Assembly: GCA_020621905.1 (NCBI GenBank)
Contig: JAHRYZ010000017.1
Location: forward strand, 1-33,385
Source: Rhizobium sp.
GTDB taxonomy: Bacteria > Pseudomonadota > Alphaproteobacteria > Rhizobiales > Rhizobiaceae
Length of the DNA stretch: 33,385 nt
Direction of reading: 5' to 3'
The position numbers were made by a program, and so were the translations under genes. The notes beneath the pieces are model-generated. The model was not told where the DNA came from. It did not search any database and worked only from the letters and a program-made list of their open reading frames with translations. Below are positions 1-33,385 of this stretch, one piece after another; the first letter of the stretch is position 1, and every line of letters begins with the position of its first letter.

Positions 1-568
1 CCTCGTTGACCCGCGAGGCGGCGAAAATCGCCTCGGCGAGCTTTTCGACGGCCTCGGCGATCGGCAGGTCCGGGAAGACCAGTCTTGCCCAGGACGGGTT
101 GGGATAGGAGCAGATGTTCCAGTTGATGTCAAAATTGGAGATATGCTCCAGCGCCGGCTTGTAGGCGATCGAATTGGCCTTGTTGGCGCGCGCCACCTTG
201 GCCGGGTCCTGGCCGGCCAGCAGCATCGGATTGTCGCCGGCAATCGCCAGCCGTGCCGCCCCGCCCTCGAAGGCCTTGGCCATGCCGTCATAGAGCCAGC
301 CGGACGCCTTGTCGAAGCTCTCGTCGGGTGCGTAGGCATAACGCGCCAGCGTCGTCTCCTCGTCGGCGTAGAACGTTGTGACGATGCCGGCGCCCGCCAT
401 GTAGGCGTGCTTGGTGATGAGGCGCACCAGGGCAATGCCGCGAGCGGCGCGGTCAGAACGGTCCCGGCCCTTCTGCAGCTGGAGCCCGACCTTGACGGCC
501 ACTTCGGCGAGCTTGTCGAGGCGGACCGGGTCGACCGGGTCGATGGCGGTATGGAGAGGTGCGTTCAT
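1..568 (-). CDS. M29 family aminopeptidase, N-terminal part (cut by window edge)
   Basis: This gene runs off the left edge, so only about 189 N-terminal residues are visible and the ORF track misses it. Translation from ATG at 568 gives MNAPLHTAIDPVDPVRLDKL, continuing with AEVAVKVGLQLQKG and later FEGGAARLAIAGDNPMLLAG. I recognise this as the N-terminal half of peptidase family M29 (AmpS/aminopeptidase T type), cytoplasmic metal-dependent aminopeptidases that release N-terminal residues from peptides. The metal ligands of the family lie in the C-terminal half, outside the window, so activity cannot be judged. An AGGA sits six bases before the ATG and supports this start. It is followed, on the same strand further right, by a GST gene ending at 655; the 86-base gap shows nothing notable. 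Family assignment is fairly secure; substrate is unknown. Confidence 0.8.
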   Translation of the reverse strand, partial: MNAPLHTAIDPVDPVRLDKLAEVAVKVGLQLQKGRDRSDRAARGIALVRLITKHAYMAGAGIVTTFYADEETTLARYAYAPDESFDKASGWLYDGMAKAFEGGAARLAIAGDNPMLLAGQDPAKVARANKANSIAYKPALEHISNFDINWNICSYPNPSWARLVFPDLPIAEAVEKLAEAIFAASRVNE

Positions 569-654
569 CGAATATCCTGCTTCCGTCGATTGCGTTGCGC
601 CCTTTTAGGACGGATTCGGGCAAAACAGAAGACGGATGCGAAGCCGGCGCCTGT

Positions 655-1326
655 TCAGACCGCCGGCCTCGCCTGCTTCAAGAGGACAGCGTCGTGCTTC
701 TCCAGGAAGGCCATGAGCCGGTCAGCATAATCGTCGGCGACCGCGCCCTTGACGCTGGGGCGTGCAGCCAGCGCCTGACGCCATGCAGTCACCTTCGGTA
801 GGCCGTCGAAGATCCGATGGTCGGCGAGCCTGTCGAACAGGTCGAAATAGCGGAAGATCGGCGCGAAGACCGCATCCACGAGGCTGAAATGTGCGCCGGC
901 GAAGAATGGCCCGTCCCCGACTTCGGCCTCCAGCGTGGCAAATCTGGAGGCGAGCACCTTGCTCTTGGCCTCCAGCGCCGCCTGGTCCTGGGTGGTTTCG
1001 AAGACCCAGAGATCGGAGAGGATCGAGGATCCGAACTCCATCCAGCCGCGATGACGGGCGCGCCGCAGCGGGTCGGCCGGGTGCAGCTTCTGGCCCGGTT
1101 GGGTCTCCTCCAGGTATTCGCAGATGACCGAGCTTTCGAACAGCACGTCCTGCCCGACCTGCAGCAGCGGAACCTTGCCGAGCGGCGATATTTTCAGGAA
1201 CCAGTCCGGTTTTGCCGCAAGGTCAATGTTGATGCGCTCGAAGGGCACGCCCTTCTCGGCGAGCGCGATCGCGGCGCGCTGGACATAGGGGCACAGATGG
1301 TGGCTGACGAGGCGTAGTTTGGCCAT
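655..1326 (-). CDS. Glutathione S-transferase family protein
   Basis: A 223-residue cytosolic protein with the two-domain GST layout. The N-terminal thioredoxin-like half (about 1-80) begins MAKLRLVSHHLCPYVQRAAI and carries a Cys at residue 12 in a CPYV motif, as in omega/beta-like GSTs that act as glutathione-dependent thiol transferases or dehydroascorbate reductases. The conserved LGKVPLLQV and FESSVICEYLEE glutathione-site segments are present, followed by an all-helical C-terminal half. The start at 1326 has AGGA eight bases upstream. It is divergent from a MarR regulator, with repeated palindromic sites in the short gap, so MarR control in response to an electrophile or other ligand is likely (inference). 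Exact substrate cannot be read from sequence. Confidence 0.9.
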   Translation of the reverse strand: MAKLRLVSHHLCPYVQRAAIALAEKGVPFERINIDLAAKPDWFLKISPLGKVPLLQVGQDVLFESSVICEYLEETQPGQKLHPADPLRRARHRGWMEFGSSILSDLWVFETTQDQAALEAKSKVLASRFATLEAEVGDGPFFAGAHFSLVDAVFAPIFRYFDLFDRLADHRIFDGLPKVTAWRQALAARPSVKGAVADDYADRLMAFLEKHDAVLLKQARPAV

Positions 1327-1351
1327 GGGGACGTCCTTCCGTGTGAAATAT

Positions 1352-1372
1352 ATGCATATGCATGTAATTCAT
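1352..1372. promoter_or_regulatory. Candidate MarR operator, copy 1
   Basis: The stretch contains the perfect palindrome ATGCATATGCAT (1352-1363) overlapping ATGCATGTAATTCAT (1358-1372). The core ATGCATGTAATT recurs exactly at 1391-1402, 33 bp away, about three helical turns. Position between divergent GST and MarR genes is typical for MarR autoregulation. Binding is inferred, not shown. Confidence 0.5.
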
Positions 1373-1390
1373 CTTGCGGAGATCGTCAAG

Positions 1391-1406
1391 ATGCATGTAA
1401 TTGCAT
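1391..1406. promoter_or_regulatory. Candidate MarR operator, copy 2
   Basis: ATGCATGTAATTGCAT is an imperfect palindrome with perfect 5-bp arms (ATGCA/TGCAT). Its first 12 bases repeat the core of the upstream site exactly. It overlaps the probable MarR start codon at 1391, so bound repressor would block initiation directly. Assigned from sequence symmetry and context only. Confidence 0.5.
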
Positions 1407-1861
1407 CTATGTCCGACGATAAGAAGACCGCCCCGTGTTCAGCCGCGAGCGCCACGGAACTCTGGGTTACGCTGGCGCGCGCGCAGCAGCGTGTACTCGC
1501 GGCGATGGAACGCGACCTGAAGGCGGCAGGCTTGCCGCCCCTCAGTTGGTACGATGTGCTATGGGAGCTCGATCGTACGGAAGATGGTCGCCTGCGCCCT
1601 TTCGAGATCGAAGAGCGCACCCTGTTGACCCAGTACAATCTGTCGCGGCTGATCGATCGGCTGGAGAAGGAGGCGCTGGTGCGCCGCGAGGTGTTCGACC
1701 AGGACTGTCGTGGACGCTGGGTCCTGATCACCGAGGCGGGGCGGGAAAGGCGTGCGCGCATGTGGACGATCTACGGGCGCTCGATCGAGGAGCATCTGGG
1801 AGCCCGGTTGAGCGAGGAGGAGGCGCAAATGCTGACAAGTCTGCTCAAGCGACTGGCCTGA
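1391..1861 (+). CDS. MarR family transcriptional regulator
   Basis: A winged-helix DNA-binding protein of about 156 residues. Family features are visible: an N-terminal dimerisation helix (ELWVTLARAQQRVLAAMERD), the helix-turn-helix around LLTQYNLSRLIDRLEKEALV, and the wing DQDCRGRWVLITEAGRE. MarR proteins are dimeric repressors released by small ligands or oxidation. The ORF track opens at 1319, but those extra residues are encoded in the intergenic repeats. ATG 1391 has GGAG nine bases upstream and is preferred; ATG 1409 (MSDDKK) is the alternative. It is divergent from the GST gene and probably represses both itself and the GST through the two operator-like sites. The ligand is unknown. 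Confidence 0.9.
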   Translation: MHVIASMSDDKKTAPCSAASATELWVTLARAQQRVLAAMERDLKAAGLPPLSWYDVLWELDRTEDGRLRPFEIEERTLLTQYNLSRLIDRLEKEALVRREVFDQDCRGRWVLITEAGRERRARMWTIYGRSIEEHLGARLSEEEAQMLTSLLKRLA

Positions 1862-1879
1862 GGCTCGGCCGCGCCGTAG

Positions 1880-2353
1880 TCAGGCGACCAGCGACGCGGC
1901 GATGGCACCCAGCGCCTTCAGCGCATCTTGCGGCGAAAGCCGAATCTGGAGGCCGCGCTGCCCGCCGTTCATGTAGACCAGCGGTTCCGCCATCGACTCG
2001 ATCTCGATCGCCGTCGGCACAAGCTTCTTCTGGCCGAAGGGGCTGATCCCGCCGACCACATAGCCCGTCGTCTTCTCGGCCACCGCCGGCTTCATCATAG
2101 CCGCATGCTTGCCGCCGAAGGCGGCGGCGAGCTTCTTCATGCTCACCTCCTTGTCGGAGGGCACGACGACGCAGACCGGCTTGCCGTCGAGTTCGGCCAT
2201 CAGCGTCTTCAGCACGCGATGCGGCGCCTCGCCGATCGCCTCCGCCGCCTGCAGCCCGATGCGTTCGGCGTTCGGATCATAGTCATACGTCACGGTGGTA
2301 AAGGTCACCCCGGCCTTTTCCAGGAACTGGGTCGCGCGCGTCGTCTTCGCCAT
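1880..2353 (-). CDS. ybaK: Cys-tRNA(Pro)/Cys-tRNA(Cys) deacylase, YbaK/EbsC family
   Basis: A 157-residue single-domain protein, normal length for YbaK. These cytoplasmic enzymes hydrolyse Cys mischarged onto tRNA(Pro) after prolyl-tRNA synthetase makes the error. Family landmarks seen are the N-terminal ATQFLEKAGVTF, PSDKEVSMKKLAAAFGGK with the conserved lysine region, and TTGYVVGGISPFGQKKLVP, the most characteristic segment of the family. It starts four bases after the stop of the ArsC-like gene, so the two are almost certainly cotranscribed. The start at 2353 is preceded by GAAGG. Assignment to the trans-editing family is secure; exact tRNA specificity is inferred from homology. Confidence 0.92.
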   Translation of the reverse strand: MAKTTRATQFLEKAGVTFTTVTYDYDPNAERIGLQAAEAIGEAPHRVLKTLMAELDGKPVCVVVPSDKEVSMKKLAAAFGGKHAAMMKPAVAEKTTGYVVGGISPFGQKKLVPTAIEIESMAEPLVYMNGGQRGLQIRLSPQDALKALGAIAASLVA

Positions 2354-2357
2354 GAGA

Positions 2358-2708
2358 TCAGGCCTTCAAAGCAGCGGCGTAGATTTCCGGCTTGAAGCCG
2401 ATGAGCAGCGTGCCGTCAGCCTCCAGCACCGGGCGCTTGATCATCGAGGGCTGGGCGAGCATCAGGGTGATCGCCTTGTCCTGGTCGAGATCGAGCTTTG
2501 CCTCGCCGGGCACCTTCTTGAAGGTCGTGCCGGCGCGATTGAGCACGGTCTGCCAGCCGGCTTCGCCGCACCAGCGCTCGAGATGGTTCCGGTCAATCCC
2601 CGAGACCTTGTAGTCGTGGAAGGCATAATCGACGCCGTGCTCTTCGAGCCATAGGCGGGCCTTCTTCATCGTGTCGCAGTTCTTGATGCCGTAGATCATG
2701 GCGGCCAT
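2358..2708 (-). CDS. ArsC/Spx/YffB family thioredoxin-fold protein
   Basis: About 116 residues, beginning MAAMIYGIKNCDTMKKARLW. The single N-terminal cysteine in GIKNCDTMKKA and the later ...FKKVPGEA, SMIKRPVLEADGTLLIGF segments match the YffB branch of the arsenate-reductase-like ArsC family, which uses a thioredoxin fold. Despite the family name there is no arsenic operon here, so a general thiol/glutathione-dependent reductase role is more likely than arsenate detoxification (inference). The ORF track extends to 2837, but ATG 2708 has GAGGA at good spacing and gives the family-typical N-terminus. It is followed four bases later by ybaK. Confidence 0.88.
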   Translation of the reverse strand: MAAMIYGIKNCDTMKKARLWLEEHGVDYAFHDYKVSGIDRNHLERWCGEAGWQTVLNRAGTTFKKVPGEAKLDLDQDKAITLMLAQPSMIKRPVLEADGTLLIGFKPEIYAAALKA

Positions 2709-2837
2709 GGGATCGGTCCTCATCGACGCTGGGCGGGGAAGGCGGCGGCGGGCGACGCTTGTGAACTGACATAGCAAACCTCGGACGCTTTGCAAGCCGC
2801 GCACGGCCGTTGCAGCCGGCTGCGTCGGCTTCCACAA

Positions 2838-3644
2838 CTAGCCTCCAATGCTATCGGCGGCTTCCCTGGCCCGGTCGGCGGCGGCCTGCGCGTCTATGAT
2901 GGCTTGAACCGCTTCCTCTCGCCCGGTGGCGGCATGGCTTTTGGCCATCTGGGCAAAACCCGCAGCGGTCTGCGCAGAGGACTGCGCAGCGGCTCTCAAG
3001 GCCATGACCACTGGTTGGTCCCCTTTTGCTTCGGCCTCCTTGGCGTCGCGGGCCATGTTTTCGGCTTGGATAGCCATCTGATTGGCCGTGGCCGCAAGAT
3101 GCATGGCGAGCTGAGCCTCGTTCAGGCTGGAGACGGTCGAAGTGCCCCTGTCATTCATAAAAGTCGTGTCCCAATTCAATGCGGCGGCTGGCTCTATACA
3201 GTGTGTCTGCATGTAGGCTTGGAATTGTGCCGTCAGATCTGCCATCTTTTGGGAAACATTATCACGCGTTCGCGCAGCCTTTCCCAGTTCCACCCCATAG
3301 CCTACCCCCAGCTTGAAGCCCTCCTGCAGGCCGTCGCCAAATCCGAGACGTTCGTCGCCAGGCGAAAGTGCCTCCGGCGTCGGAACTTTCAGCAAGAGGC
3401 TCGACGGGTTCTCAACGGGGCTCTTAGACAAATCGTTGTAACCATCGACCACGCCGCGCAGCCAGCCGGGGTAGGCGCCTTTGCATGCGCCGCTATGAAA
3501 CTTCGTCGTGTCCCGATCGGCGAGAGCCGGCGACACGCCCCAAATGCTCATGCAGAGGGCAACGATGATCGCAAAGGCTGAGAGAGATGCCTTGGCGCTT
3601 GTTCTGCGAATGAAGCTCTCGACCCGCTCGACCTGCCATCTCAT
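2838..3644 (-). CDS. Exported protein of unknown function with Ala-rich helical C-terminus
   Basis: I do not recognise a family. The 268-residue protein starts at ATG 3644, where AGGGGAAG lies just upstream; the longer ORF in the track starts in non-coding sequence. Residues 1 to about 40 look like a Sec signal peptide (SAFAIIVALCMSIWGVSPALA, then DRDT). The mature N-terminal part holds a CKGAYPGWLRGVVDGYNDLS segment and a second cysteine in QTHCIEP, which could form a disulfide in the periplasm. From about residue 170 to the end it is alanine-rich and strongly helical, probably coiled coil (AQLAMHLAATANQMAIQAEN). Base composition is visibly less GC-rich than its neighbours, as is that of the adjacent divergent arr gene, suggesting a transferred islet. 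Function is unknown. Confidence 0.7.
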   Translation of the reverse strand: MRWQVERVESFIRRTSAKASLSAFAIIVALCMSIWGVSPALADRDTTKFHSGACKGAYPGWLRGVVDGYNDLSKSPVENPSSLLLKVPTPEALSPGDERLGFGDGLQEGFKLGVGYGVELGKAARTRDNVSQKMADLTAQFQAYMQTHCIEPAAALNWDTTFMNDRGTSTVSSLNEAQLAMHLAATANQMAIQAENMARDAKEAEAKGDQPVVMALRAAAQSSAQTAAGFAQMAKSHAATGREEAVQAIIDAQAAADRAREAADSIGG

Positions 3645-3815
3645 GTTGGCTTCCCCTGCTTGATGTCCGTCACTCTGCAGATGAGGGTAACCATCGGGCG
3701 CAGCACGGCAACCTGCATTGACCTGCATCAGCTTTTTCGGGCGAAATGGTGAGACGGTCGCAAGTCTCGAGCAGCACCTGTCGCCAGAAATTGGAGCCCT
3801 TGCCAGCATGATTGT

Positions 3816-3835
3816 CTAGCCCGATATGGGGCTAG
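3816..3835. repeat. Inverted repeat upstream of arr
   Basis: CTAGCCC-gatatg-GGGCTAG is a perfect 7-bp inverted repeat with a 6-base loop in the 254-bp divergent gap between the exported protein and arr, about 64 bases before the arr start. There is no T-run on either side, so an operator or RNA hairpin is more likely than a terminator. The gap also holds a tandem ACCTGCAT (3711-3718 and 3721-3728). Confidence 0.45.
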
Positions 3836-3898
3836 CAGCAGGCTGGGTGTCTGTCGCATGAACACCGTCCTCGATTCGTCAGAAGGAACCAAAGACCT

Positions 3899-4312
3899 AT
3901 GACAAATACAGCCAGCGCTTTTACCCGCCAGTTTTTTCATGGGACACGCGCAAATCTCGAACCGGGAGATTTGATCGTCGTCGGCTACCAGTCCAACTTC
4001 ACTGAAGCCAAGCCGCTATCCTGGGTGTATTTTTCAGGTACGCTTGATGCCGCGATCTGGGGCGCTGAGCTTGCTGCAGGCAGTGGGCGAGGGCGCATCT
4101 ATGTGGTGGAGCCAACCGGGCCAATCGAGGACGACCCGAACCTGACAGACAAGAAGTTTCCTGGAAATCCAACGCTATCGTATCGCTCCCGCGATCCGCT
4201 GCGAATTGTCGCCGAAGTGACAAAATGGCGGGGTCACCCGACTGAACAACTAGAGCAGATGAAGGCTAGCCTCGACCGCTTGAAGACAGAAGGTGCCGAA
4301 ATCATCGACTAG
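3899..4312 (+). CDS. arr: Rifampin ADP-ribosyltransferase (Arr)
   Basis: A 137-residue protein that matches the Arr family over its full length. Arr transfers ADP-ribose from NAD+ to rifamycins, inactivating them in the cytoplasm. The landmark segments FFHGTRANLEPGD, WVYFSGTLDAAIWGAELA, RIYVVEPTGPIEDDPN and KKFPGNPTLSYRS are all present. The family's catalytic His-Tyr-Asp set fits His14, Tyr44 and Asp79, the same spacing as His19, Tyr49 and Asp84 of the mycobacterial enzyme. The start has AAGGAA nine bases upstream. It is a single gene, divergent from an exported helical protein and convergent with guaA, with no integron or transposase nearby. Chromosomal arr genes are common in environmental bacteria, so the true role may be natural rifamycin defence (inference). 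Confidence 0.93.
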   Translation: MTNTASAFTRQFFHGTRANLEPGDLIVVGYQSNFTEAKPLSWVYFSGTLDAAIWGAELAAGSGRGRIYVVEPTGPIEDDPNLTDKKFPGNPTLSYRSRDPLRIVAEVTKWRGHPTEQLEQMKASLDRLKTEGAEIID

Positions 4313-4377
4313 GGCCGATCGACATTCAGATTTCTGACGTAGCGCGGTTGGATTTCGCCTCTGGGAAAAGCGAGCCC

Positions 4378-5940
4378 TCACTCCCACTCGATCGTGCCCG
4401 GCGGCTTCGACGTCACGTCGTAGACGACGCGGTTGATGCCGCGCACCTCGTTGATGATGCGGGTGGCGGCGCGGCCGAGGAATTCCATGTCGTAATGGTA
4501 GAAATCGGCGGTCATGCCGTCGACCGAGGTCACGGCGCGCAGCGCGCAGACGAATTCATAGGTGCGTCCGTCACCCATGACGCCGACGGTCTGCACCGGC
4601 AGGAGCACGGCGAAGGCCTGCCAAATGGCGTCGTAAAGGCCCGCCTTGCGGATCTCGTCGAGATAGATGGCGTCGGCTTCGCGCAGGATCTCCAGCTTCT
4701 CGCGCGTGATGCCGCCGGGGCAGCGGATGGCGAGGCCGGGGCCCGGGAAGGGATGGCGGCCGATGAAGCTGTCCGGCAGGCCGAGTTCGCGGCCGAGCGC
4801 CCGCACCTCGTCCTTGAACAGTTCGCGCAGCGGCTCGACCAGCTGCATGTTCATGCGTTCGGGAAGGCCGCCGACATTGTGGTGCGACTTGATCGTCACC
4901 GACGGGCCACCGGTAAACGAGACGCTTTCGATGACGTCCGGATAAAGCGTGCCCTGGCCGAGGAAGTCGGCGCCGCCGAGCTTCTTCGCCTCGTCCTCGA
5001 AGGTCTCGATGAACAGGCGGCCGATGATCTTGCGCTTGGTTTCCGGGTCGCTCACACCTTCCAGTTCGCCGACGAAGCGGTCGATAGCGTCGACGTGGAT
5101 GAGGTGCAGGTTGTAGTGTTCCTTGAACATGGCGACCACGTCGGCCGCCTCGTTCTTGCGCATCAGGCCATGGTCGACGAGAATGCAGGTCAGCTGGTCG
5201 CCGACGGCCTCGTGGATCAGCAGAGCCGCGACAGAGGAATCGACGCCGCCCGACAGCGCGCAGATGACGCGTTTGTCGCCGACCTGGTCGCGAATGGCCT
5301 GCACCGCCTTGGCGCGATACGCCGACATGGTCCAGTCGCCCTTGAGCCCGGCGATCTTGTGGATGAAGTTGCCGATCAGCTTGGCGCCGTCCGGCGTGTG
5401 CACCACTTCCGGATGGAACTGCACGGCGTAATATTTGCGCTTCGCGTCAGCGATGAAGGCGAAGGGGGCGTTGGACGAGGTGGCGACGACCTCGAAGCCC
5501 GGCGGGATCGCGGTGACGCGGTCGCCATGGCTCATCCAGACCTGGTGGCGCGAGCCGGCCGACCACAGGCCCTCGAACAGCGGGCATTCCTTGTCGATCT
5601 CGAGGAAGGCGCGGCCGAATTCTCGGTGATGGCCGCTTTCGACCTTGCCGCCGAGCTGGGCGCACATCGTCTGCTGGCCGTAGCAGATGCCGAAGATCGG
5701 CAGGCCGCTGTCGAAGATCACCTGGGGTGCCCGCGGGCTTCCCTCGTCCAGGGTCGAAGCCGGGCTGCCCGACAGGATGATCGCCTTCGGTTTCAGCCGG
5801 TGGAAACCTTCCTCGGCGGACTGGAAGGGGACGATTTCGCAATAGACGCCGGCTTCGCGCACGCGTCGTGCGATCAGCTGCGTTACCTGGCTGCCGAAAT
5901 CGATGATGAGAACGCTGTCGGGATGTGCTGTCTGGGTCAT
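4378..5940 (-). CDS. guaA: GMP synthase (glutamine-hydrolysing)
   Basis: A complete 520-residue GuaA, the usual length. It converts XMP to GMP using ATP and ammonia from glutamine, the last step of guanine nucleotide synthesis. The N-terminal class I glutamine amidotransferase domain (about 1-195) has the nucleophile Cys86 in GICYGQQ and the His176/Glu178 pair in FHPEV. The ATP-pyrophosphatase domain follows with the P-loop SGGVDSS at 230-236, and the C-terminal dimerisation domain ends in the conserved KPPGTIEWE. The start is preceded by AAAGG. It lies 79 bases downstream of the MTA/SAH nucleosidase gene on the same strand. The 574-aa plus-strand ORF over it is an antisense shadow. Confidence 0.98.
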
Positions 5941-6019
5941 GGCGAGCCTTTAATGAAAAGCGCGGATTCTTTCAATCGGAGAATTGTGCCGATTGTCCGC
6001 AATTCCGGTGCTTTCGGGC

Positions 6020-6658
6020 CTAGAACCAGAACACGCCGTCTTCCAGCGCTTCGAACAGGGTGTCGACGGTGAGCGCCAGCTTGCGATCGACGACGTGGAG
6101 ATATTCCTTCCAGTCGTCGACATGCTTCAGTTCCTGCTTGCCGTCGGAAATGCCGCGCAGCCCGATCAGCGGCAGGTTGAAGGCATGGCAGGTCCTGAGG
6201 ACGGCGAAGGTTTCCATGTCGACCATGTCGGCGTCGATCGCGTCATAGGTGGCGCCCGAAACGATGTTGGCACCGGTCGAGAGGCTGGCGGTCGGCACGC
6301 CGGGAATACGCAGCGGCAGTTCGAGCGCCGCCGGCAGATCGAGAAACGGGGTGCGCCCCTTCTCGAAGCCGAGCGGCGAGGCATCCATGTCGCGATAGGA
6401 GACGGACGATGCCTGATAGATCTCGGTCTGCTCCAGCCTGGCCGAGCCGGCCGAGCCGAGCGAGACGACGAGGTCAGGCCGCTCGTTCTGTTCCTCGAGT
6501 TTCGAAAGCGTGCGCGTCAGCGAAATCGCGGCCTCCACGGGGCCGACGCCGGTCATCAGCGGTTCGATCCGCGAGCGCAGGAACGAACCGTATTCGGCCT
6601 CGACCGCCATGACGAACAGGATCGATTTGCCTGATACCGACTTGAGTTCGAACGTCAT
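6020..6658 (-). CDS. 5'-methylthioadenosine/S-adenosylhomocysteine nucleosidase-type phosphorylase
   Basis: A 212-residue member of the PNP/UDP phosphorylase superfamily, MTAN branch, starting MTFELKSVSGKSILFVMAVE. It should cleave the glycosidic bond of MTA and/or SAH, recycling adenine and the methylthio sugar. Visible landmarks are the early Glu in MAVEAEYG, TGVGPVEAA, VSLGSAGS, the substrate-site VDMETFAV, and the catalytic aspartate in RGISDGK. The longer track ORF (7156) is a misread; ATG 6658 overlaps the upstream thioesterase stop in an ATGA, showing translational coupling. Which of MTA, SAH or a related nucleoside it prefers cannot be decided from sequence. Confidence 0.88.
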   Translation of the reverse strand: MTFELKSVSGKSILFVMAVEAEYGSFLRSRIEPLMTGVGPVEAAISLTRTLSKLEEQNERPDLVVSLGSAGSARLEQTEIYQASSVSYRDMDASPLGFEKGRTPFLDLPAALELPLRIPGVPTASLSTGANIVSGATYDAIDADMVDMETFAVLRTCHAFNLPLIGLRGISDGKQELKHVDDWKEYLHVVDRKLALTVDTLFEALEDGVFWF

Positions 6659-7104
6659 CCGGAAATTCCCTCGCGGCCGCGAACGGCCATCATCGTGCTG
6701 GTCATGGAGGCAATGAGCTTGGCCGGGCCGTCCCCGATCGCATAGCCGCGGCCATCGGCCACGATGATGGTGGAACCGGGCTTGGTGATCTCGCCGCGAA
6801 ACAGGAAGCGCTCGCCCTTGCCGGGCGACATCAGGTTGACCTTGAACTCGATCGTCAGAAGCGAGACGTCCGGCGCGATCATCGTATAGGCGCTGTAGGT
6901 GCAGGCGGCATCGAGGGCTGCGGAAATCACGCCGGCATGCAGGATGCCGTGCTGCTGCGTCAGCTTCTCGTCGAAAGGCATTTCGATTTCGACGACGCCC
7001 TGGCTGACGCTGGTCAGTTCGGCGCCGAGCGTGCGCATGGCACCCTGCCGCGCGAAGCTCTGCCGAATACGCTCGCCGACCGCGTCGCTGTTGATTTCGC
7101 TCAT
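6655..7104 (-). CDS. PaaI family hotdog-fold thioesterase
   Basis: A 149-residue hotdog-fold protein. The signature QQHGILHAGVISAALDAACTYSA contains the H-G-x-x-H-G motif and downstream acidic residue of the PaaI/4HBT class, which hydrolyses acyl-CoA thioesters in the cytoplasm. The middle segment LLTIEFKVNLMSPGKGERFLFRGEI is also typical. I choose ATG 7104 (MSEINSD), which has GAGAGGG seven bases upstream, over the track start at 7137. The stop overlaps the nucleosidase start by four bases. The acyl-CoA substrate is unknown. Confidence 0.88.
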   Translation of the reverse strand: MSEINSDAVGERIRQSFARQGAMRTLGAELTSVSQGVVEIEMPFDEKLTQQHGILHAGVISAALDAACTYSAYTMIAPDVSLLTIEFKVNLMSPGKGERFLFRGEITKPGSTIIVADGRGYAIGDGPAKLIASMTSTMMAVRGREGISG

Positions 7105-7189
7105 CTGGATGCCCTCTCGCAGGTGCGAAATTGGCATGCCCGATGCGCTTCGGCAAGCGGCCCGAGAGCAGATTCGGGTGGCTGCGGTA

Positions 7190-7642
7190 CTAGTTCATGA
7201 GGAAAATCGAGGCGTTGAGCAGGGTGGCGAAGGCGACCCAGGCGGCATAAGGCAGGAACAACAGTCCGGCCACCCGGTCGAGCGGCCCGGCCTTCCAGAT
7301 GAACCCCAGGATGGCGATCAGAATCGCCACGATCAGCAACAGCGCCAGACCGGTTGCCTGAAGGCCGAAGAAGGTCGGCGACCAGAGCATGTTGAGGGCG
7401 ATCTGGGCAAACCAGATCTGCATCGCGGCAGATGCCGGCGCGACCAGCCAGATGCGGGCGCCGGCAATGGCGATCATCACGTAGAGCACGGTCCAGACCG
7501 GCGCGAAGATCCAGGGCGGCGGGTTGAAGAACGGCTTCTCCAGCGACTGGTACCATTCGCCCGGCATGTTGGAGACGCCCGAGAGAATGCCGAGCCCGAC
7601 GACGGCCGCGATGAAGACGAGATAGGTGACGAACTTGCGCAT
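7190..7642 (-). CDS. tspO: TspO/MBR family protein
   Basis: A 150-residue integral membrane protein with five predicted transmembrane helices, the normal TspO/peripheral benzodiazepine receptor fold. Diagnostic segments are WYQSLEKPFFNPPPWIFAPVWT between helices 1 and 2, the Trp-rich NMLWSPTFF, and LPYAAWVAFATLLNASIF near the C-terminus. TspO proteins bind and may degrade or export porphyrins, and in alphaproteobacteria affect tetrapyrrole and stress responses. It begins only 44 bases after the end of the DUF1513 gene on the same strand, so it may be the last gene of the imelysin/di-heme operon (inference). No strong ribosome site is visible before ATG 7642. Confidence 0.93.
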   Translation of the reverse strand: MRKFVTYLVFIAAVVGLGILSGVSNMPGEWYQSLEKPFFNPPPWIFAPVWTVLYVMIAIAGARIWLVAPASAAMQIWFAQIALNMLWSPTFFGLQATGLALLLIVAILIAILGFIWKAGPLDRVAGLLFLPYAAWVAFATLLNASIFLMN

Positions 7643-7686
7643 GGCGTGAACATAGGGCGCCGTAGCTCTCCGCCAAGGCCACCGCC

Positions 7687-8768
7687 TTACGAAAGGCGGA
7701 CGATATGCTGGTCCCAGGCGACCGGGCTGCCGTTTGCGCCGAAATGGCCGTCATAGAGGACACGGCAAAGCCGGAGGCCGCCGGTGCGATGCCGGCCGCA
7801 TCGGCGACGGTGGTGGTCGTGACCACCGCGCCGCTCCGTCCGTCGATGGTGACGGCCAGCCCGCCCTTCGGCGAGGCGATGCCGATAAGACCGTCGCGCC
7901 GGTTGACGGCGATGGCGCCGACATAATTGGCAAGGCCTCTCGTCACCGCGTCGGGAAGGGACACGAAGGAAAGCGCCTCGCCTTTGGAAAAATGCCCGAC
8001 CAGTGGCGGCATGTCGTTGCGCGAGCCTTCATACTGGCAGGCGAACCAGGCGCGACCGTCCTGGTCCACATCCAGATGCCGGGTCGACAACTGGCTGAAC
8101 TCGTGCGGCATGACATGCTTTTCGATCAGCGCACCGCTCGCCGCATCGGCGATCACCAGGGAGGGTTCCATGCGATCGAGGTTGAGCTTGGTGCGGCCGA
8201 AATCCGGATGGGTCTCGATCCCGCCATTGGCGATGATCAGCAGGCGGCCGTCGTCGCTGACCGTCATGTCGTGCGTGCCGATGCCATGGGCTTCGAACTC
8301 GCCGATCCGGCGGAAACCATCCGTGGCGTCATAGATGCCGATCATGCCGCGATTGGCGTCGAAATCGTTTTCGCTGGCATAGAGCAGCCGGCCGTCCGGC
8401 GAAAAGTGCCCGTGGCCGAAGAAGTGCCGGTCGGCCGGCGCGGCGATCACGATCGGTTCGCTGCGTCTGCGTGCGTCGAAGATGACCGCAAAGGTACCGG
8501 GACGTCGGGCGAAGGCGACCGAGAGGCCTGTCGCCGGGCTGTGGCCGAGGCCGTGAATGCGGTCCGGCAGATCGATCCGGTCGATGAAGGTGCCGTCCTC
8601 GGCGACCAGGCCGATACCGAAAGTTCCGTCCGGCGCGCGGAAGCCGGAGGCAAAGACCGCATCGCTGCGCTCGAGCGCGAAGAGCGCACGCGGCGAAAGC
8701 GAGGCGAGGAACAAAGCCCCCGCCGCCTTGATGAAGGATCGCCTGTCGATCAGCGCCGATCGCCGCAT
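7687..8768 (-). CDS. Tat-exported DUF1513 beta-propeller protein, frameshifted near the 3' end
   Basis: Begins MRRSALIDRRSFIKAAGALF, a clear twin-arginine signal (Arg9-Arg10, S/T-R-R-x-F-x-K pattern), so the protein should be exported folded. The body shows WD40/YVTN-like blade repeats (FSPDGRLLYASENDFDANRG, DMTVSDDGRLLIIANGG) and matches DUF1513, a family that travels with imelysin and DUF1111 genes. The reading frame breaks near 7755-7760: after GFAVSS the in-frame translation reads nonsense through tspO, while a one-base shift restores YDGHFGANGSPVAWDQHIVR and a stop at 7687. With one base added the protein would be 360 residues. This is probably a single-base deletion or sequencing error. 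The gene starts one base after the stop of the second imelysin gene. Molecular function is unknown. Confidence 0.82.
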
Positions 8769-8769
8769 C

Positions 8770-9873
8770 TCAGTCTCCGTCGGAGAAGGAGAAACCGGCG
8801 GCAAGGCCGATCGCGCCGCCATAGTCGTTGTTGAGGCGAAGGATCAGATCCTTGCTGTTGAGCAGCAGGAAGTCGAGCTTGGCGCGCTCGGCCGGATCGC
8901 TGACGGCCGCCTCGACGTCCGGATTGATGTCGTCGGCCACCCTCTCGAGCGACTTGGCGACGAAATCGATCGACGAGACGATGGAGCGCGACTCGTCGTT
9001 CAGCAGGTCGACCATGGCCGACTGCTTCATCAGGCTGCGCAGGCCCTCGATATTGCCGTGGATCGAGGTGAAGGTATTGCCGGAGCGCCAGTAGATCGCC
9101 TGCTTGGGAAAGGTGTTGTTCTCCTCGCCCTTGTAGAAGGTTTCGATGCGCTGGTCGCGAATCGCCTCAGCCCCATGGACCAGAATGCCGAGCAGGGCGG
9201 TGATCGCCTCGCGGCCGTCGCGGAACTCGGGATTGTCGGGGCCGGGGTGCTTCCAGGCACCCTGAATGCCGTCGGGCTTGTCCCATGCCTCGGCGAGTTC
9301 GCCGCCGAGCCGCACCAGATTGCCGGCGATCGCCGCGCCGTAGCGGCAGCGGAAGCCTTCCTTCTCCTCGACGAGCCCGTCGGATCCCGTGCCGAAGAGC
9401 ACGAATTCGAGCGCGCCGAGCCCCTGCATGGCGACGCTCTTGTCCTTCAGCGTCTCGACCGAGGTCGCGCTTTCGTCCGGCTTGGCGAGAATGGCCTGAA
9501 CCTGTTTCAGGCCTGTGCTCTTGCGGTCGGGGTAGAAGAGAATGCGCTCAAACCGGTTGGCCTCGATCACCGGACCGACGCGGACGATTTCGATCGTCGA
9601 CCATGCCGCGACCGTCTCATCGAAGGCACCCCGGACGACATCGAGGGCATCGGCCGACGGCGCAGCGCAGAGCGCGCGCAGATCGGTCTCGAGAGCCGCC
9701 GAGGCGTCGCGGAAGCGGTGGTAGCCGGGGCGGATGAAGCCATCGACAGCCTTTTCCATCACGGCCTGGATCGCCTCGCTCTTCAGCGTAGGCGGCGCGA
9801 GATCGGCATCCTGCGCCGCCGCCGGCGCGGCAAGGCTGAGAGCGGTGAAGATGCCGAGGAGGAAAGGCTTCAT
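8770..9873 (-). CDS. Imelysin family protein (peptidase M75-like), second copy of the operon
   Basis: A 367-residue exported protein with a signal peptide cut after about residue 20 (LSLAAPAAAQDAD). The imelysin domain spans the rest. In place of the GxHxxE motif it has GLGALEFVLFG (residues 151-161), so the motif histidine is missing; this GALEF form is common in the second imelysin of such operons. Members are periplasmic or membrane-associated, linked to iron in several bacteria, and are related to the M75 domain of EfeO. The gene overlaps the DUF1111 stop by four bases (ATGA) and is followed one base later by the DUF1513 gene. A metal-binding or chaperone role beside the di-heme enzyme is inferred; proteolysis is doubtful. 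Confidence 0.9.
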   Translation of the reverse strand: MKPFLLGIFTALSLAAPAAAQDADLAPPTLKSEAIQAVMEKAVDGFIRPGYHRFRDASAALETDLRALCAAPSADALDVVRGAFDETVAAWSTIEIVRVGPVIEANRFERILFYPDRKSTGLKQVQAILAKPDESATSVETLKDKSVAMQGLGALEFVLFGTGSDGLVEEKEGFRCRYGAAIAGNLVRLGGELAEAWDKPDGIQGAWKHPGPDNPEFRDGREAITALLGILVHGAEAIRDQRIETFYKGEENNTFPKQAIYWRSGNTFTSIHGNIEGLRSLMKQSAMVDLLNDESRSIVSSIDFVAKSLERVADDINPDVEAAVSDPAERAKLDFLLLNSKDLILRLNNDYGGAIGLAAGFSFSDGD

Positions 9874-11402
9874 AGGGACTCCAGAAAGGCGACGAGCGCC
9901 TTGCGATCATCGGCCGCAAGGCCTGCAAAGGTATCACGGGCGGCCTGCGCCTCGCCGCCGTGCCAGAGGATGGCTTCCGTAAGGTTGCGCGCGCGGCCGT
10001 CATGCAGGAAGAAGGTGTGGCCGTTCACCCTCTCGGTCAGACCAATACCCCAGAGCGGTTGGGTGCGCCACTCTCGACCGCTCGCATCGCCGACCTGCTG
10101 GCCGTCGGCGAGACCCTCGCCCATGTCGTGCAGCAGGAAATCGGAATAGGGCCAGATCAGCTGGAACCGGTGCGCCTTGTTCTCCGCCTTGCGGCTGGTC
10201 ACGAATTTGGGCGCGTGGCAGGCGACGCAGCCTGAGGCGTAGAAAATCGTTTTGCCTTTGAGCACGGCCGGATCGTCGATGCTGCGCCGGGCCGGCGGCG
10301 CGAGGTTTTCCGAATAGAAGGTGACGAGCTCGAGCACCGGGTCGGGGGCTTCCGTCTCGCCGAGCCGCTTCTGCACGCCGGCCGGCATGGCCAGGCATTT
10401 CGCCTCCGCTTCCGTGCAGTCTCCGAAGGGATGCGGCGCGTCCGGGGTCGATATGCCGATGTCGCCCTTGAAGGCGCTGGAACTCTGGTCGCGCACCGAG
10501 GCGTTCTGCGCCTTCCAGCCGAAACGGCCGAGCTTCAGTTCGCCGGTGCGATGATCGCGGGCGCGGGCCGCGCGGCCGGAAACCCCGTCTCCATCCCGAT
10601 CCTCGGGATCGGCCCGGGCGAGAATGTCGGCATCGGCAATCGCCTGAATCAGGCCCATGCCGATCATCGGAGTGGCGACGCGCGGCGACAGTGTCGTATC
10701 CGGGGCGAGCGGTCCGTAGGCGAGATCGGCGACGCTATAGTGCGGCCGGCGCAGCGACACGGTCTCTCCGCCGGCTAACGTCACGGGCTCTTCCGCATAG
10801 GTGATGACCATCCGCCCCTCGGCGGCGAGGCCGGGCACGGCGAGATCCTGCAACTGGCCGCCATAGGTCGGGTCGGGGAAGTTGACCGCCTTGATGTCGG
10901 CAACTGCCCGGCGTTCATTCTCGGTCCGTGTCGGGCGGGCGAGGCGGAGGAACATCGAGGTTGAGTCGGCCGCACCTTCCGGCGGATGGCCGCGTCCGTC
11001 CTTCAGGTGGCAGCTCTGGCAGGCGCGCGCATTGAACAGCGGCCCGAGACCGTCGGAGGCCTGCGTGGACGACGGCGAGGAGACCCAGAACTTGCGGAAC
11101 AGCGCATTGCCGAGCTTGAACGTCTCCTCTTCGGAGAAGGTGATATTGGACGAGAAATGCGAGAAGGCATCGCCGTTGACCGGCTGGGTGGACGTCGCCG
11201 CGCCGCCCTGCATCCGTTCGAACGGTTCCGCCTTGGAAAAATCGCTCGTTCGGCTCGTGACCGTCTCGACGCGCTTCAGGTCCTTCGGCGACAGATCCGT
11301 CCGCCGGATCGCATCATCGGCCAGCGCCGCGCCGAGGGCGGCGAAGGACAGGCCGGTTGCGAGCAGCAGATTCCGGGGGATGCGGGCGGTCATGCGGGAC
11401 AT
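9870..11402 (-). CDS. Di-heme oxidoreductase family protein (DUF1111), c-type cytochrome
   Basis: A 510-residue exported protein with a signal peptide near residues 10-29 (LLLATGLSFAALGAALA). Two c-type heme sites are visible: CQSCH at 128-132 and CVACH at 392-396. Between them lies a calcium-type loop DPEDRDGDGVSGRA (about 266-279), typical of the DUF1111 'di-heme oxidoreductase' family. These periplasmic proteins resemble di-heme peroxidases in layout, but their reaction is not established. It sits between two imelysin genes and is coupled by ATGA to the second. The start is uncertain: neither ATG 11402 nor ATG 11393 has a good ribosome site, and a strong hairpin lies 12 bases upstream, so initiation may depend on translation of the preceding gene. 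Confidence 0.9.
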   Translation of the reverse strand: MSRMTARIPRNLLLATGLSFAALGAALADDAIRRTDLSPKDLKRVETVTSRTSDFSKAEPFERMQGGAATSTQPVNGDAFSHFSSNITFSEEETFKLGNALFRKFWVSSPSSTQASDGLGPLFNARACQSCHLKDGRGHPPEGAADSTSMFLRLARPTRTENERRAVADIKAVNFPDPTYGGQLQDLAVPGLAAEGRMVITYAEEPVTLAGGETVSLRRPHYSVADLAYGPLAPDTTLSPRVATPMIGMGLIQAIADADILARADPEDRDGDGVSGRAARARDHRTGELKLGRFGWKAQNASVRDQSSSAFKGDIGISTPDAPHPFGDCTEAEAKCLAMPAGVQKRLGETEAPDPVLELVTFYSENLAPPARRSIDDPAVLKGKTIFYASGCVACHAPKFVTSRKAENKAHRFQLIWPYSDFLLHDMGEGLADGQQVGDASGREWRTQPLWGIGLTERVNGHTFFLHDGRARNLTEAILWHGGEAQAARDTFAGLAADDRKALVAFLESL

Positions 11403-11414
11403 GGTGAGGGAGTC

Positions 11415-11442
11415 CGGGCCATCGGAAAGGTCCGATGGCCCG
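11415..11442. other. Strong intercistronic hairpin between imelysin and DUF1111 genes
   Basis: CGGGCCATCGG-aaaggt-CCGATGGCCCG is a perfect 11-bp stem with a 6-base loop. On the plus strand it is followed by CCTTTTTA, so it has intrinsic-terminator shape for antisense transcription. On the operon (minus) strand no T-run follows; there it could protect the imelysin mRNA 3' end or limit DUF1111 translation. Confidence 0.7.
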
Positions 11443-11452
11443 CCTTTTTATC

Positions 11453-12733
11453 TTATTGGAATACGGCGTTAGGATTATCGAGGCTGTCGGAACCTTCAAG
11501 CTCGATCGTTCCGAGATCCAGCGACGCAATGACGCGCTCGATGGTCTTGGTCTGGTCGATCAGCCCGTCGATGGCGGCCTGGACGGTGGCGTTGCCCTCC
11601 GCATTGCCTTCGCCGATCATCTGGTCATAGGCCTCGACCGTCTCGGCGCGCTTGGCCATGGCGTTCATCGCGTCGAGGGTTTTGGTGAGCTTCGCCTTCA
11701 TCTCGGCGTCGAGGGCTGCATCCTTGGCGGCGACCAGTTCCGAGAGCGAAGGGCCGGTCATCTTCGTGCCGTCGGCGCGGGTGTATTCGCCGGTATAGGC
11801 GGACGCGATGCCCACGGCGTCGTTGAGGTGCGAGGCATGCGTGTTGTCGGAGAAGCAGTCGTGCTCTTCTTCCGGGTCATGCAGCAGCACGCCGAGCTTC
11901 ATGCGCTCGCCGGCGAGTTCGCCGTAGGACAGCGACCCCATGCCGGTGAGGATGGCGGAGATGCCGGCCTTCGGATCGGCGGTCACGGTCTTGGTCGCTT
12001 CGCCGTCCGGCGCCCAGGCGGTGACCATTTCCTGGAGATCGGAAACCAGCAGCGTGGAGGCGGCCTTGAGATAGGCGGCGCGGCGGTCGCAATGGCCGTT
12101 GGTGCAGTTCTTGGTGTCGAAGTCGGTATAGGCGCGGTTGCCGGCGCCGGGGCCCGTGCCGTTGAGGTCCTGGCCCCACAGCAGGAATTCTATGGCATGG
12201 TAACCGGTCGCCACATTGGCTTCGATCTCGCCGGCTTCATGCAGCGTCTCGGAGAGGAATTCCGGCGTGATCTTGGTGGCGTCGACATCCTTGCCGTTGA
12301 TCTTCAGCTTGGGGTTGGCGATCACATTGGCGACGAACAGGGCGTTCTCGTCGCTCTCGGTGCCGTAGGAGGCGTCGACATAGTCGATCAGGCCCTCGTC
12401 GAGCGGCCAGGCGTTGACCTTGCCTTCCCAGTCGTCGACCACGGCATTGCCGAAGCGATAGACTTCCGACTGCTGATAGGGCACGCGGGCCTTGATCCAG
12501 GCGGCGCGCGCGGCCTTCAGCGCCTCATCGCTCGGGGTGGCGATCAGCGCGTCGACGGCGGCGTCGAGCGCCTTGGCGGTGTTCAGCGAGTCCTCATACT
12601 TGGCATGGGCCAGCGCCGCATAGTGATTCAGCACCGCGGCCGCATCGGTCGCGGCAGCTGCGGGGCCGGCCATGAAGCTTGCCGAGGCAATCAATAGCGC
12701 GAACGAGGCGCCAAGAATGGATTTGCGGGACAT
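11453..12733 (-). CDS. Imelysin family protein (IrpA-like, peptidase M75), first gene of the operon
   Basis: A 426-residue exported protein. Start ATG 12733 has GGAGA four bases upstream; the longer track ORF is wrong. The signal peptide is MSRKSILGASFALLIASASF with a likely cut after GPAAAA near residue 28. The imelysin motif GxHxxE is intact as GYHAIEFLLWG (177-187). Other family segments are VYRFGN, NAWPLDEGLIDYVD and CFSDNTHASHLND. Imelysin-like proteins such as cyanobacterial IrpA are iron-regulated; the related M75 domain of EfeO binds metal. As first gene of a four-gene operon with a DUF1111 di-heme enzyme, a second imelysin and DUF1513, it is probably part of periplasmic iron handling (inference). 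It is separated by 142 bases from rsmB, which holds a candidate promoter. Confidence 0.93.
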   Translation of the reverse strand: MSRKSILGASFALLIASASFMAGPAAAATDAAAVLNHYAALAHAKYEDSLNTAKALDAAVDALIATPSDEALKAARAAWIKARVPYQQSEVYRFGNAVVDDWEGKVNAWPLDEGLIDYVDASYGTESDENALFVANVIANPKLKINGKDVDATKITPEFLSETLHEAGEIEANVATGYHAIEFLLWGQDLNGTGPGAGNRAYTDFDTKNCTNGHCDRRAAYLKAASTLLVSDLQEMVTAWAPDGEATKTVTADPKAGISAILTGMGSLSYGELAGERMKLGVLLHDPEEEHDCFSDNTHASHLNDAVGIASAYTGEYTRADGTKMTGPSLSELVAAKDAALDAEMKAKLTKTLDAMNAMAKRAETVEAYDQMIGEGNAEGNATVQAAIDGLIDQTKTIERVIASLDLGTIELEGSDSLDNPNAVFQ

Positions 12734-12782
12734 GGTCTCTCCTTCGACGCTTGCGCGCCCTCTCCGTGAAACGAACGACCTT

Positions 12783-12811
12783 GTCTTGGCGGAAAAAGAA
12801 ACTGGTGTCAA
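12783..12811 (-). promoter_or_regulatory. Candidate promoter of the imelysin operon
   Basis: On the minus strand TTGACA (12806-12811) is a perfect -35 hexamer; 17 bases on lies CAAGAC (12783-12788) as a weak -10. This precedes the imelysin start by about 50 bases. I looked for Irr (ICE) or RirA (IRO) boxes here and found no convincing match. Confidence 0.35.
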
Positions 12812-12875
12812 ATAGTCGAGAATCGAAAAGCGCTCCCCGCTTTGCGGTTCGTCAAGTCCGGCCGGGGGATGCGCC

Positions 12876-14165
12876 TCAGGTCTTGCGGCGCATCCGGCAG
12901 AAGAAGAAGCCATCGGTATCGGTCGAGGCGGGGCTGAGGGTCACGCTCAGGCCGTTCTGTGAGCGCGGGCGCGGCGCATCCTTGCCGAACAGGCGGTCCC
13001 AGCTGTCGAGCGTCGGCGCGATCTCGAATTCGGGATTGGCGGCGCAAAAGGCTGTCGCCTGCGCGTCGTTTTCCTCCGGCAGCACCGAACAGGTGACGTA
13101 GAGCAGTTCACCGCCCGGACGCACATAGGCCGCCGCTTCGCTGAGCGCTTCCTGCTGCTGGGCGACGCGTTCCTGCAGATTGCGCACCGTCAGGCGCCAT
13201 TTCGTGTCGGGGCGCCGGCGCCAGGTGCCGGTGCCGGTGCAGGGGGCGTCGACCAGGACGCGGTCGACATGGCCTTTCAGGCTGTCGATGCCACGCAGGC
13301 TGTCATGCACCTGGACATTGCGGGTGCCGGCGCGCTTCAGCCGCTCGATGATCGGCGCGAGGCGCTTGCGATCGGCGTCATAGGCGTGAACCTGGCCCTT
13401 GTTGTTCATCACCGCCGCGATGGCGAGCGTCTTGCCGCCGCCGCCGGCGCAGAAATCGAGAACCTGATCGCCTTCCTTGGCGTCGACCAGATCGGAGACG
13501 ATCTGCGATCCCTCGTCCTGAACCTCGAACCAGCCCTTCTGGAAGCTGAGTTCGGCCGTGACGTTGGGCAGCCGCGAGGCGCCTTCGCCGGCGGGAATAC
13601 GGATGCCGAAGCGGGCGATGCGGGCCGCCTGGGCACTGGTCCGGTCGAGCGCCTTCAGCACCTTGTCGCGATGGGCCTTGATGGTGTTGACGCGCAGGTC
13701 GAGCGTCGGGCGGCCGGCGAGCGCCTTGGCTTCGTCGAGCCAGTCTTCACCGAAGGCGGCTTCGAAGGAAGGCTGGATCCAGTCCGGGATGTCGCCCTGT
13801 ACGTTCAGCGGCGCATCGGCGAGGTCGCGGGACGAAAAGGCGGCCAGTTGCTCCGCCGTGAGCGGCTTGGGAGCAAAACTGTCGCCGTCGAATTCAGCCG
13901 CCAGCGCTTCGGCATTGAGGCCCCACTGGCGCAGCAACACGGCCCAGCCGAGCGCCGCGGCGCTGTCATCATCCATCAGCCACGCATGCGACAGCTTCAT
14001 CCTCAGCGCGTCGTAGACGATATTGCCGATTGCGGCTCGGTCGCCGGACCCGGCGAACCGGTGCGCGAGGCCCCAATCCTTCAGCGCGTCGGCAACGGGC
14101 CGACGACGTGCTTCGATGTCATCCAGTACTTCGATCGCACCAGCGAGGCGGCCGCCCAGACGCAT
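12876..14165 (-). CDS. rsmB: RsmB/NOP family rRNA (cytosine-C5) methyltransferase
   Basis: A 429-residue cytoplasmic RNA methyltransferase. An N-terminal NusB-like helical region precedes the SAM-dependent catalytic domain. The SAM site reads VLDFCAGGGGKTLAIAA, followed by YDADRKRLAPIIERLKRAG; motif IV is VDAPCTGTGTWRRRPD with one conserved Cys, and motif VI is LYVTCSVLPEEN with the catalytic Cys of m5C methyltransferases. RsmB makes m5C967 in 16S rRNA in E. coli; the alphaproteobacterial homolog is assigned by family, so the exact base is inferred. Start ATG 14165 has GGAGA seven bases upstream; the track start at 14222 is too long. It lies downstream of the broken rlpA and upstream of the imelysin operon on the same strand. 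Confidence 0.9.
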   Translation of the reverse strand: MRLGGRLAGAIEVLDDIEARRRPVADALKDWGLAHRFAGSGDRAAIGNIVYDALRMKLSHAWLMDDDSAAALGWAVLLRQWGLNAEALAAEFDGDSFAPKPLTAEQLAAFSSRDLADAPLNVQGDIPDWIQPSFEAAFGEDWLDEAKALAGRPTLDLRVNTIKAHRDKVLKALDRTSAQAARIARFGIRIPAGEGASRLPNVTAELSFQKGWFEVQDEGSQIVSDLVDAKEGDQVLDFCAGGGGKTLAIAAVMNNKGQVHAYDADRKRLAPIIERLKRAGTRNVQVHDSLRGIDSLKGHVDRVLVDAPCTGTGTWRRRPDTKWRLTVRNLQERVAQQQEALSEAAAYVRPGGELLYVTCSVLPEENDAQATAFCAANPEFEIAPTLDSWDRLFGKDAPRPRSQNGLSVTLSPASTDTDGFFFCRMRRKT

Positions 14166-14264
14166 GTTCCATTCTCCTGAATTCGAAGAGAGCGTGGTAG
14201 CGGCGAACCGATGGAAGAGCAAGCGCCTAACCGGTCGGCATCGTGCCCGATCCGGGGTCGTTGA

Positions 14265-14617
14265 TCAGCCGATGATCTCGTAGCAGACCTTGCCGTGGCC
14301 GGAGCGGACCATGCCGATGTTCTGGGCGGCAGCCTTGGAGAGGTCGAGTACCCGGCCACGGATGAACGGGCCGCGATCGTTGATGCGGACGACGACGCTC
14401 TTGCTCTTGGCATTGCAACCCCAGCTTGGTGCCGAAGGCAGAGACTGTGGGCGGCAGTGAGAAGCGACGGGTTCATGCGTTCACCGAAGTTGTCTTGGAG
14501 TGCAACGCTACCAGGATGCGCTGCCGCAGGAAGAGCGTGGGCCGGAGCGTGGCAGCAGAGAGTGCAACAATTGTTGCGACGGTGAAGCTAGAGCGTCGGA
14601 TATTCGTCAATTTGCAT
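14265..14617 (-). pseudogene. rlpA: RlpA-like septal ring lytic transglycosylase, broken by several indels
   Basis: No single ORF covers this, but pieces in three frames join into a short RlpA (double-psi beta-barrel). From ATG 14617: signal-peptide-like NIRRSSFTVATIVALSAATL; then HSKTTS; then, in another frame, [12 protein letters not shown]; then AFGTK; and finally, in a third frame, [20 protein letters not shown] continuing [19 protein letters not shown] and a stop at 14265. At least four or five small indels are needed. RlpA proteins act in the cell envelope on peptidoglycan glycan strands or as divisome lipoproteins; the NDRGPF block is the family hallmark. Whether this is true decay or poor sequence is open; indels in the essential dnaN elsewhere in the window make error plausible. 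Confidence 0.75.
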
Positions 14618-14953
14618 TTCCCTAGTCGTTGACACGAGCCGAAATTTGCGCGGCATCGCCAAAACGAGGGGAAAAATGGCAAAAACGTGCCTTTGAAGCA
14701 TCACGGAATATTTCAGTATGTAACATTCGTGATTTGGTATATCGAATCGCAACGTTTACGATTTGGTAGGAAATAGCAAAAGCAGTTTAATTTCAGAGAA
14801 AAAGCGGAATTCCATTCCGGGTGAATCCCGAAATGGTGCGATCACGAAAAAAATCACGCAAAAATAATCCGAACCGCCACATTTCCTGCCTGAAATGTGG
14901 AGATTCGGGGGCAGACGGCGGTGGATCAATCGTCTGGAGGTGTCGTTCTGCTG
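14618..14953. other. AT-rich intergenic region, no gene found
   Basis: This 336-base stretch is clearly richer in A/T than the rest of the window and has no convincing ORF. It contains GATTTGGTA twice (14731-14739 and 14760-14768), a perfect inverted repeat at 14877-14900, and GANTC sites (for example GAATC near 14744). It would carry the rlpA promoter on the minus strand and the 3' end of the SDR mRNA. A small RNA cannot be excluded. Confidence 0.5.
14877..14900. repeat. Perfect inverted repeat downstream of the SDR gene
   Basis: CCACATTTC-ctgcct-GAAATGTGG, a 9-bp stem with a 6-base loop. It lies 54 bases beyond the SDR stop on the minus strand. Minus-strand T-rich sequence (ATTATTTTT) follows about 10 bases later, not directly, so it is at best a weak terminator or processing hairpin. 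Confidence 0.5.
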
Positions 14954-15850
14954 TTAAAACGTCTGCGGGCCGGCTTTGTTCCAGGTGCCGTTCGACCAAA
15001 GATCCTGCAGCGATTGTCGGTAGTCGCCGAAGCGAAAGGCGTAGCCGAGCGCCTTGAGCCGCGCATTCGAGACCCGCTTGTTTTCCCCGTAGAAGGACCG
15101 CGCCATCGGCGAGAGTTCGGCCGTCTCGAAGGGCTGTTCCGGTGGAGGCTCCATGCCCATCAGGCGCGCCGCCTCGGCGACCACGTCCTGGGGCGGGCAG
15201 GGCTCGTTGTCGGTGACATTATATATGCCCGGTTGGCGCATCTCCGCGAGCAGGGCGGTCGCGCCGGCGATGTCCTCGATGCGGATGCGGTTGAACACCT
15301 GGTCCTTCTTGACCAGGCGCCGCGCCGTGCCGTTGGCGAGATTGACGAAGGCGTTGCGGCCGGGGCCGTAAATGCCCGACAGGCGCAGGATGGCGAGCGG
15401 TAGGCCATTCTGGCCGGCAAGGGCCTGCCAGGCCTTTTCCGCCTCGACGCGTTCGATCGAGCGCTGAGAGACGGGCTTGAGCGCCGTGTCCTCGTCCACC
15501 CAGGCGCCGTCATGGTCGCCATAGACGCCGACGGTGGAGAGATAGGCGATCCATTCGAGCTTCGGCATCAGCATCTTGAGTCCGCTGCCGGTGAACAGGC
15601 GGATCAGCGGGTCGCCGTCGCGCCCGGGTGCGATCGACTGGACGAGATGGGTGACCGTCGCCAGTTCCGCGGTGAGGGCAGCGGAGAGTTCGCCGCCGTC
15701 GAACTGGAAAGGCAGAATGCCACAGTCGCGCAACGCGTCCTGCTTCTCGAGACTGCGCGTCGTGCCGGACACCCGGCATCCGCGGGACGAGAGCAGCCGG
15801 CCAATAGCCTTGCCGGAATAGCCGGCGCCGAAAATCATCACATGCATCAT
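14954..15850 (-). CDS. SDR family NAD(P)-dependent oxidoreductase/epimerase, YeeZ-like
   Basis: A 298-residue extended short-chain dehydrogenase/reductase-type protein. The N-terminal Rossmann dinucleotide site is MIFGAGYSGKAIGRLL (GxGxxG). Further segments YLSTVGVYGDHDGAWVDED, LRLSGIYGPGRNAFVNL and IYNVTDNEPCPPQDVV match the YeeZ-like branch of NAD-dependent epimerase/dehydratase relatives. The canonical YxxxK catalytic pair is not evident in the usual place after the STVGVYG segment, so it may not be a classical epimerase. It starts one base after the queG stop and is cotranscribed with it. Its substrate is unknown. Confidence 0.85.
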   Translation of the reverse strand: MMHVMIFGAGYSGKAIGRLLSSRGCRVSGTTRSLEKQDALRDCGILPFQFDGGELSAALTAELATVTHLVQSIAPGRDGDPLIRLFTGSGLKMLMPKLEWIAYLSTVGVYGDHDGAWVDEDTALKPVSQRSIERVEAEKAWQALAGQNGLPLAILRLSGIYGPGRNAFVNLANGTARRLVKKDQVFNRIRIEDIAGATALLAEMRQPGIYNVTDNEPCPPQDVVAEAARLMGMEPPPEQPFETAELSPMARSFYGENKRVSNARLKALGYAFRFGDYRQSLQDLWSNGTWNKAGPQTF

Positions 15851-15851
15851 T

Positions 15852-17006
15852 TCACTCCGCCATCGCCCATTCGCATCTTACCTCGGCTTCGGCCTCGGCC
15901 GGAAGATGCACCTTGCGCAGCTGCGCGAATTCCGCCTCCGGCAGCAGCCGCGACAGGGCCCAGATCGCCATGCCACGAACCTCCGGTGCCGCGTCGCTGA
16001 TGAGCGTCCGGCAGACGGGGATCAGGTCGGCGAGGCCGGAATTGCCCGCGGCGATCAGGCAATTGCGCACGAAACGGTTGCGACCGATGCGCTTCACCGG
16101 CGAGCCGCTGAAGACACTGCGGAATGTCGGGTCGTCGAGCGAAAGCAGGAAGGACAGGTCCGGCTCGATCAGGTCAGCGCGCGCCTGAAGCTTCATCTCG
16201 CGCGCCGCGCTCGCAAACTTGTTCCACGGGCAGGCCGACAGGCAGTCGTCGCAGCCGTAGACGCGGTTGCCGAAGGCGGCGCGCAGGTCCGGATCGATGC
16301 TGCCCTTGAGTTCGATGGTCAGATAGGAAATGCAGCGCCGCGCATCGATCTTGTAGGGTGCAGGAAAGGCATCGGTCGGGCAGGCGTCGAGACAGGCCCG
16401 GCACGAGCCGCAATGGTCGATCTCGGGCGCGTCGACCTCCAGATCGGCGGTGGTGAACAGGCTGCCGAGAAACAGCCAGGAACCGTAGTCGCGGCTGACC
16501 AGATTGGTATGCTTGCCCTGCCAGCCGAGGCCGGCGGACGCGGCAAGCGGCTTTTCCATCACCGGCGCGGTGTCGACAAAGACCTTGACGTCGGCACCGG
16601 CGCGCGCGGCAAAGCGCGTGGCGATCTCCTTCAGCCGGCCCTTCATCACGTCATGATAGTCGCGATTGCGGGCATAGACCGAGATCGCACCTTTGTCCGG
16701 TTTGCCCTGAAGGTAGCGCGGGTCGAGATCGGGGCCGTAGTTCATGCCGAACATGACGATGGAGCGCACGTCCTCCCACAGCACGCGCGGATCAGCGCGG
16801 CGTTCGCGAGTCTCCGGCATCCACTCCATGGTGCCGTGATAACCGGCCTCGATATAGGCGGAGAGCCGCGACGGCGCTTCGGGAATGGCGTCGGGCCTGG
16901 TGATGCGGCAGAGCTCGAACCCCTGGGCCTCGGCCTCCTTCTTGATGAAGGCCGTCAGCGACGCGCGCTTCTTGTCGGACGATGGGTCGGCCTGCTCCGG
17001 CGGCAT
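15852..17006 (-). CDS. queG: Epoxyqueuosine reductase
   Basis: A 384-residue QueG, the cobalamin- and iron-sulfur-dependent enzyme that reduces epoxyqueuosine to queuosine in the tRNA wobble position, last step of queuosine synthesis. Two 4Fe-4S cluster motifs are visible: [12 protein letters not shown] (199-210) and [11 protein letters not shown] (252-262). The conserved [21 protein letters not shown] holds the likely catalytic Asp145. A C-terminal HEAT-like repeat follows ([11 protein letters not shown]...AIWALSRL). The gene follows a GST by 12 bases and is followed one base later by the SDR gene, forming a three-gene unit. No other queuosine genes are in the window. Confidence 0.96.
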
Positions 17007-17018
17007 GGCCCTGTCCCG

Positions 17019-17711
17019 TCAGAAATCCAGGTCCGCGTAGTGCGAAACCGGGGTTAGGCCGCGCAGGCGCTCGGCCAGCAGCGGGCGGAAGGAGGGGCGA
17101 GACTTCAGCCGCTGGTACCACTCCTTGGCGACGGGATATTCCGACCAGTCGATCTCGCCGAGATAGTCGAGCACGGAAAGCGAGGCAGCAGCCGCCAGAT
17201 CGGCATAGCTCAGCCGGTCACCGGCCAGCCACGGACGCGAGCCGGAGAGCCAGCTCAGATATTTCATGTGCTGGCGGATATTGCCGCGTGCCGTGCGCAA
17301 GACCTTGGAATCGGGCGCGCCGCCGCCGAGCCCGTTCGGGATCAGCAGCTTGTGCACGCGTTCGCGCACCAGCGGCTTGGTGACGTCCTGTTCCATCTTC
17401 TGCAGGAACCATTCGGTCAGGCGGCGGATCTCGGCGCGCTGGAACGGGTCTTCGGCCAGCAGCCTGCGGTCACGTTTCAGCACGCCGTGGGTCTCGTCGA
17501 GAAATTCGGAAATGACCAGGGGCCCGCACAGAACCCGCATATTGTCGTCGACATAGACGGGCAATGTTCCGGCCGGGTTGAGCGACAGGAATTCCCGGCG
17601 CTTTTCCCATGTCTGCTCTTCGACGAGATCGACCTGGAAGCCGTATTCGGAGAGCACCAGCCGGATGAACCGGGACGCGGTGGACATGGGGTGATGATAC
17701 AATGTTGGCAT
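17019..17711 (-). CDS. Glutathione S-transferase family protein (second)
   Basis: About 230 residues starting MPTLYHHPMSTASRFIRLVL. The thioredoxin-like N-terminal domain has a serine in the STASR segment where glutathione would be activated, with NPAGTLPVYVDDN (cis-proline loop) and GPLVISEFLDE (gamma-glutamyl contact). The C-terminal helical domain contains the typical GDRLSYADLAAAASLSVLDYLG N-capping region. Cytosolic GST of uncertain substrate. ATG 17711 is preferred; the track's GTG 17717 is possible. It is the first gene of a likely unit with queG and the SDR, divergent from uppP. Confidence 0.9.
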   Translation of the reverse strand: MPTLYHHPMSTASRFIRLVLSEYGFQVDLVEEQTWEKRREFLSLNPAGTLPVYVDDNMRVLCGPLVISEFLDETHGVLKRDRRLLAEDPFQRAEIRRLTEWFLQKMEQDVTKPLVRERVHKLLIPNGLGGGAPDSKVLRTARGNIRQHMKYLSWLSGSRPWLAGDRLSYADLAAAASLSVLDYLGEIDWSEYPVAKEWYQRLKSRPSFRPLLAERLRGLTPVSHYADLDF

Positions 17712-17859
17712 TGTCACTCGAATTCTTCAGGCGTTTGAACACCGGCATGGGCGCGCGACTTGCGGCTGGTCATGACCACGGCTTCCAAGCTATAGGAGCT
17801 TGATTGACGCAATACAAGCAAATCGCATTTCCTCCCGCCCCGCTTCTCAAGGACGTTCC

Positions 17860-18678
17860 ATGGAAGATCAATCCATTCTGAGTGCGCTGTTTCTCGGCCT
17901 GATCGAGGGCCTGACCGAGTTCATCCCGGTCTCGTCGACCGCGCATGTGCTGCTGGCCGGTCATTTTCTCGGCTTCAAGTCGCCGGAAAACACCTTCGCC
18001 GTGCTGATCCAGCTCGGCGCCATCCTGGCGATCCTCAGCGTCTACTTCCGCAAGCTCTTCCTGCTGGCGATCGGCCTGCCGACCGATCCGGGCAGCCGGC
18101 GATTCGTTGCGGCGATCCTTCTCGCCTTCCTGCCGGCGGCGGTGATCGGGGCGCTCGCCCATGACTTTATCAAGTCGGTGCTGTTCGAGACCCCGACGGT
18201 GATCTGCGTCATGCTGATCCTCGGCGGCCTCGTGCTCCTGTGGATCGACCGACTGAAGCTCACGCCCAGGTTCACCGAAGTCACCGAATATCCGCTGTCG
18301 CTCGCCTTCAAGATCGGGCTTTGCCAGTGCGTCGCGATGATCCCGGGCGTTTCGCGCTCGGGTGCAACCATCGTCGGTGCGCTGCTGCTCGGCGCCGACA
18401 AGCGCTCGGCAGCGGAATTCTCCTTCTTCCTCGCCATGCCCACAATGGTCGGCGCCTTCGCCCTCGATCTCTACAAGAACCGCGATGCGCTCAGTTTCGA
18501 TGACGGCGCGATCATCGCCATCGGCTTCATTGCTGCTTTCCTGTCGGCGCTGCTGGTCGTGCGCAGCCTGCTCGACTTCGTGTCGAAGCGTGGCTACGCG
18601 CTCTTCGCCTGGTGGCGGATCGTGATCGGCACGCTGGGCCTGATCGGGCTGCTGCTGGGGCTGGGGGGAGTGGCCTGA
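17860..18678 (+). CDS. uppP: Undecaprenyl-diphosphatase (BacA/UppP)
   Basis: A 272-residue membrane protein with about eight hydrophobic segments. It dephosphorylates undecaprenyl pyrophosphate so that the lipid carrier can be reused for peptidoglycan and other envelope polymers; the family also confers bacitracin resistance. Both signature motifs are intact: [14 protein letters not shown] near the N-terminus (residues 15-28) and PGVSRSGAT in the middle. ATG 17860 has AAGGA six bases upstream and is chosen over the track start at 17800. It is not the rhizobial BacA/SbmA transporter that shares the old gene name. A strong terminator follows the stop. Confidence 0.96.
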
Positions 18679-18696
18679 AGCGGCGAAAGAACGAAG

Positions 18697-18726
18697 AAAA
18701 GGCCGGCGATGAACCGGCCTTTTTTG
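18697..18726. terminator. Bidirectional intrinsic terminator between uppP and a small secreted protein
   Basis: AAAAGGCCGG-cgatgaa-CCGGCCTTTTTT: a perfect 10-bp stem with T-run on the plus strand and the complementary A-run (T-run on the minus strand) on the other side. It lies 18 bases after the uppP stop and 18 bases after the minus-strand small gene stop, so it can end both convergent transcripts. Confidence 0.9.
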
Positions 18727-18744
18727 CAGGTCAGAACCGCAGTT

Positions 18745-18903
18745 TCACTGCGTGACCGAGATCGAACCGGTGCTGCAGGGGTCTACGCCATAGGCGGGTG
18801 CGCAATTGCCTTTGCGCGCAGCGACGGTGGACGGTGCCAGGAACGAACCGGCGATGATGACCAGTGCCGCACACGCAAAAAACAGTGCGATAGACTTACC
18901 CAT
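18745..18903 (-). CDS. Small secreted protein, 52 aa, unknown function
   Basis: Too short for the ORF track. Translation is MGKSIALFFACAALVIIAGS, continuing FLAPSTVAARKGNCAPAYGVDPCSTGSISVTQ. The first roughly 28 residues form a signal peptide or membrane anchor with a cut possible after VAA. The remaining roughly 24 residues hold two cysteines (CAPAYGVDPC) that could pair in the periplasm. Support for a real gene: GAGGGG seven bases before the ATG, a terminator correctly placed after the stop, and signal-like composition. I do not recognise a family. It is convergent with uppP. Confidence 0.65.
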   Translation of the reverse strand: MGKSIALFFACAALVIIAGSFLAPSTVAARKGNCAPAYGVDPCSTGSISVTQ

Positions 18904-19011
18904 GAAGTGGCCCCTCAAGATGATTCTGTGGTCGTCGCCGGCGGTGTCCGCGGCGCCCGAACTGGTGGTTGTTTACGCATTGCCCTCAGGGGCATCAATA
19001 GAAGATCTTGC

Positions 19012-19026
19012 TAAATTCGCGGTTAA
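19012..19026 (-). promoter_or_regulatory. CtrA-like site upstream of the small secreted protein
   Basis: On the minus strand TTAACCGCGAATTTA fits the alphaproteobacterial CtrA full site TTAA-N7-TTAA with one mismatch. It lies about 110 bases before the start of the 52-aa gene. A single match of this degeneracy is weak evidence. Confidence 0.3.
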
Positions 19027-19040
19027 CGCAAGGATTTCGC

Positions 19041-19066
19041 CTCTGCGTCATTTGTGCAACGCAGAG
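19041..19066. repeat. Inverted repeat after the NAD-binding SDR gene
   Basis: CTCTGCGT-catttgtgca-ACGCAGAG, a perfect 8-bp stem with a 10-base loop, 26 bases past the stop of the minus-strand SDR gene. No T-run follows on the minus strand, so termination here would be weak. Confidence 0.45.
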
Positions 19067-19091
19067 ACGGTCTTTCCGGTTCCCTGACGGG

Positions 19092-20072
19092 TCAGGCAGC
19101 CTTGCCCGAGCCGGTGAACTGGCCGTGCGGCCGGTATTGGACGAGATAGGTCGGCAGGATCGATTCGACCGAAGCGGGTGAGATGCCCATGCCCTCGAGC
19201 GTGCGGCCCTCTGCCTTGGCGGCGTCGGATACGACATTGTCGGACTTCAACAGCTTGACCTGGTCGCTGGTCAGCGCCGGCTTGACGAAGGGGATCATCG
19301 ACGACAGGCTGCCGATCAGCGAAGCTATGCCGAAAGGCAGCGTCAGGAAGGCGCGCTTGCGGCCGACCACGGCGAGCATGGTCTCGAGACATTCGCGGAA
19401 CGTCATGACGTCGCGGCCGCCGAGTTCATAGACCTTGCCGGGGGTGAGCTTGCCGTCGACGGAGCGTGCGACAGCCTCGGCCACGTCCTCGACATGTACC
19501 GGCTGGAATTTCGTCTTGCCGCCGCCGACGAGCGGCAGAACCGGCATGATCTTCGCCATGGCGGCGAACTTGTTGAAGAAGCCGTCTTCCGGCCCGAAGA
19601 TGATCGACGGGCGCAGGATGACGGCGTCCGGCTTGATCGAAAGCACGGCGGCCTCGGCGCGGCCCTTGGAGGCGGCATAGTCGGAGCCGGACTTGGCATC
19701 GGCGCCGATGGCCGAAACTTGGGTCAGTCGGGCGCCGGCCGAACGGGCAGCCTCGGCTACCGCGCGCGCGCCGAAGTCCTGCACGGCGTCGAAGCTGTTG
19801 CGGCCGCTCTCGAACAGGATGCCGACGCAGTTGACCACGTGGTCGGCGCCCTGGACGGCCTTGTCGACGGAGGCGCGATAGCGAAGATTGGCCTGGACGA
19901 AGGAAATCTGTCCGACATTGCCGAGCGGCTGCAGGAAGAAGGCGAGGTCGGGACGGCGCACGGCGACGCGGATGCGGTAACCACGCTTGGCAAGGGCCCT
20001 GACGACGTGACGCCCGACGAAGCCCGATCCTCCGAACACGGTGACGAGCGGCGGAAGGTTGGACAAGGTCAT
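19092..20072 (-). CDS. Complex I NDUFA9-like NAD(P)-binding SDR protein
   Basis: A 326-residue atypical extended SDR. The Rossmann site is VTVFGGSGFVGRHVVRALAKRGY. The segments VAVRRPDLAFFLQPLGNVGQ, NCVGILFESGRNSFDAVQ and FGPEDGFFNKFAAMAKIMP are characteristic of the alphaproteobacterial proteins related to mitochondrial NDUFA9, the NADPH-binding accessory subunit of complex I. Active-site tyrosine YxxxK appears as YAASKGRAE. Start ATG 20072 has GGAG eight bases before it. Rhizobial homologs are usually annotated as complex I NAD(P)H-binding proteins, but no nuo genes are in this window, so a role at complex I is inferred from family. Confidence 0.9.
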   Translation of the reverse strand: MTLSNLPPLVTVFGGSGFVGRHVVRALAKRGYRIRVAVRRPDLAFFLQPLGNVGQISFVQANLRYRASVDKAVQGADHVVNCVGILFESGRNSFDAVQDFGARAVAEAARSAGARLTQVSAIGADAKSGSDYAASKGRAEAAVLSIKPDAVILRPSIIFGPEDGFFNKFAAMAKIMPVLPLVGGGKTKFQPVHVEDVAEAVARSVDGKLTPGKVYELGGRDVMTFRECLETMLAVVGRKRAFLTLPFGIASLIGSLSSMIPFVKPALTSDQVKLLKSDNVVSDAAKAEGRTLEGMGISPASVESILPTYLVQYRPHGQFTGSGKAA

Positions 20073-20192
20073 GGGCTGGCTCCTTGGAATAGGCATGCGC
20101 TGAGATGCGCTGAAGTTCTCGCTGTCTTTAGCCGAATCGAAAGGCGAGCGGAAGGGCCGTCTGCATGCGCGGCCCCGCGAAAAAGGTATCAC

Positions 20193-20480
20193 TCAAGCGC
20201 CTTCGACGACCACCATTTCCGCATCGGCCACTTCCTGGCGGATCTTCGCGGCAATCTGGTATTCGGGCGAGTTGTAGCAGTCGACGGCTGCCTGGTGCGA
20301 GGGGAACTCGATGACCACGTTGCGGGCCCGGGCCTTGCCTTCGAGCTCGGTGAACGCACCGCCGCGGGCGAGGAACTTTGCGCCGAACTTCTCGAAGGCC
20401 GGCTTTGCCGCCGCGACGTAGTCCTTGTAACGTTCCGCGTCGTGAATATCGACCCGTGCGATCCAGTAGCCCTTGGCCAT
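20193..20480 (-). CDS. DUF1330 domain protein
   Basis: A 95-residue protein beginning MAKGYWIARVDIHDAERYKD. It matches DUF1330, a small dimeric alpha/beta-barrel (ferredoxin-like) family; the segments FLARGGAFTELEGKARARNVVIEFPS and YNSPEYQIAAKIRQEVADAEMVVVEG are characteristic. Start ATG 20480 is preceded by GGGA; the longer track ORF to 20609 is not supported. The biochemical role of the family is unknown. It is upstream of the SDR gene on the same strand and divergent from the beta-helix gene. Confidence 0.9.
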   Translation of the reverse strand: MAKGYWIARVDIHDAERYKDYVAAAKPAFEKFGAKFLARGGAFTELEGKARARNVVIEFPSHQAAVDCYNSPEYQIAAKIRQEVADAEMVVVEGA

Positions 20481-20597
20481 GTTTTTGTCCCATCCTTGAC
20501 TGGTTATGCCGGTCAATTTCAGTAAATTCGCGCTACGGTCAAGCGTCCCGCGCGTCGAAGCAGCGCCGACCGTGGCCCGCTCAACAAGGAAATCAGT

Positions 20598-21689
20598 ATG
20601 CGCAGACAAGATCCGAGACGAGCGATGATCCTTGCCGGCGGCATGTGGCTGGCCGGGGCCGTGCTGGCGACCGGCTTTGTCCTTTGCGCTCCGGCGCAGG
20701 CTGAGGCCAAGGCTTGCCCCGCGCTGCTCTATGCCGAGTTACACAAACCCGCCGACCCGAAGGCGCGCCCGCTCGAGATTGCCTGCGACGTGACGCTCGG
20801 TCCGAAGGATGTGATTGCCCGGCCCATCGCCTTTTCCGGCGCCAGGGCCTCCCGCGTCACCCTCGACTGCAAGGGCGGAACGCTCGGCACGGCTGATGCG
20901 GTGATCGGCGCCAGCCGCCCGACCGTCGTGATCCGCTCGCTCAAGGGTGGCGACGGTCAGTGGAGCGTGCCGGAAGGCGTGACTGTCAGGAACTGCAGGA
21001 TCGTCGGCAATCTGCGGCTCATGGGGCTCGGCCCCAACGGGCAGGGCGAATTGGTCAAGCTTTCCTCGCGCCGCCGCGATCACACGGCAAGGGCGCAGGC
21101 GGCTGCACCAAGAGATATCCTGCTCGACAATCTCGACTTCGTCGCCCGCGGCACCGTGCCGCTCTATCTCGGCCCGGGCGTAACCAAGGTCACGGTCAAC
21201 GGATCACGCTTCCGGGGCGAAGCGAAGGGCACGGCTGTCTATCTCGATGCCGAGAGCGCCGAGAACCGTTTCACCGGAAACCTCTTTGCCATGAAGACGA
21301 CACGGCGCGAGCAGATCGCCGTCGACGGCTCGGCCCGCAACGTGATCTCCGGCAATGTCTTCGAAAACCCGGTGAACGGCGGAATCTTCCTCTACCGCAA
21401 TGCCGGCGAGGGCGGCACGATCCGCCACCAGGCGCCGCAGTACAATGTCATCGAGGGCAATACCTTCCGATACGAGCCCGCGGGCCGTCCGCGGCCGGCC
21501 ATCTGGCTCAACCAGCGCAATGGCAAGACCTCCCACCGCTTCAGGGATCCGGCCTTCCCCTTCGGCAGCAGCCTTGATCCGCGGGATTTCGCGCAATTCA
21601 ATATCGTGCGCGGCAACCGCTTCATCGGCGGGGGCAGGGGCCTCATCCGCAACACCGACCCGACCAACGAGATCGTCGGCAACGATTGA
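20598..21689 (+). CDS. Exported right-handed beta-helix protein
   Basis: A 363-residue protein with a signal peptide (MILAGGMWLAGAVLATGFVLCAPAQAEA, cut near residue 36) and a body of parallel beta-helix repeats: VTVRNCRIVGNLRL, ILLDNLDFVARG, VTVNGSRFRGEAKG, NVISGNVFENPVNGG, NVIEGNTFRYEP and NIVRGNRFIGGG. The N-x-I/F-x-G-N pattern resembles NosD/PbH1 carbohydrate-binding or pectate-lyase-like folds. No catalytic set can be named with confidence, so it may be a polysaccharide-binding or -modifying periplasmic protein. ATG 20598 has AAGGAA upstream. It is a single gene, convergent with pyrF. Confidence 0.8.
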   Translation: MRRQDPRRAMILAGGMWLAGAVLATGFVLCAPAQAEAKACPALLYAELHKPADPKARPLEIACDVTLGPKDVIARPIAFSGARASRVTLDCKGGTLGTADAVIGASRPTVVIRSLKGGDGQWSVPEGVTVRNCRIVGNLRLMGLGPNGQGELVKLSSRRRDHTARAQAAAPRDILLDNLDFVARGTVPLYLGPGVTKVTVNGSRFRGEAKGTAVYLDAESAENRFTGNLFAMKTTRREQIAVDGSARNVISGNVFENPVNGGIFLYRNAGEGGTIRHQAPQYNVIEGNTFRYEPAGRPRPAIWLNQRNGKTSHRFRDPAFPFGSSLDPRDFAQFNIVRGNRFIGGGRGLIRNTDPTNEIVGND

Positions 21690-21722
21690 ACGCGTCTGCC
21701 CGGAGGAGGGAAAGGCCTGCCG

Positions 21723-22415
21723 TCAGAGGGCGGTGGCCATCTCGGCGAGGATTGCGCGCGCGGCGGCCTTGGGGTCTTCGGCCTTGACGATCGGCCGGGC
21801 GACGACGAGGTGGCTGGAGCCGGCCTTCAGCGCGTCGGCGGGCGTCATCACCCGCTTCTGGTCGCCCTTGTCGGCGCCGGCCGGGCGGATGCCGGGGGTG
21901 ACCAGCGCCATGTCGGGTCCGATCACCTTGCGCACGGCGCTTGCCTCTTCGGCCGAGCAGACGATACCGCCCATGCCGGCGATGCGGGCCTGTTCGGCGC
22001 GCTTCAGCACGAGTGTGTGCGGATCGTATTCATAGCCGGCATCGACCAGGTCCTGCTCGTCCATCGAGGTGAGCACGGTGACGCCGAGCAGGCACAGCCC
22101 CGAGCCTTCCGCCGCCTTGACCGCGGCGCGCATGGCCTTCGGATAGGCGTGCAGGGTCAGCATCGACATACCCATCTTGGCGATATTCTCGACGCCCGAA
22201 GCGACCGTGTTGTCGATGTCGAGCAGTTTCATGTCGAGGAAGATCTTCTTGCCGCTCTGGGCCAGTTCGCGGGCGAACTCCAGGCCGCCGGCGAAGGCCA
22301 GCTGGTAGCCGATCTTATAGAAGAGGATGTCGTCGCCGAGCGTTTCGACGATGGCTTCGGCTTCCCGGACGGTCGGCACATCCAGGCCGACGATGAGGCG
22401 TTCGCGTGGCGTCAT
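21723..22415 (-). CDS. pyrF: Orotidine 5'-phosphate decarboxylase
   Basis: A 230-residue TIM-barrel enzyme that decarboxylates OMP to UMP, the last step of de novo UMP synthesis. The active-site array Asp-x-Lys-x-x-Asp appears in [13 protein letters not shown], the substrate entry strand in [10 protein letters not shown], and the phosphate-binding end in [21 protein letters not shown] and SHLVVARPI. Length is normal. Start ATG 22415 overlaps the histidine-phosphatase stop by four bases (ATGA), with GAAGGGGAT upstream. The two genes are therefore translationally coupled. Confidence 0.97.
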
Positions 22416-23002
22416 GGGTCGATCCCCTTCCAGTCTTCGATCGGCGTCCAGTCGCATGCGATGCGCCGATCCGCAAGAGAGAAGGCGTAAAGATTGCCGC
22501 CGCCGGGCAGCTGGTCTTCGGCGCGGCTGATCGTGATGCCGAGCAGGTGGCACCTGAGCAGCGTGCCGACTCCCCCATGGCCGACAAAGGCGATCGGAGC
22601 AGCCGGATCGTGATCGTCAAGGATGGCCGTAACCGCGCCGACGATGCGGGCCTGGGCGTCCGTCGCCCTCTCCCAGCCGCGAAAGCTCTCCAGCGGATGG
22701 GCAAAAAACCAGTCGGCGGCCTTCTCGAATTCGTCCGGCTTCAGGAAACCGGTCGCCGAGCGATCGTTTTCGTGCATCACCTCGACCGTCTCGATACCGA
22801 TGCCGGCTGCCGTGGCCAGTATCTGCGCGGTCTCGATCGCCTTGACCTCGACGCTGGAGACGATGCGTGCGAGTTGCTTCGCCCAGGGGCGTGAAGCGGC
22901 CTGTTCTGCGCGGGCGGTGCCGATCTCCGATAGTCCCCATTGCGGAACGGGGACGGCCGGATCGATCCGGACCTGGGGGTGGGTGATATAGAGGCCGAAC
23001 AT
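22412..23002 (-). CDS. Histidine phosphatase superfamily protein with altered RHG motif
   Basis: A 196-residue protein of the phosphoglycerate-mutase-like fold. The usual N-terminal LxRHGE is replaced by LYITHPQV: the catalytic histidine is kept but the preceding Arg is Thr and Gly is Pro. The downstream SS-x-x-R-A-x-x-TA block is [12 protein letters not shown], with Lys for Arg, while the second histidine is present in [11 protein letters not shown]. The core is thus recognisable but the phosphate pocket is changed. It could be a divergent phosphatase or a binding protein. It is coupled to pyrF through ATGA and follows pmtA on the same strand by 19 bases. Confidence 0.85.
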
Positions 23003-23021
23003 CCGGGCGTGCCGCCTGTCG

Positions 23022-23615
23022 TCAGCCGCGACGATAGATCCACAGCTGCGCCGGGGGAATGTTGCGCATCACGAAGTCGAAATGCTGGATGTGATAGCTT
23101 TCCGGCTTGGCGATGATCGGCGAAACCGCGCCATAGGAAATCTGCACGACGGGCCGTCCCGGCGGCAGGCGGTCGAGCAGCGCTTCCAGCATGCGGATGC
23201 GCGCGGCCATCGGGAAGTTGAGCAGCGGAACGGCGGAGATGACCGAGTCGAACATCTGGTCGGCGCGCGGGCCGAACGTCTTCTGCAGATCGAAGGCGTC
23301 GCCGTGGATGAAATTCACACCGGGAAAGGTCTGCACCAGATGGTCGTAAAAGTCCTCGGAATACTCGATCGAAAACAGGTTTTCCGGCTTCACGCCACGC
23401 GCCAGGATCGCCTTGGTGATCACGCCCGTTCCGGGGCCGAGTTCCAGCACCGGCAGGCTGGCATGCGGATTGACGACGCTCGCCATGCGCCGCGCGGTGA
23501 TCGAGGAAGTCGGAGCGATGGCGCCTACGGTCTTTGGCCCTTGCATCATGCCCTTGAAGAAGCGGATCTCCTCGTCGAACTTCTTCTCGAACTTCTGCTT
23601 CAAGCGTCGTACCAT
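23022..23615 (-). CDS. pmtA: Phosphatidylethanolamine N-methyltransferase, rhizobial PmtA type
   Basis: A 197-residue SAM-dependent methyltransferase (start MVRRLKQKFEKKFDEEIRFF). The SAM motif I is VLELGPGTGVITKAIL; other matches to Sinorhizobium-type PmtA are GAIAPTSSITARRMASVVNP, FDSVISAVPLLNFPM, VVQISYGAVSPI and the C-terminal RNIPPAQLWIYRR. PmtA methylates phosphatidylethanolamine three times to give phosphatidylcholine in the inner membrane, a lipid important to rhizobia. The track start at 23633 is TTG; ATG 23615 with GGGGA eight bases upstream fits the family better. It leads a unit with the histidine phosphatase and pyrF. Confidence 0.92.
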   Translation of the reverse strand: MVRRLKQKFEKKFDEEIRFFKGMMQGPKTVGAIAPTSSITARRMASVVNPHASLPVLELGPGTGVITKAILARGVKPENLFSIEYSEDFYDHLVQTFPGVNFIHGDAFDLQKTFGPRADQMFDSVISAVPLLNFPMAARIRMLEALLDRLPPGRPVVQISYGAVSPIIAKPESYHIQHFDFVMRNIPPAQLWIYRRG

Positions 23616-23736
23616 GGCCCAATCCCCACTCAAGACCTAAAGCGCGTACATCCGCGCCCCGCAAATGTCGCCCGGGTTTGTCGCAAAAACAAGGCAAAAT
23701 GCCGCAACCGGCAAAATTGCCTGTGCGAATCGTGAC

Positions 23737-24854
23737 TTAAACCCGCATCGGCATCAGAACATAAAGCGCGTCGTCGCCCGCCGTGTCGCGGATCAGCGTC
23801 GGCGAACCCGCATCGGCGAGCAGGAAGATCGCGTCTTCGCCGGACAGTTGCGCGGTGATGTCGAGCAGGTATTTGGCGTTGAAGCCGATTTCCATCGCAT
23901 CATTGTCGTAGCCGACGGCCACTTCTTCCGTCGCGCTGCCGGAATCCGGGTTGTTGACGGTCAGCATCAGGTGGCCGTCCGACAGCGCCAGCTTCACGGC
24001 GCGGCCGCGCTCGGAGGAGATCGTCGACACGCGGTCGACGGCCTGGGCGAAGGTCTGGCAATCGACCCGCATCTCCTTGTCGTTGGCCGCCGGAATGACA
24101 CGCTGGTAGTCGGGGAAGGTGCCGTCGATCAGCTTGGAGGTCATGACGATCTCGCCGATGGCGAGGCGGATCTTGGCGTCGGACACCTCGACGGTGACGA
24201 TCATCTCCGGATTGTCGACCAGCTTCTGCAGTTCGCCGACCGTCTTGCGCGGAATGATGATGCCGGGCATGCCCTCCGAGCCGGATGGTGCCTCGACGTC
24301 GGCACGGGCGAGACGGTGCCCGTCGGTCGCCACCGCGCGCAGCTTGAGGGCCCCGCCGCTCTCAATCGTGTGCAGGTAGATGCCGTTCAGGTAGTAGCGG
24401 GTCTCTTCGGTCGAGATCGCGAACTGGGTGCGATCGATCAGCATCTTCAGATCGCTCGCCTTCAGCTTGAAGGAATGCGAGAAATTGCCGGCCGTCAGGT
24501 CGGGGAAGTCGGTTTCCGACAGGCATTGCAGCGAGAATTTCGAGCGGCCGGAGGCAACCGTCATCGCCGCGCCGTCCGGCGTGGTGGCGAGCAGCACTTC
24601 GGCGCCGTCCGGCAGCTTGCGGACGATTTCATAGAGCAGGTGCGCGGGAACGGTGGTCGCGCCGGCCTGCTCGACCATCGCGGGCGTCGCTTCGGTGATC
24701 TCGAGATCGAGGTCGGTCGCCTTCATCGCCAGGCTCGCACCCTCGGCGCGCAGCAAGACGTTCGACAGGATCGGGATCGTGTTGCGCCGCCGACCACGCG
24801 ATACACGTGGTTCAGCGATTTCAGAAGGTTCGACCGTTCAAGAGTAATACGCAT
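23737..24854 (-). CDS. dnaN: DNA polymerase III beta sliding clamp, frameshifted in this sequence
   Basis: The clamp ring that tethers DNA polymerase III to DNA. The N-terminus MRITLERSNLLKSLNHVYRV starts at ATG 24854 and is in one frame; from VLLRAEGASLAMKATDLDLE to the C-terminal DALYVLMPMRV it is in another. The break is at 24790/24791: the family sequence RVVERRNTIPILSNVLLR is restored by inserting one T (A on the coding strand), giving 372 residues, the usual length. The ORF track therefore shows two pieces. Because dnaN is essential and this is the only copy seen, a sequence error is much more likely than a true mutation. All three clamp domains are otherwise intact. It is divergent from rsmI. 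Confidence 0.93.
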
Positions 24855-25102
24855 GGACACTACCGCTTTCGACCTGTCGCGGTCCGGACTCGGGGACCGC
24901 ACTGTTCCTCCCGGCCTAAGAAGAGGGCCGGACAATGTGGACGGGCAAAATGGCAGGAATTGAACGAGAAAAGCAAGAGGCAGCTGCGCGGCGTTCGCAC
25001 CAAATTGACGCAATAGCTAACGCCGGTGCGGGCCCCGCGCGGCCCTTGCCCAATCGCGGGGGCTGGACGATAAGGATCGATGCGGACAGACAGGACGTGA
25101 CT

Positions 25103-25996
25103 GTGGCTGAGACGGCAAAGAAACGGCATCGCCGTGGACCTATCAGGTGGGATTGGTGATGCCGCCCGGCCGCTGGAGCCAGCTCTATCTGTCGCAACCC
25201 GATCGGCAATCTCGGCGACATCACGCTCAGGGCGCTGAAACGCTCGCCGGTGCCGATGTGCTGGCCTGGGGATACGCGCGTGACCCGCGTGCTGCTAGAT
25301 CGTTTGGCATCCAGAACCGACCTATTCTATCACGAATACAATGCCAACGAGGCGGGGCCGAAGCTGATCGCGGCTCTCGAAGCGGGCCGGTCCGTGGCGC
25401 TCGTCTCGGATGCCGGGACGCCGCTCGTTTCCGACCCCGGCTATCGTCTCGGCCAGCTGGCGATCGAGGCCGGCCATCGCGTCGTGCCGATCCCCGGCGC
25501 CTCGGCGCCGCTCGCCGCTCTCGTCGGTTCCGGCCTGCCCAATGACGCGTTCCTGTTCGCCGGCTTCCTGCCGGTCAAGGACAAGGCACGCCACGAACGG
25601 CTCGCGCAACTGCGCGAGGTGCCCGCCACCCTCATCTTCTTCGAGAGCCCGCACCGGATCGGCGACACGCTCGCCGCCGCCGCGGACGAGCTCGGCGCCG
25701 AACGGCACGCTTCGGTGTGCCGGGAGCTGACCAAGACCTTCGAGGAGTTCCGCCGCGGCTCGCTGCGGGAACTTGCCGACTACTACGTCGACCGGACCGT
25801 CAAGGGCGAAGTCGTGCTGGTGGTCGGCCCGCCGCTCGAGAAGCCCGCGCCGGAGGCCGGCGAGATCGATCGCATCCTCGGCCAGCTCGCGGAAACCCTG
25901 CCGACCGCGAAAGCGGCAACGGAAGCGGCGAAGATTACCGGCCTGCCGCGCAAGGACCTGTACCAGCGTCTGCTTGAACGGAAGAGCGAGGGATGA
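25103..25996 (+). CDS. rsmI: 16S rRNA 2'-O-ribose C1402 methyltransferase, 5' part damaged by indels
   Basis: RsmI uses SAM to methylate C1402 in 16S rRNA. From 25271 on the protein is intact in one frame: DTRVTRVLLDR, SVALVSDAGTPLVSDPGYRL, VVPIPGASAPLAALVGSGLP, FFESPHRIGDTL, CRELTKTFEEFRRGSL and the YraN-coupled C-terminus. The first 170 bases hold the rest in pieces: AETAKKRHRRGP, then QVGLVMPP, LYL, PIGNLGDITLRAL and ETLAGADVLA appear in alternating frames. Roughly six to eight single-base losses are needed, near 25138, 25166-25192, 25200, 25237 and 25267. The start is probably GTG 25103 (AGGA seven bases upstream) or GTG 25097. The stop overlaps yraN by four bases. Damage is more likely poor sequence than decay. 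Confidence 0.88.
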
Positions 25997-26361
25997 GCAG
26001 GTACGCAGCGCCCGAAAAGCGAAAGCGCGCCGAACGTCGGGGACGGTGGTCGGAATGGGGGGCGGCCATGTATCTGCTGGCGCGAGGATATCGCATCCTC
26101 GCCATGCGCTACCGGGTCCGGGCAGGCGAGGTCGACATCATTGCCCGCCGTGGTGAAGTGATCGCCTTTGTCGAGGTGAAGGCCCGTCGCGACCTGATGG
26201 CGGCGATCGATGCGGTGACCTTCACCAGTCAGAACCGAATTCGCGCCGCTGGCGATCACTGGCTTGCCCGCCAGCCCGATGCCGCGCGTCTGTCGCGGCG
26301 CTACGACATCGTCGCCATTGTGCCCTGGAAGTGGCCTCGCCACATCGAGGGCGCGTTTTAG
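25993..26361 (+). CDS. yraN: YraN family protein (UPF0102), nuclease-like fold
   Basis: A 122-residue protein whose ATG overlaps the rsmI stop (ATGA), the normal arrangement in many bacteria. The UPF0102 core is visible: GRWSEWGAAMYLLARGYRIL, RAGEVDIIARRGEVIAFVEVKARRD, and the C-terminal RRYDIVAIV. The E-V-D-I-I-A and V-E-V-K residues make the metal-site pattern of Holliday-junction-resolvase/restriction-endonuclease-like folds, but an enzyme activity has not been firmly established for the family. Rhizobial gshB usually follows; here ugpBAEC lies between. Confidence 0.93.
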   Translation: MSRYAAPEKRKRAERRGRWSEWGAAMYLLARGYRILAMRYRVRAGEVDIIARRGEVIAFVEVKARRDLMAAIDAVTFTSQNRIRAAGDHWLARQPDAARLSRRYDIVAIVPWKWPRHIEGAF

Positions 26362-26481
26362 GTTCGCTTTGCTTTCGTATCGGCGATTGTTGTAATTGAA
26401 GTGACACAAAACGTTTAATTCCGCGTCACACATCGCGGCTAATGCACTCCTCACCCCAATATTGGCGGAGAGGATTTTTCC

Positions 26482-27780
26482 ATGTTCAAAAAGCTTTCTT
26501 TGGCCGCTCTGGCCCTGTCCATGACCGCATCGACGACGCTGGCCGCGACCAACATCACCTGGTGGCACGGCATGGGCGGACGCAATGGCGAAGTCATCAA
26601 CGAAGTCGCCCAGAAGTTCAACGCCGCCCAGAGCGAATGCGCCCTGACACCGGTCTCCAAGGGAACCTATGAAGAGGCCCTCGCGGCCGGCATCGCCGCC
26701 TTCCGTTCCGGCGAACAGCCGAACATCCTGCAGGTGTTCGACGCCGGAGCCGCCACCATCATCAACGCCAAGGGTGCCGTCGTTGCCGCCGAAGACCTGA
26801 TCAAGGATGCCGGCTTCGAACTCAACCGTGACGATTTCATCGAGGGCGTGCGCTATTTTTACGCTGACAGCGAAGGCAAGTTCGTCGGCATGCCGTTCAA
26901 CTCCTCGGCACCGATCATGTACGTCAACACCGACGCGCTGAAGAAGGCCGGTGTCGAGGCCCCGAAGACTTGGGAAGAGTTCGAAGCCATTGCTCCGAAG
27001 CTGAAAGAGGCAGGCTACATCCCGCTCGTCCAGGCGCAGCTCACCTGGCAGTTCACCGAGAACTTCTTCTCGCGCCATAACCTGCAGTTCGCTTCGAACA
27101 ACAATGGTTACGACAGCGTCGTCGACACGACGATCAACGTCACCGACCCGAACCACGTCATGATGTACGAGAAGCTGAAGGCCTGGTACGATCAGGGCCT
27201 GTTCGGCTATTACGGCGCCGGCTGGAGCGACAACCAGAAGCCCTTCGAAGAAGGCAAGGTTGCGCTCTGGATCGGTTCGTCCGGCTCGTTCGGCGGCCTG
27301 CAGAAGACCGCGACCATGCCCTTCTCGGCGACCTTCCTGCCCTTCTGGAAGTCGGTTCATCCGGAAGGCGTTCACACCGTCATCGGCGCCGCCGCCCTGT
27401 TCGCCATGGCCGGCAAGCCGGAAGCCGAGAACAAGTGCACGGCCTCCTTCTTCCACTTCCTGACCTCGCCCGAGATCCAGAAGTTCTACCACCAGGCCAC
27501 CGGCTACGTCGCCATCACCAAGGCTGCCTATGAGCTTGCCAAGTCGGAAGGCTTCTACAACGAGAAGCCGGCCGCCGAAGTCGGCATCCAGCAGCTCTCC
27601 CTGCCGGGCGGCGAGTGGGACAAGGGTTACCGCATGGGCTTCTACCCGCAGATCCGCTCTGTGATGGAGCGCGAATACAACCGTATCTTCGCCGGCGAGA
27701 CCACGCCGAAGGAAGCCATGGAGACCATCAAGAAGGAAGCCGACGAGCTGCTCGCCCGCTTCGCCAAGACGGCCGGCTGA
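26482..27780 (+). CDS. ugpB: sn-Glycerol-3-phosphate ABC transporter, periplasmic binding protein
   Basis: A 432-residue family 1 solute-binding protein. The signal peptide is MFKKLSLAALALSMTASTTL with a cut after LAA near residue 22. The mature start NITWWHGMGGRNGEVINEV, PFNSSAPIMYVNTDALKKAG, GKVALWIGSSGSFGGLQK and HQATGYVAITKAAYELAKSEGFY match UgpB, which delivers glycerol-3-phosphate and glycerophosphodiesters to UgpAEC. GAGAGGA lies upstream. It is the first gene of ugpBAEC; I found no convincing Pho box ahead of it. Unusually for this locus, the cassette sits between yraN and gshB. A RIME element separates it from ugpA and may stabilise its mRNA. Substrate is assigned by homology and gene order. 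Confidence 0.93.
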   Translation: MFKKLSLAALALSMTASTTLAATNITWWHGMGGRNGEVINEVAQKFNAAQSECALTPVSKGTYEEALAAGIAAFRSGEQPNILQVFDAGAATIINAKGAVVAAEDLIKDAGFELNRDDFIEGVRYFYADSEGKFVGMPFNSSAPIMYVNTDALKKAGVEAPKTWEEFEAIAPKLKEAGYIPLVQAQLTWQFTENFFSRHNLQFASNNNGYDSVVDTTINVTDPNHVMMYEKLKAWYDQGLFGYYGAGWSDNQKPFEEGKVALWIGSSGSFGGLQKTATMPFSATFLPFWKSVHPEGVHTVIGAAALFAMAGKPEAENKCTASFFHFLTSPEIQKFYHQATGYVAITKAAYELAKSEGFYNEKPAAEVGIQQLSLPGGEWDKGYRMGFYPQIRSVMEREYNRIFAGETTPKEAMETIKKEADELLARFAKTAG

Positions 27781-27796
27781 TCGGTCAAGGGATATC

Positions 27797-27905
27797 GCCC
27801 CTCACCCCACCCTCTCCTCGCAAGCGGGGCGAGGGAGTGCAGATGCCGCGGCTTCGCCCTTCTCCCCGCTTGCGGGGAGAAGATGCCGGCAGGCGGATGA
27901 GGGGC
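27797..27905. repeat. RIME-type rhizobial palindromic intergenic element
   Basis: A 109-bp element bounded by inverted ends GCCCCTCA (27797-27804) and TGAGGGGC (27898-27905). It contains the perfect hairpin CTTCTCCCCGC-tt-GCGGGGAGAAG (27859-27882), followed by ATGCCGGCAGGCGGATGAGGGG, the classic sequence of Rhizobium-specific intergenic mosaic elements. A second, imperfect palindrome lies in its left half (CCCTCTCCTCGCAAGCGGGGCGAGGG). It is inside the ugp operon. Confidence 0.85.
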
Positions 27906-27948
27906 TCCCGTTCCACGAAGAAGGCCCTCCTTCTTGAGAGACAGCCCC

Positions 27949-28830
27949 ATGAAGCGCGTCCAGTTCTCCTCGCGATATCTTCCCTATCTGCTGCTCCTGC
28001 CGCAGTTCGCGATCATTTCGATCTTCTTCTACTGGCCGTCCGCCCAGGCGATCCACTCGTCCTTCTTCATCGAGGATCCCTTCGGTTTCGGCTCGGCCTT
28101 CGTCGGCCTCGACAACTACACCGATGCGCTGGGTTCGCACGAATACCAGAAGATCGCCCGCTTCACGGTGGCCTACAGCCTGATCGTCACCTTCCTGACG
28201 CTGTCCCTCGGCTTGCTCTTGGCCTTGAAGGCGGACGCCGTCATTCGTGGTCAATCGACCTACAAGACGCTGCTGATCGTCGTCTATGCGATCGCTCCTC
28301 CGGTTGCCGGCCTGATCGGCATGATGTTCTTCGACCAGCATATCGGTCCCTTCGTGCACTTCGTCGCGCTGTTCGGCTGGGACATGAAGGTCGGGATCAA
28401 CTATTTCGACACGGCCTTCGCCATGGTCGCCGTCGCGGTGTGGAACCAGATCCCCTATAACTTCATCTTCTTCCTCTCGGGCCTGCAGGGCATTCCGGCC
28501 TCGATCCGCGAGGCCGCCGCCATCGACTGCAAGTCCGGCACCCGCCGCTTCTGGACGGTCATCCTGCCGCTGCTGACCCCGACGGCCTTCTTCCTGCTGG
28601 TCATCAACATGACCTATTCGCTGTTCGACACCTTCGGCGTGATCGACGTGATCGTGAAGGACAAGCCGGCCAACAACCCGATCACGCTGGTCTACAAAGT
28701 CTATCTCGACGGCTTCCGCGGCAACGACCTCGGCTCGTCCTCGGCCCAGTCGGTCATCCTGATGGTCATCGTTCTGGTGCTCACGCTCATCCAGTTCCGT
28801 TTCATCGAACGCCGCGTTCACTACGGTTGA
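27949..28830 (+). CDS. ugpA: sn-Glycerol-3-phosphate ABC transporter permease
   Basis: A 293-residue inner-membrane permease with six predicted helices, first YLPYLLLLPQFAIISIFFYW. The cytoplasmic EAA loop that contacts the ATPase is IREAAAIDCKSGTRRFWTVILPLLTP. FVGLDNYTDAL and TYSLFDTFGVIDVI are typical UgpA segments. ATG 27949 with GAGAG ten bases upstream is chosen over the track start at 27934. It partners UgpE to form the channel and is separated by nine bases from ugpE. Confidence 0.94.
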   Translation: MKRVQFSSRYLPYLLLLPQFAIISIFFYWPSAQAIHSSFFIEDPFGFGSAFVGLDNYTDALGSHEYQKIARFTVAYSLIVTFLTLSLGLLLALKADAVIRGQSTYKTLLIVVYAIAPPVAGLIGMMFFDQHIGPFVHFVALFGWDMKVGINYFDTAFAMVAVAVWNQIPYNFIFFLSGLQGIPASIREAAAIDCKSGTRRFWTVILPLLTPTAFFLLVINMTYSLFDTFGVIDVIVKDKPANNPITLVYKVYLDGFRGNDLGSSSAQSVILMVIVLVLTLIQFRFIERRVHYG

Positions 28831-28839
28831 GGTCGAGCC

Positions 28840-29678
28840 ATGTACCGCACCAAGTTCTTCGACCACCTCATCCTGATCGCCGGCGTCATCCTGATGCTGG
28901 GGCCGCTGGTGGTGGCTTTTACCACCTCGACCCACACAGCGGCCCAGATCCACACCGACGGACTGATGCTGTCGATCGGCGATCATTTCACCGAAACCTA
29001 CGAGAAGGTGCTGTTCCGCAGCGCCTCACCGGTGAGGTGACGGGCCTCACCATGGCGCTGAATTCGCTGATCCTCGGCCTCGGCTTCGCCATCGGCAAGA
29101 TCGTGCTGTCGATGATGGCGGCCTACGCGATCGTCTATTTCCGCTTCCGCTTCGCCACGCTCGCCTTCTGGCTGATCTTCACCACGCTGCTCCTGCCGCT
29201 CGAGGTGCGCATCATGCCGTCCTACAAGGTGATGAGCGATCTCGGCCTGCTGAACACGCATACCGGCCTCATCCTGCCGCTGCTCGCCTCGGCGACCGGT
29301 ACCTTCTTCTTCCGCCAGTTCTTCAAGTCGGTGCCGGACGAACTGCTGGAGGCGGCGCGGATCGACGGCGCAGGTCCCTTCAAGTTCTTCATCGATGTGC
29401 TCGTGCCGCTGTCGCGCACCATGATCGCGGCGGTGTTCATCATCATGTTCGTCTATGGCTGGAACCAGTATCTCTGGCCCATGCTGATGACCACGGACGA
29501 GAGCTTCTACACCCTGATGCGCGGCATCAAGCAGATCCTGCAGGTCTGGGTCGGCTCGCAGATCCCCGACTACAACGAGGCATTCGCCATGGCCGTGCTC
29601 GCCATGCTGCCGCCCGTCGTCATCGTCGTGATCTTCCAGCGCTGGTTCATCAAGGGCCTGACCGAGAGCGATAAATAA
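28840..29678 (+). CDS. ugpE: sn-Glycerol-3-phosphate ABC transporter permease, frameshifted in this sequence
   Basis: The second permease of the Ugp transporter. The N-terminus [20 protein letters not shown] to [11 protein letters not shown] is in one frame and stops at 29040; the rest, [20 protein letters not shown] through [21 protein letters not shown] (EAA loop) to [12 protein letters not shown], is in another. Adding one G near 29021-29023 (AGCGCC to AGCGGCC) gives [14 protein letters not shown] and a continuous 279-residue protein, the normal length. A one-base sequence error is the simplest reading, because the other three ugp genes are intact. If real, the transporter would be inactive. 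Confidence 0.9.
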
Positions 29679-29692
29679 GAAAGGCGAACCCC

Positions 29693-30808
29693 ATGGCGAC
29701 CATCCACATCGACCAGGTCTCGAAGATCTATGACGGCGGGGTCCATGCCGTGAAGGGCATCGACATCGCCATCGAGGACGGCGAGTTCATCGTGCTCGTC
29801 GGGCCGTCCGGCTGCGGAAAGTCGACGCTGCTGCGCATGGTCGCGGGGCTCGAGGCCATATCGGAAGGCACAGTCAGCATCGGCGGACGCGTCGTCAACA
29901 AGGTCGAGCCTGCCGATCGCGACATCGCCATGGTGTTCCAGAACTACGCGCTCTATCCGCATATGACGGTCTACGACAATCTCGCCTATGGCCTGAAGAA
30001 CCGCAAGACGCCGAAGGCGGAGATCGAGGCGCGTGTCGCGGAAGCCGCCCGCATGCTGGAGATCGAGCCCTATCTCAAGCGCAAGCCCAGGGCGCTCTCG
30101 GGCGGCCAACGCCAGCGCGTCGCCATGGGGCGCGCCATCGTGCGCAAGCCCGCCGTCTTCCTGTTCGACGAGCCGCTGTCCAATCTCGACGCCAAGCTGC
30201 GCGTCACCATGCGCGGCGAGATCCGCAAGCTGCAGCGCCGGCTCGCCACCACGGCCATCTACGTGACCCACGACCAGCTGGAGGCCATGACGCTCGCCGA
30301 CCGACTCGTCGTCCTCAACTGCGGCGTGATCGAGCAGATCGGCACGCCGCTCGAGGTCTATCACCGCCCCGCCTCCACCTTCGTCGCGAGCTTCATCGGC
30401 TCCCCGGCGATGAACCTGCTGGATGGCGTGATCGACGGCGGGCGGCTGGCCGTGGGCGACGTCTCGATGGCCTTTGGCATCCCGACGACGGCAAGCGGTC
30501 CGGTGACCGTCGGCATCCGCGCCGAAGACCTGATGCTGGCCGGCGAAGGCGTGGCCGGCCTGCCGTTCAAGGTCGACTATGTCGAGGAGCTCGGCGCGCA
30601 CAGGCTGGTGCACGGCCATCTCTCGTCCCAGGCGCTGACCGCGATCATTCCGCTGGAAGTGGCCATCATCGAGGAGCTGCCGCTCACCGTGGCGCCGGAG
30701 CGGGTTCATTTCTTTGCCAGGGATACGGGCCGCCGGATCGAGCCGCTGCAACCCCACCCGGGCAGTCGGACGTCGCAGTCGCTGGTCCGCGAGGCAAGCT
30801 TCGCCTGA
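29693..30808 (+). CDS. ugpC: sn-Glycerol-3-phosphate ABC transporter ATP-binding protein
   Basis: A 371-residue MalK/UgpC-type ATPase. The nucleotide-binding domain has Walker [10 protein letters not shown] (38-46), Q-loop [13 protein letters not shown], signature [14 protein letters not shown], Walker [13 protein letters not shown] and the H-loop THDQ. A C-terminal OB/TOBE regulatory domain follows ([10 protein letters not shown]). AAAGGCGA lies upstream of the ATG. It is the last gene of ugpBAEC, 14 bases after ugpE. UgpC and MalK are exchangeable in some bacteria, so substrate identity rests on UgpB and gene order. Confidence 0.94.
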
Positions 30809-30921
30809 AGCGGCCCCGCCGGGCAGCGGCCTATCGTTAAAATTCGAACGATCGGCCAAAGCGAAAGGTAAGAGAGGCCTGCTATCGTTCCGTGCAGAAC
30901 AAGACAGTCCTGGGAACGGAA

Positions 30922-31422
30922 ATGCCTCTCAAACTCCTGCTCGTCGGCATGGCCGGCACGCTGCTCGCAGCCCCGCGCAACCAGCGCATTGACGAAAACC
31001 CGCCGGTGGTCGCGGCCCACAGCGACCACCTGGCACTCAGGCCCGCACCGATCAAGCCCGAATGGATCATTCGCGGCACGCCTCTGGCACGCATCGCCGA
31101 CCACTCGACCAGCACGGACGAGGCAAGCTCGACCGCGGTCTGGGATTGCACGGCCGGGGAGTTCCGCTGGTATTTCGGCTGGGACGAGACGGTGGTCATC
31201 CAGGAGGGCGAAGTTCATGTGACGGCGGAGGACGGTTCTGAGCGCCTGCTGAAGGCCGGCGACATCGCCTATTTCCGCGGCGGCACCTGGGCGACCTGGC
31301 GCGTCGACGACTATGTCCGCAAGATCGCCTTCTTGCGCAAGCCTTTCCCCGAGCCGCTGGCCACGCTCTACCGCATCCGCAACGCGTTGCGCTCGCCCTC
31401 GGCAAAGCGGGTCCTCGGCTGA
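30922..31422 (+). CDS. Cupin domain protein (DUF861/EutQ-like)
   Basis: About 166 residues. After a short hydrophobic N-terminus (LKLLLVGMAGTLLAAP), which may be a membrane anchor or signal, residues 60-160 form a single cupin barrel: STAVWDCTAGEFRWYFGWDETVVIQEGEVHVTAEDGSERLLKAGDIAYFRGGTWATWRV. The pattern W-x-C-x-x-G-x-F-x-W-x-F, D-E-x-x-x-I-x-E-G-x-V, G-D-x-x-x-F-x-x-G-x-x-x-x-W is that of the cupin_3 (DUF861) family. The classical His metal ligands are largely missing, so binding rather than oxidation is likely. ATG 30922 is chosen; GTG 30892 is the track start. The substrate is unknown. Confidence 0.8.
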   Translation: MPLKLLLVGMAGTLLAAPRNQRIDENPPVVAAHSDHLALRPAPIKPEWIIRGTPLARIADHSTSTDEASSTAVWDCTAGEFRWYFGWDETVVIQEGEVHVTAEDGSERLLKAGDIAYFRGGTWATWRVDDYVRKIAFLRKPFPEPLATLYRIRNALRSPSAKRVLG

Positions 31423-31511
31423 GCCGACGTTCAGCAGAATTGATGGTCGTCGACGTTGCCTTTCTCAGGGAGCCGGCCTAAATCTCGGGGGCTTTCAACG
31501 AGGGGCCGGCC

Positions 31512-32459
31512 ATGGCGAAGATCACCAATATTGCGGTCCAGATGGACCATGTCTCCGGTATCGCGATCGCGGGGGATTCGACCTTCGCCATGAGCCTTGA
31601 GGCCCAGGCCCGCGGCTACAAGCTGTTCCACTATACGCCCGACCGGCTCTCCATGCGCGACGGCCGCATCATCGCCACCGTCGAGCCGATGGAACTGCGC
31701 GACAAAAAGGGCAACCACTTCACCCTGGGCGAACCGGAACGGGTCGATCTTTCCACCATGGACGTGGTGCTGCTGCGCCAGGATCCGCCCTTCGACATGG
31801 CCTATATCACCTCGACCCACCTGCTCGAGCGCATCCATCCGAAGACGCTGGTCGTCAACGATCCGGCCTGGGTGCGCAACTCACCGGAAAAGATCTTCGT
31901 CACCGAATTCGCCGATCTGATGCCGCCGACGCTGATCACGCGCGATGTGAGCGAGATTGCCCGCTTCCGCGAAGAGATGGGCGACATCATCCTGAAGCCG
32001 CTCTACGGCAATGGCGGCGCCGGGGTTTTCCACTCCACCCGCGACGACCGCAACTTCACCTCGCTGATCGAGATGTTCCACCAGATGTTCCGCGAACCCT
32101 TCATCGCCCAGGCCTATCTGCCGGCGGTGCGCAAGGGCGACAAGCGCATCATCCTGGTCGACGGCGAGGCGGTCGGCGCGATCAACCGCGTTCCGGCCGA
32201 AACCGACAGCCGTTCCAACATGCATGTCGGCGGGCGCGCCGAGGCCACCGAACTGACGGCGCGGGAGAAGGAAATCTGCGCCCGCATCGGTCCTGCACTG
32301 AAGGAGCGCGGCTTCATGCTGGTCGGCATCGACGTCATCGGCGACTACATGACAGAGATCAACGTGACCTCTCCGACCGGCATCCGGGAAGTCAAGAAGT
32401 TCGGCGGTGCAGATATTGCCGCGCTTCTGTGGGATGCGATCGAGAAGAAGCGGGCCTGA
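31512..32459 (+). CDS. gshB: Glutathione synthetase
   Basis: A 315-residue ATP-grasp enzyme that joins gamma-glutamylcysteine and glycine, the second step of glutathione synthesis. Family landmarks are [21 protein letters not shown] at the N-terminus, [36 protein letters not shown] (ATP-binding loop), [19 protein letters not shown] and the metal-binding [23 protein letters not shown]. The length is normal for the rhizobial enzyme. GAGGGG lies upstream of ATG 31512. Glutathione supplied here would serve the two GSTs in the window. Confidence 0.97.
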
Positions 32460-32542
32460 GAACGGCCCGTCTTCCGGTCTGATCACCCTTCGTTCCAACT
32501 ATACAACTCGACGCAACCCGATCGCGAGTATAGCGTGAATTT

Positions 32543-32557
32543 GTTCCGCTAATGTTC
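32543..32557 (+). promoter_or_regulatory. LexA binding site (SOS box) upstream of comM
   Basis: GTTCCGCTAATGTTC is an exact match to the alphaproteobacterial LexA motif GTTC-N7-GTTC, 91 bases before the comM start. comM is among the genes reported as LexA-controlled in this class. Seen directly as sequence; regulation is inferred. Confidence 0.75.
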
Positions 32558-32648
32558 TTGTTTTCGGGCGCGATCCGTGCCAGATTGCAATCCATGACCC
32601 GCGCAAGATGTAGTTGCGAGGGGCGATCTGGGTTCGTGGGGGCGGGCG

Positions 32649-33385
32649 ATGGTAGCGCGTGTCAGTACAGTCGCATTCCAGGGCATTGAGGGCGTTCCGG
32701 TCGACGTCCAGGTGATGGTCGCGCCGGGCAAGCTCGGCATGCAGATCGTCGGCCTGCCGGACAAGGCGGTGGCGGAGAGCCGCGAACGCGTGCAGGCGGC
32801 GCTTCATGCGTCCGGACTGGCGCTGCCGCCCAAGCGGGTGACCGTCAATCTGGCGCCAGCCGATCTTCCCAAGGAAGGCTCGCATTTCGACTTGCCCATT
32901 GCGCTCGGCCTGATGGCGGCCCTCGGCGCCATCCCTGGCGACGCGCTCTCCGATTATGTGGTGATCGGCGAACTCAATCTCGACGGCACGATCGCGGCGA
33001 TTGCCGGCGCGCTTCCGGCGGCGATCGGCGCCAATGCGCTCGGCAAAGGGCTGATCTGCCCGGCCGATTGCGGGGCCGAGGCGGCCTGGGCCGGCGCCGA
33101 CATCGACATCCTCGCGCCGCGCAGCCTGATCGCGCTCGCCAATCATTTCCGCGGCACCCAGGTGCTCACCCGTCCCGAGCCGGCGATCCGCGCCTTGCCC
33201 GCCAACCTGCCGGATCTTGCCGACATCAAGGGCCAAGAAAGCGCCAAGCGGGCGCTGGAGGTCGCGGCCGCCGGCGGGCACAATCTGCTGATGGTCGGGC
33301 CGCCGGGCTCGGGCAAGTCGATGCTGGCCGCGCGACTGCCGTCGATCCTGCCGCCGCTCTCGGCCGCCGAACTGCTCGAAGTGTC
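32649..33385 (+). CDS. comM: ComM/YifB family Mg-chelatase-like AAA+ ATPase, N-terminal part (cut by window edge)
   Basis: The gene runs off the right edge, so it is missing from the ORF track. About 245 residues are visible from [20 protein letters not shown]. The N-terminal Lon-protease-like/ChlI fold domain shows [46 protein letters not shown] and [12 protein letters not shown], then begins the AAA+ domain with [20 protein letters not shown] and Walker [21 protein letters not shown]. ComM is a hexameric helicase that extends branch migration during natural transformation and recombination. The LexA box just upstream suggests SOS induction. Confidence 0.95.

Follow-up and report, generated by a model that had tools for sequence, protein, structure and literature searches.

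An imelysin (irpA/icmP) operon is found on the reverse strand of the window, the 33,385-nucleotide stretch of Rhizobium sp. DNA that was analyzed. It comprises genes for a first imelysin, a di-heme c-type oxidoreductase of the DUF1111 family (DHOR), a second imelysin and a DUF1513 beta-propeller, and it is followed by tspO (Table 1). Pfam matches are far above the cut-off for every protein: PF09375 for the two imelysins (3e-90 and 4e-49), PF06537 for DHOR (2.9e-93), PF07433 for DUF1513 (2.2e-106) and PF03073 for TspO (2e-40). These matches confirm the four families and TspO that a preliminary description of this DNA had named, and the motifs GYHAIE, CQSCH, CVACH, GALEF and RRSFIK all lie where it had placed them. 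The same description had adjacent operon genes overlapping by 4 bases or separated by 1 base. This holds for DHOR and imelysin-2, which overlap by 4 bases, and for imelysin-2 and DUF1513, which are 1 base apart, but imelysin-1 and DHOR are separated by 50 bases that hold a 12-bp GC-rich hairpin. The tspO gene starts 44 bases past the DUF1513 stop at 7687, a distance that had been given correctly.

Table 1. Genes and other features of the imelysin operon and its surroundings in the window
Feature	Positions	Strand	Family, motifs and remarks
Imelysin-1 (IrpA/ICMP type)	11453..12733	-	PF09375; Sec-type signal peptide; GYHAIE at 12188-12205
DHOR / DUF1111 di-heme c-type oxidoreductase	9870..11402	-	PF06537; CQSCH at 11007-11021, CVACH at 10215-10229
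Imelysin-2 (IPPA/PA4372-type variant)	8770..9873	-	PF09375; GALEF at 9403-9417 replaces GxHxxE
DUF1513 beta-propeller	7687..8768	-	PF07433; twin-arginine signal RRSFIK at 8727-8744; frameshifted at 7748-7760 in the assembly
tspO, clade-specific neighbor	7190..7642	-	PF03073
Intercistronic hairpin	11415..11442	-	12-bp stem, 4-base loop; no T tract on the transcribed strand
Promoter-like element TTTGACAC-CAGTTTC...CAAGAC	12782..12814	-	TTGACA, 17 bp, CAAGAC; upstream of imelysin-1

A survey of gene neighborhoods, which the preliminary description had proposed, reveals that the four families co-occur. One genome from each of 81 Rhizobiaceae genera was searched, and long DHOR matches and full DUF1513 genes were counted. 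The former occur in 49 genomes, the latter in 50 and both in 48. By coordinates, DHOR and DUF1513 are close together in 47 of these 48 genomes; in the exception (G040), imelysin-1 and DHOR are on one contig and imelysin-2 and DUF1513 on another. The order imelysin-1, DHOR, imelysin-2, DUF1513 is nearly constant in 119 mapped sequences, the window included. Beyond the family, 249 genomes of the phylum were searched for DUF1513, and in all 20 of the loci retrieved from outside Rhizobiaceae the four genes are present in the same order, with DUF1513 last. Since most Rhizobiaceae genera share this order, as do loci across the phylum, sequence comparison rules out a chance arrangement and marks the operon as an old, stable unit. 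Among named genomes, Ciceribacter selenitireducens is the best match to the window, with identities of 93% for DHOR, 98% for imelysin-1, 96% for imelysin-2, 94% for DUF1513 and 95% for tspO, which places the window in Ciceribacter or near this genus. Genes for bacterioferritin and/or bacterioferritin-associated ferredoxin (Bfd) are found between imelysin-1 and DHOR in 27 loci from Mesorhizobium, Hoeflea and relatives, and a SodB-like gene is upstream of the operon in two of the phylum-wide loci. A simple pattern, which could miss some instances, found no HemP-like small frame upstream in the mapped loci. Elsewhere, an FbpA-like solute-binding gene is upstream in loci L188 and L198, and L188 also has an FbpB-like permease gene (the Fbp naming is partly by eye).

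The region upstream of imelysin-1 holds a conserved element of the TTGACA-N17-CAAGAC type, with TTTGACACcAGTTT. In 76 of 118 relatives, the locus has the TTTGACAC core, and a longer version of this promoter-like pattern occurs once per genome in four genomes. The Irr box, whose consensus we take to be TTTAGAA-N3-TTCTAAA, is backed by positive-control genes: with at most one mismatch, the pattern finds mbfA-, NfuA-, cysteine-desulfurase (iscS)-, CcpA- and siderophore-binding-protein-like genes (names assigned by eye), and the reversed pattern, used as a control in the same genomes, finds no such genes. Irr-box-like sites that match at 11 or 12 of 14 positions are present in 48 of the 76 loci with TTTGACAC, compared with about 0.5 of 76 in shuffles, although these loci are kin and hence do not represent 48 independent events. 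Most of the sites have the same position, 25 bases upstream of TTTGACAC, and they precede the promoter in most Rhizobium and Agrobacterium copies. At some non-syntenic loci, an Irr box is upstream of a different TTGACA. The Ciceribacter clade, to which the window belongs, has lost the site, and the best Irr match in the window (7 of 14) is at chance level. Likewise, neither the RirA IRO box nor the Fur box exceeds shuffles upstream of imelysin-1. Because no Irr, RirA or Fur box is recognizable in the window, iron regulation of this copy is predicted by homology only.

The hairpin between imelysin-1 and DHOR is also widespread. Stem-loops above the 99th percentile of shuffles are found in 67 of 78 such gaps with lengths of 25 to 100 bases. 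There are 57 different left arms, and each stem position has more than one Watson-Crick type. These pair-preserving changes, together with the diversity of the arms, indicate that the hairpin is conserved as a structure and not as a sequence. An intrinsic terminator was considered for the window hairpin and rejected, as the T tract is on the plus strand, opposite to the operon. Since the transcribed strand has no T tract, the hairpin is best read as a 3'-end-protecting or processing element, which might raise imelysin-1 over the downstream genes.

Imelysin-1 matches the structure of ICMP (PDB 7xrx, 2.9e-111), and GYHA(I/V/T)E is kept in all 112 of its relatives. For imelysin-2, the 25 commonest variants listed among 112 relatives (GALEF, TALEY and others) all lack the histidine. 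A weak match (7e-4) links imelysin-2 to the IPPA structure, PDB 3pf0, which likewise has no histidine. PF09375 is the sole Pfam match of both imelysins, and neither includes a cupredoxin domain. The two CxxCH motifs of DHOR are invariant among relatives. In Pfam, this protein matches PF06537 and, weakly, cytochrome c families, with no match to PF03150 (CCP_MauG) or to DyP. Its AlphaFold model (pLDDT 73, with poorly modeled heme regions) has no fold match in the PDB, and a profile search of the PDB matched a short cytochrome c stretch only. The CxxCH motifs and family membership suggest a redox role for DHOR. The DUF1513 model is a beta-propeller with structure matches to E. coli YncE and to subunits of hydrazine synthase and quinohemoprotein amine dehydrogenase, among others, and its twin-arginine motif is conserved in relatives.

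The preliminary description had regarded this system as undescribed. This is correct for its biochemistry, but the operon itself has been published in several bacteria. The P. aeruginosa operon PA4370-4373 is Fur-regulated and was set against EfeUOB by Xu et al. in 2011, and periplasmic iron handling has already been proposed for it (PMC3143127). In V. cholerae, VC1264 and VC1266 belong to the iron regulon, and VC1265 varies with VC1264 in a study of iron-uptake regulators (PMC5816637, PMC7600106). In PA4370-PA4373 and VC1264-1266, as in the window, two imelysins (the first with GxHxxE, the second with GxxxxE) flank DUF1111/DHOR, and EfeU is unlinked. The phylum-wide loci have the identical four-gene order of PA4370-4373. 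However, ICMP is described as a lipoprotein, whereas the window imelysin-1 has a plain signal peptide, and Fur regulation in P. aeruginosa contrasts with the absence of a Fur box from the window. Also, tspO is found only in Rhizobiaceae copies, and it is in these that the hairpin was sought and seen.

Another counterpart is the Rhodobacter sphaeroides operon, in which irpA, bfd and bfr are up under iron limitation (PMC3413700, PMC4176601). RSP_1545-1543 are reported to be cotranscribed with hemP-irpA-bfd-bfr and to be affected by the repressor IscR, and RSP_1545 is annotated as a 'thiol oxidoreductase with 2 cytochrome c heme-binding sites' (PMC4618611). This alphaproteobacterial operon thus shares with the window irpA, the di-heme protein and two more genes, with their order kept, and its bfd-bfr insertion matches that in the 27 loci of relatives. 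In contrast, the window operon lacks hemP and bfd-bfr. The regulator also differs: R. sphaeroides has the IscR Iron-Rhodo-box and Rhizobium and Agrobacterium the Irr-box-like site, whereas no site is recognizable in the window. In a spirochaete, the Leptospira genes LIMLP_14170-14180 (the LruB operon) encode an imelysin, a cytochrome-type thiol peroxidase and an imelysin, and they respond to both iron limitation and peroxide (PMC7567364, PMC8638851).

The ferrous iron transporter EfeUOB/EfeM also combines an M75-domain periplasmic HxxE protein with a periplasmic heme protein. However, FTR1/EfeU (PF03239) was not detected in the window's own genome, which is 88% complete; its imelysins have no cupredoxin domain, and in place of a DyP peroxidase the operon has DHOR as its heme protein. 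EfeB is placed in the DyP family by PMC3577903, which is at odds with a passage of PMC3143127 that calls it a DUF1111 member. EfeU-type FTR1 (E < 1e-50) is found in none of the 48 genomes with the operon and in 7 of the 33 without it (Fisher p = 0.0012, a value that is indicative only, as the genomes are related); weaker FTR1 matches do co-occur with the operon. These observations support the earlier view that no permease is linked to the operon, which appears to take the place of EfeUOB in Rhizobiaceae.

Iron handling by this type of operon is well supported, because bacterioferritin genes are inserted in 27 loci, Irr-box-like sites are present and EfeU-type permeases do not co-occur. An iron, heme or copper complex had been envisaged originally; periplasmic iron handling with a c-type di-heme protein survives from that proposal, and no evidence for copper was found. 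The operon copy in the window is probably a self-contained periplasmic iron-acquisition module that is expressed under iron limitation and delivers to a separate transporter. In such a module, the GxHxxE cleft, which lies between the two helical bundles of imelysin-1, would be where this protein captures Fe2+/Fe3+ or a small iron complex. DHOR would carry out a redox step, perhaps Fe2+/Fe3+ interconversion or a peroxide-linked oxidation, and the Tat-exported propeller and imelysin-2, from which the histidine has been lost, may be scaffold or electron-transfer partners. Iron would then be handed to a permease that is encoded elsewhere, possibly of the FbpABC type or FeoB, and not FTR1. The hairpin past imelysin-1 might stabilize the message or partly terminate it, such that cells produce more of the binding protein than of the redox proteins.

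Alternately, the operon might defend the periplasm against peroxide and oxidative stress, with DHOR as a peroxidase and imelysins that sequester iron against Fenton chemistry rather than for uptake. This explanation is possible, if unlikely. Lethal H2O2 induces the Leptospira genes, whose expression is also higher in a perRA perRB double mutant (PMC7567364, PMC8638851), and the induction of R. sphaeroides irpA by iron limitation is stronger under oxic conditions and partly OxyR-dependent (PMC4176601). Bacterioferritin genes inside the operon would also suit such a role. However, acquisition is the role indicated by published reports that iron starvation induces the genes in several groups. Moreover, Irr represses mbfA-type storage genes from sites over the start region, whereas the Irr-box-like sites here are upstream of the -35 element.

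A further idea, which we regard as rather improbable, concerns DHOR within an iron-binding system. MbnH and MauG act by oxidizing a partner protein. By analogy, DHOR might oxidize a conserved Trp or Tyr in another product of the operon, be it imelysin-1, imelysin-2 or the propeller, and so build the metal site. If this were true, the iron-binding system would be self-maturing, which could explain why recombinant imelysins made alone bound no iron. Thermofluor assays showed no binding of heme or of ferric ion by PIBO or IPPA (PMC3143127), a result that, like the DUF1513 frameshift described below, counts against the iron-acquisition module.

The tspO gene had been suggested to link the operon to porphyrins, but the distribution of this gene argues otherwise. 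Of 75 syntenic loci, 50 have tspO next to the operon or nearby, compared with none of 44 other Rhizobiales loci, and none of the 20 phylum-wide loci carries it. Across the 81 genomes, the presence of tspO is not associated with that of the operon (p = 0.16). In the tspO-linked clade, the operon is flanked by an rsmB-like gene on one side and a thioesterase-nucleosidase-guaA block on the other (rsmB and the nucleosidase are named by eye). This block is headed by tspO and is conserved also where tspO is missing. From this genomic context, tspO looks like a bystander neighbor outside the system, with which it may be cotranscribed. A role in handling heme or porphyrins, with TspO taking part, would fit the proximity of tspO in the syntenic loci, the di-heme protein and the hemP gene that heads the R. 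sphaeroides operon (PMC4618611). This is improbable, however, given the distribution above. In addition, the imelysin pocket is too small for heme unless its conformation changes, and heme was not bound in the assay (PMC3143127).

The DUF1513 gene, which the preliminary description treated as a plain gene, is frameshifted. In an alignment with five relatives, the window sequence is one base short at TCCTC-TATGAC (7748-7760; near 7752), and the frame as assembled continues to 7101, across tspO. In C. selenitireducens, the protein has YDGHFGANRSPVAWDQHIVRLS as its C-terminus; the window encodes the counterpart of this end in another frame, with the stop at 7687. An error of assembly or sequencing is the likelier cause, since the source assembly is a draft, 88% complete and split into 455 contigs. 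If the frameshift were real, this would be a decaying or inactive copy of an operon that is losing its function in this organism, a very remote prospect. The missing base and the loss of the Irr-box-like site in the Ciceribacter clade speak for decay, but the remaining three genes are intact, with identities of 93-98% to those of C. selenitireducens, whose DUF1513 is intact, and the draft state of the assembly makes an error likely.

The least probable explanation is a zinc metallopeptidase system (M75), as MEROPS, the Pfam name Peptidase_M75 and the match of imelysin-1 to ICMP would have it; the imelysin structures argue against an HxxE metallopeptidase (PMC3143127), and none of the relatives examined has the histidine in imelysin-2.

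The literature already covers both the operon and its response to iron, so the claim to discovery is modest. Nonetheless, the operon is a common uncharacterized iron module of Pseudomonadota. Its near-invariant gene block, bacterioferritin insertions, Irr-box-like sites and conserved hairpin offer direct ways to test its function in tractable rhizobia and in laboratory strains of Agrobacterium.

The gap between imelysin-1 and the di-heme gene DHOR contains a hairpin whose structure, though not its sequence, is kept in most relatives in which these two genes adjoin directly. In two loci from other genomes, this junction holds an additional gene, encoding either an ApbE-like flavin transferase (a name assigned by eye) or a small DUF1289 protein. 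Another locus (L199) carries two DHOR genes side by side within one operon, and in one genome (G007), DHOR lies in two reading frames, which is possibly another frameshift or a genuine break.

Coordinates of features in the operon and its relatives
Feature	Sequence	Position
Hairpin, imelysin-1/DHOR gap	window	11415-11442
DUF1513, 1 base fewer than in five relatives	window	7748-7760
End of DUF1513 frame as assembled, crossing tspO	window	7101
Region with ApbE-like gene between imelysin-1 and DHOR	L190	2035-6133
DUF1289 gene between imelysin-1 and DHOR	L188	4995-5246
Split DHOR	G007, C1	959574-960904

Imelysin-2 is tandemly duplicated in L045, L145, and L146. Between imelysin-2 and DUF1513, four operons (L037, L039, L043, and L044) include a gene for a CorA-family transporter, as assigned by a Pfam run on the L043 protein. 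Downstream of DUF1513, after the operon, L194 and L198 have a di-heme peroxidase gene; the L198 protein belongs to CCP_MauG according to Pfam, and its L194 counterpart is similar in appearance.

Imelysin-1 is found downstream of DUF1513 in L064, rather than as the first gene. In genome G040 (L023 and L072), the operon is split in two, with imelysin-1 and DHOR located on one contig, and imelysin-2 and DUF1513 on another. This arrangement suggests two sub-modules.

Follow-up and report, generated by a model that had tools for sequence, protein, structure and literature searches.

A conserved LexA box at the comM promoter of Rhizobiaceae, with a putative companion element at a fixed distance

Introduction

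Does the direct repeat that precedes comM in this Rhizobium genome act as a LexA operator that places a recombination helicase under the control of DNA damage, or is it a chance match or a part of the promoter itself? The arrangement GTTC-N7-GTTC is the LexA motif of Alphaproteobacteria, and comM was previously reported as SOS-regulated in Caulobacter (PMC3323433). The gene is counted among the targets of LexA in Caulobacter as well as in other Alphaproteobacteria (PMC3323433, PMC6473078), and ComM belongs to the core SOS set of Caulobacter and Sinorhizobium according to Erill et al. 2004 as cited in PMC6473078. In Gram-negatives, its product is regarded as a branch-migration helicase dedicated to transformation; the helicase activity is known for homologues elsewhere (PMC11612176). 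SOS control of comM is already known in related bacteria, and the present locus is a well-supported further instance of it; a search of the literature on SOS transcriptomics in Sinorhizobium returned nothing on comM.

A LexA-type box between gshB and comM

The window, by which we mean the whole 33,385-nt stretch of DNA that was analysed, ends within comM, and the box lies in the 189-nt intergenic gap that separates this gene from gshB.

31512..32459, + strand: gshB, glutathione synthase (PRK05246, 455.8 bits, above the cut-off of 272)
32543..32557, + strand: LexA box GTTCCGCTAATGTTC (alphaproteobacterial GTTC-N7-GTTC), an exact match, conserved at comM with spacer 7 only
32649..33385, + strand: comM (YifB family Mg chelatase-like AAA ATPase), N-terminal 245 codons (TIGR00368), running off the contig end

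The comM product matches TIGR00368 over residues 8–245 (E=3.6e-67, 227 bits; the cut-off of 362 applies to the full protein, and the contig end truncates the gene). Orthologues within the family, which are mostly 70–93% identical, align from residue 1 with the ATG at 32649 taken as the start. In the nearest named relative, Ciceribacter selenitireducens, ComM is 100% identical over the 245 residues, the LexA box is identical and comM forms an intact frame of 510 aa. The remainder of a comM copy is found on another contig of the assembly (L090, G000:C382, positions 1–914). Compared with the intact C. selenitireducens gene, its reading frame is shifted by a single base near position 301, and the first 117 bases of that contig show several mismatches to the window end. 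Rather than a gene that is broken, this copy may reflect a misassembly or a second strain among the assembled sequences.

An earlier note on this DNA had pointed to an exact LexA box at a sensible distance from the comM start, and both observations hold: the box is the sole exact match in the window, begins 106 nt upstream of the ATG and follows the end of gshB by 83 nt. Dinucleotide shuffles of the window nevertheless gave a mean of 0.90 matches against the one observed, so that a single exact box in 33 kb is at chance level and the motif alone proves little. At the scale of the genome (4.41 Mb, both strands), GTTC-N7-GTTC occurs 133 times versus 67 for the reversed control pattern, and a stricter pattern, GTTCNNNNNWTGTTC, in which A/T and then T stand ahead of the second half-site, occurs 15 times versus once for its reversed control. 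From the genome-wide density, we estimate that any given 250-nt upstream stretch should hold about 0.004 sense-strand matches.

The box and its spacer are conserved across genera

We assembled ComM orthologues from the window genome and 60 other genomes of the family, one per genus, which gave 59 usable upstream regions with the window included. In 49 of them, an exact box is found no more than 250 nt from the comM start, versus 0–4 regions for each of the other spacers (3–6 and 8–12). Several family regions outside these 49 have GTTT as the first half-site, and nearly all of the 10 genomes that lack an exact comM box possess lexA. A second, named set, which overlaps the family set in its lineages and is not independent of it, gave exact boxes in 59 of 77 comM upstream regions and 0–5 for other spacers. 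Among the 80 named loci, exact boxes precede comM in Rhizobium, Neorhizobium, Ensifer, Agrobacterium, Mesorhizobium, Phyllobacterium and Bartonella, and further in Labrenzia, Chelatococcus, Nitrobacter, Bradyrhizobium, Rhodopseudomonas and Methylocystis; the loci retrieved from Methylobacterium, Microvirga and Rhodoblastus carry no exact comM box. Outside the order, the box was present in 5 of 68 regions (about one genome per family, with one region probably misoriented).

All of these orthologue counts come from genomes with a common ancestry and cannot be treated as independent trials. The spacer controls protect against effects of composition but only in part against common descent, even though positions next to the box have diverged. 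The retention of the box at the same place and with the same spacer across genera leads us to reject a chance match, which, in spite of the shuffled expectation for the window, we consider extremely improbable.

lexA and boxes at other SOS genes of the same genome

The genome encodes LexA (TIGR00498, 181 bits; cut-off 110.95). The lexA promoter (L102, around 1440–1505) contains a reverse exact box, GAACACAAATGGAAC, and a forward near-match, GTTCCGTATTTGTTT, in opposite orientations, an arrangement that would be expected for autoregulation. Boxes with AT-rich spacers also accompany dinB, dnaE and two imuA-like genes and occur between uvrA and ssb, while recA has an imperfect site only. Separately, an AT-rich exact LexA-like box, GTTCTTTATATGTTC, lies near a gene matching the iron exporter MbfA (L027, G000:C79:5322–5336), and could possibly be a further SOS target or a chance occurrence.

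Across the family, lexA scores above the cut-off in 57 of 60 genomes. Loss of lexA was considered as a test of box loss and proved uninformative: of the three genomes with no LexA match above the cut-off, one (G006) likewise lacks a comM match, and gaps in the assembly may account for the other two.

The box abuts the inferred −35 of comM

We aligned 107 comM upstream regions on the LexA box and read the conservation of each column. The box itself shows a T-rich lead-in, A and A/T at spacer positions 5 and 6, and T (90%) before the second GTTC. Conservation continues past its 3' edge: TTG directly follows the second GTTC in 97–98% of the regions and is succeeded by a T-rich stretch, and 17 nt past the −35 hexamer there is an extended −10 (T 76%, G 84%, C 65%, with the last T of its hexamer at 90%). 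These columns place the probable promoter elements as follows.

32558..32563, + strand: inferred −35 hexamer TTGTTT, with the conserved TTG, abutting the second GTTC
32578..32586, + strand: inferred extended −10, TGC then CAGATT, from column conservation

The transcription start of comM may accordingly be placed near 32593 in this alignment-based model. A generic promoter scan did not flag the −35 and −10 of comM, because the −10, CAGATT, departs from TATAAT. LexA bound to the box would be predicted to cover or abut comM's own −35, a position that corresponds to the usual geometry of LexA-repressed promoters (PMC3323433).

The same proximity raises an alternative, in which GTTCTTG belongs to the −35 region and the conserved stretch serves comM as a core or upstream promoter motif without binding LexA. 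The TTG is indeed conserved about as strongly as the box, and GTTCTTG is kept in two regions that lack the first GTTC (L082 and L087). A −35 element, however, does not require a further GTTC placed exactly 7 nt ahead of it. This half-site is nevertheless retained in 49 of the 59 family regions, and the immediately neighbouring spacers, 6 and 8, give 4 regions and 0. Moreover, the double motif is present without a following TTG at lexA, dinB, uvrA/ssb and the imuA-like genes of this genome. We therefore regard a pure promoter motif as quite unlikely. A genuine LexA operator that represses comM is the best reading of the sequence data and, in our judgement, very probably correct, because the box is conserved with spacer 7, sits on the promoter, coexists with lexA and shares its motif with standard SOS genes. 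Against it weigh the 10 family regions with no exact box, the rarity of the box outside the order and the imperfect site at recA. The four lines of evidence in its favour lend support to the third proposal of the earlier note, namely that the box ties comM to DNA damage; the promoter geometry, as well as the second upstream element described below, were absent from it.

Proposed LexA control of comM

Under repression, a LexA dimer would occupy the box by the −35 of comM, within the gshB–comM intergenic region, and block RNA polymerase. DNA damage would then release comM through the RecA-stimulated self-cleavage of LexA, which is the established SOS mechanism, and the additional ComM, a hexameric branch-migration ATPase by homology, might extend recombination intermediates during repair or DNA uptake. 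The data support SOS control of comM throughout Rhizobiaceae and in much of Hyphomicrobiales, groups that are not generally regarded as naturally transformable. The conservation of an SOS box at comM would favour a role of ComM in repair as well, and in these groups the protein is more plausibly a repair helicase than a factor devoted to transformation only.

The closest known counterpart is the comM operator of Caulobacter crescentus (Erill et al. 2004, via PMC3323433 and PMC6473078), which, as far as these citing texts relate, has the same motif, spacer and target gene in the same class of bacteria. The present species is not covered there, and the passages that cite the work do not describe the tight fit to the −35 or the companion element 51 bp upstream. 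LexA operators of the E. coli type (CTGT-N8-ACAG) likewise overlap the promoters of SOS genes or lie next to them; they are, however, palindromic, whereas the comM box is a direct repeat.

A second conserved element upstream of the box

The comM upstream regions contain a second conserved sequence, which was found during the analysis and not predicted.

32491..32518, + strand: second element TGTTCY-N7-CAACY-N4-RCAACY, here CGTTCCAACTATACAACTCGACGCAACC, conserved, with its GTTC 51 bp upstream of the LexA-box GTTC

In the shorter form GTTC-N8-CAACY-N4-RCAAC, it spans 32492–32517 of the window. It is the only match in its own genome, and among 42 family genomes the exact pattern has 13 matches, 12 of which are upstream of comM. 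At a score of at least 10/12, it is present in 40 of 107 comM upstream regions versus 0–1 after shuffling. Its distance to the LexA box is exactly 51 bp in 29 of these 40 sites and within 1 bp of 51 in 35, whereas the gap that separates it from the gshB stop ranges from 1 to 179. The element was defined in part from sequences that were also counted, a caveat that weighs less on the fixed spacing, on the comparison with shuffled regions and on its scarcity elsewhere. From 31 aligned regions, the consensus is approximately TNTGTTCY-N5-TRCAACC-NGN-TRCAACC; a third, partial repeat follows roughly 10 bp further on, and the linker is less conserved. The element is also seen at L032, L036, L054, L058, L060, L067, L141 and L195, among others.

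The fixed distance to the LexA box argues for a protein site that acts on the comM promoter. A putative factor bound to the TRCAACC direct repeats (32491–32518) could activate or tune this promoter, in which case LexA would be only half of the control and comM would not be a pure SOS gene in Rhizobiaceae. Such a factor extends the LexA explanation and does not contradict it. The lock to the box despite the variable position of gshB, the excess over shuffled sequences, the near-specificity for comM and the repeat period of about 10 bp, which would present the CAAC repeats on one helix face, all speak for it; on the other hand, the element is missing from about 60 of the 107 regions, and many of these retain the LexA box. 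With these observations pulling in both directions, we give the existence of a second factor an even chance. The comM promoter of Rhizobiaceae might, by an equally balanced judgement, be composite, combining a LexA operator with a dedicated site for a putative, nearly comM-specific regulator fixed 51 bp away, often accompanied by a third partial repeat of the TGCA type. If so, expression of the recombination helicase would need a second signal besides DNA damage, and the companion element offers a concrete lead to a second regulator of the comM promoter.

Several other readings of the element were rejected. A feature of the gshB 3' end is at odds with the variable distance to the gshB stop and the fixed distance to the box. 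DriD, the SOS-independent damage activator of Caulobacter, whose site ATACGAC-N7-GTCGTAT lies over the −35 (PMC12340889), was considered since its sites are likewise at a damage-response promoter; the TRCAACC repeats do not match this sequence, and the second element starts about 66 bp upstream of the −35 of comM. A CenR site (TGA-N8-TGA) was discarded for sequence mismatch. As for a wider regulon, one-mismatch matches elsewhere were not clearly above the reversed-pattern control in six genomes.

Finally, several relatives without the TRCAACC element (L063, L065, L070, L081 and L085) have a GATTC site (GANTC, CcrM-type) that precedes the LexA box of comM by between a few and about 20 nt.
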